Assembly (NCBI RefSeq): GCF_004365575.1
Contig: NZ_SOBG01000008.1
Coordinates: forward strand, 1 to 64,000
Reading direction: 5' to 3'
DNA length: 64,000 nucleotides
Origin: Hypnocyclicus thermotrophus
GTDB lineage: Bacteria > Fusobacteriota > Fusobacteriia > Fusobacteriales > Fusobacteriaceae
The translations under genes were made by a program, and so were the position numbers. The notes under the pieces are model-generated. The model had not been told where the DNA came from and did not search any database. It saw only the letters and a program-made list of their open reading frames with translations. Within the stretch, counting starts at the first letter, position 1, and each line of letters begins with the position of its first letter. Of this stretch, positions 1 through 64,000 are shown one piece after another.

Positions 1-17
1 TTCGTAAAATTTATTTA

Positions 18-93
<76 letters not shown>

Positions 94-121
94 ATTTTTG
101 CACCAGTTAATTATATACTAA

Positions 122-1075
122 TCAATATTTTTTGTCAATATTTTTTTTATAAAAAATTCCTCTATTTTCAATTACTTTTTTTATTTCTTTTTTATTTTCT
201 AGATATTCTAAATATTTATTAAGTTCTGTATCCTCTATTTTCAATATTTCTTTCATATCTTCAAATGTTGAAGGTCTTCTATCTATTAATTCTAATATAA
301 AATTTTCTATATTTTTTGTATATCCAAAAATATCCTCTTTAGTTTTATACTTTTTTATAATTTCTACATTTTTCAATTCTTTAGAAAAATACTTTTTTAT
401 TTCTTCTAGTCTATTCAATTTCATTGCTTTTACCCATTTTTCTGGCGCAGGTCTATCTAAACTATTTAATTGTATTCTATTAATTTTTATCTCTTTTAAA
501 TATTCTATAAATTTATCCAATTCTTCTTTTGTGTCATTTAGTCCTTCAATAAAAAATATTTCTAACCAAATCTTACCTTTATATTCTTCTGATAACTTTT
601 TTATACCTTCTTTTATATCTAATAATTTTATTTTTGATGACGCTCTATCAATTTTTCTAAATACGTTTTCACTTATAGCATCTAATGATGGCATTATTAT
701 ATCTGCTTGCATAATTTCTTCTCGAATATTTTTTTTATTTAATAAACTTGAATTTGTTATCACACATATTTTAGTATTAGTAATTTTTTTTATCTCTTTT
801 ATTAAATATCCTATTTCAGAGTGAAGAGTTGGTTCGCCATTTCCTGAAAATGTGATAAAATCTAAATAATTTCCTTTTTCTAAATAATCTTTTATTTCTG
901 CCAAAACTTCATTAATTGGGGTATATTTTTTTCTCTCATTAAATAATTTGTCACTTGCACCACATTCACAATAAACACAATTAAAATTACAAATTTTTTC
1001 TTTTAATAAATCTACACCTAATGATATTTTTAATCTTCTCGATGGAACAGGACCAAAAATATATTTATATTTCAT
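122..1075 (-). CDS. radical SAM protein (COG0731-like)
   Basis: Radical S-adenosylmethionine enzyme of the short family that opens with a 'FGPVPSRRLKISLGVDL' segment. The 4Fe-4S motif is CNFNCVYC (Cys-x3-Cys-x2-Cys, about residues 29-36), and a GNGEPTLH segment about 45 residues later is the SAM-binding 'GGE'-like motif. The C-terminal ~100 residues are Lys/Glu-rich and look helical. The reaction is unknown; the family is distantly related to wybutosine-type enzymes. I chose the ATG at 1075, preceded by AGGTGATAAT, over an upstream ATG at 1090 that overlaps the preceding gene. It is the last protein gene of a run with the PilB homologue. Confidence 0.8.
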   Translation of the reverse strand: MKYKYIFGPVPSRRLKISLGVDLLKEKICNFNCVYCECGASDKLFNERKKYTPINEVLAEIKDYLEKGNYLDFITFSGNGEPTLHSEIGYLIKEIKKITNTKICVITNSSLLNKKNIREEIMQADIIMPSLDAISENVFRKIDRASSKIKLLDIKEGIKKLSEEYKGKIWLEIFFIEGLNDTKEELDKFIEYLKEIKINRIQLNSLDRPAPEKWVKAMKLNRLEEIKKYFSKELKNVEIIKKYKTKEDIFGYTKNIENFILELIDRRPSTFEDMKEILKIEDTELNKYLEYLENKKEIKKVIENRGIFYKKNIDKKY

Positions 1076-1083
1076 ATTATCAC

Positions 1084-2532
1084 CTACCAAGCTACTCTAT
1101 ATATTTCTTCTATCGTTGTTATTCCTTGCTTAACTTTTTCTTCACCATCTTTTTTTAAATCAACCCAACCATTTTTTAATAAATTTTCTCTAATTTCAAA
1201 ATTACTTTTTTCGTTTAAAATATCTTTTTTCGTTTGATCATTTATTAAATAGAGTTCATGTATACTTGTTCGTCCTTTATATCCCGTATGAAAACAATAT
1301 TCACATCCTTCTCCGTGCCAGTAAACCTCGCCGTTATCTAAAACTTTTTCTGTTTTACAATACGGACATATTCTTCTTACTAATCTTTGGGCTAAAACTC
1401 CTATAAGTGAAGATGTTATTAAATAAGGCTCTATCCCCATATCAATAAGCCTTGTTATCGAACTTATTGCATCATTTGTATGAAGTGTAGCAAATACTAA
1501 ATGCCCTGTAAGAGAAGATCTTATTGCTATTTCTGCTGTTTCTTTATCTCTTATTTCACCTACCATTATTATATCTGGATCATGTCTAAGTACTGCTCTT
1601 AATCCTTCTGCAAAAGAAAAACCTATTTCTGACTTTACCTGTATTTGAGATACACCATCCATCTTATATTCTACTGGATCTTCTATAGTTATTATTTTTT
1701 TTTGCCCATCATTTAATTCTTTTATCGCAGAGAAAAGTGTCGTTGATTTTCCACTTCCTGTTGGTCCCGTCACTAATATTATTCCATTTGGTTTATGTAC
1801 AAGCTTTCTAAATTCTTTTAAAACATCTTCTCTCATCCCAAGATATTCTAAATTCATTTCATTTTGTTGATTTGCAAGTATTCTTATAACTATACTTTCA
1901 CCATTTACAGTAGGTATAACTGAAACTCTTAATTCCTGATTTTCTTTTCCTATTTTTATACCTATTCTTCCATCTTGTGGAAGTCTTTTTTCTGCTATAT
2001 CCAGATCTGACATTATTTTTATTCTTGATACTACCGCTGCATAAACATTTTTTATTGAAGGAGGTACCGGTACATTATGAAGCATTCCATCAATTCGATA
2101 TCTTAATAAAATATCATTTTTTATAGGTTCTATATGAATATCTGTTGCCCCTCTTTTATATGCATCTAATAATAATTTATTTACAAATTTTATTATTTCT
2201 GCATTTTCTTCATTATCAGAAATGTCAAATTCCTTTGTAAAGGTCACAACTTTATCTGTATTTGTAAACATTCCTGAACCTATTCCAAAATATTTAGTTG
2301 TCAATAAAAAAAATTCTTCTTCGCTAATCGCTACTGGTGTTACCATCTTTCTAAGCATAGATTTAATTTTCATCATTATTTTAATATCACTTGGATCAAC
2401 CATTGCTAATATTAATTCTTTATCAGTTAATTTTATTGGAAATACTTTATTTTCATGTATTGTTTTTTCTTCTAATATTCTCAATGTTTTTCTATCTATT
2501 TCTATTTGCATTATCTCTTTACTTGTCAACAT
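1084..2532 (-). CDS. PilB/GspE-family secretion or pilus assembly ATPase
   Basis: Hexameric AAA+ ATPase that powers type IV pilus extension or type II secretion from the cytoplasmic face of the membrane. Visible motifs in order are a short N-terminal GspE-N/MshEN-like part (about 1-110), 'RLPQDGRIGI', Walker A GPTGSGKST, the Asp box/Walker B region around DPDIIMVGEIRD, the His box ATLHTNDA, and a CPYC...CEYC zinc motif near the C terminus. At about 482 residues it is shorter than typical PilB (~560) because the N-terminal domain is reduced. No other pilus assembly gene is adjacent; a prepilin-like gene lies about 28 kb away. The ATG at 2532 fits the AGGTG ribosome site better than a GTG at 2538. 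Confidence 0.9.
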   Translation of the reverse strand: MLTSKEIMQIEIDRKTLRILEEKTIHENKVFPIKLTDKELILAMVDPSDIKIMMKIKSMLRKMVTPVAISEEEFFLLTTKYFGIGSGMFTNTDKVVTFTKEFDISDNEENAEIIKFVNKLLLDAYKRGATDIHIEPIKNDILLRYRIDGMLHNVPVPPSIKNVYAAVVSRIKIMSDLDIAEKRLPQDGRIGIKIGKENQELRVSVIPTVNGESIVIRILANQQNEMNLEYLGMREDVLKEFRKLVHKPNGIILVTGPTGSGKSTTLFSAIKELNDGQKKIITIEDPVEYKMDGVSQIQVKSEIGFSFAEGLRAVLRHDPDIIMVGEIRDKETAEIAIRSSLTGHLVFATLHTNDAISSITRLIDMGIEPYLITSSLIGVLAQRLVRRICPYCKTEKVLDNGEVYWHGEGCEYCFHTGYKGRTSIHELYLINDQTKKDILNEKSNFEIRENLLKNGWVDLKKDGEEKVKQGITTIEEIYRVAW

Positions 2533-2555
2533 AACCACACCTCATAATTTAAAAT

Positions 2556-2579
2556 TAAACCTCCTGTAATGGAGGTTTA
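2556..2579 (-). terminator. hairpin between the 145-aa gene and the PilB homologue
   Basis: A perfect 9-bp stem, TAAACCTCC with GGAGGTTTA around a 6-nt loop, begins one base after the stop codon of the 145-aa gene on the minus strand. The tail (ATTTTAAATT) is weak, so it may be a leaky terminator or a processing/stability hairpin. Its 3' arm contains a GGAGG that could mimic a ribosome site. Confidence 0.5.
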
Positions 2580-2580
2580 A

Positions 2581-3018
2581 TTATTTATTTAATTCTTCTA
2601 AAAGATATTTATTTTGAGTAAGCATAAGTTTAACTGTTATTTTTCTAAAAAATTGATACCATTTAAATTTCATATCTTCCATAGCTTTTACAGAATCTCT
2701 TATTGTTTTTTTTAAAAATTCTAACTCTTCAAAACTCATCATTACTGGATCGTTATTTTTCTTATTACATTCTGTTTGTAAATAGTTTAAATAATCAATA
2801 ACTCCTTTTGTTTGAGGATTTGTTGCATATATTCCCATTTGTTTTTTCATTTCAACAATTAATCTAGCAAGATATTTTTTACTATTTTTATCTATATTAA
2901 CCTTGTATTTTCTTTTCCCTTTTCCTATTTTTTGAATATTTCCTAACATACTCATTTGACTATAACTATTCATCATATCAGTATTTTTTAGTTTGTTTGT
3001 ATTCATTCTGTTTTTCAT
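2581..3018 (-). CDS. hypothetical protein, 145 aa
   Basis: I do not recognise a family. The first ~35 residues are Asn/Met/Ser-rich and probably disordered. A basic stretch GKGKRKYKV follows, then a helical region (about 45-145) with many Lys and Met. There is no signal peptide or membrane segment. A clear GGAGGG ribosome site precedes the ATG. It sits between tsaC (20-bp gap) and the PilB homologue in a run of same-strand genes, so co-transcription is likely, but this gives no firm functional hint. Confidence 0.75.
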   Translation of the reverse strand: MKNRMNTNKLKNTDMMNSYSQMSMLGNIQKIGKGKRKYKVNIDKNSKKYLARLIVEMKKQMGIYATNPQTKGVIDYLNYLQTECNKKNNDPVMMSFEELEFLKKTIRDSVKAMEDMKFKWYQFFRKITVKLMLTQNKYLLEELNK

Positions 3019-3038
3019 ACATACCCTCCATATATATT

Positions 3039-3980
3039 TTAATCAATATATTTATTTATTTTTTTATAAATCAATTCATATGAATTGTTTTCACAATTTG
3101 TTTTTTCTACATAAATAATATTATATTTTAATTTAATAACTTTATCAAGTATTAAAAATAAATTTTTTAAAATATCTTTTTCGTCTCCATTTTCAGAAAA
3201 ATAAAAATAATTTTTATTATGTTTAAATTCTTCATATTTTCTCATTGTAATATATGCATTCTCTTGATTAAATTTTATATCTTCTTTTTTATTAAAAAAT
3301 TTTATATTTATATTTATTTTTTTTGTTTTTCTCTCTTCTTTTATAACTTCTACTTTTCCTATTACTTCTTCAATTTCTTTTTTACTAATTATACCTTCTC
3401 TTATAATTAATGGTTTTTCTTTTGTCATATCTATTACTGTAGATTCTACTCTTTCTTTTGTAGCTCCTCCATCAATTAAATATTTTACTCTATTATCATT
3501 TTTAAAACTTTCAAATACCTGTTCTGCTAATACTGGACTTATCTCACCACTTTTATTAGCACTTGTTGTAGCTAAGCCTCCACCTACAAATTCAATTAAA
3601 TCTATAGCTATTTTATTTAAAGGAATTCTAAAACCAATTGTTTTTTCTTTAGAAGAAATTATATCTGGAATATTTTTATTTTTATTTACAATAATACTAA
3701 GTGCTCCCGGCCAAAATTTATTAATTAATTTTTTTGTTTTTTCTGATATATTGTCTGTATATTTATAAAGCATATCTTTATTTGATAAAAGTACTATGAT
3801 TGGTGAATTATAAGGTCTATTTTTTATATCATATAGCATTTTTAAACTATTTTCATTTTCAATAAAAGCACCTATCCCATATACAGTATCTGTTGGAAAA
3901 CATACTATTTCACCTTTTTTTATTTTTTTTGAAATTTTTTCTAATTTAGCACTAGATATTTCTTTTACTACTTTTAACAT
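3039..3980 (-). CDS. tsaC: L-threonylcarbamoyladenylate synthase (Sua5/YrdC family)
   Basis: Makes threonylcarbamoyl-AMP from threonine, bicarbonate and ATP for t6A modification at position 37 of ANN-decoding tRNAs. The YrdC domain (about 1-205) shows the KxR...S nucleotide/threonine motif around KNRPYNSPIIVLL, FWPGALSIIV, IGFRIP, and TTSANKSGE. The C-terminal ~100 residues keep the outline of a Sua5 domain (DILKNLFLILDKV ... IIYVEKT) but have lost the usual PG(M/Q)KYxHYAP linker, so the domain looks degenerate. Length 313 lies between TsaC (~190) and Sua5 (~350). It lies 18 bp after galT. Confidence 0.9.
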   Translation of the reverse strand: MLKVVKEISSAKLEKISKKIKKGEIVCFPTDTVYGIGAFIENENSLKMLYDIKNRPYNSPIIVLLSNKDMLYKYTDNISEKTKKLINKFWPGALSIIVNKNKNIPDIISSKEKTIGFRIPLNKIAIDLIEFVGGGLATTSANKSGEISPVLAEQVFESFKNDNRVKYLIDGGATKERVESTVIDMTKEKPLIIREGIISKKEIEEVIGKVEVIKEERKTKKININIKFFNKKEDIKFNQENAYITMRKYEEFKHNKNYFYFSENGDEKDILKNLFLILDKVIKLKYNIIYVEKTNCENNSYELIYKKINKYID

Positions 3981-3998
3981 TTTTCTCCTTTTAATATT

Positions 3999-5021
3999 TT
4001 ATTCATCAAGCTTTATCTCTCTTAAAGTTTTAGCCGCATCTTCTGGAAGTACTGGATTAATATAAAATCCTGTCCCCCATTCAAATCCTGCAATTCTTGT
4101 AAGTTTTGGCATAATTTCTAAATGCCAATGAAAAACATCCTCTGTATTTTCATGAATATTTATTGGAGAAGTATGTACTACCATATTATAATCTACATCT
4201 CCTAATGCTCTTTTTATCCTAGTTATTACATTTTTTAAGATTTTCGCTAATGATCCAATCTGTTTTTTTGTTATTGTACTAAAAAAGGCACTATGCTTTT
4301 TAGGAACTATCCATGTTTCATATGGTACTTTCCCTGCAAAAAAATTAAAAGCAACAAACTCTTCATTTTCTTCAATAATACGCTCTTTATCTAATTGTTC
4401 TTGACTTAAAATATCACAATATACACATCTATCTCTAAATTTATAATAGTCTTTTGCTCCTTTAATTTCTGTTTCTACTCTCTTTGGAACAACTGGTGTA
4501 GCTATAAGTTGTGAATGAGAATGCTCTAATGAGGCACCCGCTCTTTCTCCGTAATTTTTAAAAATCAATATATGCTTTATCTCTTTTTCTTGTGATATAT
4601 CTATATATCTATCTCTATATGCCCATATTATTTTTTCTACTTCAATATTTGTTAAATCTGAAATACATCTTTTATGATCCTCTGTTTCTACTATAATTTC
4701 ATGTCTTCCAAGCCCATTCATCCTATCATAAATACCTACTCCTTTTTTTTCTAAATTTTGTTGAGGAGTAAGTGCTGGATACTTATTTTCTAATACTCTT
4801 ATCCACCAATTTGGTGAATTTGGCTCTCTATTAGCTGTTTTAGGATAAGCTAATATTTCATCCCCTGATTTTTTTTCATTCCCTGAACAAAAAGGACAAT
4901 ATTTATCTTCTTCCTTTTCTTTTTTTTCTTTTTTTACTTTATAATCATTTGGTCTGTAGGCTCTTTCTGGTGAAAAAATAACCCATCTTTTACTTACAGG
5001 ATCTTTTCTTAATTCAGACAT
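3999..5021 (-). CDS. galT: galactose-1-phosphate uridylyltransferase
   Basis: Leloir-pathway enzyme exchanging UMP between UDP-glucose and galactose-1-phosphate. It belongs to the HIT-like family 1 type of about 340 residues. The N terminus SELRKDPVSKRWVIFSPER is typical. A CPFC motif and the HSHSQLIATPVVP stretch supply metal/nucleotide contacts. The active-site HxH appears as DVFHWHLEIMP, with the second His the expected nucleophile. The ATG follows a GGAGG site. No galK or galE is present in this window. It heads the run galT-tsaC-hypothetical-PilB homologue-radical SAM. Confidence 0.93.
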   Translation of the reverse strand: MSELRKDPVSKRWVIFSPERAYRPNDYKVKKEKKEKEEDKYCPFCSGNEKKSGDEILAYPKTANREPNSPNWWIRVLENKYPALTPQQNLEKKGVGIYDRMNGLGRHEIIVETEDHKRCISDLTNIEVEKIIWAYRDRYIDISQEKEIKHILIFKNYGERAGASLEHSHSQLIATPVVPKRVETEIKGAKDYYKFRDRCVYCDILSQEQLDKERIIEENEEFVAFNFFAGKVPYETWIVPKKHSAFFSTITKKQIGSLAKILKNVITRIKRALGDVDYNMVVHTSPINIHENTEDVFHWHLEIMPKLTRIAGFEWGTGFYINPVLPEDAAKTLREIKLDE

Positions 5022-5043
5022 CTTAAAACCTCCAAAAATTTTT

Positions 5044-5071
5044 AAAAAATGGTAGTGTTTACACTACCATT
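5044..5071 (-). terminator. intrinsic terminator after prs
   Basis: An 11-bp inverted repeat (AATGGTAGTGT/ACACTACCATT) lies just past the prs stop. On the minus strand it is followed by six T residues. It separates prs-glmU from galT, although galT has little room for its own promoter, so some read-through is plausible. Confidence 0.8.
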
Positions 5072-5079
5072 ATACACAA

Positions 5080-6036
5080 TTATTTTTGTTTTACAAATAA
5101 AGAACTTAATGATTCATTATTTATTACTCTTCTTATCCCTTCAGAGAACAATTTTGATACAGATAATATTGTCACTTTATCAATTCTTTTATCTTCTGAA
5201 AGTTGAATACTATCAGAAATCACTACTTCTTTTAATGGTGATTCTTGAAGTCTATCAATAGCAGGTCCTGAAAATACAGCATGTGTACAACAAGCGTATA
5301 CTTCTTTTGCTCCTCTATCCATTACTGCTTGAGCCCCATTTGTAATTGTTCCTGCTGTATCAATCATATCATCTATAAAAATAGCTATTTTACCATCTAT
5401 TTCTCCTATAATATTCATTACTTCTGATTCATTTGGTTTTGGCCTTCTTTTATCGATAATTGCTATTTTACAATCAAGCCAGCTCGCAAGTCCTCTTGCT
5501 CTTTTAACTCCGCCTACATCAGGTGATACTACTACTATATCATCGCCTGTAAATCCTTTATCTAAAAAATATTTTGCTAAAATCGGTAATGCTTTCATAT
5601 GATCTACTGGTATATCAAAAAATCCTTGAATTTGTTGTGCATGTAAATCCATAGTTATTACTCTAGTTGCTCCAGCTGTAGTTAATAAATTTGCTACTAA
5701 TTTTGCTGTAATTGGTTCTCTTGGACTAGCTTTTCTATCTTGTCTAGCATATCCATAGTAAGGCATAACAGCTATAATCTCTTTTGCAGATGCTCTCTTT
5801 AATGCATCAATAAATACAAGAAGCTCCATAAGATTTTCATTTACAGGTTCTGAGGTTGATTGAACTACTAAAACAGTATCCCCCCTTACAGTTTCATTTA
5901 GTTTAACATAAACTTCTCCATCCTTAAATCTGACTACTTTTGCATCACCAAGCTCAATCCCTAACTCATGTGCTATTTTAGTAGCTAATTCTTTGTTTGA
6001 GCTACCGGAAAAAACTTTAACATCATTAGTCCTCAT
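5080..6036 (-). CDS. prs: ribose-phosphate pyrophosphokinase (PRPP synthetase)
   Basis: Class I enzyme making PRPP from ribose-5-phosphate and ATP for nucleotide, His, Trp and NAD synthesis. Length is 318 aa, as usual. Visible motifs are the [10 protein letters not shown] terminus, [10 protein letters not shown] with ...[14 protein letters not shown], the metal site [12 protein letters not shown], the catalytic-loop KRRPKPNE, and the PRPP loop DDMIDTAGT. The start overlaps the end of glmU by 11 nt. The glmU-prs pairing is common in Firmicutes and Fusobacteriota. A more divergent paralogue occurs at 23478-24461. Confidence 0.96.
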
Positions 6037-7396
6037 TCTTTTTTCTCCACTCCTTTATATTTAATTGTTTTGCTCTTCCTAATCCTAATGAATATTCTGG
6101 AACATCTTTTGTTATTACAGATCCTGCTCCTGTTATAGCATTATCTCCAATTACTACCGGTGCTACAAATTTTGTATCACTTCCTATAAATACATTTTCC
6201 CCAATAATAGTTTTATGTTTATTTTTACCATCATAATTACATGTGATTGTTCCTGCTCCAAAATTTGTATTTTTTCCTACTTCTGAATCACCAATATAAG
6301 TTAAGTGTCCTGCTTTCACCCCTTTTTCTAATGTTGATTTTTTTACTTCAACAAAATTTCCAATATGTACATTTTCTTTTAAATATGCTTTTGATCTAAG
6401 GTGTGCAAAAGGCCCTATTGTTACACCACTTTTAATAATACTTTCTTCTATCACCGAGCTTTCTATTTTTACATCATTTTCTATAATACTATCTATTATT
6501 CTAGTATTTTGCATAATAATTGTATTTTCACCAATTTCTGTATTTCCTTCAATAATAACATTTGGATAAATAACAGTATCTTTTCCAATTTTTACACTTT
6601 CTTCAATATATGCAGTTTTAGGATCTATAAAAATAACTCCCTCATTCATTAATTCATTATTTTTTCTCTCTCTTAATACTTTACTTGCTTCAGCCAATTG
6701 TACTTTTGAATTTACTCCTAATATTTCTTGATTATCTTCTAAAAGATAAGACTCTACCAATTCATTATTATTAACTAATATTTTAATAACGTCTGTTAAA
6801 TAATATTCACCTTTTTCATTATTATTATCTATTTTTTCAAGAGAAGAAAATAATTTTTTCGAATCAAAACAATATACTCCACTATTTATCTCGTTAATTT
6901 TTTTTATATCTTCACTAGCTTCTTTTTCCTCTATAATAGCAATTACTTTATCATTATTTTTTACTATTCTCCCATATCCAAAAGGATTTTCAACCTTTGC
7001 TGTAAGAATTGTAGCTGATGCATTTTTTTCATTATGAAATTTCACAAACTGTTCAATAGTTGTATTTCTAATTAAAGGAGTGTCTCCACAAGTTACAATA
7101 ACTGTTCCTTCAAAATCTTTTAAACTATCTTTTGCTTGCATAATAGCATGTCCTGTTCCTAATTGTTCTTCTTGTGTTACATGTTCTATATTAATATTTC
7201 TATTTTTGAATTCTGAAATTATTAATTCTTTTTTATGTCCTAAAATAAGAATATTTTTATCTATACCAGCTTTTTTTAATTCATTATCTATCTTTATTAC
7301 CATAGGTATTCCATTTACTTTATGTAGCACTTTTGGTAACTCTGACTTCATTCTTGTACCTTTTCCAGCAGCTAAAACTAAAGAAACTATGTTCAT
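6026..7396 (-). CDS. glmU: bifunctional GlmU (GlcNAc-1-P uridyltransferase / GlcN-1-P acetyltransferase)
   Basis: Makes UDP-GlcNAc for peptidoglycan and envelope glycans. The N-terminal pyrophosphorylase domain (about 1-230) starts [20 protein letters not shown]. The C-terminal left-handed beta-helix (about 250-440) has hexapeptide repeats and the acetyltransferase segment [20 protein letters not shown]. Length 456 is normal. The ATG follows GGAGG. Together with glmS at 32016-33842 it covers both ends of the amino-sugar pathway in this window. Confidence 0.96.
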
Positions 7397-7561
7397 TATT
7401 TTCCTCCAAAATACATCTTATTTATAAATTTTTACAAAAAATTATAACATAATTATATAATATTTTCAAATGCTTTTAAAATCCCATTTTTTACTAAAAA
7501 CATTTTTGTTTTAAAAATAAAAAGACATTTACTAAAATAGTACATTCGTTTATTAAATAAT

Positions 7562-8350
7562 TTATTTTTGTGTATTTATAAATTTCAATGGCGAACAATT
7601 CATATAATTTTTAAAAACTTGTGCAAAATATTTATAATTATTAAAACCTAGCATATCTGCTATTTCATATACTTTATATTTCCCACTATTTAGTAATTCT
7701 ATTGATTTTTGTATTTTATATTTATTAACAAAATTATTAAAAGTTATTCCCGTTTCTTCTCTAAACTTTCTACTCAAATAACCAGAGCTACAATCCAATT
7801 TATCAGCAATATCTTCTATTGATATTTTTTTATTATAATTTTCTTTTATATACTCTATCATTTTTAATATTCGTTTTGAAATCTGTTCATTTGAATACAT
7901 ATAATAATTTATATTTATAATTTCTAAATTTTCTTTTTTATTTTCTATTTTCTCCTTTATTTCATTATAAATTTTTTTATCTTTGATTTTTATTTTTACT
8001 TTTTCTATTATTTTTTTTAACTTTTCTTCATCAATAGGTTTTAATAAATAATCAAAAACTTCAAGATGTATAGCTTGTTTTGCATATTCAAATTCTGAAT
8101 AACTCGAAATTATTATTGTTTCAAAATCAAATTTTTTTTTTGCTTTTTCTATCATTTCCAATCCATTTATTCTAGGCATTTTTATATCTGTAATTACAAC
8201 ATCAGGAAGTAGTTTATTTATTTTTTCTAACCCTTTTTCACCATTTTCTGCATCTCCAATTACTATACACCCCATTTCTAACCAATTAATTGTGTAAATT
8301 AAACCTTTCCTAATTATAGATTCATCTTCTACTATTAATATTTTAATCAT
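7562..8350 (-). CDS. response regulator, YesN/AraC type
   Basis: Receiver domain (about 1-120) with the acidic pair DE near residue 8, the phosphoacceptor Asp in VVITDIKMPRINGLEM (about residue 55), SSYSEFEYAKQAI, and the conserved Lys in DYLLKPID. After a Lys/Glu linker, an AraC-type double helix-turn-helix occupies the last ~100 residues (SIEDIADKLDCSSGYLSRKFREETG ... NNYKYFAQVFKNYMNCSP). It overlaps the kinase gene by 8 nt. Likely target (inference): the direct repeats upstream of the ABC importer at 15879-15909, because AraC-type activators bind tandem sites two helical turns apart. Confidence 0.92.
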   Translation of the reverse strand: MIKILIVEDESIIRKGLIYTINWLEMGCIVIGDAENGEKGLEKINKLLPDVVITDIKMPRINGLEMIEKAKKKFDFETIIISSYSEFEYAKQAIHLEVFDYLLKPIDEEKLKKIIEKVKIKIKDKKIYNEIKEKIENKKENLEIININYYMYSNEQISKRILKMIEYIKENYNKKISIEDIADKLDCSSGYLSRKFREETGITFNNFVNKYKIQKSIELLNSGKYKVYEIADMLGFNNYKYFAQVFKNYMNCSPLKFINTQK

Positions 8351-10073
8351 TTATTTCATCTCCATAAACATATATTAATGGAAGTTTAATTTTCACTTCT
8401 ACTCCCTCATTATTATCATTTTCTATTCTATTTCTAATAGTTATTCCATATTTTTTCCCATAAACCAATTTTATTCTTCTATGTACATTATATATCCCTA
8501 TATGATCAGTTTTATTATCTACATTATTTAATATATTATTTATTTCTTTTAATTTTATTTCATCAATAAATTTTCCGTTATCTATTATCTTTATTATTAA
8601 ATTATTATTTACTTTATAACTTAATAATTCTATTATCAAATTATCTTTATGTTCAAAGCCATATTTTATACTATTTTCTATAAAGGGTTGAATTATTAAT
8701 TTAGGAATAATACTTCTTTCTGTATCTTTTTCTATATTTATACTATAGTCAAGTTTATTTTCAAATCTATATTTTTGTATAATTAAATAATCTTTAATAT
8801 ATGTTATATCCTCTATAAGAACTATTTTTTCTTGCTTATTATTAATACTATACCTAAGTAAACTTGATAAACTTACAATAACTTTTATAGCATTTTCAGG
8901 CGATATCTTCACCATATATTTTATTGTTTCCAATGTATTAAATAAAAAATGTGGATTGAATTGAGATTCTAATAATTTTATTTCTACCATTTTATTTCTA
9001 TGGATTTGTTCCTTGTTTTCATTAATTAATTTATTTAATCTATCTAACATTTCATTAAAATAATCTGCTATTATCTCAAATTCATCATTAGTTTTTATAT
9101 TTATATAAGTCTTCAAATCTCCGTTTTGGACTAATTTTATTCCATATAAAAGTTCATCCACTGTTTTACTTTGATTTATTGCAAGTTTTTTTGCTATCAT
9201 TAAAAATATCATTATTAATAATATAAAAATCATACTCATAAAAATAATCCCAAATAAATAAAAACTTTTTAAATAACTCAAAGAAGTTAATGAATAAACA
9301 TAAATATTATCATTAAAAATATTATTTTTATAATAAAAATATTCATTTTTACCTATTTTTACAATATTTTTTGTTTTACTAGTTAATTCTAATTTTCCTA
9401 AATTATTTATCAATTTATTATTTGTAGAAATAATATTATTATTAAATTTATCAGTGATAACTAATGCTTCAACTTTATCTGTATATATAATACTATTAAT
9501 ATCTTTTTCAATTAATGAAAATATTATATAAGCAACTATTTCATCTTTTTCTTTTATTCCTTTTCCTATTGAATAAACAGTGTTTAAATTTTTAGTTAAT
9601 TGAGAATCATTTTTAATAAGAGTAATCTCACTTGAGTTTACTTTAATTTTATTAACAGTTTTATTTAATTTATATTTTTTATTATTATACTTTGATTCTT
9701 TCCAATCATTTGTAATCAGTATATTTTTATCTTTATCTAAAACATAAAATATACTTCGAATTTTTCTTGAATTTATAAATTTATATAAATCTGCAAAAAT
9801 TTCTTCTTTATTTTGAGTTTTTTTGATTAATTTTCTTAATCTAACATCATTAGATAATTTATTTATTTTAGATTCATAACTTAAAAATTCATCTTGTAAA
9901 ATATTAGATATATTTTTATTTTTATTTTTATTATTTACTTTTAATAATCTAAAATTATAATAAAAAAATACACTATAAAAAAACACTGAAAAAAATAAAG
10001 TTGGAAGTAATGCATAAAATATAAATTTTTTTTTAAGCTCTTCTTTAAAATATTTTCTCTTTTTTATATCCAT
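8343..10073 (-). CDS. sensor histidine kinase, YesM (His_kinase/LytS-like) type
   Basis: Inner-membrane kinase, 576 aa. There is a transmembrane segment near residues 17-38, an extracytoplasmic region to about 270 with many Asn/Lys/Ile, a second transmembrane segment (about 270-295), a HAMP-like linker, then the His_kinase domain with phosphoacceptor box FNPHFLFNTLETIKYM. The ATP domain has the N box QPFIENSIKYGF, DNG and GIYNVHRRIKL. It is sandwiched between a binding-protein-like gene and its cognate regulator, which suggests that the binding protein presents ligand to the sensor region (inference by analogy with PgtC/PgtB). Confidence 0.92.
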   Translation of the reverse strand: MDIKKRKYFKEELKKKFIFYALLPTLFFSVFFYSVFFYYNFRLLKVNNKNKNKNISNILQDEFLSYESKINKLSNDVRLRKLIKKTQNKEEIFADLYKFINSRKIRSIFYVLDKDKNILITNDWKESKYNNKKYKLNKTVNKIKVNSSEITLIKNDSQLTKNLNTVYSIGKGIKEKDEIVAYIIFSLIEKDINSIIYTDKVEALVITDKFNNNIISTNNKLINNLGKLELTSKTKNIVKIGKNEYFYYKNNIFNDNIYVYSLTSLSYLKSFYLFGIIFMSMIFILLIMIFLMIAKKLAINQSKTVDELLYGIKLVQNGDLKTYINIKTNDEFEIIADYFNEMLDRLNKLINENKEQIHRNKMVEIKLLESQFNPHFLFNTLETIKYMVKISPENAIKVIVSLSSLLRYSINNKQEKIVLIEDITYIKDYLIIQKYRFENKLDYSINIEKDTERSIIPKLIIQPFIENSIKYGFEHKDNLIIELLSYKVNNNLIIKIIDNGKFIDEIKLKEINNILNNVDNKTDHIGIYNVHRRIKLVYGKKYGITIRNRIENDNNEGVEVKIKLPLIYVYGDEIND

Positions 10074-10090
10074 ATTTCTCCTAAGTGATT

Positions 10091-11107
10091 TTATCTATTT
10101 TCTAATAAAATTTTATTATACCGATTTAAAATATTTTGTTTATTCTTTAAAACTTCATCTAAATTATAAGATATAATTTTTATATTACTTTCACTCTTTA
10201 AATTAATGTTTTTTACATCTTTTCTTATACTACGTCTATTTAAATCTGTTGATATAAATTCTTGTATCTCTTTAGAAGTTAAAAAATCAATAAATTTTTT
10301 TGCTACTTCTATATTTTTACTATTTTTAATTATCGCTACTCCATCTGGAATTATTGCTGTTCCTTCTTTTGGATATACTATTTTTATAGGTGCTCCATTT
10401 TCTAAATATCTAGCTCCTATTTCTTCAAATGTACAACCAATTATATATTTTCCTTCTACTACTCCTTTGTATACATCTGATGATCTATTTAAAATTTCAC
10501 CATTCATATTTTTAATTAATTTTCTTATATAATCCCATCCTTTATTATTATTTCCGCCCATAGCATATAATTGATTAATTAAATGTTCAAAAGATGATGA
10601 TGAGGTTTCTGGATTTGCCATAGCTATTTTCCCTTTTAACTTGGGATTTAACAAGTCTTCAAATCCTTCTATTTTTATATTTCCTATTAAATTTTTATTT
10701 ATCATTAATATACTTGGAATAGCTGTAAATCTAGTGATTTTACCATCTATATTTCTATATTTTTCTAAAATATATTCTTCATTTTTTGAAATATATTTCT
10801 TAAAATAATTTTTTCCCCCACTCAAAATTGATAAAGAACCACCCCACATTATATCCACTGAATTTTTATTTTCTTTAATTAATTTTAATAATTCTAAACT
10901 ACCTTTTGATACAATTTTTACATTTACTTCTTCTTTTATTTCAAAACGATTAATTAGTGGTTCTATAAAAGATAATGGATGAGGTGAATATATAACCAAG
11001 TGATAATTTTTTTCTAATGTATTTTTTTGATTTCTTTTATTTCTAAAATTTTGATAAGAAATAAATACAGTTACTATTGTTAATAATATTAAAAATAATT
11101 TTTTCAT
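10091..11107 (-). CDS. extracellular substrate-binding-like protein, sensor partner of the two-component system
   Basis: Periplasmic-binding-protein fold of the iron/organophosphate class. A hydrophobic N-terminal anchor (MKKLFLILLTIVTVFISY) lacks a lipobox Cys and may stay uncleaved. Family segments are DIMWGG, NPKLKGKIAMANPETSSSS and YPKEGTAIIPDGVAIIKNS. It lies 17 bp upstream of the histidine kinase and away from the permeases, the layout of PgtC-type accessory sensors. The ATG at 11107 is chosen because GGAG precedes it; an ATG at 11122 has no ribosome site. No adjacent tyrosine pair for ferric binding is visible. Confidence 0.82.
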   Translation of the reverse strand: MKKLFLILLTIVTVFISYQNFRNKRNQKNTLEKNYHLVIYSPHPLSFIEPLINRFEIKEEVNVKIVSKGSLELLKLIKENKNSVDIMWGGSLSILSGGKNYFKKYISKNEEYILEKYRNIDGKITRFTAIPSILMINKNLIGNIKIEGFEDLLNPKLKGKIAMANPETSSSSFEHLINQLYAMGGNNNKGWDYIRKLIKNMNGEILNRSSDVYKGVVEGKYIIGCTFEEIGARYLENGAPIKIVYPKEGTAIIPDGVAIIKNSKNIEVAKKFIDFLTSKEIQEFISTDLNRRSIRKDVKNINLKSESNIKIISYNLDEVLKNKQNILNRYNKILLENR

Positions 11108-11164
11108 AATAATTTTCTCCATTTACAATTTTAATTAATTATACTATATTTAATATAATAAAAA

Positions 11165-11198
11165 AAGAAAACATATTTATAATATAAATAGTTTTCTT
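11165..11198 (-). terminator. terminator after the MgtC-family gene
   Basis: Arms AAGAAAAC and GTTTTCTT with an inner ATTTA/TAAAT extension form an interrupted hairpin. Six A residues on the plus strand (11161-11166) give a U-run on the minus transcript. It separates the importer-mgtC operon from the sensor operon. Confidence 0.65.
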
Positions 11199-11204
11199 AA
11201 AAAA

Positions 11205-11930
11205 TTATTTCCCGTCTATTCTTACATTATTTATTTTTAATATCCCTTCTACTTTTGATAATTCATTTATTAAATTTTCTATATCAATAAATTTAGGCAT
11301 CATTAAAGAAAATTCTGTTATCCTTTTTGTTATATCTCCATTATAACTTTCTCTAATATATTTTTTATCATATATTTTTATTCTTTTTATTTCTAAAAAA
11401 TTTTTAATATTTTTTTCAATATCTTTATTTAATTTATATTCTATAATGATTTTTTTAGGTATTCTTTTTTCAATATGTCTAACTTCTATTCTTTTTAACA
11501 GCATAACAACTCCTGTTATTATTATCGCTGTCCCTAATGCTAATGTAAAATATCCTAATCCTACTGCAATACCTAAGCAAGCAGTTAGCCATAAAGTGGC
11601 TGCTGTTGTTATTCCTCTTACATTACCTTTATTTTGAATAATTGTTCCTGCTCCTAAAAATCCTACTCCACTTACTACTTGTGCTATCAATCTTCCTGTG
11701 TCTATTTTTATTCCTTGAGATAATTCAGGATAATTTATTAAAAAATTTACTGATTCATAACTAAGTTTTATCTGAATCATAGAAATAATGGCAGCACCCA
11801 CACATAAAACTGTATGTGTAATAAATCCTGCAGGTTTATTTTTTATCTCCCTTTCAAGCCCTATTATAGCTCCAGTTATAATAGCAACTAAAATCCTTGC
11901 AAACATTTGATCAACTTCTAAATTATACAT
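11205..11930 (-). CDS. MgtC/SapB-family membrane protein
   Basis: Polytopic inner-membrane protein of 241 aa. The N-terminal MgtC domain has about four or five transmembrane segments with the family signatures GLEREIKNKPAGFITHTVLCVGAA (split here: GLERE, KPAGFITH, LCVGAA), GVGFLGAGTII, VRGITTAATLW and AVGLGYF. The cytoplasmic C-terminal ~90 residues are ACT-like in spacing. MgtC proteins affect membrane energetics and intracellular or low-Mg growth; the exact role is unresolved. It starts 11 bp after the ABC ATPase gene, so it is probably part of that operon, which is an unusual association. Confidence 0.88.
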   Translation of the reverse strand: MYNLEVDQMFARILVAIITGAIIGLEREIKNKPAGFITHTVLCVGAAIISMIQIKLSYESVNFLINYPELSQGIKIDTGRLIAQVVSGVGFLGAGTIIQNKGNVRGITTAATLWLTACLGIAVGLGYFTLALGTAIIITGVVMLLKRIEVRHIEKRIPKKIIIEYKLNKDIEKNIKNFLEIKRIKIYDKKYIRESYNGDITKRITEFSLMMPKFIDIENLINELSKVEGILKINNVRIDGK

Positions 11931-11941
11931 AATTTACTCTC

Positions 11942-13009
11942 CTAAAATATGTGTAATGCTTTAGTATCAAAAGAAAAAGAAAGCTTATCATCTACATCAT
12001 GTATTTTTCTATTAATTGGATTATTATACGATATTTCTAATTTTTCACCAAAAAATTCTACTTCATATTCGTGATGTTGTCCCATAAATATTGATTTTGT
12101 TACTACCCCAGTAAAATCTTCTCCAAATATATCTATTGCCTCAGGTCTAATAACAATTCGTACTTTATCTCCTGATTTGTAGTTCTTATTACTTTTTATT
12201 TTATACTCTACACCATGAATATCAACTTCTAAGTATTCTTCTATTCTTTCTTTTACAATTCCATCTACTATATTTGCTTTTCCTATAAAATTTGCAACAA
12301 ATTCATTTTTAGGTTTTTGATATATTTCAATAGGATTCCCCACTTGTTCAATATTTCCAGCATTCATTATAACTATTTTATCAGATAATCCCATAGCTTC
12401 TGATTGATCATGTGTTACATAAACAGACGTTATTCCAACTGTCTTTTGAATTCTTCTTATTTCATCTCTCATATGTATTCTTAATTTCGCATCTAGGTTT
12501 GATAATGGTTCATCAAAAAGAAGTATTCCTGATTCCATTACAAGTGCTCTTGCTAAAGATACTCTTTGTTGTTGCCCACCAGACATTTGAGAAGGTACTC
12601 TTGTTGCAAAATCTTCCATTTTCATAAGTTTTAATATTCTACTTACTCTTTCTTTTATTTCATTTTCTGGTAATTTTTGAAGTTTCAGTCCATATGCTAT
12701 ATTATCAAATACATTCATATGAGGAAAAAGAGCATAATTTTGAAATACCATTGCTGTATCTCTTTTATCTGGTGTTTTACTTGCTACATCTTCATCACCT
12801 ATATAAATTTTCCCTTCTGTTGGCATTTCAAATCCTGCTATCATCCTAAGTGTAGTTGTCTTACCACATCCAGAAGGTCCTAATATTGTTACAAATTCAC
12901 CTGGTTCTATATCTAAATTTATATTATTTACAGCTACTACTTTTTGATTTTTATTTGTTATAAAAGTTTTATTTAAATTTTCTATTTTTAATCTTTTAGC
13001 ATTTTTCAT
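11942..13009 (-). CDS. ABC transporter ATP-binding protein (FbpC/PotA-like)
   Basis: Nucleotide-binding subunit of an importer. Walker A is GPSGCGKTTT, the Q-loop is VFQNYALFPHMNV, the signature is MSGGQQQRVSLARAL, Walker B is LLFDEPLSNLDAKL and the switch His lies in VTHDQSEAM. The C-terminal ~110 residues form a TOBE-type regulatory domain (EQVGNPIEIYQKP onward). I chose the ATG at 13009, one base after the permease stop and 8 nt behind AAGGTGG, instead of an in-frame ATG at 13030 inside the permease gene. It acts with the fused permease and the binding protein upstream. Confidence 0.93.
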   Translation of the reverse strand: MKNAKRLKIENLNKTFITNKNQKVVAVNNINLDIEPGEFVTILGPSGCGKTTTLRMIAGFEMPTEGKIYIGDEDVASKTPDKRDTAMVFQNYALFPHMNVFDNIAYGLKLQKLPENEIKERVSRILKLMKMEDFATRVPSQMSGGQQQRVSLARALVMESGILLFDEPLSNLDAKLRIHMRDEIRRIQKTVGITSVYVTHDQSEAMGLSDKIVIMNAGNIEQVGNPIEIYQKPKNEFVANFIGKANIVDGIVKERIEEYLEVDIHGVEYKIKSNKNYKSGDKVRIVIRPEAIDIFGEDFTGVVTKSIFMGQHHEYEVEFFGEKLEISYNNPINRKIHDVDDKLSFSFDTKALHIF

Positions 13010-13010
13010 A

Positions 13011-14708
13011 TTATTTACCACCTTCTCCATTATTTATATTAACACCCATTCTTGACAATGTAAATTGCATAATAGATACTACTATCCCGACAATAATAAT
13101 TAATATTGTTGAATATGCTGATGCAACTCCTATTTTACCTACATCAATTTGACTCATAATTGCAGCAGTTAATAAATTATAATTTGCTGATACAAGAAAA
13201 ATTACTGTACTTACTAAAGTCATACTTCTAATAAAAGTATATGTTAATCCACTAAAAAATGCTGGCTTTATCATAGGAACTGTTACTGATGTAAATACTT
13301 TTTTACTATCTGCTCCTAATACATTTGCAGCTTCTTCTATTGATGGATCTATTTGTTGTAATGCAGCGATTCCTGAACGCACTCCTACTGGCATACTTCT
13401 CATTATAAACGCTATTATGAGGATAGTTGCTGTTCCTGTTAATACTAATGGCTTTGTATTATATGAAAGAACATATCCTAATCCTATTACCGTCCCAGGA
13501 ATAGCTATTGCAAGCATTGTAGTCCCTTCTACAAATGTTTTTCCAATAAATTTTTTTCTAACTACTAAAAATGCTATTATCATTCCTAAAATTCCACTAA
13601 TTGGTGTAGCAACTAAAGCTAACATTGTAGTATCTATAATAGGTTTCATTCCTAATCCAAATACATATTTATAATGATTTAACGAAAATGAATAATCTGC
13701 TCCCCATAATTTTATGAAAGAACCAATTGGAACTAATATATACAACAATCCTACAAAAATACTAATTGCAACTATTATATAATATACCGGCTTTACTATT
13801 TTTGGTGAATCTGTTAATTCTCTTTCTCGCGAAACCTTTCCAGTAACTGTAACATATGATTTTGTGCTTACATAATATTTTTGTATTGTAAATAAAATTA
13901 TAGATATAATTAATAAAATAATTGCAAGTGCTGTTCCACCACCAATATCATAATTCCCTATACCTTGAAGATATATTTGAATTGCAAGAGTTGTATAATT
14001 TCCACCTATTACCATTGGATTACCAAAATCTGCTATCGATTGAATAAATACTAATAAAAAAGCATTTGCTAATCCAGGTACCATAAGTGGTAAAGTGATC
14101 GTCTTAAATACATTCCATCTCGATGCTCCTAAATCTCTAGCAGCTTCTTCTACTGAAGGATCTATACTTTTTAATAATCCTACAAGCATTAAATATGCGA
14201 CAGGAAAAAATGTCAGTGTTTGTACAATTATTAAACCTTTTAATCCATATACATCAAAATCTCTTATTCCAAAAATTCCTCTTGTAATAAATCCATTTCT
14301 TCCAAATAATAAAATTGTAGACAGTGCTATTACAAATGGAGGAGAAATCATAGGTAAAATTGCTACTGCATTAAATATCCCTTTATTTTTTATTTTTAAA
14401 TATGCTGATGCATATGCAAATAAAAATCCAATTAATGTAGAAATCGTACTCACTATAATTCCTAGAACTACTGTATTTTTTATTATTTCAAGTGTTGAAT
14501 CGTTTTTGAAAATATTTTTATAATGCTCTAAAGATATTTTTCCATTATAAAATATACTTTCACTTAGAATTTTTATTAAAGGATATAAAATAAATAAAAA
14601 AACTAAAATCATTATTGAAATAATAGTTATCATCAATATTGGATCTCGCATATTTTTTTTGAAGTTTTCAACTTCATTTCTTATTAGTATATTAATTTTA
14701 CTGTCCAT
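13011..14708 (-). CDS. ABC transporter permease, two fused domains (FbpB/AfuB-like)
   Basis: 565-aa membrane protein with about 12 transmembrane segments arranged as two homologous halves. Each half carries an EAA loop that docks the ATPase: EAARDLGASRWNVFKTITLP (about 190) and EEAANVLGADSKKVFTSV (about 475). The fused form is typical of ferric-ion and sugar-phosphate importers of this class. It follows the binding-protein gene after a hairpin and is followed directly by the ATPase gene. Confidence 0.93.
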   Translation of the reverse strand: MDSKINILIRNEVENFKKNMRDPILMITIISIMILVFLFILYPLIKILSESIFYNGKISLEHYKNIFKNDSTLEIIKNTVVLGIIVSTISTLIGFLFAYASAYLKIKNKGIFNAVAILPMISPPFVIALSTILLFGRNGFITRGIFGIRDFDVYGLKGLIIVQTLTFFPVAYLMLVGLLKSIDPSVEEAARDLGASRWNVFKTITLPLMVPGLANAFLLVFIQSIADFGNPMVIGGNYTTLAIQIYLQGIGNYDIGGGTALAIILLIISIILFTIQKYYVSTKSYVTVTGKVSRERELTDSPKIVKPVYYIIVAISIFVGLLYILVPIGSFIKLWGADYSFSLNHYKYVFGLGMKPIIDTTMLALVATPISGILGMIIAFLVVRKKFIGKTFVEGTTMLAIAIPGTVIGLGYVLSYNTKPLVLTGTATILIIAFIMRSMPVGVRSGIAALQQIDPSIEEAANVLGADSKKVFTSVTVPMIKPAFFSGLTYTFIRSMTLVSTVIFLVSANYNLLTAAIMSQIDVGKIGVASAYSTILIIIVGIVVSIMQFTLSRMGVNINNGEGGK

Positions 14709-14729
14709 TTATTACTCCTTTCATTTTGT

Positions 14730-14773
14730 TTCTTAAAAAAATCCATGTGTAAAACATGGATTCTTTTTAAGAA
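14730..14773 (-). terminator. intercistronic hairpin between binding protein and permease genes
   Basis: A long inverted repeat has core ATCCATGT/ACATGGAT and A/T-rich extensions on both sides (TTCTTAAAAA ... TTTTTAAGAA). It sits between the binding-protein stop and the permease start. It probably acts as a partial terminator or mRNA stabiliser, keeping the binding protein in excess over the permease, as in many ABC operons. Confidence 0.65.
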
Positions 14774-14779
14774 ATTTTA

Positions 14780-15805
14780 TTATTTAGTAGGTGCTTTAGT
14801 TTTTGTTGCTTTACTAAATTTTTCTACTAATTTCCCTCTATTTTTACCTGCCCAACTAAAATCATAATCAATTAATTTAGTATTTTTTAGTACCATTGCT
14901 TCTTTTGGTGGATTAGCATTTGGATTTGTTAAAAATTGATAAGATCCAACTTTTTGTCCTAATTCTTGTGCTTTTTTAGTTAAAGCCCAGTCAACAAATT
15001 TTTTTGCTGCTTCCATATCTGGTCCATTTTTTAATACCGCTACCGCTCCTATTTCATATCCAGTACCTTCAGCTGGTGCTGCTATTTCTATATTTTTAAA
15101 TCCTTCTAATCTATATTTAATTGCATCATGTAAGAAAGTAATTCCAATAGGAATCTCTTTTAATCCAACCATTCTTCCAGGAGCTGTTCCTGATTTTGTA
15201 TATTGACGAATTTGTCCATTTAATTTTTTCATATATTCTAAACCTTTTTCTTCTCCCATAAGTTGAATTACAGTAGAAAGCATAGTATACGCAGTTCCTG
15301 ATGATCCCGGATGGGCTGTAACAATCTCACCTTTAAATTCTGGCTTTAATAAATCTTGCCATGATTTTGGATAATCATATCCTTTTTCTTCAAACCATTC
15401 TCTATCCATTACAAAACCTAAATATCCTATATATATACCTGTCCAGTATCCATCTTTATCTTTAAATTTATCTGGTATTATTTCTGCATTAGGTGATTTA
15501 TAAGCTTCAAGTAACCCTTCTTGTTTTGCAGCTATAAATGCATCTGCAGGTCCACCATACCAAATACTAGCAGTCATATTATCTTTTTCTGCTCTTATTC
15601 TAGCTAACGTTTCACCGCTACTCATACGAACAAAATTTGTTTTTATTCCTGTTTCTTTTTCAAACTGTTTTACCGCTGCCATTGCATGATCTTCCATTAA
15701 TCCTGCATATATTGTAAGAGTTTTTTTCTTTTTAAATAATCCCCCAGCAAATGACATAGTTGACATTAATGCTAATAATAATAACAATGTTAATCCTTTT
15801 TTCAT
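14780..15805 (-). CDS. ABC transporter substrate-binding protein (FbpA/AfuA-like)
   Basis: Secreted binding protein of 341 aa. A Sec signal peptide (about 1-20, ending near MSTMSFAGG) has no lipobox. Family segments include TIYAGLMEDHAMAAVKQFE, WYGGPADAFIAAKQEG, KGEIVTAHPGSSGTAY and YEIGAVAVLKNGP. Databases usually call this class iron(III)-binding, but the two adjacent tyrosines used by FbpA are not visible. An HD pair in ITFLHDAIKY is instead reminiscent of the hexose-phosphate binder AfuA (recalled, not aligned). It is the first gene of the importer operon and is probably controlled by the YesM/YesN-type pair. Confidence 0.9.
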   Translation of the reverse strand: MKKGLTLLLLLALMSTMSFAGGLFKKKKTLTIYAGLMEDHAMAAVKQFEKETGIKTNFVRMSSGETLARIRAEKDNMTASIWYGGPADAFIAAKQEGLLEAYKSPNAEIIPDKFKDKDGYWTGIYIGYLGFVMDREWFEEKGYDYPKSWQDLLKPEFKGEIVTAHPGSSGTAYTMLSTVIQLMGEEKGLEYMKKLNGQIRQYTKSGTAPGRMVGLKEIPIGITFLHDAIKYRLEGFKNIEIAAPAEGTGYEIGAVAVLKNGPDMEAAKKFVDWALTKKAQELGQKVGSYQFLTNPNANPPKEAMVLKNTKLIDYDFSWAGKNRGKLVEKFSKATKTKAPTK

Positions 15806-15843
15806 TTTAAACCTCCTCTTTTTATTTTATTACTACTTCCTCT

Positions 15844-15909
15844 ATTATATATACTTTATATTTTTTATAATTAAAATCCCAAAATTCTGTTTTTTTATCC
15901 AAAATTCTG
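15844..15909 (-). promoter_or_regulatory. putative activator-dependent promoter with 11-bp direct repeats
   Basis: On the minus strand a TATAAT -10 lies at 15844-15849, but the position 17 bp upstream reads AATTAT, a poor -35. Just upstream, CAGAATTTTGG occurs twice (plus-strand 15879-15889 and 15899-15909), with exact 20-bp spacing. Paired direct repeats two helical turns apart next to a weak -35 are the expected layout for an AraC-type activator. The link to the response regulator at 7562-8350 is inference. Confidence 0.6.
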
Positions 15910-15977
15910 AACTGATTGTTATAATTATATTCATTTTACTTTTTCTTTATCTCTATTTTAAAAAATCAAAAAAAATA

Positions 15978-16005
15978 AAAAGAACCTAAATAAATAGGTT
16001 CTTTT
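15978..16005. terminator. bidirectional terminator downstream of cspA
   Basis: A 10-bp stem, AAAAGAACCT/AGGTTCTTTT, with an 8-nt loop has A/T runs on both sides. It lies 21 bp beyond the cspA stop codon and upstream of the importer promoter. Confidence 0.85.
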
Positions 16006-16026
16006 TTGTATAGTTAAAATATTTAA

Positions 16027-16227
16027 TTATTTCACTACTACGTTTTCTGCTTGAGGTCCTTTTTGTCCTTGAACTACGTCAAATGACACTTCTTCTCCCT
16101 CTTCTAATGTTTTAAATCCATCTTTTTTAATTTGAGAAAAATGTACAAATACATCATTTCCTTCTTCTGATGTGATAAATCCAAATCCTTTTTCTCCGTT
16201 AAACCATTTTACTATTCCGTTTGCCAT
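16027..16227 (-). CDS. cspA: cold-shock protein, CspA family
   Basis: 66-aa single OB-fold nucleic-acid chaperone. The RNA-binding motifs RNP1 (KGFGFITSE) and RNP2 (DVFVHFS) are intact, and the start is the usual [22 protein letters not shown] site precedes the ATG. It is a monocistronic unit with its own promoter, an about 120-nt 5' leader and a strong terminator. Long leaders are a normal feature of cold-shock mRNAs. Confidence 0.97.
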
Positions 16228-16250
16228 AGTAATACTACCTCCAAATTTTT

Positions 16251-16325
16251 TTAATTTAATTCTTCAAGAGCTTTTATTGATTTTGGAAATACTACTACTA
16301 CATTCATAAATTTCCATAAATTCAT
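16251..16325 (-). CDS. possible 24-codon upstream ORF in the cspA leader
   Basis: An ATG at 16325 opens 24 codons (starting [15 protein letters not shown]) and ends 23 nt before the cspA start. It sits inside the transcribed leader predicted from the promoter at 16353-16381. The preceding purines (CGAAAGAAG) form only a weak ribosome site, and an open stretch of this length is not improbable by chance in such AT-rich DNA. I list it as a candidate only. Confidence 0.25.
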
Positions 16326-16352
16326 TTTACTTCTTTCGAATCACTTAAATAA

Positions 16353-16381
16353 AGTATACCATACTTCCATATATATTACAA
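16353..16381 (-). promoter_or_regulatory. cspA: cspA promoter
   Basis: On the minus strand TTGTAA (16376-16381) is followed after exactly 17 bp by TATACT (16353-16358). The predicted start near 16346 gives a leader of about 120 nt. Confidence 0.75.
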
Positions 16382-16409
16382 CCTTTTTATTTTTTATTTT
16401 AATATTTTT

Positions 16410-17357
16410 TTACATTTGAAAAAATCTTTCTATTACTAAACTATAATTTTCCTTGTTTATTCTATATATTTTAACATGTTCTCCTTTTTGAAATATTTGT
16501 AAATAAATATTGTTTTTCTTTTTTAATTTTTTTAATTCTTCTTTTAAAATACTATATTTTGTAGTTTTATCTTCTAATGATTGCAAAATTAAAATTGGTA
16601 CTTCTATTTTATTTAAAAGATAACCTAAATATAATTTTTTTAAATTATTTCCAATAACTATATTAAATAAAAAAGGTGCATATTTTATATAAAAATTAGA
16701 TAATGGTAATTTTTTTACTCTATCAATAATTCTCTCTTTTGAATTACTTAGTGGACTATCTAAAATAAGAGCTTTTATTTCAATATCCTTTTGCTTTAAT
16801 ATATTATAATATTTTTCTATTGCATATGCACTTCCAAGAGCCCCCATAGAAAATCCATATAAAACAACTTTTGTTTTATTAAATCCATTTTTCATGTAAT
16901 TGATTGCTGCAAAAATATCTTCTTTATAATAATATCCTAATGCAGTTAATCCCTTATCAGAATCTCCACTTCCTCTTAGATCCGGCATAAATATAGCATA
17001 TTCTTTATTTAGTCCTTTTTCTCTTATAATATCTAAATATTCCAATACTACTAATCTATTTGATGTCCTTCCATGTAAAAAAATAATTACTTTATCTGAT
17101 CTTTTTTCTTGTGAAGGAATATACCATCCTTTTAATCTTTTCTTATGTGAACAAAATACCACTTCTTTATAATCAAAACCATAATCTTGCGGAGTTTTTT
17201 TATCAAAGATCCCATAATCCTCTCTTAATATAGGATCAGAATAGACTTCTTCTAATCCTATGTAAACTGGCTTCATAATATTTTTTAATATCATTATACT
17301 ACTTAGAATAATAAAAATAATAACACTTAAGATAAATAAAATAATAATAATCTTCAT
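16410..17357 (-). CDS. membrane-anchored alpha/beta hydrolase
   Basis: 315-aa serine hydrolase of the 'Hydrolase_4/BAAT-like' type. An N-terminal transmembrane segment (about 3-25) is followed by the folded domain. The oxyanion segment is IIFLHGRTSN, the nucleophile elbow is YGFSMGALGS (G-x-S-x-G), the acid is probably Asp in LEDKTTK and the base His in KGEHVKIY near the C terminus. The substrate is unknown. The start overlaps the end of tmcAL by 4 nt, so the two are co-transcribed. Confidence 0.85.
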   Translation of the reverse strand: MKIIIILFILSVIIFIILSSIMILKNIMKPVYIGLEEVYSDPILREDYGIFDKKTPQDYGFDYKEVVFCSHKKRLKGWYIPSQEKRSDKVIIFLHGRTSNRLVVLEYLDIIREKGLNKEYAIFMPDLRGSGDSDKGLTALGYYYKEDIFAAINYMKNGFNKTKVVLYGFSMGALGSAYAIEKYYNILKQKDIEIKALILDSPLSNSKERIIDRVKKLPLSNFYIKYAPFLFNIVIGNNLKKLYLGYLLNKIEVPILILQSLEDKTTKYSILKEELKKLKKKNNIYLQIFQKGEHVKIYRINKENYSLVIERFFQM

Positions 17358-18508
17358 TTTACTATCACAGGATATTTTCTTTCCTCATAACTCTTTACAA
17401 GCTTATAAATATTGTCTGTTTTAAATTCAAAACTCATTCTTTCTCTCCTTTCTTTAGTAAAATTTTCTTTTAAATTTTTTATATTTGTAATAAAATCTAG
17501 TTTACAATTATTTTTTATATAATTCAAGTATTTTCTTCCATTTCCTGTAAATCCCAGTATTTTAATATAATCTAGTTGATATTCATCTTCATACATACCT
17601 ATCAAAATAGATATAAGTATTCGTTTTATTCTACTTGTTGTATATCTTTTTGTTTTTATATTTTCTAAAAATTCTATAATATTTTCACTTTGTAAAGCTA
17701 CATTATATATTCTATTTTCAAGCCCTTGTTCTATATCTTTTAATTTTTTTAATTTTTTATAATTATTTATAATTTCATATCTTATATAAGGATAAAAATC
17801 ATCTAAAGTCACTATTTTATCTAGATTTTTTTTAATTAAATTATAACAATTTCCCGGTACAGTTTCTTTTATTTTTTCTATTTCATTGTTAATTATTAAT
17901 TTTCTTATATTAGTAGCCGAAGTAATTTTTTCTCTTATTTCCTCCCCATAAAAATCCACTTTTTCTCTTTTTATAGTTTGAAAATTTATTTTACTCTTTA
18001 TTTTTTCCCCTGCTTTTATATATTCTACTCCTAAAATGTTATTTGGTTTTAATTCTTTTAAAATTCCATATTCGTTTAACGCTTCATTAAAGGCATTTGG
18101 ATACGAAACACCTGTTTTTAATCTATTTTTTATTAAATTTTGAAAATTTTCATTAAAGTGAAGATTTGCTATTTCTTTAAGTTCATTAATTTCTCCAGCT
18201 TCTGAACCAAATATAATAGTTTCTACATTTAAAGCATCTAATATCCTAACAGCTCCTTCTGCAAATCCTTCTGCACTTTTAATCGAATAAAAAACAGGTA
18301 ACTCTACAACAATATCTACTCCATTTAATAGAGCCATCTCAGTTCTTACCCATTTATTTAAAACTGCTGGTTCTCCACGTTGTAAAAAATTTCCACTCAT
18401 TACAGCAATAATAATATTTTTTCTATTCTTTTTTTTTGCTTTTTCTAAATGATATTTATGCCCATTATGAAAAGGATTATATTCAACAATTATTCCAGTA
18501 GCTTTCAT
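17354..18508 (-). CDS. tmcAL: tRNA(Met) cytidine acetate ligase (TmcAL, YlbM family)
   Basis: ATP-dependent acetate ligase that makes N4-acetylcytidine at the wobble position of elongator tRNA-Met. The nucleotidyltransferase-like N-terminal domain is clear: IIVEYNPFHNGHKYHLEKAKKK, VMSGNFLQRGEPAVLNKW, VELPVFYSIKSAEGFAEGAV and the GSEAGE segment. Length is ~385 aa, within the family range (~390-410). I chose the ATG at 18508 behind GGGTG over a GTG three codons upstream. It forms an operon with the hydrolase. Confidence 0.9.
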   Translation of the reverse strand: MKATGIIVEYNPFHNGHKYHLEKAKKKNRKNIIIAVMSGNFLQRGEPAVLNKWVRTEMALLNGVDIVVELPVFYSIKSAEGFAEGAVRILDALNVETIIFGSEAGEINELKEIANLHFNENFQNLIKNRLKTGVSYPNAFNEALNEYGILKELKPNNILGVEYIKAGEKIKSKINFQTIKREKVDFYGEEIREKITSATNIRKLIINNEIEKIKETVPGNCYNLIKKNLDKIVTLDDFYPYIRYEIINNYKKLKKLKDIEQGLENRIYNVALQSENIIEFLENIKTKRYTTSRIKRILISILIGMYEDEYQLDYIKILGFTGNGRKYLNYIKNNCKLDFITNIKNLKENFTKERRERMSFEFKTDNIYKLVKSYEERKYPVIVK

Positions 18509-18659
18509 TATTTTCACCCTATTTTAGATTTTATTATTACTAATTATTATATCATAATTATTTTAATAATAGAACAATCTCTATTTTTTTTTTTATTAAA
18601 ATGATATAATTAATTATAATTTTTATATCAATTTATAAAAATTATTTAAAAAATTAAAA

Positions 18660-18668
18660 TGCTATAAT
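18660..18668 (+). promoter_or_regulatory. coaX: extended -10 promoter of coaX
   Basis: TGCTATAAT, an extended -10 element, lies 31 bp upstream of the coaX start. There is no good -35 at the matching distance, as expected for this promoter class. Confidence 0.55.
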
Positions 18669-18699
18669 TAATAATTTTAATCAAAAATTAGGAGGAAAA

Positions 18700-19479
18700 A
18701 TGTTAATTGGATTTGATATAGGAAATACACATATTGTAACAGGAATATATACTAAAAATGCTAAACAACTTACTTCATTTAGAATAGCGACTAACGCTAA
18801 TTTAACTGAAGATCAATATTTTTCATATTTAAAAACATTATCTGATTTTAAACATATAGATTTAAAAAAAATAAATAGTGTTGTAATCTCATCTGTTGTA
18901 CCTAATTTAACTAATATTTTTAAATTTTTAAGTATAAAATATTTTGATACAAAACCTCTAGTTATTAATTCTAAAATTAAATTACCTTTTACTTTTTCAA
19001 ATAAAATAGAATCACCTAGTGCAATGGGTGCTGATAGAATTGTGGATATATCAGAAGCGATGTTTAAATATCCTGATAAAAACGAAATAATAATTATAGA
19101 TTTTGGAACAGCTACAACTTTTGAAATTGTTAAAAACAATACTTATTTAGGTGGATGTATTTTACCTGGAGTAAATATGTCTATTGATGCTTTATTTTCA
19201 AAAACTTCAAAATTACCAAAAGTAAGATTTGAAAAACCTGAAACAGTACTCGGAAGAAATACAATAGAACATATTAATACTGGTATATATTATGGCGCTA
19301 TTGGACAAATAAAAGAATTGATTACTCAATATAAAGCACATCTAGACTCTCCATATATAATAAGTACCGGTGGTGTTGGTAAAATTATTAGTCATGAAAT
19401 AGATGAAATAGATGAATATATTGAAACTTTAGCAGTTGATGGTTTATATTCTCTATATCAATATAATAAAAAAATCTAG
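18700..19479 (+). CDS. coaX: type III pantothenate kinase
   Basis: First step of coenzyme A synthesis, insensitive to CoA feedback. It is an ASKHA-fold enzyme of 259 aa. Motifs are the N-terminal phosphate loop GFDIGNTHIVTGIY, VVISSVVPNLT, GADRIVDISEA, IIDFGTATTFE and the TGG of IISTGGVGK. GGAGG precedes the ATG. It is transcribed alone and faces the next gene across a shared terminator. Confidence 0.95.
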   Translation: MLIGFDIGNTHIVTGIYTKNAKQLTSFRIATNANLTEDQYFSYLKTLSDFKHIDLKKINSVVISSVVPNLTNIFKFLSIKYFDTKPLVINSKIKLPFTFSNKIESPSAMGADRIVDISEAMFKYPDKNEIIIIDFGTATTFEIVKNNTYLGGCILPGVNMSIDALFSKTSKLPKVRFEKPETVLGRNTIEHINTGIYYGAIGQIKELITQYKAHLDSPYIISTGGVGKIISHEIDEIDEYIETLAVDGLYSLYQYNKKI

Positions 19480-19497
19480 TGAAATACTAGATTTTTT
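19469..19497. terminator. bidirectional terminator between coaX and the nucleotidyltransferase-like gene
   Basis: AAAAAATCTAG and CTAGATTTTTT form an 11-bp stem with a short loop. It overlaps the last coaX codons and ends at the convergent stop, with T-runs in both directions. Confidence 0.85.
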
Positions 19498-20235
19498 TTA
19501 TTTTGCAAGCTCTATTAATTTTTCTGTCATAAAACTATTTAATTCAAAATTTTTATTTATATAATAAATTAATTCTAATGCTGATTCCTTACTTTTATTA
19601 TATCCTTGCATAAATTTATTTACATTTGATGAAATCCCTTGAAATTTTATATTTTCTTTTTCAATAATATTATAAGAAAGATGATTTTCTTCTAATATTA
19701 TAGCTAATTCTAACAATCTATTTACTGCATAAATCTGAATAAAACTAAATGCTGGTATTTTATCACCTTTGTTATATTTTGCTAGCCCCAAGTATATATA
19801 TGTTATTAATTCTCCTATTTCCCAATCAATATTTATATTATTGTTTTCTAAACGTTCTATTTGAAATTTATTAATGTCAAATTTATTTTTTATATATATA
19901 ATTCTTCCTTCTGGTAAAATCATTTCTTCTATTTCATCTAAATTAAATATAATAAATTCTAAATATATTTTATCTTCATACATTACTTTATATCCATTTT
20001 TTCTATTTTTAAAAGCATATATCACTTTTGATTCACAATCTAGCCAAGATATATTTTTTAAAAATTCGTTTTCGTTTTCTTTTACAAAAATTATAAAATC
20101 AATTCCTGTATATTTATTAAATTCTTCTAATTCTAAACCTGTAGAATTCATCCATATAATCGCTTCGCATTCACTATACTTTTTTAAATTATTTTTTATT
20201 TCATCTAATCTTTTTGCTAATCTATCTTTAAACAT
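19498..20235 (-). CDS. nucleotidyltransferase-like protein
   Basis: About 245 aa and cytosolic. The segment SECEAIIWMNSTGLELEEFNK followed by GIDFIIFV resembles the first strands of a minimal nucleotidyltransferase fold, and NGYKVMYEDKIYLEFIIFNLDE resembles the 'vlfedgvfxEfavF' segment of proteins related to aminoglycoside/lincosamide nucleotidyltransferases. The canonical GSx10DxD motif is not clear, so catalytic activity is uncertain. I chose the ATG at 20235 behind GGAGGGG over a TTG at 20250. No neighbour explains its role. Confidence 0.6.
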   Translation of the reverse strand: MFKDRLAKRLDEIKNNLKKYSECEAIIWMNSTGLELEEFNKYTGIDFIIFVKENENEFLKNISWLDCESKVIYAFKNRKNGYKVMYEDKIYLEFIIFNLDEIEEMILPEGRIIYIKNKFDINKFQIERLENNNINIDWEIGELITYIYLGLAKYNKGDKIPAFSFIQIYAVNRLLELAIILEENHLSYNIIEKENIKFQGISSNVNKFMQGYNKSKESALELIYYINKNFELNSFMTEKLIELAK

Positions 20236-20500
20236 TTTTATCCCCTCCAACTCTCTATTATAATTATCGTCATGTTTAAATAAAATAAAAGTTTTAACTT
20301 AGGTTTTATAATAATTATAAGTCTTTAAAAGTAAATAATAGTATTAAATATACAATACAAAATTCCTCTTTAATATAAATATATATAATTTAAAAGAATA
20401 TTAAGAATATAATTGATATAATTAACAATTTTTTATTTTTAAAAAGGAAATTCTTTTATTTTTAGTAAACTTATATTAAGAAAAATTTTGGAGGTACCTT

Positions 20501-20908
20501 ATGAAGAAAATAATATTATTTTTATTTATAGCTTATAATCTATTTGCAAATAATTACATAATAAATTTAAGAATTAATAACATCTATAAAAATAAAGGGA
20601 ATATTTATCTTAAAATTTTTAATTCAAAAAAAAGTTATAAAAGAGATATTCCTTTAAAACAGTTTATTTTATCTTCTGATAATAATGAAATTTCCAAAAA
20701 AATAACTCTACCCAATAATTATTATTTATTTTCAGTCTTTCAAGATATTAACAATAATAAAAAATTGGATAAAAATTTTTTAGGAATTCCAAAAGAGCCT
20801 GTTGGACTTAGTAATTATAACGGTAAAGGTATTCCCGGAGGCTTTGATAAATTAAAAATATATATTGATAAAAACAGTACTATTGAAATAAAGCTCAAAA
20901 AAATATAA
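20501..20908 (+). CDS. secreted DUF2141 family protein
   Basis: 135 aa with a short signal peptide (about 1-17, FIAYNLFANN). The mature part has the DUF2141 pattern: an N-terminal beta strand pair, YYLFSVFQDINNNKKLDKNFLGIPKEPVG (D-x-N-x-N-x-x-L-D type acidic loop, possibly Ca-binding), and a C-terminal strand. Function is unknown for the family. GGAGG precedes the ATG. The 250-bp intergenic region upstream (20251-20500) is very AT-rich and shows at least one TATAAT-like -10 but no structure I can name. Confidence 0.8.
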   Translation: MKKIILFLFIAYNLFANNYIINLRINNIYKNKGNIYLKIFNSKKSYKRDIPLKQFILSSDNNEISKKITLPNNYYLFSVFQDINNNKKLDKNFLGIPKEPVGLSNYNGKGIPGGFDKLKIYIDKNSTIEIKLKKI

Positions 20909-20932
20909 AGACTGCTAATTTAGCAGTCTTTA
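20906..20932. terminator. bidirectional terminator
   Basis: TAAAGACTGCTA/TAGCAGTCTTTA, a 12-bp stem with a 3-nt loop, lies between the convergent DUF2141 and outer-membrane protein genes. Confidence 0.85.
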
Positions 20933-20951
20933 TTTACTATATATAATAAAT

Positions 20952-22178
20952 TTATATCTCAATTTTAAATGCAAATGTATGCATATTTACTTCTTGTGAA
21001 CCTATATATGGTCCAACTTCTTTTGTAAAATAAGCATAATCAATTAAAAGCGTTCTGAATAATTGTGTTCCAAAACCATAAGTTGGATATCCTTGATTTA
21101 AACCTACTCTAAAATCAAAATCAAAAGCTTTATTATTAATTAACGCTATTTCCGCTCCTGCATGAAGTTTTTTCCAAAAATTAGTATCATCGTATCCATT
21201 TCCATCAAGGTCTTTATTTAATAAATTTTGTATCTCTACTGTCCAAAATATATTTTTTTCATACCAGTTCATTCCTCTTTCTTCTGGAGTAAATTTATTA
21301 CTAATTGCTATAGAAAGATTTAATGGAAGTTTATCATCTTCTTCTATTTTTTCTTCATTTTCATATTTTGTTACTTTTACACTATTAATAAAATCTTTTA
21401 ATGTAAATGCATAATTTAATTTCTTAGTTTGCCATACAGCACCTAAATTTGTACTAAATCCAGAGTATTCTGAATATCCTAATAATGAATTTTTTTTATC
21501 ATCACTAATATTATCATCACTTAGTTCAAATAATCCTGATGAGCCTAATGAAGCCTCCATAGAAGTAGCTGATACCATTCTAAAAGATAGTCCCATAGAA
21601 TATTGATTATTTTTACCTATCGATTTTGAAATTCCTAATGGCACATCTAAACTTGTGTTCATATCTAAAACTAACTCTGGAGAACTTGGTTTATTTACAA
21701 GAGCTATTTCATTTGCATTTACATTTCCAAATGCTCCTACTCCAAATCCTGCTCCAAAAATTCTACCTGTATACGAAGCAATAACTCCTGAGATATCTGC
21801 TCTTATTGCTTTATTATTTATCTCATTTCCATCATTATTTTTACCACTTGTATTTGTTCCATCTAAATAATCATTAAGAATTTTAGGTACATCATCTTCA
21901 TTTGCATTTGATATAGCATCCATCATATTTTGAAGTGCTTTTGCTACTTCAAAAGTTTCATTTCCTGTTCCAATATTTCCACCTAAAAAGCTTAAATGCC
22001 ATTTATCTATAAATTCTAACATTGCTGGATTATATATTAATGACATATCACTTTTTTCAGCCAAAATTGTAGTTCCCCCCATTGCATTTGATTTTACTGT
22101 TTTATATGATGCAGGGATTACTTCTGCAAATATCGATGTCGCTGATATAATAAATATAATTAAAAATAACTTTTTCAT
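20952..22178 (-). CDS. outer-membrane beta-barrel protein (TraF/PorV-like)
   Basis: 408 aa with a Sec signal peptide (about 1-18, ending SIFA). The mature start has the typical SNAMGGTTILAEKSDMSLIYNPAMLEF pattern of FadL/PorV/TraF_2-like barrels (only segments quoted). Alternating-hydrophobic strands follow, with Gly/Asn turns and a terminal strand ending FAFKIEI. A Ca-type DLDGNGYDD loop appears near residue 305. The function is unknown, and such barrels can transport hydrophobic compounds or serve as attachment sites. It lies 19 bp after a lipoprotein gene, implying a joint envelope role. Confidence 0.75.
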   Translation of the reverse strand: MKKLFLIIFIISATSIFAEVIPASYKTVKSNAMGGTTILAEKSDMSLIYNPAMLEFIDKWHLSFLGGNIGTGNETFEVAKALQNMMDAISNANEDDVPKILNDYLDGTNTSGKNNDGNEINNKAIRADISGVIASYTGRIFGAGFGVGAFGNVNANEIALVNKPSSPELVLDMNTSLDVPLGISKSIGKNNQYSMGLSFRMVSATSMEASLGSSGLFELSDDNISDDKKNSLLGYSEYSGFSTNLGAVWQTKKLNYAFTLKDFINSVKVTKYENEEKIEEDDKLPLNLSIAISNKFTPEERGMNWYEKNIFWTVEIQNLLNKDLDGNGYDDTNFWKKLHAGAEIALINNKAFDFDFRVGLNQGYPTYGFGTQLFRTLLIDYAYFTKEVGPYIGSQEVNMHTFAFKIEI

Positions 22179-22197
22179 ATTAATTGACCTCCCCTTT

Positions 22198-23361
22198 TTA
22201 TTGTTCTGTTGCTACTCCAAGCTGATTTAATAATCCTTCATAGTTAGTTTGTTCTGTTGTATCATTTATGCTATCACTAAACGTAATTGAGCTTATTTTT
22301 TCTAATACATTATCAAACTCATCTACAACATCATAAAAATCATCATAATTATCTTTTAATAATTTTATGTTTACTACTTTACTTGGATCTTTAGCTGATA
22401 AATTACCATTTTGGTCTTCTGTCACTCCTAACAACATCATAAGTTTAGCTCTTAAATTTGTAAGTGTTATTATAACTTTTGGCTTGATTTTCATCCACGC
22501 TAATTTATCTTCATCTGTTAAGTTTGAATATTTTTTAAATATCCATTTATCTTGAGTTTTACTCTGATCTTTGTTTGCAAAAACATCTGTTATTTCTATA
22601 GCTAACCATACTCCTCCTGTTACCATTTCAGCAGTATATTTATCAGTATAATTAGGTATTATTTCTTTCATGTTTTTAAATTTTGTTATATCTTTTACCA
22701 GAGCTTTCATAAATTCATCTAACGCACCTTGTAAATATGCTTTTTTATAATTATGATTCACTTCAATTAAATCAGCTATTGAAAAATCATCATTACTAGA
22801 TGTATTTGCCACTATATTCCCTGCTAAATTTGCATTCCCTGTAAAGCTATCTAAAACATCTGTAGTTTTTAAATTTCCTTGTCCCATTTTACTTTCTGCT
22901 ATTGTTGTTTTAGCTTCTGTATACTCTTTTGCTTTTGATATATTTTTATTGATTAAATTTTCTAATGGTTTAGAAATATCTTCATATACTTTTTTAGCAC
23001 CTTCAATTGCTACAGCTGAATTAGTAGTTGTAGCTATAGCTTTTACCATATCTTCTGTATTTAATGTAGTAATATCATTTATCGTTGCATTACTTATTTG
23101 TATTGCACTTAAGCTAGTTACATCAAATTTCACTTTTGAAGCTACTTCTTCACTTTCATTACTAGTTGCTCTCATATCACTATCGCCATTGATAGTTTCT
23201 TCAGCAATATTTACTGATTCTGCAAAATCTCCTTCTCTTAATGCTTGCTCTTGTTTAAAGGCTTTTACTTCCTCTGTATCTTTTGCTTTATCAATTGACT
23301 CAAACATATTACATGCTGTAATTAGCAAAGAAAAAGATACAATTATTAATAATTTTTTCAT
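22198..23361 (-). CDS. lipoprotein, 387 aa, unknown function
   Basis: Type II signal peptide with lipobox LITAC at about residues 13-17. The mature protein is acidic, Ala/Thr/Asn-rich and predicted mostly helical; no domain is recognised. It is co-directional with and 19 bp upstream of the TraF/PorV-like barrel gene. This barrel-plus-lipoprotein pair suggests a small envelope module. Expression appears to start from the AT-rich gap 23362-23477. Confidence 0.75.
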   Translation of the reverse strand: MKKLLIIVSFSLLITACNMFESIDKAKDTEEVKAFKQEQALREGDFAESVNIAEETINGDSDMRATSNESEEVASKVKFDVTSLSAIQISNATINDITTLNTEDMVKAIATTTNSAVAIEGAKKVYEDISKPLENLINKNISKAKEYTEAKTTIAESKMGQGNLKTTDVLDSFTGNANLAGNIVANTSSNDDFSIADLIEVNHNYKKAYLQGALDEFMKALVKDITKFKNMKEIIPNYTDKYTAEMVTGGVWLAIEITDVFANKDQSKTQDKWIFKKYSNLTDEDKLAWMKIKPKVIITLTNLRAKLMMLLGVTEDQNGNLSAKDPSKVVNIKLLKDNYDDFYDVVDEFDNVLEKISSITFSDSINDTTEQTNYEGLLNQLGVATEQ

Positions 23362-23477
23362 TTTAATTCCTCCTTTTTATATATTATAAAAGAATTTTTA
23401 ATATCTCATCAATTAAGACCTGTTATTAATATTATACTACATTTATACAATGCTTTACTTTCTTTTTAAATGTTTTA

Positions 23478-24461
23478 TTAAAATGAATTTTTAATAATTT
23501 TGTAAGGTAATTTTTCAAATATACAACTTACTGACTTTCTAAGATGTATCCTTTTTATAGTCTCGGCAAAAAGTGGTGCAACTGAAATAATTTTTATTTT
23601 ATCATTATTTTTTATATATTCATTTTTTACACTATCTGTTGAAATTATTTTTTCAATAGGGCTATTTTCTATTTTTTCTAATCCTTCTTTAGTTAACAAA
23701 ACATGTGATAATACTGCATAGATTTTTTTAGCACCTCTTTTTTTTAATTCATAAGCTAAATCTATTAAAGTCCCTCCTGAAATAGTAAAATCATCCGTAA
23801 TTACTATATTTTTCCCTTCTACATTACCTACAATATCTAATATTTTTGCATTTTCTAAATGATCTCGTCTTGTTTTATCTGCTATTGCTATTGGCAAATC
23901 TAAATATTCAGAATACATTCTAGCTTCTTTTGCAAATCCTGAATCTGGAGAAACAATCATTAAATTATTTAAATTCATTGTTTTAATATATTCAGATAAT
24001 AATGACATAGCGAAAAGATGATCCACTGGTTTTTTAAAAAAACCTTGTATTTGAGGGCTATGTAAATCCATTGTAACTACTCTATCTGCTCCCGATACTT
24101 CAATACATTCAGCACAAACTCTAGCTCTAATCGATACTCTTGGCTCATCTTTTTTATCACCTTTTGCATAACTAAAAAATGGAATAATCGCTGTTACCTG
24201 TTTTGCACTTGCTCTTTTAAATGCATCCATCCAAAATAATATTTCTGTAAATTCATCATTTGGATTCATTCCTATTGATTGAACTAAATATACATCTTTA
24301 TCTCTTACCGTTTCTTGAATTTGTACAAAAATATTTCCTTCAGAAAATTTTTTTACACTTGATTTCCCTAGAGTAGAATTTAAATATTTACACATTTTTT
24401 CTGCAAACTCTTTTCCTGTACTACCTGCAAAGATTTTAATATCTTTTAATTCATTAATCAA
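23478..24461 (-). CDS. second ribose-phosphate pyrophosphokinase paralogue
   Basis: 327-aa PRPP-synthetase family protein, clearly different from prs at 5080-6036. Conserved parts are FAGSTGKEFAEKM, FKRASAKQVTAIIPFFSYAKGDKKDEPR, MDLHSPQIQGFF and VSPDSGFAKEA. The PRPP-binding loop, normally DDxxDTxGT, reads DDFTISGGT and lacks the DT pair. The catalytic loop is DKTRRDH rather than KRRPxPN. It may be a class with different regulation or a non-catalytic partner of Prs. It is transcribed alone. Confidence 0.85.
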   Translation of the reverse strand: MINELKDIKIFAGSTGKEFAEKMCKYLNSTLGKSSVKKFSEGNIFVQIQETVRDKDVYLVQSIGMNPNDEFTEILFWMDAFKRASAKQVTAIIPFFSYAKGDKKDEPRVSIRARVCAECIEVSGADRVVTMDLHSPQIQGFFKKPVDHLFAMSLLSEYIKTMNLNNLMIVSPDSGFAKEARMYSEYLDLPIAIADKTRRDHLENAKILDIVGNVEGKNIVITDDFTISGGTLIDLAYELKKRGAKKIYAVLSHVLLTKEGLEKIENSPIEKIISTDSVKNEYIKNNDKIKIISVAPLFAETIKRIHLRKSVSCIFEKLPYKIIKNSF

Positions 24462-24643
24462 AGATATTTCCCCCTTTTTATTTTAGTTAATTAAACTATT
24501 AATCTCAATAATTTAAATCATTATATTTTTTTATTAAGAAAATTCTTTCCTTTTTTTATACAGTATATAAAGAATTTATTAATTCCCTATATTTATTTAA
24601 TATTTTCTATACCTCTATACTATTTTCCTCTAAAAAACAAAAA

Positions 24644-24671
24644 AAAGCAAATTGAATTATCAATTTGCTTT
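24644..24671 (-). terminator. terminator of the earP-efp operon
   Basis: AAAGCAAATTGA/TCAATTTGCTTT, a 12-bp stem with a 4-nt loop, is followed on the minus strand by T6-G-T6. It starts 7 bp after the efp stop. Confidence 0.88.
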
Positions 24672-24678
24672 AAAATCA

Positions 24679-25242
24679 TTATTTAGTTACTCTTTCTACA
24701 TATTCTCCCGTTCTAGTATCTACTTTTATTATATCCCCAATATTTACAAATAAAGGTACTTGTAATTCATATCCTGTTTCTATTGTAGCTGGTTTCATTA
24801 CTTTTCCTGTTGTATCTCCTCTAAGTCCAGGTTCTGTATAAGTTACTTCTCTTTCTACAGATGTAGGTAATTCTATTCCCACTGGTTTTCCTTCATAGAA
24901 AAGAACATCTATTACCATTTCTTCTACTAAATATTTTGGAGCATCTTCTAAATCTTCTTTTCTTAATGCAATTTGATCAAATGTTTCTTGATCCATAAAA
25001 TTATAGTCTCCATCCATTTCATATAAAAATTGCATAGATTTTTTATCTAATCTAATATCATCAAATTTATCTCCAGCTTTAACAACTTCTTCTTTTATTT
25101 GTCCTGTTATAACATTTTTTAATTTAAATTTCATAACTGCAGCATTTCTTCCAGATTTATTAAATGTTGCTTTTAATATAAAAAATACATCATTCCCCAT
25201 TTTTATAATATTTCCAGATGAAAATTCTTGAGCTGTTTTCAT
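24679..25242 (-). CDS. efp: elongation factor P, Arg32 type
   Basis: Rescues ribosomes stalled at polyproline. It is 187 aa with three beta domains. The tip loop reads FNKSGRNAAVMKFKLKN, placing arginine at position 32, exactly the residue rhamnosylated by EarP; the lysine of the EpmA/5-aminopentanol types is absent. The C-terminal signature GDIIKVDTRTGEY is intact. The gene lies 17 bp after earP, so enzyme and substrate are co-transcribed. GGAGG precedes the ATG. Confidence 0.97.
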   Translation of the reverse strand: MKTAQEFSSGNIIKMGNDVFFILKATFNKSGRNAAVMKFKLKNVITGQIKEEVVKAGDKFDDIRLDKKSMQFLYEMDGDYNFMDQETFDQIALRKEDLEDAPKYLVEEMVIDVLFYEGKPVGIELPTSVEREVTYTEPGLRGDTTGKVMKPATIETGYELQVPLFVNIGDIIKVDTRTGEYVERVTK

Positions 25243-25259
25243 TAAAAATTCCTCCTAAA

Positions 25260-26339
25260 TTATTTTAAATTTTGCTCAATAAAGAGCATCAAATTATCTA
25301 TTAAATTATGTTTTTTAATACTATTACTAAATTTCAAAAAAATTTTTCTATCAATTTTAAAAAAATCATCAAAATATACATCATTTCTATCATAATTATT
25401 GATTTTTCTCAAGTTATAATTATACATTATTTTTTTATATATTTCAAATTCTTTTTGTGGAAAAAATTTTGAAATGATTTGTAAAAAACCGCTTATCTTA
25501 TTTAAGTGTTCTAGTTCTTCTTGACAATATGCATGCCACAAAAAAGGTTTTCCTGCAAGAATTGCTCTTACAAAACTTTCTTCTCCTCTTACTAAATTAT
25601 AGTCTGAAAAATAAAGAACTTTATCAAAATCCTCTTGAGATAAATAATTCATAAAAATTAAATCAATATTATCTATTTTTTTGTCTAATCCTCTAAAATA
25701 TTTTTGCGTTTTTTCTCCAAATAGTAATAATGTATAATTTTGTTTTTGTTTTTTTAGATACTTCATTAAATTATCAAAATTAAATTCATAAGTAAATATT
25801 GTAATAATTTTATTTTCAATATTTATATCTAATTTTAATTCATTATTAAAAAAATATTTTTTTGAATAAATAGGGATTTCAAAATCAGATATAATTCCTC
25901 CTGTTCCTTCTTCTATTCCAGGCATAAAAAAATATTTTTTTATATTATTATATCCCGAATAAGACGGCATTAAATGATAATCTTTTGTCCACTCTTCTAT
26001 ATTTAAATATTCTAAATTTATTATCAGCTTTGTTTTATTATTATTTTCAAAATAACTTTCATCTATATCGCAACCAAATGCTTCTATAACTATTTCTGAT
26101 TTCTCAATTTCAAAATAATCCACCTTATTTATATCTATATAAAGAATATTTCCTAATTTTTGTTGTGTTTTATTTATAGAAATATTCTTATTAATTTTAT
26201 TAAAAGATTTTAAGTTATTTAAAAAAACTTTTATTTCTAATTTATCATTTCGTTTATGCAATTGTCTCGCTAATCTAAAGACAAATCCTATATCCCCATA
26301 ATTATCTATTACATTACAAAATATTGCTACACTTTTCAT
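25260..26339 (-). CDS. earP: EF-P arginine rhamnosyltransferase EarP
   Basis: GT-B-fold inverting glycosyltransferase (GT104) that moves L-rhamnose from dTDP-rhamnose to Arg32 of EF-P. The N terminus FCNVIDNYGDIGFVFRLARQL carries the catalytic Asp segment DNxGDIG. The dTDP-binding region RGEESFVRAILAGKPFLWHAYCQEE matches the family RGEDSFVRAxxAGKPFxWHxYxQ pattern. Length ~360 is usual. The ATG at 26339 is chosen behind AAGGTGAG; a GTG at 26348 is the alternative. Function is supported by the adjacent efp. Confidence 0.95.
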   Translation of the reverse strand: MKSVAIFCNVIDNYGDIGFVFRLARQLHKRNDKLEIKVFLNNLKSFNKINKNISINKTQQKLGNILYIDINKVDYFEIEKSEIVIEAFGCDIDESYFENNNKTKLIINLEYLNIEEWTKDYHLMPSYSGYNNIKKYFFMPGIEEGTGGIISDFEIPIYSKKYFFNNELKLDINIENKIITIFTYEFNFDNLMKYLKKQKQNYTLLLFGEKTQKYFRGLDKKIDNIDLIFMNYLSQEDFDKVLYFSDYNLVRGEESFVRAILAGKPFLWHAYCQEELEHLNKISGFLQIISKFFPQKEFEIYKKIMYNYNLRKINNYDRNDVYFDDFFKIDRKIFLKFSNSIKKHNLIDNLMLFIEQNLK

Positions 26340-26449
26340 CTTTCTCACCTTATTTTAGTATATCACAAACTCAAAAAAAATATAATTTATTTTATATAAA
26401 AAATATGTTATTATAATAATATATAAATTTTATAAAGGCGGTGGGTTAT

Positions 26450-28054
26450 ATGGTTTTATTAGGAAGTATTATTATTTTAAGTATCCTTATTTTATTTACA
26501 AAAGGGAATATTCTTTTAGGTAGTATTTTTATTATTATTCAATTAATTTTAATTACTTTTGCAACTAAAAAGTTGTTTCATTTACAAAAACTTTTAGAAA
26601 ATATTTTTTCAAAACTAGAAAACAATGATATTGATTTTACTGAATATGAAGATAAATACCCTTCATTAAAAAGATTATTTGGATTTTTTAATAAAATTTC
26701 TCAGATAGTGTCTATAATCAACTATTCTTCAAAAAATTTAAAAGAACTCTCTAATCATTTAACTAAAGAAACTGAAGAAATTATTAAAGGCTCTAATGAA
26801 AACACTGATAATCTTTTAGCATTAGAGAATAAAACAAAAGATATACTCGATAGTGTAACTAATCAATACGCTTCAACAGAAGAAATATCAGCTACTATTA
26901 ATAACTTATCTGAAAGTTTTAAAATAGTTGCTGAAAATGCAGAGCAAACTATGATTTTATCAAATGATACTGCAAAAGCAGCTAAAAAAGGTGGAAAAAG
27001 TGTTACAAAAACACTTAATGAAATGAGAAAAATTGAAACACTTATGCAAATAATTGAGACTAAAACCAATGAATTAGCTTCTTCTTCAGAAAAAATTGTA
27101 AATATAGTAAATATGATAAATCAAATATCTGAACAAACAAATTTACTTGCATTAAATGCAGCAATTGAAGCAGCTAGAGCTGGAGAAGCTGGTAAAGGTT
27201 TTGCAGTAGTTGCTGAAGAAGTAAGAAAACTAGCTGATGATTCTGGAAAAGCTACAAAAGAAATAGAGGATTTAATTAAAATAATACAAAATGAAACAAA
27301 TGAAGTTATTAATGCTGTACAAGAAAGTTATAATGAAGTAAAAGTAGGTATAAAACTTTCTGAAGATACCATAAAAGAAATAGATAATATCGTTGAACAA
27401 ACTGAAAGTACTAATAAAGAAGTTACTAATATTTCTAATGCTATTAATCAGCAATCAACAGCAATAGAAGAGATTCAAGTTGCAACTGAAACTGTAGCTT
27501 TTAACGGTGAAACAATTACAAACATCAGTCAAGAACAAACATATATTTTTGAAATTATAAGTAATAAATTAAATGAATTTTTAGAAGAAATTTCTAGACT
27601 TAATGAAATTTCTCATAGCTTAACTGGAAGTATAAATGGAATAGCTATTTTAGATAATAATAATCAAATTCAAGATTTAATTAAATGGGACAATAAATAT
27701 AGTGTTAATAATGAAAAAATAGATAATCAGCATAAAAAACTTGTAACTTTAGTAAATACATTAAATGCTGCTATGCTACTTGGACAAAGTAAAAGTATAA
27801 TTAATGAAATTATAGCAGAGTTAGCTGATTATACTGTTACACATTTTAAAGATGAAGAAGAATATATGGAAAGCATTGGATATGATGATTTAGAAAATCA
27901 TAAAAAAATTCATAAAACATTTGTAGAACAAGTAGTTAAAGTACAAAATGATATAAAATCTGGAAAATCAAGTGTATCTAATGAACTTATTGATTTCTTA
28001 AAAAAATGGTTAATAGAACACATTATGAAAACAGATAAAAAATATGTAAAATAA
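26450..28054 (+). CDS. methyl-accepting signalling protein fused to bacteriohemerythrin
   Basis: About 534 aa. Two N-terminal transmembrane segments (about 1-15 and 23-42) have almost no loop between them, so there is no periplasmic sensor. An MCP signalling domain follows, with the hairpin tip [20 protein letters not shown] and coiled-coil arms. The last ~125 residues are a hemerythrin with all seven diiron ligands: His in NQHKK, His and Glu in HFKDEE, two His in NHKKIH, and His...Asp in EHIMKTD. O2 or NO sensing in the cytoplasm is inferred, as for DcrH-type receptors. The ATG at 26450 behind GGCGGTG is preferred over a GTG at 26441. Confidence 0.93.
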
Positions 28055-28080
28055 TTTTTAATAACAATTTAGGGGGAAAT

Positions 28081-29586
28081 ATGTTATCTAGGGTATTAAG
28101 TAGTGGTTATATAGGACTTGAAACATTTATTATAGAGGTGGAAGTTGACATTAATAATGGACTTCCATCTTTTTCCATAGTAGGATTAGCTGATACTGCT
28201 ATATCAGAAAGTCGAGAAAGAGTTCGCGCTGCTATGAAAAATAGCGGTTATCAAATTCAACCAAAAAAAATAGTAGTAAATCTATCTCCCGCTGATATAA
28301 AAAAAGAGGGCGCTTCTTATGATTTACCAATAGCTATTGGAATTTTATCTTGCTATGATATTGTAAATAAAGATAAATTTAATAACTATTTATTAATCGG
28401 AGAACTTTCTTTAAGCGGTGAAATTAAAAAGGTAAACGGTATTATTAATTCTGTAATACTCGCAAAAGAAAAAAAATTTAAAGGAATTATTTTACCTGCT
28501 GAAAATTATTATGAAGCTTCATTAATTAAAGATATTGATATAATTCCAGTAAAAACTTTAAATGATGTTATTGAATTTATTAATAATAATAAAAGAATAA
28601 AAATAAAAAATAAAATTGAATTTATAGATCAAAATTTTGAAATAGATTTTAAAGAGGTAAAAGGACAAACTAAAGCTAAGAGAGCTCTTGAAATAGCTGC
28701 TGCTGGTGGTCATAATATATTTATGATAGGACCTCCTGGAAGTGGAAAATCTATGCTTGCAAAGCGATTAAATACTATTTTACCACCTATGAATGAAAAT
28801 GAAATTATTGAAACAACTAAAATTTATAGTATTGCAGGCATGCTTAATAAGGACGAACCTTTTATAAAAACTAGACCATTTAGAGCTCCTCATCATACCT
28901 CTTCTGATGTTGCATTAATTGGTGGAGGTAGAAATCCTAAGCCAGGTGAAATATCATTAGCACATAATGGAGTTCTTTTCTTAGATGAGATGGCTGAATT
29001 TCCTAAAAAAGTTCTTGAAACAATGAGGCAACCTCTAGAAGATAAAGTTGTTAATATTAGTCGTTCTTTATATAGAGTGTCTTTTCCTAGTAATTTTATG
29101 TTAATATCTGCTAGTAATCCCTGTCCTTGTGGACATTATGGTAGTGATACTGGAGAATTTTGTAAATGTACTGAAAGAGATAGAATACGGTATATGAATA
29201 AAATATCTGGTCCTATTCTTGATAGAATGGATTTATATGTAGAAGTACGAAGATTATCTCAAGATGAACTTTTTAAATATTCTGAAGGTGAATCTTCTCA
29301 AGAGATATACACTAGAGTTATAAAAGCTAGGAAAATTCAAAATAAACGATATAAAAATAAATATATAAATGCAAATATGACAAGTAGTGATATCAAAAAA
29401 TACTGTGAATTAGATAATCAAAGTAAAGATATAATTAAAAATGCTTCTAAAAGCATGAATATCTCTGCAAGAAGTTTTGATAGAATACTTAAAGTAAGTA
29501 GAACTATTGCGGATTTAGAAGGTAGTGAAAATATAACATATTTTCATATACTTGAAGCATTAAATTTTAGAAAAAAAGAAAATTAG
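28081..29586 (+). CDS. comM: ComM/YifB AAA+ ATPase (Mg-chelatase-like)
   Basis: 501-aa helicase of the ComM family, which promotes branch migration during natural transformation. The N-terminal Lon-protease-like fold (MLSRVLSSGYIGLE ... VGLADTAISESRERVRAA) is followed by the MgsA/chelatase ATPase with Walker A GPPGSGKSMLAKR, GEISLAHNGVLFLDE and a cysteine cluster CPCGHYG...FCKC. The C-terminal Mg_chelatase_C domain ends with RSFDRILKVSRTIADL. It lies 26 bp after the hemerythrin receptor and 11 bp before alr. Confidence 0.94.
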   Translation: MLSRVLSSGYIGLETFIIEVEVDINNGLPSFSIVGLADTAISESRERVRAAMKNSGYQIQPKKIVVNLSPADIKKEGASYDLPIAIGILSCYDIVNKDKFNNYLLIGELSLSGEIKKVNGIINSVILAKEKKFKGIILPAENYYEASLIKDIDIIPVKTLNDVIEFINNNKRIKIKNKIEFIDQNFEIDFKEVKGQTKAKRALEIAAAGGHNIFMIGPPGSGKSMLAKRLNTILPPMNENEIIETTKIYSIAGMLNKDEPFIKTRPFRAPHHTSSDVALIGGGRNPKPGEISLAHNGVLFLDEMAEFPKKVLETMRQPLEDKVVNISRSLYRVSFPSNFMLISASNPCPCGHYGSDTGEFCKCTERDRIRYMNKISGPILDRMDLYVEVRRLSQDELFKYSEGESSQEIYTRVIKARKIQNKRYKNKYINANMTSSDIKKYCELDNQSKDIIKNASKSMNISARSFDRILKVSRTIADLEGSENITYFHILEALNFRKKEN

Positions 29587-29597
29587 AAAGGCTTAAT

Positions 29598-30680
29598 ATG
29601 TATACTTGGTTAGAAATTGATTTAAATAAATTAGAAAAAAATTATAATTACATAAAAAAATATACAAATAAAAATATTATTCCAATAGTAAAAGCAAATG
29701 CTTATGGTATGGGAGCTATTGAAATATCAAGATTTTTACAAAATAAATTTAATATAGAGATATTTGCAGTGGCTAATTATAAAGAAGCTATTGAGCTTTA
29801 TAATAATGGTATCACCTCTAATATTCTTATTTTTAATGAAATAGAGTCTGAATATTTAAAAAAAAGTATTGATAAAAATTTTATTTTTACTATTTTCAAT
29901 CTATTTTATTTAAAAAAATGGATTTTTTATTTAAAAAATGATATTTCAAAAATTAAATTTCATATAAAATTTAATACTGGTTTAAATAGACTTGGTTTAG
30001 AAAAAGAAGATATTCCTGAATTAATAGAATTAGTACACAAATACAATATAAATATAGCTGGAATCTATACACATTTTGCGACTGCTGATAGTAATATTAA
30101 ATTTATGAAAAATCAAATTGATAGTTTTAATGACATTATTTCTATACTAAAAAAATATAATCTTAATTATAGTATTATTCACTTATCAAATAGTCCTGCT
30201 TCATTTAATGAAGTAATTATTAAAGAAAATTACGCTAGAATTGGTATGGCTCTCTATGGCCTTCAACCTATTGAAAATAAAAACATTAATATTACCCCTA
30301 TTTTTAAATGGAAAGCTAAAATTATTGATATAAGGTATATAAAAAAAGGTGAAGGTGTATCTTATAGTCAAACTATTTTAAATAAAGATAGTAAAATAGG
30401 CGTCGTTCCTGTTGGCTATGCTGACGGATATATGCGACAATTATCTAATAAAGCTTATGTTTTATATAATAATAATAAATGTAAAATAATAGGAAATATA
30501 TGTATGGAAAAAATAATAATTGATTTTACTGATACTAATGCTAAAATCGATGATGAAGTTATTATATTAGGTAATAATATTGATATTGAAGAATTTGCTA
30601 AAAATTCTAATACAATAGCCGATGATATCATTTCTAAATTTAGCAAAACAATAACAAGGAGATATATTTATGAAGAATAA
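29598..30680 (+). CDS. alr: alanine racemase
   Basis: PLP enzyme making D-alanine for peptidoglycan, 360 aa. The PLP lysine is in PIVKANAYGMGA and the catalytic tyrosine probably in GEGVSYSQT. VGYADGYMR, HLSNSPA and ICMEKIIIDFTD are family segments. The ribosome site is weak (AAAGGC). The 3' end overlaps the prepilin-like gene by 11 nt. Confidence 0.95.
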   Translation: MYTWLEIDLNKLEKNYNYIKKYTNKNIIPIVKANAYGMGAIEISRFLQNKFNIEIFAVANYKEAIELYNNGITSNILIFNEIESEYLKKSIDKNFIFTIFNLFYLKKWIFYLKNDISKIKFHIKFNTGLNRLGLEKEDIPELIELVHKYNINIAGIYTHFATADSNIKFMKNQIDSFNDIISILKKYNLNYSIIHLSNSPASFNEVIIKENYARIGMALYGLQPIENKNINITPIFKWKAKIIDIRYIKKGEGVSYSQTILNKDSKIGVVPVGYADGYMRQLSNKAYVLYNNNKCKIIGNICMEKIIIDFTDTNAKIDDEVIILGNNIDIEEFAKNSNTIADDIISKFSKTITRRYIYEE

Positions 30681-31248
30681 TCACCAAAATGGATTTACCA
30701 TAATAGAATTGCTTATAGCTATATCTATTATTACTATATTAAGTACAATCGGTTATGCTACTGTATCTAAACAAATGGAAACAAATGCTATACTTAAAAT
30801 GAGAAATCAGATACCTACTTTTATAAAAGGAATTTCAGAATTATCCTATGAAACTGGAGAAAAATACGATATAAGCATTGATTTCAATAATTATATTATT
30901 ACAGCTAAAAAAAATGGCTCTACAACTATTTATAGAAAATTAAATTTAGAGAAAAATTTACAATATTGTTTTATTGATAATAATAATAAAATACAAAATA
31001 CACTGTCTAGAAATACTACTAGCACTGGAAATATTAATATAGGATTTAGTATTTATATTTTCAATAAAAAAAATAAAGCTAAATCTAAAATATCTTTCGT
31101 AAGTACTACAAAAGTTGTAAAATTTTTAGTAATTAATAGATATACTCCTAAAAAAGATATGTATTTAAATAACTTTACTCAAAATAGAGTAATTACAGGA
31201 AGTGAATTAGAATTGAAAGATTCTAATAATTGGGAAAAGGTGAATTAA
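30670..31248 (+). CDS. type IV pilin-like protein (prepilin)
   Basis: 192 aa with a class III signal: a short basic leader (MKNNHQNG) cleaved before FTIIELLIAISIITILSTIG, with the conserved Glu at mature position 5. The hydrophobic stalk is followed by a soluble domain of about 150 residues with no cysteine pair typical of major pilins. It is probably a minor pilin or competence pseudopilin, consistent with the neighbouring comM. The PilB homologue is at 1084-2532. Confidence 0.88.
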   Translation: MKNNHQNGFTIIELLIAISIITILSTIGYATVSKQMETNAILKMRNQIPTFIKGISELSYETGEKYDISIDFNNYIITAKKNGSTTIYRKLNLEKNLQYCFIDNNNKIQNTLSRNTTSTGNINIGFSIYIFNKKNKAKSKISFVSTTKVVKFLVINRYTPKKDMYLNNFTQNRVITGSELELKDSNNWEKVN

Positions 31249-31693
31249 ATGAAAAATTATAATACTCTTGAAAATTATATAAATAGTTTGCCTAATGATA
31301 GAAAAATCATTATTAATAAATTTAAGAAAAATTATCATTAATAATATTCCTGAAGGATTTGTAGAAGAATTAAATTATAATATAATTGGATATGTTGTTC
31401 CTCTTTCTATTTATCCATAAGGATATAAAAATGGATTACCTCTTCCGTTTATTAATTTAGCTTCACAAAAAAATTATATTTCTTTTTATCATTTAGGATT
31501 GTATAGTAATAAAGATTTATTAAATTGGTTTAAAGAAGAATATTCAAAAAAATGTAACCATAAGTTAGATATGGGTAAAAGGTGTATTCCATTTAAAAAA
31601 TTCAACGACATCCCTTATGATTTAATTGCTGATCTTATAACTAAAATAGACGTTAAAACTTGGATTTCTATTTATGAATCTTCAAAAAAATAA
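31249..31693 (+). pseudogene. broken DUF1801 family gene
   Basis: An ATG behind AAGGTG opens 30 codons (MKNYNTLENYINSLP...) that stop at 31339-31341. The homologous reading continues in another frame (LRKIIINNIPEGFVEELNYN), hits an in-frame TAA at 31418-31420 after SIYP, and then resumes as GYKNGLPLPFINLASQ to 31693. The pieces together form one ~145-residue DUF1801 (YdhG-like) protein, so there is one frameshift plus one nonsense codon. Sequencing error could explain one of these but is unlikely to explain both. Confidence 0.8.
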
Positions 31694-31709
31694 TCCTTAC
31701 TCTCAAAAT

Positions 31710-31738
31710 ACCTATATAATTTATAGGTGTTTTTTTTA
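31710..31738 (+). terminator. terminator after the comM-alr-prepilin run
   Basis: ACCTATA/TATAGGT stem with a 5-nt loop, followed by G and eight T residues. Confidence 0.7.
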
Positions 31739-31767
31739 TAAATTTTTTTTCAGAAATAAACAATTTC

Positions 31768-31796
31768 TTGATTTTGTATATACATTATGCTAAAAT
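31768..31796 (+). promoter_or_regulatory. glmS: glmS promoter
   Basis: TTGATT (31768-31773), a 17-bp spacer ending in TGC, then TAAAAT (31791-31796). Predicted start is near 31803, giving a leader of about 213 nt that contains the ribozyme. Confidence 0.7.
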
Positions 31797-31810
31797 TTTT
31801 CTATTGTTAA

Positions 31811-31987
31811 TTTAAGGAAAAATAAAAAATATAAAAGCGCCAGATCTTTAAATTATTTAAAGAAGACGAGGACTAGAGTTATCGAATTTTCGGCGGATGC
31901 TCTAGAGGTGGTCACAACCTAAAAAACATACAAAATCTAAAAGTGATTTTAGGTACAAATATGTTTTAGTGACTATTTTTCCTTAAA
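31811..31987 (+). repeat. 14-bp inverted repeat enclosing the glmS ribozyme
   Basis: Positions 31811-31824 (ending AAGGAAAAATA) are perfectly complementary to 31974-31987 (TATTTTTCCTTAAA). The helix would close around the whole ribozyme, with the self-cleavage site inside. Such a closing helix is not part of the core I know for this class. It is followed by A residues rather than U, so it is not an intrinsic terminator. Confidence 0.6.
31837..31976 (+). ncRNA. glmS ribozyme (glucosamine-6-phosphate-responsive)
   Basis: Self-cleaving riboswitch in the glmS leader. The 5' core GCGCCAG starts at 31837, so cleavage is expected between 31836 and 31837. A P2-like hairpin (ATCTTTAAAT/ATTTAAAGA) is followed by GACGAGG, the CTAGAG/CTCTAG stem enclosing ATCGAATTTTCGGCGGATG, and then the P3/P4 region with GGTCAC/GTGACT, AAAACATA/TATGTTTT and AATCTAAAA/TTTTAGGT. 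The order and conserved bases match the class. It reduces glmS mRNA when GlcN6P is high. Confidence 0.95.
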
Positions 31988-32015
31988 AAATTTTATATTT
32001 TTGAGGAGGACAACT

Positions 32016-33842
32016 ATGTGCGGAATAGTAGGTTATATTGGTGAAAGGAAAGAAGTCAAATCTATACTTTTCAATGGTTTATCAAAACTAGAATACAGAG
32101 GATATGATTCAGCTGGAATATCTATACTAAAAAATGGAAATATTATTACAAAAAAGGCTGTTGGTAAATTAGTTAATCTTGAAAAAGAGATTATAAATAC
32201 AGATATGAAAGGTTTTCTTGGAATTGGACATACAAGGTGGGCAACTCATGGAAAACCAAGTGTAGAAAATTCTCATCCTCATTTGTCTACCAATAATGAT
32301 ATTACACTGGTACATAATGGTATTATTGAAAATTATGATATATTAAAAGCTGCTCTTATCAAAAAAGGACACAAATTTTTAAGTCAAACTGATACAGAGG
32401 TTATAGTTCATTTAATTGAAGATGCATATGAAGGTGATATATTTGAAGCTGTTAAAAAAATTCTACCACTATTAGATGGAGCTTATGCAATTGGAGTTTT
32501 TACAAAAAATGAACCTAATAAGCTAATTGCTGCTAGAAAAGGCTCTCCTTTAGTTATCGGAGTAGGAAAAAATGAAAATTTTATTGCTTCAGATATACCC
32601 GCAATATTAGAACATACAAAAGATGCTATTTTCTTAAATGACGGTGAAATAGCAATTTTAACTAAAAATTCTGTTGAAATATTTGACCTTAATGGTGATA
32701 AAACAGAAAAAAATATAAAACACATAGAATGGTCTCTAGAAGCTGCAGAAAAAGGTGGTTATGACCATTTTATGATAAAAGAAATTCATGAACAAGATAG
32801 AGTGATTAATGATACTCTTAGAGGAAAAGTATTTGAAGATAATGTAAAAATCGATGAAATAACTATGAGCGATGAAGAACTTCAAAATATTCATAAAATA
32901 CATATTGTCGCTTGTGGAACTTCTTGGCATGCAGGACTTGTAGGAAAATATATACTAGAACAAGAATTAAGAATACCTGTTGAGGTTGAAGTAGCTTCCG
33001 AATTTAGATATAAAAATCCTATTATTTCAAATAAAGATCTTGTTATTTTAATAAGTCAATCTGGAGAAACTGCTGATACTTTAGCAGGACTTAGAGAAGC
33101 TAAAAGTAAAGGTGCTAAAACTTTAGGAATTTTAAATGTAGTAGGAAGTACTATAAGTCGAGAAGCTGATGGTACTATTTATACAAATGCAGGCCCTGAA
33201 ATAGGTGTTGCTTCAACAAAAGCCTTTGTTTCTCAATTAATAGCTCTTTATATTTTAATGTTATTTTTAGGAGAAAAGAAAAATATTTTATCAAAAGAGA
33301 GAAGAAAATACATTATATCAGAATTAAAATTATTATCTAAAAAAGTCAAAACAATTTTAAATAATGAGAAAAATATAGAAAAAATAGCTAAACTTTTTGA
33401 AAATGTAAATAGCACAATGTTTATAGGTAGAAATATAAATGCTCCTATTGCTCTTGAGGGTGCTTTAAAGTTAAAGGAAATATCGTATATTCATGCTGAA
33501 GGCTATCCATCTGGTGAATTAAAACATGGTCCTATTGCTCTAATACATGAAAATTTCCCAACTGTAGCAATAGCTACAAAGTCTCATACATATGAAAAAG
33601 TTAAAAATAATGTAGAAGAAATAAAAGCAAGAAGTGGAACAATAATAACTATAGCAAGTGAAGGTGATGAAAAAATTCAAGATATTTCTGATGCTGTATT
33701 ATATGTACCTGATACAGAGGAATTATTTTCTCCTGTTATAAATGTTATTCCTTTACAAATACTATCTTATTATGTAGCAAAATCTAGAGGTTTAGATGTA
33801 GATAAACCTAGAAATTTGGCAAAATCAGTAACTGTAGAATAA
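32016..33842 (+). CDS. glmS: glutamine-fructose-6-phosphate aminotransferase
   Basis: Makes glucosamine-6-phosphate from fructose-6-phosphate and glutamine. The start is fixed by chemistry: the mature enzyme needs Cys as N-terminal nucleophile, and ATG-TGC at 32016 gives MCGIVGYIG behind GAGGAGG. The N-terminal Ntn glutaminase (about 1-240) contains GHTRWATHG and HNGIIEN. Two SIS isomerase domains follow (ACGTSWHAG, SQSGETADT, and EGALKLKEISYIHAEGYPSGELKHGP). The C-terminal DKPRNLAKSVTVE is typical. Confidence 0.98.
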   Translation: MCGIVGYIGERKEVKSILFNGLSKLEYRGYDSAGISILKNGNIITKKAVGKLVNLEKEIINTDMKGFLGIGHTRWATHGKPSVENSHPHLSTNNDITLVHNGIIENYDILKAALIKKGHKFLSQTDTEVIVHLIEDAYEGDIFEAVKKILPLLDGAYAIGVFTKNEPNKLIAARKGSPLVIGVGKNENFIASDIPAILEHTKDAIFLNDGEIAILTKNSVEIFDLNGDKTEKNIKHIEWSLEAAEKGGYDHFMIKEIHEQDRVINDTLRGKVFEDNVKIDEITMSDEELQNIHKIHIVACGTSWHAGLVGKYILEQELRIPVEVEVASEFRYKNPIISNKDLVILISQSGETADTLAGLREAKSKGAKTLGILNVVGSTISREADGTIYTNAGPEIGVASTKAFVSQLIALYILMLFLGEKKNILSKERRKYIISELKLLSKKVKTILNNEKNIEKIAKLFENVNSTMFIGRNINAPIALEGALKLKEISYIHAEGYPSGELKHGPIALIHENFPTVAIATKSHTYEKVKNNVEEIKARSGTIITIASEGDEKIQDISDAVLYVPDTEELFSPVINVIPLQILSYYVAKSRGLDVDKPRNLAKSVTVE

Positions 33843-33845
33843 ATT

Positions 33846-33873
33846 AAAATCTCCCTAAGTAAGGGAGATTTTT
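33846..33873. terminator. terminator between glmS and the convergent 5'-nucleotidase-like gene
   Basis: AAAATCTCCCT/AGGGAGATTTT, an 11-bp stem with a 5-nt loop and flanking A/T runs, serves glmS and possibly the convergent gene. Confidence 0.85.
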
Positions 33874-34964
33874 CATTTTATTCTATCCTCTAATATATAA
33901 CTATCATCAATAATATCTATTGTATTTAAATAATCTGCAACTATAAGCTCTGTTTTATAAGGTATTTCTGAAAATATTTTATCTTTTAATTTAAAATATA
34001 CACCATTTCCATTTTTTATATATTCATTTACTGTTAAACTATATAATTTGTATTTATCCAATGGTTCACCATTTATAGTAATAACTATATTATTTTTTAA
34101 TGTTTCCCATATTAAGTTCGCTGTATTTGGAAATTCTCTATGTCCTTTTGGCAATTTAGATATATTATTAAAAAGTTCTATTATTTCATATCCGTAAAGA
34201 TTTAAAGTATATAATTTATGATCTGTTAAAATATTTTTAATATTTTCATAATATATATTACCTATATCAATCTTATTTTGAAATAATCCAGCATTTACTA
34301 ATACAAAATCAGTTTTTGTATACTCTTTTATACTATCTGTTACTATTTGAGAAATTAATACATCTTTTTCTGCCACTTTAGCTGTATTTAAAGGTTTTAA
34401 AGTTTGAGCTAATAATATTTTTTTATCTTTTGAAAGTATTAATTTTAAACTATCTAGTGATTTTAAAATTTTAGTTTTATTTTTTTCTGTTACTGTTAAT
34501 TTTTCTAAAATTCTTTTAGATATTATTTCCTCTGTTACATCAACTATACTTCCATCATCTTTATACTCTAAAAATTGAAGTAATTTCCCATTTCCATCTC
34601 TTTTTTCTTCAATAAATTTATTCTCAAACGTATAAAAAAAGCTTACTTCATTTATATTTCCTTTTAAATCTCTTTCTACTGCAAATAATTTTTTATTATT
34701 ATTATATATTATATTTAATTCTGCTACCTTTTTTACCCTTTTTCCTCTCGAAATTACATCTAAAATAGTTGCTCTATCATTTTCATATTCTTTATAAAGA
34801 TATTCTTTTATAATATCTCCTTTTAGATTTATTATTTTTTCACCTATTACTTTGTTATCTCTTATTATTTTCTCTATTTTATATTCATCATTTGAAAACA
34901 ATAATTGAAAAAATATAACTTGAATTATTATTATATAAAAAAATTTATTTTTTATTATAGACAT
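33873..34964 (-). CDS. orphan 5'-nucleotidase C-terminal-domain protein
   Basis: 363-aa exported protein (hydrophobic N terminus about 7-22, no lipobox). The first ~150 residues contain loose repeats like 'EYLYKEYENDR' and 'LQFLEYKDDGSIVDV' resembling antitoxin/MORN-like beta repeats. From about residue 190 the sequence follows the 5_nucleotid_C domain: VTDSIKEYTKTDFVLVNAGLF, ILTDHKLYTLNLYGYEIIELF, LYSLTVNEYIKNGNGVYF. The metallophosphoesterase domain that carries the catalytic metals is absent, so hydrolase activity is not expected. Substrate binding or a structural role is possible. Confidence 0.7.
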   Translation of the reverse strand: MSIIKNKFFYIIIIQVIFFQLLFSNDEYKIEKIIRDNKVIGEKIINLKGDIIKEYLYKEYENDRATILDVISRGKRVKKVAELNIIYNNNKKLFAVERDLKGNINEVSFFYTFENKFIEEKRDGNGKLLQFLEYKDDGSIVDVTEEIISKRILEKLTVTEKNKTKILKSLDSLKLILSKDKKILLAQTLKPLNTAKVAEKDVLISQIVTDSIKEYTKTDFVLVNAGLFQNKIDIGNIYYENIKNILTDHKLYTLNLYGYEIIELFNNISKLPKGHREFPNTANLIWETLKNNIVITINGEPLDKYKLYSLTVNEYIKNGNGVYFKLKDKIFSEIPYKTELIVADYLNTIDIIDDSYILEDRIK

Positions 34965-35058
34965 ATATTTCCTCCTAAATTTTTATTAAATATTTTATAT
35001 TTTAATATACTCTCTATTTCCTTTATATTTATAATTAATTATCGTCATTTTATAAAAA

Positions 35059-35841
35059 TTATTTAAAATATTCTTTATCTAGTAGAGAGTATGGAGTAAA
35101 ACATTTTTTATTAAAAAATATTATTATTAAAATAGAAGATATAAATTTTGCATTAAGTATAGCGAGCATGATAGCTATTTGATATTTTATAGCAGTTGTG
35201 GGTATACTTCCAGCTAATATTTGTCCTGTCATCATTCCTGGTAAAGATACTATTCCTATTGCTGACATAGATGCTATTGTTGGGGTAATCGATGATAAAA
35301 TAGATATTTTTATACTTTCTTGTAAAGCCTCTAATTTATTAGCACCTATTGTTAATAAAAATAAATATTTTTCCTCTTTTTTACTTACTTCATTATATAA
35401 ACTATTTAATGTAATAATCGTTCCTGAAATTTCATTTCCCAAAAGCATTCCGCCTACAGCTATTATATATTTCGCATCAAATATATTTGATAAATTAATA
35501 ATAAATTTATTAAATATAAAAAGTGTTAATACTTGAGAAAATGCAATTGAAATAAAGATATAAAATATAAATTTTTTTAATTTTAAATTACTATTATTAG
35601 CAACATTAAGTGTTGCAATTATTATCATAATTAATAAATACAATAAATTAATAAATCTATTATTTAGTGTAAAAATATAATTTAAATAAAGGGATACTAA
35701 AAAAAGTTGTATACACATTTTAAATATCGAAAAAAAAGTTTTTTTTATAATATCCAATTTTAAAAATATAGAAGTTATTATTAAAGGTATTATAAATAAT
35801 ATTAATAATCCTAATGAATATATAGATATATCTTTTGTCAT
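35059..35841 (-). CDS. fetB: FetB-like ABC permease (UPF0014)
   Basis: 260-aa membrane protein with about seven transmembrane segments. The UPF0014 signatures are GNEISGTIITLN, ALQESIKISILSSITPTIASMSAIG (segments) and IVSLPGMMTGQILAGSIP. With FetA it forms an exporter implicated in iron homeostasis and oxidative-stress resistance in E. coli. The gene follows fetA after 4 bp. Confidence 0.88.
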   Translation of the reverse strand: MTKDISIYSLGLLILFIIPLIITSIFLKLDIIKKTFFSIFKMCIQLFLVSLYLNYIFTLNNRFINLLYLLIMIIIATLNVANNSNLKLKKFIFYIFISIAFSQVLTLFIFNKFIINLSNIFDAKYIIAVGGMLLGNEISGTIITLNSLYNEVSKKEEKYLFLLTIGANKLEALQESIKISILSSITPTIASMSAIGIVSLPGMMTGQILAGSIPTTAIKYQIAIMLAILNAKFISSILIIIFFNKKCFTPYSLLDKEYFK

Positions 35842-35845
35842 TTAA

Positions 35846-36466
35846 TCACCAACTTATTATTTTTATACTTTCATATTCTAACCATTCTTTATCATGTGAT
35901 ACAATAATCATTGTTTTATCTAATTTTAAAATGTTTTCTATTACTTTTTTTTTAGTTTCTGAATCAATTGCTGAAGTGGGTTCATCTAACAACCAAATAT
36001 CTTTATCTAATAAAATTGTAATTATTAACATCAATCTCTGTTTTTCTCCACCAGATAATTTATTTGTGAAATTATTTAGAATATCTTTATCCAATTGAAA
36101 TATTTCTAAATATTTTTCTAACTTCAAAATATCTAATTCTTTTTTTCTATATTGTTTTAAAGAAAATATATATTCAATAAATTCTATTACTTTCATAGTT
36201 TGAAAAAAAATATTTTGAGGTATATAAGATATATTTTCTCTTATTTTTTCTATATTTTTGCTATTTAACTTATTATTGTTTATATACACATCACTATCTA
36301 TATAAAAAAATCCAAATATTATATTTAGTAATGTTGTTTTACCACTTCCTGATTTAGAATTTAATAATATTTTTTCATTTTTATTTAGACTAAGATTAAA
36401 ATTTTTAAATATCCATTTATTATTTAAAGTTAAATTCAAATTTTCTATTTTAATAATATTTTCCAT
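35846..36466 (-). CDS. fetA: FetA-like ABC ATPase
   Basis: About 206-aa ATPase. Walker A is KSGSGKTTLL, the signature LSGGEKQRLML, Walker B DIWLLDEPTSAID and the switch His is in IVSHDKEW. The size and lack of extra domains match FetA. I chose the ATG at 36466 behind GGTGAT; a TTG at 36490 would overlap the probable -10 TATAAT (36482-36487). It forms a two-gene operon with fetB. Confidence 0.87.
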   Translation of the reverse strand: MENIIKIENLNLTLNNKWIFKNFNLSLNKNEKILLNSKSGSGKTTLLNIIFGFFYIDSDVYINNNKLNSKNIEKIRENISYIPQNIFFQTMKVIEFIEYIFSLKQYRKKELDILKLEKYLEIFQLDKDILNNFTNKLSGGEKQRLMLIITILLDKDIWLLDEPTSAIDSETKKKVIENILKLDKTMIIVSHDKEWLEYESIKIISW

Positions 36467-36495
36467 ATCATCACCAATTTTATTATACAATAAAA

Positions 36496-36524
36496 AAAGA
36501 TGATTTCATAGAGAAACCATCTTT
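36496..36524 (-). terminator. terminator of the former fru operon
   Basis: AAAGATGGTTT/AAATCATCTTT stem (one G-U pair) with a 7-nt loop is followed by seven T on the minus strand. It lies 33 bp after the fruA-tail stop codon. Confidence 0.75.
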
Positions 36525-36556
36525 AAAATTTATTATTATATTCTTTGTTTTTCATG

Positions 36557-36634
36557 CTATTCAATAATCGGTTTTTTTACTACTCCAATGATTGTCGCTG
36601 TTACTAATGAACCAACAGTATATCTATATTTTTT
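36557..36634 (-). pseudogene. remnant of the fruA C terminus (fructose PTS EIIC)
   Basis: Directly after fruK, in another frame, the minus strand encodes about 22 residues ending VGSLVTATIIGVVKKPIIE and a TAG at 36557-36559. The pattern Gly-Ser-(Leu/Ile)-Val-Thr-Ala...Lys-Lys-Pro is that of the last transmembrane helix of fructose-specific EIIC proteins. It has no start codon or ribosome site and abuts fruK. A deletion between the fruK end and the fruA tail would give this layout (inference). Confidence 0.65.
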
Positions 36635-37538
36635 CTATTTCTATTTCTTTATATAATTTTTCTGTTAATTTTTTTGTAGCTAACCCTCTTGAATAAGCAG
36701 TAGCAGTACCTGTAGCAACCGCATATTTAAATGATTCTAATAAATCTGACGTTTCTATATATTTTGCTGTAAATCCAGCTATCATAGAATCACCAGCACC
36801 TACTGAATCAATTAACTCACCTTTAGGTGGAATAGCTTTATATATACCATTTTTAGTAATAAATATAGCACCTTTCTCTCCTAGTGATACAATTACATTT
36901 TGAGGACCTATATCTTTTAATTGTTTTCCATATTTTATAACTTCTTCTAAACTTTCTAATTTAATATTAAATATTTCTTCTAATTCATCTTTATTTGGCT
37001 TTACTAAAAATGGCTTATATTTACTAGTATTTTTTAATATCTTAGTACGCGTATCTAGTATAAACTTTGTATTTTTATTTAATGATTTTATAATTTTAAT
37101 ATATGTATCGCTTGGCAAACTTTTAGGTACACTTCCAGCTAAAATAACAATATCCTCTTTTGAAATTTCTTTAATTTTTTTTATAAGTTTTTCAACTTTT
37201 TCAATTGATATATATGGTGAATTTCCATTTATTTCTGTTTCACTATTTTTACTTTTCATTTTAATATTTATTCTAGTATCTCCATTATCTAATTTTATAA
37301 AATCAGTTAAGATTCCATTTTCTTTAAGCTTTTTCTCTATAAATTCTCCTGTAAAACCCGCTAAATATCCCATTGCTATAGATTTTACATTTAAATTTTG
37401 TAGTACTTGACTTACATTTATTCCTTTTCCACCAGCTGTTTTATATTCTTCTTTACTCAAATTCAATCTATTTTCTTTAAATTCATCAACTATTACAGTA
37501 TAATCAAGAGATGGATTAAGTGTTAAGGTATAAATCAT
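36624..37538 (-). CDS. fruK: 1-phosphofructokinase
   Basis: PfkB-family kinase making fructose-1,6-bisphosphate from fructose-1-phosphate, 304 aa. Family signatures are the N-terminal YTLTLNPSLDYTV, TAGGKGINVSQVLQNL and the catalytic/anion-hole PPKGELIDSVGAGDSMIAGF. The start shares one base with the fruR stop (TAATG). The C-terminal end abuts the fruA remnant, so the last few codons could be altered by the deletion. LacC-type tagatose-6-phosphate kinase is a less likely alternative given the fruR and fruA context. Confidence 0.9.
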   Translation of the reverse strand: MIYTLTLNPSLDYTVIVDEFKENRLNLSKEEYKTAGGKGINVSQVLQNLNVKSIAMGYLAGFTGEFIEKKLKENGILTDFIKLDNGDTRINIKMKSKNSETEINGNSPYISIEKVEKLIKKIKEISKEDIVILAGSVPKSLPSDTYIKIIKSLNKNTKFILDTRTKILKNTSKYKPFLVKPNKDELEEIFNIKLESLEEVIKYGKQLKDIGPQNVIVSLGEKGAIFITKNGIYKAIPPKGELIDSVGAGDSMIAGFTAKYIETSDLLESFKYAVATGTATAYSRGLATKKLTEKLYKEIEIEKI

Positions 37539-38275
37539 TACTTACACTCCTTTACTATTGTTTTTTCTTTAAATCGTTTATCAATTAATTTATCTGTTAT
37601 AATTATAGCTTCTTCTAATTTCCCAAATTTACAAAATGAATTTTTCCCAAATTTTGAATTATCTGCAAGAATATATGATTTTTTAGATAAATTTATAACC
37701 GTCTTTTTTATAAGTGCTTCTTCTGTATCTGGAGTTGAATATCCCCTTTCATAACTAAGACTATTTACTCCTAAAAAAGCTCTACTAAAATTATGTTTTA
37801 AAATCTGTTCATATGCTTCTATTCCTATAAGTGCTCTTGTAGTTTCTTTTATTTCTCCGCCTATTACATATGAACTAATATTATATTTTACTAATTCTAA
37901 AATATGATCAATACCATTTGTTACAACTTTTATTTTCTTTTTGGATAAATATTTAATCATTTGAAATGTAGTACTACCAGCATCTAAAAATATATATTCA
38001 CCATCATTTACAATAGAGGCTGCAAATTTTGCGATAATTTCTTTTTCTTCTCTATTAATAGATGTTTTACTTGCCATTGAAAGTTCTATATTATCATCAA
38101 TAACAGTAGCTCCTCCATGTACTCTTTTTAAAAGAGCTTTTTTTTCTAATTCAATAAGATCTCTACGAATAGTTGCTTCAGAACTTTTCGTAACACCCGT
38201 CAATTCTTTCACGCTTACTGTTTCTTTTTCTTTCAAATATTTTAAAATCAAATCATATCTTTCGTTTATTAACAT
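37538..38275 (-). CDS. fruR: DeoR-family transcriptional repressor (FruR-like)
   Basis: 245 aa. The N-terminal winged HTH reads ERYDLILKYLKEKETVSV then KSSEATIRRDLIELEKK and LLKRVHGGA, the DeoR signature. The C-terminal sugar-phosphate-sensing domain contains FLDAGSTTFQMIKYL, VTNGIDHIL and SYILADNSKFGKNSF. The likely inducer is fructose-1-phosphate (family inference). It is the first gene of the operon and is probably autoregulated through the tandem repeats at 38309-38350. Confidence 0.92.
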   Translation of the reverse strand: MLINERYDLILKYLKEKETVSVKELTGVTKSSEATIRRDLIELEKKALLKRVHGGATVIDDNIELSMASKTSINREEKEIIAKFAASIVNDGEYIFLDAGSTTFQMIKYLSKKKIKVVTNGIDHILELVKYNISSYVIGGEIKETTRALIGIEAYEQILKHNFSRAFLGVNSLSYERGYSTPDTEEALIKKTVINLSKKSYILADNSKFGKNSFCKFGKLEEAIIITDKLIDKRFKEKTIVKECK

Positions 38276-38293
38276 ATTTTCCTCCTCTACAAT

Positions 38294-38350
38294 ACTATAC
38301 TACCTCTTCAATCAAAAATCAATCATTTCCAATCAAAAATAATCAAAAAA
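38294..38350 (-). promoter_or_regulatory. fruR promoter overlapped by four tandem operator-like repeats
   Basis: The minus strand has TTGATT (38317-38322), a 17-bp spacer and TATAGT (38294-38299). On the plus strand CAATCAAAAAT recurs at 38309 and 38330, with variants CAATCATTTC at 38320 and AATCAAAAAA at 38341, a period of about 10.5 bp. The -35 is built into the array. Helically phased direct repeats are typical of DeoR-family operators; binding by FruR is inferred. Confidence 0.7.
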
Positions 38351-38391
38351 ATTTTTTTATAATCATATTTAATTATTTTACATAAAAAAAA

Positions 38392-38406
38392 AGACCTAAA
38401 AGGTCT
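38392..38406 (-). terminator. terminator after leuB
   Basis: AGACCT/AGGTCT, a 6-bp stem with a 3-nt loop and long A/T runs on both flanks, lies 14 bp past the leuB stop. Confidence 0.7.
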
Positions 38407-38420
38407 CTTTTTTATGTAAA

Positions 38421-39497
38421 TTATAAATATTTTAATATAGCTTCTCCCATTTCTTTTGTCCCCAAAGAAACTTTTCCTTCACTATAAATATCTCCTGTTC
38501 TAAATCCTTCTTTTAATACTTTATTTACTGCATTTTCTATATCATCAGCAGCTTCATTCATTCCAAAACTATATCTAAGCATCATAGCTCCTGATAATAC
38601 TTGTGCTATTGGATTTGCTTTATTTTGATTTGCTATGTCTGGAGCTGAACCATGGATAGGTTCATACATTCCAAAATTATCATCTCTTAAACTTGCTGAT
38701 GCAAGCATTCCAATTGAACCTGTTATAATAGATGCCTCATCCGATAATATATCTCCAAACATATTTCCTGTAACAATTACATCAAATTGTTCTGGTGCTC
38801 TCACAAGTTGCATTGCAGCATTATCTACATACATATGATTAAGTTCAACTTCTGGATATTCTGGTGCTATTTCTAATATTGCTTCTCTCCATACTCTCGA
38901 TACCTCTAATACATTTGCTTTTTCTACAGACGTTAATTTCTTATTTCTTTTCATAGCTGCTTCAAATGCTACTTTCGCTATTCTTTTTACTTCTTTTTTA
39001 GAATACTGCATTACATCATATCCTACTAAATCTTCCCCTTCGCCTTTTCTTCCTTTTTCTCCAAAATAAATTCCCCCTGTAAGCTCTCTTACTACTAATA
39101 TATCTATTCCTTTATCAACAATAGAATTTTTTAATGGTGATGCATCTTTTAATTCCTCAAATACTTTAGCCGGTCTTAAGTTACAGAATAAATCTAATCC
39201 TTGTCTAAGTCCTAAAAGAGCTTTTTCAGGTCTTTTATTCCCAGGTAAAGTGTCCCACTTCCATCCACCAACAGCTCCTAAAAATACTGCATCTGATTTT
39301 TTACACTCTTCTAATGTCTTAGCTGGTAAAGGTTCACCAAATTTATCAATAGCACATCCACCTGCATCCATTTCTACCCAATTTATTTTTGTATCATATT
39401 TTTCTACTGCTTTATTTATAACTTCTATTCCAACTTTTGTTATTTCTGGTCCTATACCATCTCCTGGTATTGCTACTACCCTATATTCTTTTTTCAA
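38421..39497 (-). CDS. leuB: 3-isopropylmalate dehydrogenase
   Basis: NAD-dependent oxidative decarboxylase of leucine synthesis, 358 aa. Motifs include [11 protein letters not shown], the substrate arginines in [16 protein letters not shown] and [11 protein letters not shown], the conserved Lys-Asn-Val after [20 protein letters not shown] and the NAD-binding [15 protein letters not shown] start at 39497 is set by GAGGAGG 8 nt upstream. It lies 20 bp after leuA, without leuC or leuD between. Confidence 0.96.
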
Positions 39498-39517
39498 ATT
39501 AAATCCTCCTCATTTTT

Positions 39518-41029
<1,512 letters not shown>

Positions 41030-41119
41030 ACAGACTCCCCTTTTCATTATAAAAGATAATATTTTTTACTGACAATTTTACAAAATTCCTGCTATCTGTA
41101 TGATAGATAGAGGCGATTT

Positions 41120-41183
41120 AAAAAAAACTAACTTCGCCAAAGTTAACATAAAAAAAGCTAACTTTAATCTAAAAGTTAGCTTT
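41120..41183 (-). terminator. leu operon attenuator (terminator and second hairpin)
   Basis: On the minus-strand RNA, AAAGCTAACTTT pairs with AAAGTTAGCTTT (12 bp, 6-nt loop; plus 41154-41165/41172-41183), followed by seven U. A second, shorter stem (41129-41134/41140-41145) is followed by eight U. The 5' arm of the main terminator is also complementary over 9 nt to AAGTTAGCT at 41221-41229, inside the leader peptide gene, giving a mutually exclusive antiterminator. Confidence 0.8.
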
Positions 41184-41199
41184 GATATACTATATAATA

Positions 41200-41292
41200 T
41201 TATTGTTTTACACAACTATTAGCTAACTTACTATGAAAATCATTTCGTTTTGATAAGAGTAATAAAGCTAACAGTAATAACAAAATTTTCAT
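41200..41292 (-). CDS. leuL: leu leader peptide (30 aa, leucine-rich)
   Basis: An ATG at 41292 behind a perfect AGGAGG (41301-41306) opens 30 codons starting MKILLLLLALLLLS. Nine of the first 13 codons are leucine (mixed TTG, TTA, CTG, CTC), with one more at codon 23. The stop lies 17 nt before the attenuator stem. The TTAGCT in the Leu run can pair with AGCTAA in codons 23-25, and that segment with the terminator arm. This gives the four-region logic of ribosome-mediated attenuation: Leu-tRNA shortage stalls the ribosome on the run and frees the antiterminator. Confidence 0.85.
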   Translation of the reverse strand: MKILLLLLALLLLSKRNDFHSKLANSCVKQ

Positions 41293-41352
41293 AATAAGAG
41301 CCTCCTTTTTTTAAAATATTGTACATATTTCTACATACAATTTATTGAATAA

Positions 41353-41381
41353 ATGATATCAATATATTTTTTATTTGTCAA
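41353..41381 (-). promoter_or_regulatory. leu operon promoter
   Basis: Consensus TTGACA (41376-41381), a 17-bp spacer and TATCAT (41353-41358) on the minus strand. The predicted start lies about 50 nt before the leader peptide ATG. Confidence 0.85.
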
Positions 41382-41416
41382 GATAATTTTAAAATTTTCT
41401 TACTTTAAAATCTTAA

Positions 41417-41818
41417 TTATATATCTTTATATTTTAATGGAAAAATTAAAACTTGCCTCATTTTTCCATTATCGTCTACTTGCTCTTCTGTAAAAACCTC
41501 TTTTACTAAACTCATCTCCCCTTTATAAATATATTTATTTTCTTCATAAAGCTCAAAACAATGAATAGAATAACCTTCTTTTTCCGCATTATACAAAGAT
41601 TTATTTTGTCTTATTAATTGCTGATCACCTTTTTTACCTATTCCTACAAAATATAGTATATCTCCTGCTTTTTTATGCACATATGAACAATCTAAAAATT
41701 TTGCTATTATTACTACAGTTTTTGTTTTATTACTTTTTCTTATTCCACCCTGATTACTACATTGAAATATTTCTGCTATCTCTTTATTTGTTACTTCTTG
41801 ATTTAATTCTAAAAACAT
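41417..41818 (-). CDS. free-standing SRA-like (ScoMcrA-type) domain protein
   Basis: 133 aa. The sequence NQGGIRKSNKTKTVVIIAKF, then GDILYFVGIGKKGDQ, NKSLYNAEKEGYSIHCFELYE and YIYKGEMSLV, follows the pattern I know from the SRA-like modified-DNA-reading domain of ScoMcrA-type restriction endonucleases. There is no HNH or other nuclease domain; the protein ends right after the domain (RQVLIFPLKYKDI). GGAGG precedes the ATG. It lies 70 bp downstream of sfsA on the same strand with no terminator between, so the two may form an operon. Family assignment is from memory and not searched. Confidence 0.55.
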   Translation of the reverse strand: MFLELNQEVTNKEIAEIFQCSNQGGIRKSNKTKTVVIIAKFLDCSYVHKKAGDILYFVGIGKKGDQQLIRQNKSLYNAEKEGYSIHCFELYEENKYIYKGEMSLVKEVFTEEQVDDNGKMRQVLIFPLKYKDI

Positions 41819-41888
41819 TTTTCCCTCCTTATTTTTTATCTATATTAAATGCTTAATTTTCATATATAATATTTTTTTATTTTATTTT

Positions 41889-42614
41889 TTACTCTTTTTC
41901 TTTCTCCACTTCATCTATTTCTGCTATATCTATCAATTTTTTATAATATATCCATTTATCTTTATATTCTAATAATATAGGATAAATTTCTACCCCTTTT
42001 TCTTTTGCTAAATAAAAAAGTTTAGCAAACTCTTTATCTGTTTCATATTTTGGTCTAAATTTAATAGAATTTCTTAGAATTAAAAACATAATAGCTGTTC
42101 TATCACCAGTTTTTTTCAATTCTATAAGTTCTTTTAAATGTTTTTGCCCTCTTTTTGTTGGAGCATCTGGAAATTTTGCTATTTTATCTTGTGATAATGA
42201 TACACCTTTTACTTCTACCCAAATTTTTTTATTACCTTTTTCCAATAAATAATCAATTCTACTATTTTTATATTTTACCTCAGCTTTTATACTATCAATT
42301 TTTCCAAAAGGACTTATTTCAAAATCATTTAAAATTTTTTCTGATATATATCTATGAAATTTTGAATTTATCAAAATTTTTTCTCCATCTCCACTATCAG
42401 CTGCTATTACATCCCATTTCGTTTTTCTATTTGGATTAATAGCTTTTTGTAAATAAACTTTATTATTTTCAAATAATAACTCTTTTAATCGCCCTGGATC
42501 ATGTACATGTGCCTCTATAATTTCATTATCTATCTTTACTTTTGATAAATATCTATTAGGTCTTTCTAAAAAAATCCCTTTTTTATCTATTGGAATATTT
42601 AAAATTTTTTTCAT
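41889..42614 (-). CDS. sfsA: SfsA family protein (OB fold plus PD-(D/E)XK nuclease-like)
   Basis: 241 aa. The N-terminal OB-like part reads RPNRYLSKVKIDNEIIEAHVHDPGRLKELL (segments). The C-terminal part has SRIDYLLEKGNKKIWVEVKG, a D...ExK nuclease-like core, and KFPDAPTKRGQKHLKEL, a hallmark of SfsA. It was first described as a maltose-metabolism stimulator in E. coli, and the biochemical role is unsettled. Length is standard. Confidence 0.93.
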   Translation of the reverse strand: MKKILNIPIDKKGIFLERPNRYLSKVKIDNEIIEAHVHDPGRLKELLFENNKVYLQKAINPNRKTKWDVIAADSGDGEKILINSKFHRYISEKILNDFEISPFGKIDSIKAEVKYKNSRIDYLLEKGNKKIWVEVKGVSLSQDKIAKFPDAPTKRGQKHLKELIELKKTGDRTAIMFLILRNSIKFRPKYETDKEFAKLFYLAKEKGVEIYPILLEYKDKWIYYKKLIDIAEIDEVEKEKE

Positions 42615-42773
42615 AAAATAATTCTCCTTTTTATTTTTAATAATATTTGATATTATAACAAATTTTAAACTATTTTAAACTATTTTATTTAGAAATATTG
42701 TTTATCTATTTTTTATTTTATGCTATAATAAAATTATCTAAAATCCGTACCATTAAAGGAGTTTACGAGCATA

Positions 42774-43343
42774 ATGTTTAAGAATTTTTATTTTTTTATT
42801 TTTTTATTTTTTCTAGGTTGTTCCAATGTATCTGAATATAAAAATATTGTTTATAAAGATTATAAGACAAAAAATAATTTTAAAATAAAAAATGACGATA
42901 TTAATACATACTATAAAAGCAAAAAAAATCTAAACAATTTTTTTATATTACATAAAACAAAAGATAATATTATCCCTATTTTACATATTACATCTAAAGA
43001 AAAAAATTGGGTATATCCTAATAAACTTGAGTTTATTTCAGAAGATATTTTTTCAACTTATTTTATTGATATTTCTGAAAATAAATATGATAATGTATTA
43101 TTATTTAGTAAAACTACTCTAGATTTAAAAACTATTGAAAAATTAGCAATTCCATTATCAGATAGTGAATTTAATACTATTGTAAAATATATTAAATCTA
43201 TTGATTGTAAAATAAAATTATATAGTGAATATGACAATAGAACTAGTTATATCATCTTATCTGATACCGAAAAAAAAGAAATGATTAAAACTTTTACATT
43301 ATATAACAAACTAAAAAAAGGAGAGATAACTAATGTCAACTAA
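42774..43343 (+). CDS. lipoprotein, 189 aa, unknown function
   Basis: Type II signal peptide with lipobox FLGC at about residues 13-16. The mature part is Lys/Asn/Ile-rich with alternating strands; I recognise no domain. An extended -10-like TGCTATAAT lies at 42721-42729. The ribosome site (AAAGGAG) is rather far from the ATG (about 12 nt). The 3' end overlaps the next gene by 11 nt, so the two are translationally coupled. Confidence 0.75.
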   Translation: MFKNFYFFIFLFFLGCSNVSEYKNIVYKDYKTKNNFKIKNDDINTYYKSKKNLNNFFILHKTKDNIIPILHITSKEKNWVYPNKLEFISEDIFSTYFIDISENKYDNVLLFSKTTLDLKTIEKLAIPLSDSEFNTIVKYIKSIDCKIKLYSEYDNRTSYIILSDTEKKEMIKTFTLYNKLKKGEITNVN

Positions 43344-44040
43344 ATTAAAATATTTTATAGCTGGAGAAGCTGGCGGATTAAACAAACAAACTGGAAGAAT
43401 AGATATGCATGGAATTTTTGATGTTCTTACATCCCCTATATTTCCTATTGTTATTCCTAATATGGCTATATTAATTGGAATAGAAGCAAATGGAAAAGAA
43501 CAAACTTTAGAATTAAGATTAAACAGTCCAAAAGACGAATTATTAGGAAAAATACAAGTAACTTTTCCTCCTACATATCCTGGACTTACAGCTAAACAAA
43601 CTTTAAAACTTGAAAAATTACCTGTTATTTTAAAAGGAAAATACACTGTTGATATATTAGAAGTAAAAGCAAAAGGTGGATATCAATTTATTGCTACAGA
43701 AGATTTATTTACGGCTGTATTTCCACCAAAAAGAGAATTTAAAGAAGGAGAAATTGAAGAAATTTTAAAAAGAGATGACGTTATTAAAACTGTTATCACT
43801 GATTATAAAGTACCAGACAATGAAAAAGTATTTAAATTCCAATTAAGTCTTGATCCAAATGAAAAATTACCAGAAGGAGTTCAACCATTTCCTCAAGATG
43901 ATAAGCTTGTTGTAGATGGAAAAGAATATGATTTAACTGGTATCAGAAGAAATGTTGAATGGATGTTTGGTAGAAAGAAACAGCAACCTCAATCAGAAGA
44001 AAATGTTGAAACTGAAAATAGTAATAAAAATATAAATTAA
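43333..44040 (+). CDS. DUF6941-like cytosolic protein
   Basis: 235 aa without signal peptide. The N-terminal ~130 residues (LKYFIAGEAGG ... GRIDMHGIFDVL ... MAILIGIEA) match the DUF6941 pattern of a small beta-sandwich. The C-terminal part is acidic and ends in a polar Gln/Glu/Asn-rich tail. No function is known. A good GGAG site lies inside the lipoprotein gene. Confidence 0.6.
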   Translation: MSTKLKYFIAGEAGGLNKQTGRIDMHGIFDVLTSPIFPIVIPNMAILIGIEANGKEQTLELRLNSPKDELLGKIQVTFPPTYPGLTAKQTLKLEKLPVILKGKYTVDILEVKAKGGYQFIATEDLFTAVFPPKREFKEGEIEEILKRDDVIKTVITDYKVPDNEKVFKFQLSLDPNEKLPEGVQPFPQDDKLVVDGKEYDLTGIRRNVEWMFGRKKQQPQSEENVETENSNKNIN

Positions 44041-44043
44041 TAT

Positions 44044-44083
44044 ATTCCCTAGTTGAAATTTTCTTTTCAACTAGGGAATTTTT
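44044..44083 (+). terminator. strong terminator after the lipoprotein-DUF6941 pair
   Basis: A 15-bp perfect stem (ATTCCCTAGTTGAAA with its complement, 44044-44058/44065-44079) is followed by TTTT. Confidence 0.9.
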
Positions 44084-44107
44084 ACCTTTTATCAAGTCTT
44101 TAAAATC

Positions 44108-44136
44108 TTGATATTTAAGCATATTTATGATATAAT
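44108..44136 (+). promoter_or_regulatory. promoter of the yqhQ-prfA operon
   Basis: TTGATA (44108-44113), a 17-bp spacer, TATAAT (44131-44136). Confidence 0.85.
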
Positions 44137-44170
44137 TTATAGACAAATTTAAAGAAATTAAGGTGATTTA

Positions 44171-45094
44171 ATGAATGAAAAAAAAGTGAAAAATGTTGGT
44201 GGCCAAGCTGTAATTGAAGGTGTTATGATGAAAAGTCCTGATAGAATAGCTACCGCTGTAAGAAGGTCTAATGGTGAAATAGTATATAAAGTTAAAGAGT
44301 TAAGTAAAAATAATAAATTTTTATCTAAAATACCTTTTATAAGAGGTGGTTTTATTTTAATTGAAAGCTTATTTGTCGGTATAAAAGAACTTACTTTTTC
44401 TGCAAATCAATTTGAAGAAGAAGAAGAAGATTTATCTGATTTTCAGCTTGCTTTAACTGTTTTTGTTTCAATGAGTTTAGGTGTAGGTTTATTTATTCTT
44501 TTACCTTCATTTATTAGTAATTTCATTTTTCAAAATAGTTTATCCTCTGCAAATATTTTAGAGGCAATTTTAAGAATGATATTTTTTATTGTATATATAA
44601 AATTAATATCTTTTTCAAAAGATATTAAAAGAGTGTTTCAATATCATGGTGCAGAACATAAATCTATTTATACTTTTGAAAATAATGAAAAATTAACAAA
44701 AGAAAATGCAAAAAAATATACAACTTTACATCCTAGATGTGGAACATCATTTTTATTAATAGTAATGATAATAAGTATTATTATATATTCGCTCGTAGAT
44801 ATATTTTTACCTACTCCGGATACACTACTTATGAAACAAGTAATGAAATTATCTACTAGAATATTACTTTTACCTTTTGTAGCTGGAGCTTCTTATGAAT
44901 TTCAAAAATATACAAGTAGACATTTAAAAAATCCAATTATACGATTACTTGCTGCTCCAGGATTAAAATTACAAAATATTACTACAAAAGAACCTGATTT
45001 TGACCAACTAGAAGTTGGTGTCGTTGCTTTAAGAGCAGCTCTTGGGGAAACTATTGAAAATGCTAAAGATATAACAGAGGAGGAACTACAATAA
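44171..45094 (+). CDS. DUF1385 (YqhQ family) membrane protein
   Basis: 307 aa. The N-terminal signature [24 protein letters not shown] is diagnostic. Transmembrane segments follow around 95-120, 130-155, 195-215 and 230-250, with [13 protein letters not shown] between them. Function is unknown; in many Firmicutes and Fusobacteriota it precedes prfA/prmC, as here. Its stop overlaps the prfA start by one base. Confidence 0.9.
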
Positions 45095-46170
45095 TGTTTA
45101 ATAAACTAGAAGAAGTTGTAAAAAGAAGCGAAGAGCTTACTGCATTATTAGGAACGCAAGAAGTAGCTAGTGATCCAAAAAAAATGATGGAATATAACAA
45201 GGCTCTTTCAAGTATGAGTGAAATTGTAGAAAAATATAAAGAATATAAAAAAATAAAATCTGATTATGAAAGTCTTAAAAATGATCTTCATTCTGAAAAA
45301 GATCCTGATATGAAAGAAATGATACATGAAGAAGTAAAAGAATTAGAAGCTAAAATCCCAGAATTAGAACAACAATTAAAAATCTTATTACTTCCAAAAG
45401 ATCCTAATGATGATAAAAATGTTATCATTGAAATAAGAGGTGGAGCTGGTGGAGATGAAGCAGCTTTATTTGCAGCAGATTTATTTAGAATGTTTACAAG
45501 ATATGCTGAAAGACAAAAATGGAAAGTTGAAATAATAGATAAAAGCGAAATTGGTGTTGGTGGATTAAAAGAAATCATATTCTCTATAAATGGTAAAGGT
45601 GCTTACTCAAAATTAAAATTCGAATCTGGAGTTCACAGAGTGCAAAGAGTTCCAGAAACTGAATCTCAGGGTAGAGTACATACCTCTACAGTTACAGTAG
45701 CAGTTTTACCAGAAGTAGAAGATGTTGGAGAAGTTGAAATAAATCAAAGTGACCTTAAAATAGATACATATAGAGCAAGTGGTGCTGGAGGACAACATGT
45801 AAATATGACAGATTCAGCTGTTAGAATTACACATCTTCCTACTGGAATTGTAGTATCATGTCAAGATGGTAGATCACAATTAAAAAATAGAGAACAAGCT
45901 ATGAAAGTACTTGCTACAAAACTTTATGAAATAGAACTTGAAAAACAAAGAAGTGCTGTTGATAGTGCTAGAAAACTACAAGTTGGTACAGGTGCTAGAT
46001 CAGAAAAAATAAGAACATATAATTTTCCACAGGGTAGAGTTACTGATCATAGAATAAAATTAACTCTTCACAAATTAGATGCTATTCTTGACGGTGATTT
46101 AAACGAATTAATAGATGCATTAATTACTTATGATCAATCTGAGCAATTACAAAATTTAGGTGAAGAATAA
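45094..46170 (+). CDS. prfA: peptide chain release factor 1
   Basis: Recognises UAA/UAG and triggers peptide release, 358 aa. The stop-codon recognition loop is [13 protein letters not shown], with PET as the PxT tripeptide also seen in Bacillus RF1. The catalytic GGQ is at about residues 232-234 in [16 protein letters not shown]. The glutamine is the methylation target of PrmC, encoded downstream. Confidence 0.97.
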
Positions 46171-46198
46171 ACCACAGGTATTTCCTGTGGTTTGTTAT
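46169..46198 (+). terminator. terminator between prfA and prmC
   Basis: AAACCACAGG/CCTGTGGTTT, a 10-bp stem with a 5-nt loop followed by GTTATTT. The tail is imperfect, so partial read-through into prmC is possible. Confidence 0.7.
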
Positions 46199-46218
46199 TT
46201 GAAAACTGAGGTAAAATA

Positions 46219-47355
46219 ATGAATAAACTTATCGATATATTAAATTTTTCTACAGAATATTTAACTAAAAAAAATATTTCAAATCCTAGACTAAATGCCG
46301 AAAAAATTATTTCTGAAGTTTTAGGATTAGATAGAATTATGCTATATGTACATTTTGAAAGACCTATAAATACTCAAGAAAAAGAAAAAATAAAATCTTT
46401 TTTAAAAAAAATTAGTATGGATAATCATTCTAAAAATTTAGAAAAAAAAGAAACTTTAAACTCTGAAATCTTTTTAAACACTCAATCTAATAAAAAATTT
46501 AAAGAACAAAACAGCTTTATTTTTAATGAAAGTATTGAATATCTAAAAAAATATGATATTAAAAATGCTAAACTAGAAGTTGAACTTATTTTTTCTCATA
46601 TTCTAAAAATAAACAGAATGTTATTATCTTTAAATTTTAATAAAAAAATTTCTAAAGAAAATTTAGACAAAATAAAAATTTTATTAAAAAAACGTGCTAA
46701 AGAAAAAATTCCAATACAATATTTATTAGGATTTGAAGAATTTTATGGCTATAAATTCATTGTAAATAAAAATGTTTTAATTCCTAGGCCAGAAACTGAA
46801 TTATTAGTAGAAGAATGTATTAATCTTTTAAAAGATATAACAGAACCTAAAATTCTTGATATTGGATGTGGTAGTGGTGCTATATCTATTACTCTTGCAA
46901 AAGAATTACCAAACTCTAAAGTGATTGGTATTGATATTAGTAAAGAAGCATTAATAGTAGCTGAAGAAAATTGTATATTAAATAATTGTGAAAATTTAAA
47001 ATTTATAAAATCCAATATTTTTGAAAATATTAAATATAAAAGTTTTGATTTAATAGTTTCAAATCCTCCTTATATCCCTAATTATGAGTATAAAGAATTG
47101 CAACCCGAGGTGAAATTACATGAACCAAAACTAGCTCTTGTTGCTGAAAATAATGGATATTATTTTTATGATAAAATATCTAGTGAAGCAAGAACTCATC
47201 TAAAAAATGGTGGTCTTTTAGCATTTGAAATGGGGTATAATCAAAGTGAGAAAATAAAATCTTTTTTAAAAAGAGATAAATATAAAAATATTAAAATAAA
47301 AAATGATTATAATAATATACCTAGAATGATATTTGCAAAAAAAGGAGAAATTTAA
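46219..47355 (+). CDS. prmC: release factor glutamine methyltransferase, duplicated N-terminal domain
   Basis: Methylates the GGQ glutamine of RF1/RF2. The catalytic part is standard: [27 protein letters not shown] motif [11 protein letters not shown] (about 214-224) and NPPY at about 282-285. At 378 aa it is some 95 residues longer than usual. The extra part is a second copy of the N-terminal helical domain: residues about 1-70 ([20 protein letters not shown] ... [15 protein letters not shown]) and about 100-165 ([20 protein letters not shown] ... [12 protein letters not shown]) align by eye. Confidence 0.93.
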
Positions 47356-48380
47356 TGAATATAAAAGATTTTGACTATCATCTACCAGAAGAATTAATAG
47401 CGCAAAAGCCTATTAATCCAAGAGATAATTCAAAGCTTATGATAGTAGATAAAAGAAATAAATTGATTGAACATAAAATTTTTAAAGATATTATTGATTA
47501 TCTTAATCCAGGGGACGTATTAGTTAGAAATTCTACAAAAGTTATCCCTGCTAGACTCATTGGAAAAAAAGAAACTGGTGGTGTTTTAGAACTTTTTTTA
47601 TTAAAAAGAATTGATTTAAATAAATGGGAAGTTCTTTTAAAACCTGCTAAAAAACTAAAACTTGGACAGAAATTATATATTGGTAAATTAAATGAATTAG
47701 TAGCTACTTTACTTGAAATAAAAGAAGACGGTAATAGGATAGTAGAATTTAAATATAATGGAATATTTGAAGAAATTTTAGATAAATTAGGTGAAATGCC
47801 TCTTCCACCTTATATAAAAGAAAAATTAGAAGAGCAGGATAGATACCAAACTGTTTATGCTCAAAAAGGAGAATCAGTAGCTGCTCCAACAGCTGGTCTT
47901 CATTTTACAGAAGAATTATTAAAAAAAATAGAGGATAAAGGAATTGAAGTAGTAGATATATATTTAGAGGTAGGTTTAGGAACTTTTAGACCCGTACAAA
48001 CTGATAATATATTAGAACATAAAATGCATAGTGAATTTTTCGAAATTCCAGAAAAATCCGCTAATATTATAAATAAAGCTAAATCTGAAGGTAGACGAAT
48101 TATTGCTGTTGGTACAACAAGTGTACGAACTTTAGAATCTTCTGTAGATGAAAATGGTAAAATTATTTCTCAAAAAAATAATACAGAAATCTTTATTTAT
48201 CCAGGATACAAATTTAAAATAGTAGATGCTTTAATTACAAATTTTCATTTACCAAAATCTACTCTTCTTATGCTAGTATCAGCTTTTTCAAATAAAGATT
48301 TTATGATGAGAACTTATAAAAACGCTGTTGAAAATAAATATCGTTTTTTTAGCTTTGGAGATGCTATGTTTATTAAATAG
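47355..48380 (+). CDS. queA: S-adenosylmethionine:tRNA ribosyltransferase-isomerase
   Basis: Queuosine synthesis, 341 aa. The signature segments are [63 protein letters not shown] and [16 protein letters not shown]. The start shares one base with the prmC stop. Other queuosine genes are not in this window. Confidence 0.96.
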
Positions 48381-48392
48381 GGAGTGATAAAA

Positions 48393-48629
48393 ATGCCTAG
48401 TAAAGAAACTATTAAAATTATCAAAGAAATGAGAAATCTTTATAAAAAACTTATTGAAATACAAAAAGAAATCATCACAAAACTAAAACTTGGAAATCTT
48501 AAAAATAGTGAACATATGAAATTAGAATATGAATTAGAACAAAATAAAGAAACTATGGAAAATATTCGAAAATATTTTGCTAAAATTCAATATATTGAAG
48601 AAATCAATAAAAGAATGAAAGAAAATTAA
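48393..48629 (+). CDS. small helical protein, 78 aa
   Basis: Unrecognised. It is Lys/Glu-rich and predicted to be one or two long helices, possibly a coiled coil (KLIEIQKEIITKLKLGNLKN ... YELEQNKETMENI). The ATG at 48393 lies behind AGGGAGTG; a GTG three codons upstream is less likely. It begins 13 bp after queA and is probably co-transcribed. Confidence 0.65.
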   Translation: MPSKETIKIIKEMRNLYKKLIEIQKEIITKLKLGNLKNSEHMKLEYELEQNKETMENIRKYFAKIQYIEEINKRMKEN

Positions 48630-48697
48630 ATATAATAAAGGCTTTTAATATAAAAACTTTTCAAATAGATAGAAAAGTAAAAAAGGAGGAACAAACT

Positions 48698-49081
48698 ATG
48701 AAAAAAATAATTATTATTGGAATAATAATTTTATCATCACTAACATATGCAATGAATTTAGATGTTGAGGCTCTTCTTTATAAAAATACTGAATTTAAAT
48801 TAGCTTCTGATTTAATAAATTTATCATCAAGTGATAGTATCAATTTTAGTTTAGGAGCTGGCTATTTATCTAGCTCATCTACAGGATTTGCTACATTAAA
48901 TATGCTTACTGATTATAATACTTTTATAAATGGTCAAATTGCTCTTAGAATTGGTTCTACTTTTACATCATCTCTTTATCTAGCTACTGATATATCTTTA
49001 TCTCAAGGAAACTTTGCTCCAATAATTTCTTATAATTTTAATGGTGATGTAATCGGACTTGGGCTTAGACTAAATTTTTAA
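48698..49081 (+). CDS. small outer-membrane-like beta protein, 127 aa
   Basis: Signal peptide about 1-18 (IIIGIIILSSLTYA). The mature ~110 residues alternate hydrophobic and polar residues in strands such as NFSLGAGYLSSSS, ALRIGSTF and DVIGLGLRLNF, ending in Phe, which is typical of outer-membrane barrel C termini. It may be a six-strand-size barrel or fragment. Function is unknown. AAAGGAGG precedes the ATG. Confidence 0.65.
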   Translation: MKKIIIIGIIILSSLTYAMNLDVEALLYKNTEFKLASDLINLSSSDSINFSLGAGYLSSSSTGFATLNMLTDYNTFINGQIALRIGSTFTSSLYLATDISLSQGNFAPIISYNFNGDVIGLGLRLNF

Positions 49082-49099
49082 TACAAAAGGAGTTACACT

Positions 49100-49648
49100 A
49101 TGAGAATTGTTGCAGGAATTGCTAAAAATAGAAAATTAAAAACTAGAAAAGGTCATGATACAAGACCTACTCTCGAAAAAATAAAAGAATCTTTGTTTTC
49201 TATAATATTTCCATATGTGGAAAACAGTAATTTTTTAGATTTATATAGCGGTACAGGAAATATAGCTTTAGAAGCAATAAGTCGAGGTGCTAAAAGAGCT
49301 ATAATGATAGAAAAAGACCCTGAAGCATTAAAAATAATTATTGAAAATGTAAATAATTTAGGCTTTGAAAACAAATGTAGAGCATATAAAAATGATGTTT
49401 TTAGAGCTATTGATATATTGGGTAAAAAAAATGAAAAATTTGATATAATATTTATGGACCCTCCTTATCATGATGAAATATGTGAAAAAGTAATAAAAAG
49501 AGTTTTAAAAAATGAACTTTTAAAAGAAGATGGCATAATAATTGCTGAACATTTTATTGCTGAAAAAATGCCAGATTCTATTGGTGAATTGAATAAAATT
49601 GATGAAAGAAATTATTCTAAAAAAGTATTAACTTTTTATAGTAGATAA
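49100..49648 (+). CDS. rsmD: 16S rRNA (guanine-N2) methyltransferase RsmD
   Basis: 182 aa, Rossmann methyltransferase for G966. MRIVAGIAKNRKLKT, RPTLEKIKESLFSII, FLDLYSGTGNIALEA (SAM motif I), MIEKD and the catalytic IIFMDPPYHD (DPPY) are all present. CoaD, its frequent partner, is not adjacent. Confidence 0.95.
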   Translation: MRIVAGIAKNRKLKTRKGHDTRPTLEKIKESLFSIIFPYVENSNFLDLYSGTGNIALEAISRGAKRAIMIEKDPEALKIIIENVNNLGFENKCRAYKNDVFRAIDILGKKNEKFDIIFMDPPYHDEICEKVIKRVLKNELLKEDGIIIAEHFIAEKMPDSIGELNKIDERNYSKKVLTFYSR

Positions 49649-49697
49649 TATATACTTAAAAAAATATCTTTATTATAAGGATTTGGAATCCTCATAA

Positions 49698-49832
49698 AGG
49701 ATAAATAAACAATCTGAAAAACAATATATTGATTTAAGATTAAAATTTTTGAATAAACTAATAGCAATTAATAAAAAAATAAAAGATTTCAAATCAAAGA
49801 GACAGGAGTGTTTTTATATTGGCACGTGGTAA
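49698..49832 (+). other. open stretch without start codon between rsmD and xseB
   Basis: The 170-bp gap holds a stop-free frame (49698-49829) coding a Lys/Ile-rich helical peptide (KQYIDLRLKFLNKLIAINKK), with no ATG/GTG/TTG near its 5' end and a TAA just upstream. It runs into xseB in another frame. It may be a decayed small gene or chance. A short inverted repeat AGGATT/AATCCT lies at about 49678-49692. Confidence 0.3.
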
Positions 49833-50049
49833 AAGTTTTGAAGATAACTTAAAAGAAATAGACAATCTAATAAATGAAATTGAAAACAATGAAAATCTTT
49901 CTCTAGATGAATCAATTAAAAAATATGAAAAAGCTATGAAGTTAATACAAAACTGTAGCCAAATACTAGAAAAATCAGAAGGAAAAGTCCTAAAAATTAA
50001 AGAAGAGAACGGAAAATTGATTTTTAGTGAATTTAAAAAGGGGGAATAA
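49819..50049 (+). CDS. xseB: exodeoxyribonuclease VII small subunit
   Basis: 76 aa, two helices forming a hairpin. SFEDNLKEIDNLINEIENNE, LSLDESIKKYEKAMKLI and NCSQILEKSEGKV are the family pattern. It starts with TTG, with AGGAG 10 nt upstream. The large subunit gene xseA is not in this window. Its stop shares one base with ispA (TAATG). Confidence 0.9.
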   Translation: MARGKSFEDNLKEIDNLINEIENNENLSLDESIKKYEKAMKLIQNCSQILEKSEGKVLKIKEENGKLIFSEFKKGE

Positions 50050-50942
50050 TGTCTACTAATCTTAAAACTAAATTTGAATATTATAAAAATTTAACTAATA
50101 CTAATCTTGAAAATTTTTTTAATGAATTAAATTATCCACAAATTATTTCATCAGGAATGAAATATTCTGTATTGAATGGTGGAAAAAGACTTAGACCTTT
50201 TTTACTTTTAGCTACTCTTGAAATGTTAAATATTGATATAAAAAAAGGTATTCCTAGTGCTTGTGCAATAGAGCTTATACATTCATATTCTTTAGTTCAT
50301 GATGATTTACCTGCACTAGATAATGATGATCTTAGAAGAGGAAAACTGACTACTCATAAAAAATACGGAGAAGCAAATGGAATTTTAATTGGTGATGCTC
50401 TTCTTACCCATGCTTTTTATCTTTTATCTGAAAAGAATTTAAATATTTTGTCAGCAGATAAAATTGTAAAAATAATCTCATTAACTTCAAAATATGCTGG
50501 AATTAACGGTATGATAGGTGGCCAAACCATTGATATCGAATCAGAAAACAAACAAATAGATCTTCCTACTTTGCAATATATTCATACACATAAAACAGGA
50601 AAAATGATATTATTGCCTATTGAAATAGCTATAATTATTGCTAATTTAGATGATGTAAAATCTAATGTATTAAAAGAATATGCTGAAATAATAGGCTTAA
50701 CTTTTCAAATAAAAGATGATATTTTAGATATTGAAGGAGAAATTGATAAAATAGGAAAACCTATCGGTAGTGATTTAGAGCTAAATAAATCTACTTATCC
50801 GTCTATTTTTGGACTTGAGAAAACTAAAGAAATTTTACAAGAAAAAACTAAAGAAGCTAAAGAGCTTTTATTAAATACTTTTGGAGAAACTTCTAAAATT
50901 TTAATTGAATTAGCTGATTTTATTGCAAATCGTGATAACTAG
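50049..50942 (+). CDS. ispA: polyprenyl (farnesyl-type) diphosphate synthase
   Basis: Head-to-tail isoprenoid synthase, 297 aa. GGKRLRPFLLLA, the first Asp-rich motif HDDLPALDNDDLRRGK (DDxxxxD type), and the second DDILD in FQIKDDILDIEG. Placement after xseB is conserved widely and supports farnesyl/geranylgeranyl diphosphate synthesis. Confidence 0.93.
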   Translation: MSTNLKTKFEYYKNLTNTNLENFFNELNYPQIISSGMKYSVLNGGKRLRPFLLLATLEMLNIDIKKGIPSACAIELIHSYSLVHDDLPALDNDDLRRGKLTTHKKYGEANGILIGDALLTHAFYLLSEKNLNILSADKIVKIISLTSKYAGINGMIGGQTIDIESENKQIDLPTLQYIHTHKTGKMILLPIEIAIIIANLDDVKSNVLKEYAEIIGLTFQIKDDILDIEGEIDKIGKPIGSDLELNKSTYPSIFGLEKTKEILQEKTKEAKELLLNTFGETSKILIELADFIANRDN

Positions 50943-50956
50943 AAAGAGAGGAAATT

Positions 50957-52183
50957 ATGTCAAATCTAAACAAAACTCCTACGGCGAATAGATTGCATAT
51001 AGCAATATTTGGTAAAAGAAATATGGGAAAATCTACTCTTATTAATGCTCTTACTAATCAAAATATCGCTATTGTATCTGATTTTGCTGGGACAACTACG
51101 GATCCTGTTTCTAAAGCAATGGAAATATTACCTATTGGTCCTTGTGTTATTATAGATACTGCTGGTATTGATGATGTAGGAGAACTCGGAAATCTTAGAA
51201 TACAAAAGTCTATCGATGTAATTAAAAAAACAGATATAGCGTTGTTAGTAATAGATTATAATGGCTTTAATAATTTTGATTATAAAATAATGGAACTTTT
51301 AAAAGAGAATAATACAAAATTTATTGTAGTTGTAAATAAAACAGATATTCAATCTATAAGTAATGAATTTAAAACCGATTTAAATAATTATAAATATATC
51401 GAATTATCTGCAAAAAATAAAACTAAAATTAATGAACTAAAAGAACTTATTATAAAACACTCACCTAAAAGTTTTGAACAACCTTCAATTTTAGGAGATC
51501 TTATTTCTCCTGGTGATGATATTATTCTTGTGATTCCTATTGATACAGGTATGCCTAAAGGTAGGCTTATTTTACCTCAAGTTCAAACAATAAGAGATAT
51601 TTTAGATAATGATGGGATAATTCATATAAGTAAAGAACGTGAGCTTCGTTGGACTTTAGAAAATCTTAAAAAAAAGCCAAAATTAGTAATAACCGACTCA
51701 CAAGAATTTGCTAAAGTTAGTGCGGATACTCCTGACGATATATTACTTACTTCATTTTCTATACTTTTCGCTAGGTACAAAGGAGATCTTTTTGAATTAG
51801 TAAAAGGAGCTAAAGTACTTAAAAATCTTAAACCAAATGATAAAGTTCTTATTGCAGAAGCTTGTACTCACCATGCTCAACCTGATGACATTGGAAAAGT
51901 TAAAATTCCTCGTTGGATAAAACAAAATATAGAGCCTGAAATAGAATTTGATTTTTGTTCTGGAAGAGATTATCCAAATAATTTAACAAACTATAAATTA
52001 GTTATTCATTGTGGTGGGTGTACTTTAAATAGAAAAGAGATGCTTAATAGAATAGAAGCTTCTACAAAAAATGGAGTTCCTATAATAAATTATGGTCTAT
52101 GCATTGCTACTATTCATGGAATACTTGATAGAGCATTAAAACCATTTGAAGAAGTTTATCTTGAATGGCTTGATTCAGAATAA
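50957..52183 (+). CDS. hydF: [FeFe]-hydrogenase maturation GTPase HydF
   Basis: Scaffold on which the 2Fe subcluster is built, 408 aa. The GTPase domain has FGKRNMGKSTLINAL, DFAGTTTDPV, DTAGIDD and NKTD. The C-terminal cluster-binding part has EACTHHAQPDDIG and HCGGCTLNRKEM, giving the CxH...CxxC 4Fe-4S ligands. This implies that the cell makes an [FeFe]-hydrogenase, although hydE, hydG and hydA are not in this window. Confidence 0.95.
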   Translation: MSNLNKTPTANRLHIAIFGKRNMGKSTLINALTNQNIAIVSDFAGTTTDPVSKAMEILPIGPCVIIDTAGIDDVGELGNLRIQKSIDVIKKTDIALLVIDYNGFNNFDYKIMELLKENNTKFIVVVNKTDIQSISNEFKTDLNNYKYIELSAKNKTKINELKELIIKHSPKSFEQPSILGDLISPGDDIILVIPIDTGMPKGRLILPQVQTIRDILDNDGIIHISKERELRWTLENLKKKPKLVITDSQEFAKVSADTPDDILLTSFSILFARYKGDLFELVKGAKVLKNLKPNDKVLIAEACTHHAQPDDIGKVKIPRWIKQNIEPEIEFDFCSGRDYPNNLTNYKLVIHCGGCTLNRKEMLNRIEASTKNGVPIINYGLCIATIHGILDRALKPFEEVYLEWLDSE

Positions 52184-52201
52184 TTATAAAAGGGGAAATT
52201 T

Positions 52202-52804
52202 ATGTACGAATATTTATTTGGTAAAATAGTTAAAAAAAAAGTAGATTCAGTAATTTTAGATATAAATAATATTGGCTATAGAATTTATATATCATTAAAT
52301 ACATATGAAAAAATAAGTAATGAAAAAGTAAAATTATATATTTATTCTCATATAAGAGAAGATGCTTATGTTTTATATGGATTTTATAGTGAAACTGAAA
52401 GAAATTTTTTTGAAAAATTAGTAAATATAAGTGGTGTTGGTCCCAAACTTGCAATTGCTATTTTATCAACATTTACAGTTAAAGATTTAAAAACAATAAT
52501 ACTCAATAATGATATAAATTTATTAAAAAAAGTTCCTGGACTTGGGCCTAAAAAAGCTCAAAAATTAATTTTTGAAATACAAGATAAAATTGATTATAAA
52601 TTTAACCTAGAGGAAAATTTTGAAACAAAAGATAGTATCCATATTGAAAATTTAAAAGATGATATTTATTTAGCAATGGAATCTCTTGGATATAATAAAA
52701 AAGATATAGACAAATTTATTGATTCTGAAAAAATAAATAATTACAATTCTATCGAAGAAGCAATAAAAGATATTTTAAAAACTATTCAAAGTAAAAAAAG
52801 ATAG
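52202..52804 (+). CDS. ruvA: Holliday junction DNA helicase subunit RuvA
   Basis: 200 aa. N-terminal OB domain (MYEYLFGKIVKK...YIYSHIREDAYVLYGF), two helix-hairpin-helix motifs (NISGVGPKLAIAIL and KVPGLGPKKAQKLIFE) and the C-terminal three-helix domain that contacts RuvB. ruvB is not adjacent. Confidence 0.95.
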   Translation: MYEYLFGKIVKKKVDSVILDINNIGYRIYISLNTYEKISNEKVKLYIYSHIREDAYVLYGFYSETERNFFEKLVNISGVGPKLAIAILSTFTVKDLKTIILNNDINLLKKVPGLGPKKAQKLIFEIQDKIDYKFNLEENFETKDSIHIENLKDDIYLAMESLGYNKKDIDKFIDSEKINNYNSIEEAIKDILKTIQSKKR

Positions 52805-52812
52805 GGGGTACA

Positions 52813-53712
52813 ATGAATATAACTGATAGGAGTAAGGAAGCTAATAGAATTACTATTATTGGTTCTATAGAAAATTTATTCCTTACAATATTTAAACTTT
52901 TTGCTGGAGTTATTGGAAATAGTAGTGCTATGTTAGCTGATGGAATACATTCTCTTTCAGATTTTAGTACGGATTTTATAGTTATTCTTAGTTTTATATT
53001 TTCAAAAAAACCAGAAGATAAAGACCATAATTATGGTCATGGTAAGATAGAAACACTTTCTACTGCAATTATAAGCATCATATTAATATATGTAGGACTT
53101 ATGCTTATGAAAACTGGTAGCTTAAAAGTTTATTCTATTTTAAATGGTACTAATTTATCTCCACCAAAAAGTATCGCTGTTTGGGCTGCTTTTTTATCTA
53201 TTGTAATCAAAGAAATAATGTATCGACAAACTTTATATGTTGCCAAAAAAATAGATAGTTCTATATTAAAAGCCAATGCATGGCATCACAGATCGGATGC
53301 TTTTTCATCTTTTGGTACTTTTATTGGGATTGGGATTGCTTTTTTATTTGGTCATAAATGGATAATTTTTGACCCTATTGCTTCTATAATAGTTAGTTTA
53401 TTTGTTATAAAAGTAGGATTATCTATACTTTATACTACTGTAAATGAATTAATTGAAGGGGCTTTAGATGAAGAAGAGACTAAAAAAATAGAAAATATAA
53501 TTTCAAGTTGTAATGAAATTATTAATTATCATGATCTTAAAACAAGAAGAATAGGAAATAGTATAGCAATAGAATTTCATATATTAGTTAATAGAAATTA
53601 TTCTTTTGTAAAAGTACATGATATTACAGAATCAATAGAAAATAATCTGAAAAAAGCCTTTAGTAATCAACATCTATATATATCGATACATATGGAGCCT
53701 AGTGAAAAATAA
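52813..53712 (+). CDS. cation diffusion facilitator (divalent metal efflux)
   Basis: 299 aa, six transmembrane segments. The metal-site signatures are ADGIHSLSDFSTD in TM2 and AWHHRSDAFSS in TM5, and NYGHGKIETL lies between. The cytoplasmic dimerisation domain starts near residue 210 (IENIISSCNEIINYHDLKTR). The first site residues (H, D / H, D) favour Zn/Mn/Fe; I cannot fix the metal. Confidence 0.92.
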   Translation: MNITDRSKEANRITIIGSIENLFLTIFKLFAGVIGNSSAMLADGIHSLSDFSTDFIVILSFIFSKKPEDKDHNYGHGKIETLSTAIISIILIYVGLMLMKTGSLKVYSILNGTNLSPPKSIAVWAAFLSIVIKEIMYRQTLYVAKKIDSSILKANAWHHRSDAFSSFGTFIGIGIAFLFGHKWIIFDPIASIIVSLFVIKVGLSILYTTVNELIEGALDEEETKKIENIISSCNEIINYHDLKTRRIGNSIAIEFHILVNRNYSFVKVHDITESIENNLKKAFSNQHLYISIHMEPSEK

Positions 53713-53720
53713 TTTTATAT

Positions 53721-53753
53721 AAATAAGGACTTGAAAATTCAAGTCCTTATTTT
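53721..53753. terminator. bidirectional terminator
   Basis: AATAAGGACTTGAA and TTCAAGTCCTTATT form a ~15-bp stem with a 2-nt loop. It overlaps the pgmB stop and serves both the efflux gene and the mal operon. Confidence 0.88.
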
Positions 53754-54397
53754 AATATTTCATCTAAATTAATATCTTTTATCTTATTATATACAAAATC
53801 TGCTTTTTTAAAATCCTCTTTTTTACCTATTGCTACACCTAACATTCCAGCACTTTTAGCAGCCTCTATTCCTGCTAGCGCATCCTCTACTACAACACAT
53901 TTTCCAGGAGAAATATTCAAATTTTTAGCTACATATAAAAATAGATCTGGAGCTGGTTTACTTTTATCTACACTATATCCATCGCCTATAAAATCAAATA
54001 TTTCTTCAATTCCAAGATTTTTTATAACTGCTTTTGCATTTTTACTTGCAGAACCAAGGGCTATTTTTATATTTTTATTTTTTAATCTATTAAATATCTC
54101 TGTAATCCCTTCTATTAAGTCATTTGGAGTAACTTTTTGAATAAGCTGTTTATATCTTTCATTTTTTTCCGTTGCCCATTCTATTAGTTCAATTTCTGAT
54201 ACATCATCTTTTTTATTATATTCCATTATTATTTTTATCGAATCCAGTCTTGAGACTCCTCTAAGTTTTTCATTAACCTCTCTATTAAACAAAAGTCCTT
54301 TATCATCACAAAGCTCTTTCCAAGCTAAATAATGATATTCTGCTGTGTCTGTAATAACTCCATCTAAATCAAAAATAAATAGTTCAATATCTCTCAT
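53747..54397 (-). CDS. pgmB: beta-phosphoglucomutase
   Basis: HAD-family mutase converting beta-glucose-1-phosphate to glucose-6-phosphate, 216 aa. Nucleophile and acid/base Asp lie in FDLDGVITDTAEYHYLAWKEL (DxD). RGVSRLDSI, LGSASKN, DKSKPAPDLF and VVEDALAGIEAAKSAGM follow. It lies 10 bp after the GH65 phosphorylase, which produces its substrate. Confidence 0.94.
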   Translation of the reverse strand: MRDIELFIFDLDGVITDTAEYHYLAWKELCDDKGLLFNREVNEKLRGVSRLDSIKIIMEYNKKDDVSEIELIEWATEKNERYKQLIQKVTPNDLIEGITEIFNRLKNKNIKIALGSASKNAKAVIKNLGIEEIFDFIGDGYSVDKSKPAPDLFLYVAKNLNISPGKCVVVEDALAGIEAAKSAGMLGVAIGKKEDFKKADFVYNKIKDINLDEILK

Positions 54398-54407
54398 TTT
54401 TTCACCT

Positions 54408-56660
54408 CTATTCTATAGTCGTTTTATTATTGTCTATATATACATCTATTTTATCTCCTGATATTAGTTTTATATCTAACTTTTCTTTATTTAAAATAAT
54501 CTCTAATTCTCTATGTTTAAAATTAATTTTAAATTTTATTTTATTTATATTATCTGGAAGTAGAGGATTAAAATGCAAATTATTATTTTTTATACGCATT
54601 CCTACAAATCCAAATACGACTCCCATCCAGCTACCACCCATAGCTGCTGTATGTATTCCATTTTTAGTATTGTGATGTAAATCGTCAAGATCAAGTCTAG
54701 CATTGTTTATAAAATAATCATAAGCTTTTTCTTTTAATCTAAGTCTACTGGCCATAATGCTAAATATACAAGTTGATAGCGATGAATCATGAGTTGTTAT
54801 TTTTTCATAATATTCGAAATCATTTTTTATAATATCAAGTGTTGTTTCCTCTTCTCTTAAAAAATGAGCTAATATAGTATCTGCTTGTTTACATACTTGA
54901 TATCTATACAATGTAAGAGGATGATAATGTAAAAGTAATGGATAATTTTCTTTTGGTGTATTTTTAAAATCCCATACTTTTTTATTTAAAAAACTATCAT
55001 CTTGAGGATGAATATGCAATTTTTCATCAAATGGTAAATACATATTCTCTTTAGCTCTTTCAAATTCTTTTATTTCTTCTTCATTAATTTCTATTTTATT
55101 TTTTAATTTTTTAAATTGTTCTTTATTTTCTTTTAGTATTTCCCATGCTAATTTAGTATTTTCAAATAAATATTTTGCCATTATATTGGTATAGTAATTG
55201 TTATTTACAATACAAGTATATTCATCTGGTCCAGTTACATCATTTATTACAAATTTTCCTTCTCTATTAAAATGTCCTATATCAAACATAACTCTAGCCG
55301 TTTCAAATAAAACTTCAGCTCCATAATTTTGCATAAATTCTTTATCTTCTGTAATTAAATAATATTGAATAAATGAATATGCAATATCTGTATTTATATG
55401 ATATTGTGCTGTTCCTGCTGGAAAAAATGCTGAACATTCATCTCCATTTATAGTTCTCCATGGATATAATGCTCCTTTTTTATGTCCCATCATTTTTGCT
55501 CTATTTCTTGCTTTTTCTAAAGTATTATATCTATACATTAATAAATTTTTAGCTAAGAAACTATTTGTAAACATAAAAAATGGTAAAATATAAATATCTG
55601 TGTCCCAAAAATAATGTCCTTCATATCCTTCACCCGATATTCCTTTTGCAGCAATATTTGTATACATATCTTTTCCTACTGATTGTAAAAGTTGATATAA
55701 ATTATATCTAAGTCCTTCTTGTAGTTTTTCATCTCCATCAATTATAATATCAGATGTTTTCCAAAATTCATTTAAATATACTTTTTGTGCTTCAATATAA
55801 AATTCTTTTCCGTTTTTTATTACTTCATTTAATATTTTCAAATTTTCTGTATAATTATTTTCATATCTTAAACTATCAGTAAATACACTATATTTAACAA
55901 ATTCTACTTTTTCATTCTCTTTTACTTCCAAAGAAAATTTAAAATTGATTTTATCATGTTCTTTTTCAATGTTTAATTGATTTTTTTTATTTACTTCATG
56001 TATACAAGAAGTAATTACACTCATATTTGAATGTTTTGTCTTATTCTCTATTATCCCAATATTTTCTTTTACTTCACATTTAACTACATCTAAATGTTTT
56101 GCATTTGCTGTCCCTATTCTTGGATCATCACTAGCTGTAATATTTGATACATTACCATCAATTAGTGAAGTGATTTCTATTTCCCCGCTAAAATTTAAAG
56201 GAGTTATATTATATTGTATTATAAATAATTCTTCTCTTGTAAATGAAACTATTCTTTTTATATCTATTTTTAATTCTTTTCCACTATTTGATTTCCATAA
56301 AATCTCTCTTTTTACATATCCTTCTTTTAAATTCAATTCATTTTTAAATTTTTTGATTTTTCCTTGCAATATTGAAAATTCTTCACCATCAATATTTAAT
56401 AAAATTGTTTGCACATCTGTGATATTTAATATACTCTGAGAATATTCTGCATAACCATATAGTTTTTCACCATATTGAATATCTTCAGTTTCATAAAAAC
56501 CATTTATATATATCCCTCTTACTGTTTTTAATTTCCCTCTAAAATCCTCTTCAAATGAATCTCTAACTCCTAAATATCCATTTGCTAAATGAAAAAGCGT
56601 CTCATTTAACATAAAATTTTCTTTATCAAAATTTTCTTTCACAATACTCCAATTTAACAT
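54408..56660 (-). CDS. malP: GH65 glycoside phosphorylase (maltose phosphorylase-like)
   Basis: Inverting phosphorylase releasing beta-glucose-1-phosphate from an alpha-glucoside, 750 aa as usual for GH65. The N-terminal beta-sandwich (about 1-270) is followed by the (alpha/alpha)6 barrel with GHYFWDTDIYILPFF, ALYPWRTINGDECS, AGTAQYHINTDIAY and the general acid Glu in NDVTGPDEYTCIVNN. Maltose is the likely substrate given the transporter; trehalose or kojibiose cannot be excluded. The 296-bp gap upstream (56661-56956) contains the terminator of the preceding gene and otherwise only AT-rich DNA. Confidence 0.9.
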   Translation of the reverse strand: MLNWSIVKENFDKENFMLNETLFHLANGYLGVRDSFEEDFRGKLKTVRGIYINGFYETEDIQYGEKLYGYAEYSQSILNITDVQTILLNIDGEEFSILQGKIKKFKNELNLKEGYVKREILWKSNSGKELKIDIKRIVSFTREELFIIQYNITPLNFSGEIEITSLIDGNVSNITASDDPRIGTANAKHLDVVKCEVKENIGIIENKTKHSNMSVITSCIHEVNKKNQLNIEKEHDKINFKFSLEVKENEKVEFVKYSVFTDSLRYENNYTENLKILNEVIKNGKEFYIEAQKVYLNEFWKTSDIIIDGDEKLQEGLRYNLYQLLQSVGKDMYTNIAAKGISGEGYEGHYFWDTDIYILPFFMFTNSFLAKNLLMYRYNTLEKARNRAKMMGHKKGALYPWRTINGDECSAFFPAGTAQYHINTDIAYSFIQYYLITEDKEFMQNYGAEVLFETARVMFDIGHFNREGKFVINDVTGPDEYTCIVNNNYYTNIMAKYLFENTKLAWEILKENKEQFKKLKNKIEINEEEIKEFERAKENMYLPFDEKLHIHPQDDSFLNKKVWDFKNTPKENYPLLLHYHPLTLYRYQVCKQADTILAHFLREEETTLDIIKNDFEYYEKITTHDSSLSTCIFSIMASRLRLKEKAYDYFINNARLDLDDLHHNTKNGIHTAAMGGSWMGVVFGFVGMRIKNNNLHFNPLLPDNINKIKFKINFKHRELEIILNKEKLDIKLISGDKIDVYIDNNKTTIE

Positions 56661-56900
56661 TTTTCCTCCTACTTTTATATCTAAAGTTTTCTTAATTATA
56701 ATTTATTTAAACAAAGATAAGGAATAATAATTTTTTTAATCTTTAAACATATTATTTTATATTTACTAATCATTATAGTTAAATAATTTTTTTAGTTTCT
56801 TATAATTCTAAAGCTTTCTTATATTTTTAATTTTATATTCTTTTTTATATAAAATTCTATTTTTTTCTAAATCTTTTAATTAATAAAAAACTTAGAAAAA

Positions 56901-56945
56901 AATACCTAAGAGAAACTGAATTCTCTTCAGTCTCTCAGAGGTATT
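56901..56945 (-). terminator. terminator after the maltose-type binding-protein gene
   Basis: A long imperfect stem (AATACCT...GAGAAACTGAA with TTCAGTCTCTC...AGGTATT) is followed by T-rich sequence on the minus strand. It probably limits transcription into the phosphorylase genes. Confidence 0.75.
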
Positions 56946-56956
56946 CAATTTATTAA

Positions 56957-58282
56957 TTATTTTATTGGATACCCAGTCATATCTTCTAAGTCATATGCTA
57001 AGTTTTCTAAAGCTTCCTCTGCTGTAGTTTGGTTATTTAATACTGAATATACAGCTTGATAGAATTTTTGAGATACTTGTGCATAATTTGGTGCAGTAGC
57101 TGTAGAAGGTCTAGGAGTTGCATTTGTAAATACATCATATAACGAACCAAAGAATGGAGCTGCCGCTAACACATCTTTATCTTGATATAATGATTTTATA
57201 GTTGGATTAAATGATCCTTCTATTGCTCTCATTTTTTGAACTTTTTCTGATGCCATAAATAAAGCTACATCTGCTGCTATTTCTGGATGAGCACTATATT
57301 TACTTACAGCTAATTGCCATCCTCCAAGAGCTGCTGCATGTTTCCCACCTTTATCCATTGGAAGTGGAGCTACTCCAAATTTACCTTTAATTACAGAATT
57401 ATCAGTATTTCCTAATGAATATGCATATGGCCAGTTTCTCATAAATGCTGCATTTCCACCTTGCCAAATAGCTCTTGCATCTTCTTCTTTCATTGATATA
57501 ACTCCATCTGGAGAAATTGTTCCTATCCATGATTTAGCTCTTTTTAGTGCTTTTATTGCTTTTGGATTATTTACTGTTATTTCTTTTTCTGGACTAATTA
57601 TTGTACCTGCTCCATGCGAATCTAACCATTCGATTGCATCACAAGTAAGTCCTTCATATGCATCTCCTTGCCATACATATCCCCAAAAATCTTGATTTCC
57701 AGCTTTTCTTTCTCCTTCTTGTATAATTTTTGCTTCTCTTTCTAATTCATCCCATGTAGTAGGAACTTCTAAATTATATTTATCTAATAAATCGCTTCTA
57801 TAATATAATAATCCTGCATCTGTAAACCAAGGAATAGCTACTAATTTACCATCAACTGTATTATTTTGAATGATTGGTTCAAAATGTTTTTTGGCTGCTT
57901 CTTTTCCTCCATATTGATTTAAATCTAATAAATGGTCAGCCATATCTCCTGGCCAAATTACATCAATTTGATAAATATCTACTTTTTTTGATTTTGCTTC
58001 TAAAAATTGTAAATATAACCCTAATCTATCTGAAGATGAATCTGGGGTATCCCAAAGTTGAATTTCTACATTTGGATGTTCTTTCATGTACATTTCTGCT
58101 GCTTTTTTATTAATTTCTAACTCTTGTCCTACTGCACCTGATGCTAAAGTAATTACTACTTTTTCATCTTTCATTTTTGGTTCTTCTGTTTTCTTTTTAA
58201 AAAATAATCCTGCTTCTGCCGAAGTTGCCATTGTCCCTAATAATGCCGCTGTCATTAAACCTGTCATTAATTTTTTGTTCAT
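56957..58282 (-). CDS. maltose/trehalose-type ABC substrate-binding protein
   Basis: 441 aa, family-1 binding protein. A signal peptide ends near TSAEAGLFF, without a lipobox. VVITLASGAVGQELEINKKA, DVIWPGDMADHLLDL, WDELEREAKIIQEGE and AALGGWQLAVSKYS fit the alpha-glucoside binders of Fusobacteriota and Thermus-like systems. It follows malG in the operon. The ATPase is not encoded here; a shared MsmX-type ATPase elsewhere is implied. Confidence 0.9.
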   Translation of the reverse strand: MNKKLMTGLMTAALLGTMATSAEAGLFFKKKTEEPKMKDEKVVITLASGAVGQELEINKKAAEMYMKEHPNVEIQLWDTPDSSSDRLGLYLQFLEAKSKKVDIYQIDVIWPGDMADHLLDLNQYGGKEAAKKHFEPIIQNNTVDGKLVAIPWFTDAGLLYYRSDLLDKYNLEVPTTWDELEREAKIIQEGERKAGNQDFWGYVWQGDAYEGLTCDAIEWLDSHGAGTIISPEKEITVNNPKAIKALKRAKSWIGTISPDGVISMKEEDARAIWQGGNAAFMRNWPYAYSLGNTDNSVIKGKFGVAPLPMDKGGKHAAALGGWQLAVSKYSAHPEIAADVALFMASEKVQKMRAIEGSFNPTIKSLYQDKDVLAAAPFFGSLYDVFTNATPRPSTATAPNYAQVSQKFYQAVYSVLNNQTTAEEALENLAYDLEDMTGYPIK

Positions 58283-58348
58283 AATGTCCTCCTTATATTT
58301 TTTTGTTTATATCAGTTTTCTTTTAGAAAATTATGTTTATTTAACAAA

Positions 58349-59218
58349 TTATCCTTTCACTGCACCTGCTGTAAGTCCCGCAACAATTCTCTTTTGGAAA
58401 TAAAGAACTAAAATAATTATTGGTATCGTAACGATAACTGCTGCTGCCATTATTTCTCCAAATGGTTCTTGTCTCGAAACTGCACCTGTAAATAATGCTA
58501 TCGCTACTGGTATTGTTCTTGCGCTTGGCTCTATTGAAGTAAATGTTAATGCAAATAAATATTCATTCCATGCAGCAATAAACGCTAAAAGTCCTGTTGT
58601 TACAAGTGCCGGCGCTGTCAACGGTAATAAAATATATTTAAAACTTTGAAATGGTGTAGCTCCATCTACTTGTGCAGATTGCATAAGTTCTACTGGTAAT
58701 TCTTTAAAAAATGATGTGAGTACCCATGTTGTAAATGGCAATGTAAATAACATATAAGATAGTATCATACTTGCCATTGCTGGTAATCTAAGTGCATTAA
58801 TTACTGCATATAATCCTGTAAGTACTGTTACTTGCGGAAACATTGTCATAGCTAATATTATGTAAAGAGATGCATTTTTCCCTTTAAATCTAAGCTTTCC
58901 TAGTGCAAATGCTGAAAATGAACCAACTGCTAAAGCAAGTAATGTAACCGAAGTTGCAACTATTGTACTATTTAATAATCCTCTTAAAAATGTCCCATCA
59001 TTAAATATAGATCTATAATTCTTTAAATCAAAGAATATTTTATTTGTCACTGGATCTCTTGGTAAAAATGTTGCTGGTACCATTTGTAATTGAGCTTCAT
59101 TTTTAAAAGATGAAACTACTGCCCACCAAAATGGAAATAACATATAAAATGCAATAAATATAACTAATATATAAAGTAATAGTTTATTTAAAAATTTTTT
59201 TGTTTCTTTATTAATCAT
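58349..59218 (-). CDS. malG: MalG-like ABC permease
   Basis: About 289 aa, six transmembrane segments. The EAA-loop equivalent is LPVELMQSAQVDGATPFQSF (A-x3-DG-A...F pattern). The end reads FQKRIVAGLTAGAVKG, the usual MalG C terminus. The ATG at 59218 overlaps the malF stop by 8 nt with AGGGG upstream; alternatives at 59224 and 59227 are less well placed. Confidence 0.93.
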   Translation of the reverse strand: MINKETKKFLNKLLLYILVIFIAFYMLFPFWWAVVSSFKNEAQLQMVPATFLPRDPVTNKIFFDLKNYRSIFNDGTFLRGLLNSTIVATSVTLLALAVGSFSAFALGKLRFKGKNASLYIILAMTMFPQVTVLTGLYAVINALRLPAMASMILSYMLFTLPFTTWVLTSFFKELPVELMQSAQVDGATPFQSFKYILLPLTAPALVTTGLLAFIAAWNEYLFALTFTSIEPSARTIPVAIALFTGAVSRQEPFGEIMAAAVIVTIPIIILVLYFQKRIVAGLTAGAVKG

Positions 59219-60227
59219 TTGCATCAACCCCTAAAAACTTGATATATCCTATTGCAAATCCAAAGATAATAATAAATATAATCACTCCAATAGCTGATGC
59301 CATTCCCATATTTTTATATTTTATAAGTTGTGTATAGTTATAACTTGCCATCGAATACCTTCTATCAGCTAATAATACTTGGAATACATCAAATGCTCTA
59401 AGTGCATCTAAAGTTCTAAATATAAGCGCCACTGCAATAGTTGGCTTCAATAAAGGCAGTGTTATTGAAAAAAACTGTCTAATCGGACCTGCTCCATCAA
59501 CTCTAGCTGCTTCATATAATGATGTAGGTATAGTTTGTAATCCTGCTAATAATAACAATGCCATAAATGGTGCTGTTTTCCATACATCAACTGCAATGAT
59601 TGCTGGAAGTTGTAATGCTTGATCTGTTAAAAATGATGCTTGCCCATCTCCTAAACCCAAATTTGATATAACTGTATTAAATAATCCCGTTCTATTTGCT
59701 TTAAACATCCATTCCCAAATTCTAGCACTTACTACTGTTATTACTGCCCACGGTACAAGCATTATGGCTCTCATTGGACCTTTCCCTTTAAAATTTGAGT
59801 TTACAACAAGTGCTATAATTAATCCTATTATTAATTCTAATAATACAGACCAAAGAGTAAAATAAATTGTATTTCCTACTGATATTAAAAAGTCAGGATC
59901 TGATGCTCCTATTACATAATGAGTATTACCAATATTAAACCTTTTTAACTCTTTATATCTTATTGGTTTTTTTGGAAGAACTTCTCTAGAACTTTGATTC
60001 TCGTTTTCTAATTTTTTTATAGTAACTGAAAGTAATTTTTGATAATTTTTTAATCCTATTACTTTTGTTTTTACTGTAGAAGCAAAACGTTTATTTGTAA
60101 AACTTGTATAAAAAACATTAAATAGTGGATATGCTGCAATTAAAAGCATTATTAAAAAACTAGGAAAAAGAAGCTTATATGCTAATATTTGTTCTCTTTC
60201 AGCTAGAGTTTTCTTAAACTTTCCCAT
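59211..60227 (-). CDS. malF: MalF-like ABC permease
   Basis: About 338 aa. Several transmembrane segments and an extracytoplasmic insert (about 65-115). The EAA-type loop is IPTSLYEAARVDGAGPIRQF. The ATG at 60227, behind AGGAGGAG, is preferred: an extension to 60257 would begin inside the operator and has no ribosome site. It is the first gene of the mal-type operon. Confidence 0.93.
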   Translation of the reverse strand: MGKFKKTLAEREQILAYKLLFPSFLIMLLIAAYPLFNVFYTSFTNKRFASTVKTKVIGLKNYQKLLSVTIKKLENENQSSREVLPKKPIRYKELKRFNIGNTHYVIGASDPDFLISVGNTIYFTLWSVLLELIIGLIIALVVNSNFKGKGPMRAIMLVPWAVITVVSARIWEWMFKANRTGLFNTVISNLGLGDGQASFLTDQALQLPAIIAVDVWKTAPFMALLLLAGLQTIPTSLYEAARVDGAGPIRQFFSITLPLLKPTIAVALIFRTLDALRAFDVFQVLLADRRYSMASYNYTQLIKYKNMGMASAIGVIIFIIIFGFAIGYIKFLGVDAND

Positions 60228-60249
60228 TTGACTCCTCCTTAAATATTTT

Positions 60250-60312
60250 TTGTGCACACGTTAGCACAACTCTTACATTAGTAACTATACCCCAAAAAAA
60301 TTATAAAGTCAA
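60250..60312 (-). promoter_or_regulatory. mal operon promoter and LacI-type operator
   Basis: Minus strand: TTGACT (60307-60312), a 17-bp spacer, TATAGT (60284-60289). About 8-27 nt after the predicted start lies the inverted repeat TTGTGC-N8-GCACAA (60250-60269). It contains GTGTGCACAA, also present in the divergent regulator promoter. Repressor blocking just past the start is inferred. Confidence 0.8.
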
Positions 60313-60402
60313 TATTTTTTTGTTTTTTGTTTTGTTTTTTTACATTTTTTTCTTTTTACGCTTATTTTTTAATTATTTTTTAATTATAAACTTTTATTTT
60401 GA

Positions 60403-60459
60403 TTGTTTTTTTTAAAAAAATATAGTATAATTTATTTGTGTGCACAAGTGTGCATAAAT
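60403..60459 (+). promoter_or_regulatory. promoter and operator of the LacI-family regulator
   Basis: TTGTTT (60403-60408), a 17-bp spacer, TATAAT (60426-60431), then TTGTGTGCACAA and a second GTGTGCA within 60436-60456. The shared core GTGTGCACAA with the mal operon operator suggests autoregulation by the same protein. Confidence 0.75.
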
Positions 60460-60472
60460 ATGGAGGTGAAAA

Positions 60473-61501
60473 ATGGCTATAACAATTAAAGATATTGCTA
60501 AAATTGCTGGAGTTAGTCATTCTACAGTTTCTCGTAGTTTAAATGACAATCCTAGAATTTCAAAAGCAACAAAAGACAGAATTAAAAAAATTGCTAATGA
60601 ACTTGGCTTTGAATACAATTCAAATGCAAGAGGCCTTAGCTCTTCAAATATAACAAATACTATAGGAGTTATTTTCCCTAAAACCTTTGATGATGTTGTT
60701 TCTGGACTTTTCTTAAATTCAATGGTTAAAAGAGTACAATATAACATTGAAAAAAATAATTTCGATACTATTATTGAATTTGCTGAAAATAGATTTAATA
60801 GAAAAAGCAATATTCAGAGATTAATTGATAGAAAAAAAATTGACGGTCTCGTACTTACTACCCCTGAAATTACTCATGATGATTATAAATATATTTTATC
60901 CCATAATATTCCTCATATATTTTTACATAATAAACCAAAATATTTTTCTCAAAAATCAACTATAGTTTTTACAGATCATAAAGAAGGTGGTTATCTCGCT
61001 ACAAACCATCTTATAAAAAATAATCATAAAAATATTCTTACTATTACAGAAAAAGCTCAAGAAATAGAATTCCAAGAAAGATGTCAAGGATATGAAAAAG
61101 CATTAAAAGAAAACAATATTAAAATTGATAAAAATCTTATGCTTTATTGTGATATTACTTTTTATGACGGGTATAATATTATTATGGAAAACAAAGATTT
61201 ATTAAAAAATATTTCGGCAATTTTCTTCCAATCTGATATAATAGCATTAGGAGGTATAAAAGCTCTTAAAGAGTTAGGATATTCTATTCCAGAAGATATT
61301 TCTGTAATTGGGTATGATAACTTAGAATTAGGTACTTATTATCATCCTTATCTTACTACTGTGCATCAACCTAAAAATGAGATTGTTGATATTGCTATAG
61401 AAAAACTTTTTCATTTTATTAATACAAAAGAAAAAATAAAAAATGAAGAGATTATAGCTGAACCTACTTTAGTTATAAGAGAATCTGTAAAAAAAATATA
61501 G
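60473..61501 (+). CDS. LacI-family transcriptional regulator of the maltose-type operon
   Basis: 342 aa. The N-terminal HTH and hinge read AITIKDIAKIAGVSHSTVSRSLN and ANELGFEYNSNARGL. The ribose-binding-protein-like effector domain follows (TIGVIFPK, GLVLTTPEI, HNIPHIFLHN, SVIGYDNLELGTYYHPYLTTV). The effector is probably maltose or a derivative (context). It is divergent from malFG and shares an operator motif. It is followed at 12 bp by the RelA-type gene and then the sulfoxide reductase, so all three may be one transcript. Confidence 0.92.
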   Translation: MAITIKDIAKIAGVSHSTVSRSLNDNPRISKATKDRIKKIANELGFEYNSNARGLSSSNITNTIGVIFPKTFDDVVSGLFLNSMVKRVQYNIEKNNFDTIIEFAENRFNRKSNIQRLIDRKKIDGLVLTTPEITHDDYKYILSHNIPHIFLHNKPKYFSQKSTIVFTDHKEGGYLATNHLIKNNHKNILTITEKAQEIEFQERCQGYEKALKENNIKIDKNLMLYCDITFYDGYNIIMENKDLLKNISAIFFQSDIIALGGIKALKELGYSIPEDISVIGYDNLELGTYYHPYLTTVHQPKNEIVDIAIEKLFHFINTKEKIKNEEIIAEPTLVIRESVKKI

Positions 61502-61513
61502 TGAGGTTATTTT

Positions 61514-62590
61514 ATGAATATAGATATAGTAGATATTCAAAAAAAATATGAAAAAAATTTCAATGATTATGAAAAATTTGCAAATTTTTTAAAAGAACGG
61601 TTAAATTATCTTTTTTTAATTAATAATTTTACACCTGCTAAATTTGAAACTCGAGTAAAATCTATAAAAAGTTTTATCAAAAAAGTTGAAAAAAAATATC
61701 CTAAATATAAAGATCCTTTTCATGATATCACTGATATTATCGGACTTAGAATAATAACTTATTATAATACTGAAATTGATGATGTTATTAAAATATTAAA
61801 AGATAATTTTGAAATAGACTATGAAAACTCTTCTGATAAAGAAAATCTTTTAGATTATGATAAAATGGGATATATCTCTGTTCACTATGTATGTAAATTT
61901 TGTGACAATAATAATAGTTTCCCTTATAAATTTGAAGTCCAAATAAGAAGTTTACTACAACATGTTTGGGCATCTATTGATCATAAACTTCGTTATAAAA
62001 CATATATAGAAATCCCGAAACAAATAAAAAGAAAACTTTTTAGACTTAGTGCTCTATTAGAAGTAGCTGATAGCGAGTTTACAAGTATAAAAGAAGAAAT
62101 AGAAATGCTTGAAAAATTTTATGAAAACAAATTTGATAATAAAAAATATAATTTAAGAATTGATATTTCTTCTATTAATTATTATTTGAAATATAATAAC
62201 GACAGGATTAAAAATATTGCAAAAAATTTTAATATAGAAAGATTCAAATCTTTTGAATCTGCTAAATTAGATAATTTAGAAAGAAAACTTTTACACTTTT
62301 TATTAAAAACAAATAGACATTTTATTTATGATTTAGATGATTTTTTAAATATCATTGAATCAAATCAATCATTAATAGCTGATTTATTAGATAACGAAAT
62401 TATAAAAAAATTAAGTATCATGATTAATTCTAGTTGTTCTTTTTTAATTGCTTTTATTATTTTAATTGATTTAGAGATAGATCGAGTTAAAAAAATATTA
62501 AATCTTACAGAGACACAACTATTAAAAATATTAAAGCTAAGAGAAACTCTTAACTCTTTAAAATGTAGAGATATTGTTATAAAAAAATGA
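61514..62590 (+). CDS. RelA/SpoT-domain (p)ppGpp synthetase, small type with C-terminal extension
   Basis: 358 aa. The synthetase domain occupies about residues 25-200: ETRVKSIKSFIKKVEKK (basic GTP/ATP site), DIIGLRIITYY, MGYISVHYVCKF and FEVQIRSLLQHVWASIDHKLRYK, including the catalytic-region Gln/Glu. There is no HD hydrolase domain and no TGS/ACT. The ~150-residue helical C-terminal extension is of unknown role. Alarmone synthesis is predicted from the family; product (pppGpp, ppGpp or pGpp) is unknown. Confidence 0.88.
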   Translation: MNIDIVDIQKKYEKNFNDYEKFANFLKERLNYLFLINNFTPAKFETRVKSIKSFIKKVEKKYPKYKDPFHDITDIIGLRIITYYNTEIDDVIKILKDNFEIDYENSSDKENLLDYDKMGYISVHYVCKFCDNNNSFPYKFEVQIRSLLQHVWASIDHKLRYKTYIEIPKQIKRKLFRLSALLEVADSEFTSIKEEIEMLEKFYENKFDNKKYNLRIDISSINYYLKYNNDRIKNIAKNFNIERFKSFESAKLDNLERKLLHFLLKTNRHFIYDLDDFLNIIESNQSLIADLLDNEIIKKLSIMINSSCSFLIAFIILIDLEIDRVKKILNLTETQLLKILKLRETLNSLKCRDIVIKK

Positions 62591-62599
62591 GGTGTTAAT

Positions 62600-63061
62600 A
62601 TGGATAAAAAAAATATATATGAAAATATTTTAGTTTTTATAGAAGGTATAATTGCTGATGAGAAAAATTATATTGCTAATCTTGCTAATATATCTGCTAT
62701 ACTTTTTGAAAATCTTCCTAATTTAAACTGGGCTGGATTTTATTTATATGATGGAAAAGAATTAGTTCTTGGTCCTTTTCAAGGAAAATACGCTTGTATT
62801 AGAATTCCTATTGGAAAAGGAGTATGTGGTAATAGTGCAAAAGATAAAAAAACTTATATTATCGACAATGTACATGAATTTAAAGGCCATATCGCTTGTG
62901 ATTCTGCTTCGAATTCTGAAATAGTTGTCCCTATTATTAAAGATGATAATTTAATTGGTGTTCTTGATATTGATAGTTATAAATTTTCAAATTTCGATAA
63001 AATAGATAAATTATACTTAAAAAAAGTTATTGAAATATTTTTAAAATATAGTGAGATTTAA
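62600..63061 (+). CDS. msrC: free methionine-(R)-sulfoxide reductase (GAF type)
   Basis: 153 aa single GAF domain. LNWAGFYLYDGKELVLGPFQGK, ACIRIPIGKGVCGNSA and HIACDSASNSEIVVPI hold the three catalytic/resolving cysteines (in ACIRI, GVCG and IACDS) and the substrate-binding acidic residues. It repairs free Met-R-sulfoxide in the cytosol. It starts 9 bp after the RelA-type gene. Confidence 0.92.
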   Translation: MDKKNIYENILVFIEGIIADEKNYIANLANISAILFENLPNLNWAGFYLYDGKELVLGPFQGKYACIRIPIGKGVCGNSAKDKKTYIIDNVHEFKGHIACDSASNSEIVVPIIKDDNLIGVLDIDSYKFSNFDKIDKLYLKKVIEIFLKYSEI

Positions 63062-63066
63062 AAAAT

Positions 63067-63097
63067 AAAAAGGCTTCTTAAATTAAGAAGCCTTTTT
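63067..63097. terminator. bidirectional terminator
   Basis: GGCTTCTTA/TAAGAAGCC with A5/T5 flanks lies between the convergent reductase and receptor genes. Confidence 0.88.
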
Positions 63098-63098
63098 A

Positions 63099-64000
63099 TT
63101 ATTGTTTGAATCTATGAAGCATATTATCTAAATGATTTGATGTTTCTGTAAGTTCTGTTGCTCCTTCTCCTAAGGTATTTATTACTTCCGATGTTGACAT
63201 AACAGCATCATCAATTTCTTTTACTCTTGTATTAATTTCTTCAAATGAGTTTGTTATTTCATTTGAATTGTTAAGTAATTGTCTTAAATCTTCTGTTTGA
63301 TTAGATATTCCTAAATGAATATCATTTAAATCATTTATTAGTGTCTCAAATGAAGAAACTATTTTTTCTATTGTAGATGATACACTATTTACTTCTTCAT
63401 TTGTTTCTGATAATTTTTCTACATTTTGATTGGATATGTTTACTGTTTCATCAATTTTTTCAGTTATATGGTTTATTTTCCCTTCTATGTCTTCTGCTGT
63501 TTCTCTTGAAGTATTAGCTAATTTTCTAATTTCTTCTGCCACCACTGCAAATCCTTTTCCAGCTTCTCCCGCTCTAGATGCTTCTATTGCAGCATTTAAT
63601 GCAAGCATATTTGTTTGCTCTGTTACTTTATAAATTTTATTTATAAATACATGTATTTCTGATGATAATTCTTTTAAAATATTTATCTCTTTAGCGCTAT
63701 TTTTAATATCTTCTCCAATTAATGATATTTTTTCTAATGTTTTTAATAAATTTTTCTTTTCACTTAAAGTTTCTTCTAATACTAAACTATTGTTTGTACT
63801 TATATTATCTACTAAACTAAGCATCCCTTGTGCATTTTCTGATATAGCTTTTACTTTATTATCTACTTCGTGTAAATTATTAAATGATACAGATACTGAA
63901 TCTGATATATTATTTATTGTAGCAGATAATTCTTCTGTTGTAGCAGCTGTTTTTAGTGCTGAATCTGATATATTTCCTGATTGATGTTTTACATTTTTTG
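63099..64000 (-). CDS. methyl-accepting chemotaxis-type protein, C-terminal part (runs off the window)
   Basis: About 300 codons are visible with no stop up to the right edge, so the N terminus lies outside. The signalling hairpin tip [19 protein letters not shown] is conserved. The flanking Ser/Thr/Glu-rich heptads include [17 protein letters not shown], a pattern of methylation helices. It ends with [11 protein letters not shown]. Two receptors of this type in one window suggest a chemosensory system, though no che gene is present here. Confidence 0.93.

Follow-up and report, generated by a model that had tools for sequence, protein, structure and literature searches.

A leucine-rich leader ORF and a probable ribosome-mediated attenuator upstream of leuAB in Hypnocyclicus thermotrophus

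In enterobacteria, translated-leader attenuators are known for leu, ilv, his and trp, a trick familiar from E. coli. In the case of leuL, which precedes leuABCD, a short Leu-rich peptide is encoded in a leader RNA whose arms can pair as 1:2, 2:3 and 3:4, with the terminator located before leuA. The region upstream of leuAB in Hypnocyclicus thermotrophus described here has in common with leuL the short Leu-rich leader, the three pairings and the terminator before leuA. It differs in having no Rfam leader match, an antiterminator arm inside the ORF and a second terminator that shares arms with the first, as well as in coming from another phylum.

Attenuation by translated leaders was recognised first in Proteobacteria and Actinobacteria and later in some Firmicutes (PMC2965389, PMC5794164, PMC9413887), among them the his leaders (PMC2965389, PMC9413887). 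The ilvD gene of Staphylococcus aureus is preceded by a Leu/Ile-rich translated leader, for which a T-box had been considered first (PMC5794164). This attenuator shares with the present one the Leu-rich translated leader, the terminator and an AT-rich bacterial host; however, it is located before ilvD, and its proposed antiterminator sequesters the poly-U stretch, leaving the terminator stem intact, rather than forming a 2:3 stem (PMC5794164). The LEU element of Actinobacteria likewise comprises a Leu leader ORF in front of leuA, but there the classical parts are missing; it may fold as a pseudoknot, and mutations of its Leu codons did not fit classical attenuation (PMC1262725). In Clostridia, leuA T-boxes act on the same gene and also attenuate transcription in response to tRNA charging, whereas they sense the tRNA directly and without a translated leader; none is present at the fusobacterial site. 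A survey of 2008 listed no T-boxes in the genomes of Fusobacteria and Thermotogae then available (PMC2494555).

The analysed stretch of the H. thermotrophus genome, referred to as the window, comprises 64,000 nt. A region of 262 nt (41120-41381) carrying a leader ORF and hairpins precedes leuA and leuB, and promoter, leader ORF, hairpins and both genes are all located on the minus strand. The features are as follows.

41353-41381, minus: sigma-70-type promoter TTGACA-17-TATCAT, matching the consensus at 11 of 12 positions and carrying TG ahead of the -10 (-35 TTGACA 41381-41376, 17-nt spacer, -10 TATCAT 41358-41353)
41318-41341, minus: imperfect 24-bp palindrome ATTGTATGTAGAAATATGTACAAT between promoter and Shine-Dalgarno sequence, just downstream of the -10; from its sequence a possible operator
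41306-41301, minus: Shine-Dalgarno sequence AGGAGG of the leader ORF
41292-41200, minus: leader peptide ORF MKILLLLLALLLLSKRNDFHSKLANSCVKQ, 30 aa, nine Leu in codons 4-13
41266-41275, minus: arm 1, ACUGUUAGCU, within the Leu run (codons 6-9); pairs with 41224-41215 over 10 bp
41215-41229, minus: arm 2, AAGUUAGCUAAUAGU, within the ORF (codons 22-26); alternative partners are arm 1 (10 bp) and arm 3 (9 bp)
41172-41183, minus: arm 3, forming the 5' half of terminator 1; its stem with arm 4 has 12 pairs and -13.3 kcal/mol
41154-41165, minus: arm 4, 3' arm of terminator 1, identified by its stem with arm 3 and by the terminator scan
41150-41156, minus: U-tract of terminator 1, seven U, of which three also belong to the stem
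41139-41147, minus: arm 5, 5' half of the second hairpin and 9-bp complement of arm 4 (4:5, -7.4 kcal/mol; 5:6, -1.2 kcal/mol)
41120-41134, minus: arm 6 and second U-tract (eight U)
39518-41029, minus: leuA, 2-isopropylmalate synthase (NCBIfam equivalog matches NF002086.0 and TIGR00973.1, above cut-off)
38421-39497, minus: leuB, 3-isopropylmalate dehydrogenase, TTG start (TIGR00169.1, above cut-off)

The curated models thus identify an operon that makes the very amino acid specified by the leader codons. GGGGAG precedes the leuA ATG at 41029. A promoter-like sequence within the region (TTGTCA-18-TATAAT, 41075-41046) would start transcription inside the leuA Shine-Dalgarno region; with a weaker counterpart in the sister species, it was taken as a chance occurrence.

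The anatomy proposed in the first-pass annotation was largely recovered, with corrections to several details. The Leu-rich ORF of 30 aa behind AGGAGG is real and stands alone: among 50 small ORFs of the window preceded by a Shine-Dalgarno sequence, no other has at least seven Leu in 13 codons (1/50). Among its Leu codons are CTG and CTC, each of which accounts for ~1% of the Leu codons in the long ORFs of the window. The promoter, which had been called perfect, is present but near-perfect; that of the sister species reads TTGACA-17-TATTAT. The 1:2 pairing, given as TTAGCT with AGCTAA, exists but is longer than stated and joins ACUGUUAGCU to AGCUAAUAGU over 10 bp including one G-U, whereas the 9 bp given for 2:3 were found as described (AAGUUAGCU, codons 22-24, with AGCUAACUU). 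Terminator 1 (3:4) consists of a 12-pair stem (41183-41154) running into seven U; both numbers had been reported correctly, but as additive, so that the three U lying within the 12 pairs were counted twice. It is the sole terminator-like match in the 600 bp scanned, with 0.0 expected by shuffling. The second hairpin, announced as the weaker one, is likewise real (41147-41127, followed by U8), and weak at -1.2 kcal/mol.

Taken as a whole, these elements very probably make up a ribosome-mediated attenuator of leuAB transcription, specific for leucine and responsive to charged tRNA-Leu; the four-region logic proposed for the leader is well supported by the anatomy, by stalled-ribosome folding and by conservation in relatives. 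With ample leucine, the ribosome would pass the Leu codons and reach the stop codon. Arm 2 would then be covered or paired with arm 1, the 3:4 terminator would form, and RNA polymerase would stop near 41150, or else near 41120, where the second hairpin would provide a back-up. Under a shortage of charged tRNA-Leu, the ribosome is predicted to stall in codons 4-13 and to cover arm 1; arm 2, left free, could then pair with arm 3 ahead of the synthesis of arm 4, the terminator would fail to form, and leuAB would be transcribed. The positions fit the classical geometry, in which a ribosome on codons 4-13 would cover arm 1 and leave arm 2 free.

Folding calculations are consistent with this model. 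The leader folds with z = -3.0. Stalled states were represented by model ribosome footprints on a transcript cut before arm 4, and in these model folds upstream pairing of arm 3 had a mean probability of 0.75 for a ribosome on the Leu codons and 0.00 for one at the stop codon. The corresponding values for the sister species were 0.78 and 0.00. Shuffled sequences matched the stalled-state pairing of arm 3 in 5 of 200 cases for the window and in 4 of 200 for the sister species. By computation, a mutually exclusive 2:3 antiterminator is favoured by a stall on the control codons, and a 10-bp 1:2 protector is predicted as well. At equilibrium 3:4 (-13.3 kcal/mol) is stronger than 2:3 (-7.5 kcal/mol), and antitermination would therefore need co-transcriptional timing, as in known attenuators.

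Leu-rich leaders preceded by a Shine-Dalgarno sequence were detected immediately upstream of leuA in 12 genomes from five genera (g1, two; g14, five; g8, three; g13 and g6, one each), each with a terminator hairpin; two of the leaders (L085 and L088) were read from the sequence, and terminator 1 of L084 was recognised by eye. Between the window and the sister species, arms 1-4 are without substitution while the spacers vary. The leader peptide is nearly identical in these two; across genera the Leu run alone is kept and the remainder differs. The five g14 species show the same layout built on an unrelated stem, GCAGCT..AGCTGC: arms are again shared between two terminators, and the arm-4 sequence is repeated in the ORF after the Leu run. 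The comparison of leuA leaders called for at the outset was thus borne out for the Leu run, which recurs in five genera, but not for compensatory exchange: among the g14 terminators, five sequences too similar for such a test, no pair had changed on both sides, so that the support from g14 is architectural and not formal covariation. In model folds the antiterminator of g14 and g8 was not clearly better than in shuffled sequences, g8 being ambiguous, and none was found for the g13 and g6 leaders. Conservation of the pairing is accordingly clear in g1, architectural in g14 and weak in g8.

The second hairpin invites a refinement, not a negation, of the attenuator model: six interchangeable arms in sequence, with two terminators made from the same arms, would act as a tandem "domino" switch in which one stall flips both. 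Formation of 2:3 would free arm 4, which could pair with arm 5, block 5:6 and lock the open state; once 3:4 has formed, 5:6 would serve as a second stop. The energies in the window agree with such a switch, as the two alternative states are balanced (2:3 plus 4:5, -14.9 kcal/mol; 3:4 plus 5:6, -14.5 kcal/mol) and 4:5 (-7.4) by far outweighs 5:6 (-1.2 kcal/mol). A perfect 9-bp 4:5 pairing also occurs in the sister species, and the arm-sharing terminators of the five g14 species have 4:5 energies of -9 to -10.6. However, 4:5 does not exceed 5:6 in strength in the sister species or in g14, arm 5 emerges only once the polymerase is past terminator 1, shared arms would also arise by simple duplication of a terminator, and g8, g13 and g6 have one terminator each. 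We consider the tandem switch possible but unlikely. It is a testable one; if true, one stall near the start would flip both terminators, with 4:5 disarming the second. Control might instead be exerted mainly at the promoter, by a repressor binding the palindrome at 41318-41341, with the attenuator playing a minor part. The position of this 24-bp imperfect palindrome just after the -10 and its being largely kept in the sister species would suit an operator, but the genome contains no second perfect copy of the ATTGTATGTAGAAATATGTACAAT pattern. Imperfect matches numbered 24 genome-wide, barely more than the 16 of a reversed-pattern control, and yielded no convincing further sites of a regulon. 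As g14 also lacks a palindrome at the corresponding place, a dominant repressor seems improbable.

Very little speaks for the view that the ORF encodes a functional hydrophobic small membrane protein and that the hairpins act as a simple terminator that is read through at a constant level. The hydrophobic Leu-rich N-terminus and the near identity of the peptide in the sister species would fit; against it stand the retention of the Leu run alone across genera, the unsubstituted arms inside the ORF, and leaders of other operons that carry the cognate residue (Ile/Leu/Val for ilv, His for his, Trp for trp); we regard this explanation as very improbable. The reading as a degenerate T-box or amino-acid riboswitch is disfavoured to the point of being hardly credible. 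The expectation of a T-box was fair for Clostridia, as 10 of the 20 Clostridia-type leuA relatives scanned carry one within ~500 nt upstream of leuA. At the H. thermotrophus leader, however, Rfam scans at gathering thresholds and at E<=5 found no T-box (RF00230), Leu leader or other family, and the only T-box match of the genome is located elsewhere (L153:1181-1358, corresponding to G000:C1:27680-27857), upstream of a gene for a non-discriminating aspartate--tRNA(Asn) ligase, after which come genes resembling gatC and gatA; the whole-family T-box search was run with stricter filters, at which weak matches are lost. Elsewhere in the window, a glmS ribozyme was found at 31825-31978 (RF00234, 102 bits).

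The first-pass annotation had considered a translated leader notable because T-box control is the usual expectation in low-GC Gram-positive bacteria. This argument does not hold. LeuA is 95% identical to its nearest named record, which derives from a Fusobacteriales MAG, and among 98 genomes of the phylum the genus is otherwise represented only by the genome of this MAG. The LeuA neighbours and the genome kinship place the host in the Fusobacteriota, and a low-GC Gram-positive origin is rejected. Moreover, examples from Firmicutes were already known (PMC5794164, PMC2965389, PMC9413887).

In targeted stretches of the same genome, leaders with U-tract terminators were also found to precede ilv, his and trp genes. 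An ILV-rich leader, MILIISLPILLSFVIVLLLNKEANNNINKLSLFL, lies with its terminator before an ilvD-led ilv operon (L184:3495-3599, G000:C10), in which the genes after ilvD were named from order and first residues only. The his region begins with a His leader, MKINITIKLHHHRH (HHHRH), in front of hisG (L201:34 onward, G000:C3). Read by eye, pairing is possible between CATCATAGACA and TGTCTATGGTG and between GGTGG and the terminator's CCATC, so that the his leader looks like a complete attenuator in which the His codons would pair with arm 2 and arm 2 with the terminator. A Trp leader, MVTIFKSWWKNEYLESTKYIICSIISKNDTIY (WW), precedes a chorismate-binding, trpE-type gene (L231, G000:C2; start MVTIFKSWWKNEYLESTKY); here a 9-bp candidate antiterminator, again read by eye, would join CTAAGAACG to TGTTCTTAG of the terminator. 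WWW versions of the Trp leader were observed in several other genera. A search for Phe leaders before pheA-type genes gave no matches.

Across the phylum, an ILV-rich leader was located 60-700 nt upstream at 27 of 30 ilvD loci, compared to an expectation of 0.009 per locus taken from the remainder of the same sequences. Four leaders in one genome together with this phylum-wide ilv leader argue that Fusobacteriota appear to rely on ribosome stalling rather than on T-boxes for amino-acid synthesis. The kind of regulation is known; its broad use in Fusobacteriota, with four pathways (leu, ilv, his and trp) in one genome, seems to be undescribed. No report of translated-leader attenuation in the phylum was found in the openly available literature, a search that does not prove absence. 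The finding also points to small ORFs that are missed by length filters.

The ilvD leaders of Leptotrichiaceae (L156-L181) provide the best evidence for an antiterminator arm embedded in a leader ORF among the leaders of the phylum. Their ORFs share the motif LKVSxNDF, encoded by the near-invariant block GCCTTAAAAGTTTCT, which is conserved at third codon positions as well. This block can pair over up to 13 bp, often 11-13, with AACTTTTAAGGC at the terminator's 5' side; the first of these pairs is variously G-C, G-U or A-U. In 7 of 16 distinct cases the pairing beat all 200 mononucleotide shuffles, and about half of the cases were weak in an ungapped search. The LKVSxNDF/GCCTTAAAAGTTTCT block could seed an RNA family. 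In genus g6, besides the ilvD leader, another leader-like ORF, rich in ILV and containing an LKVTDNxFV block, was observed in the ilv-leu region (L198:299, minus strand; L193:7333, plus strand), possibly representing two attenuators for one pathway.
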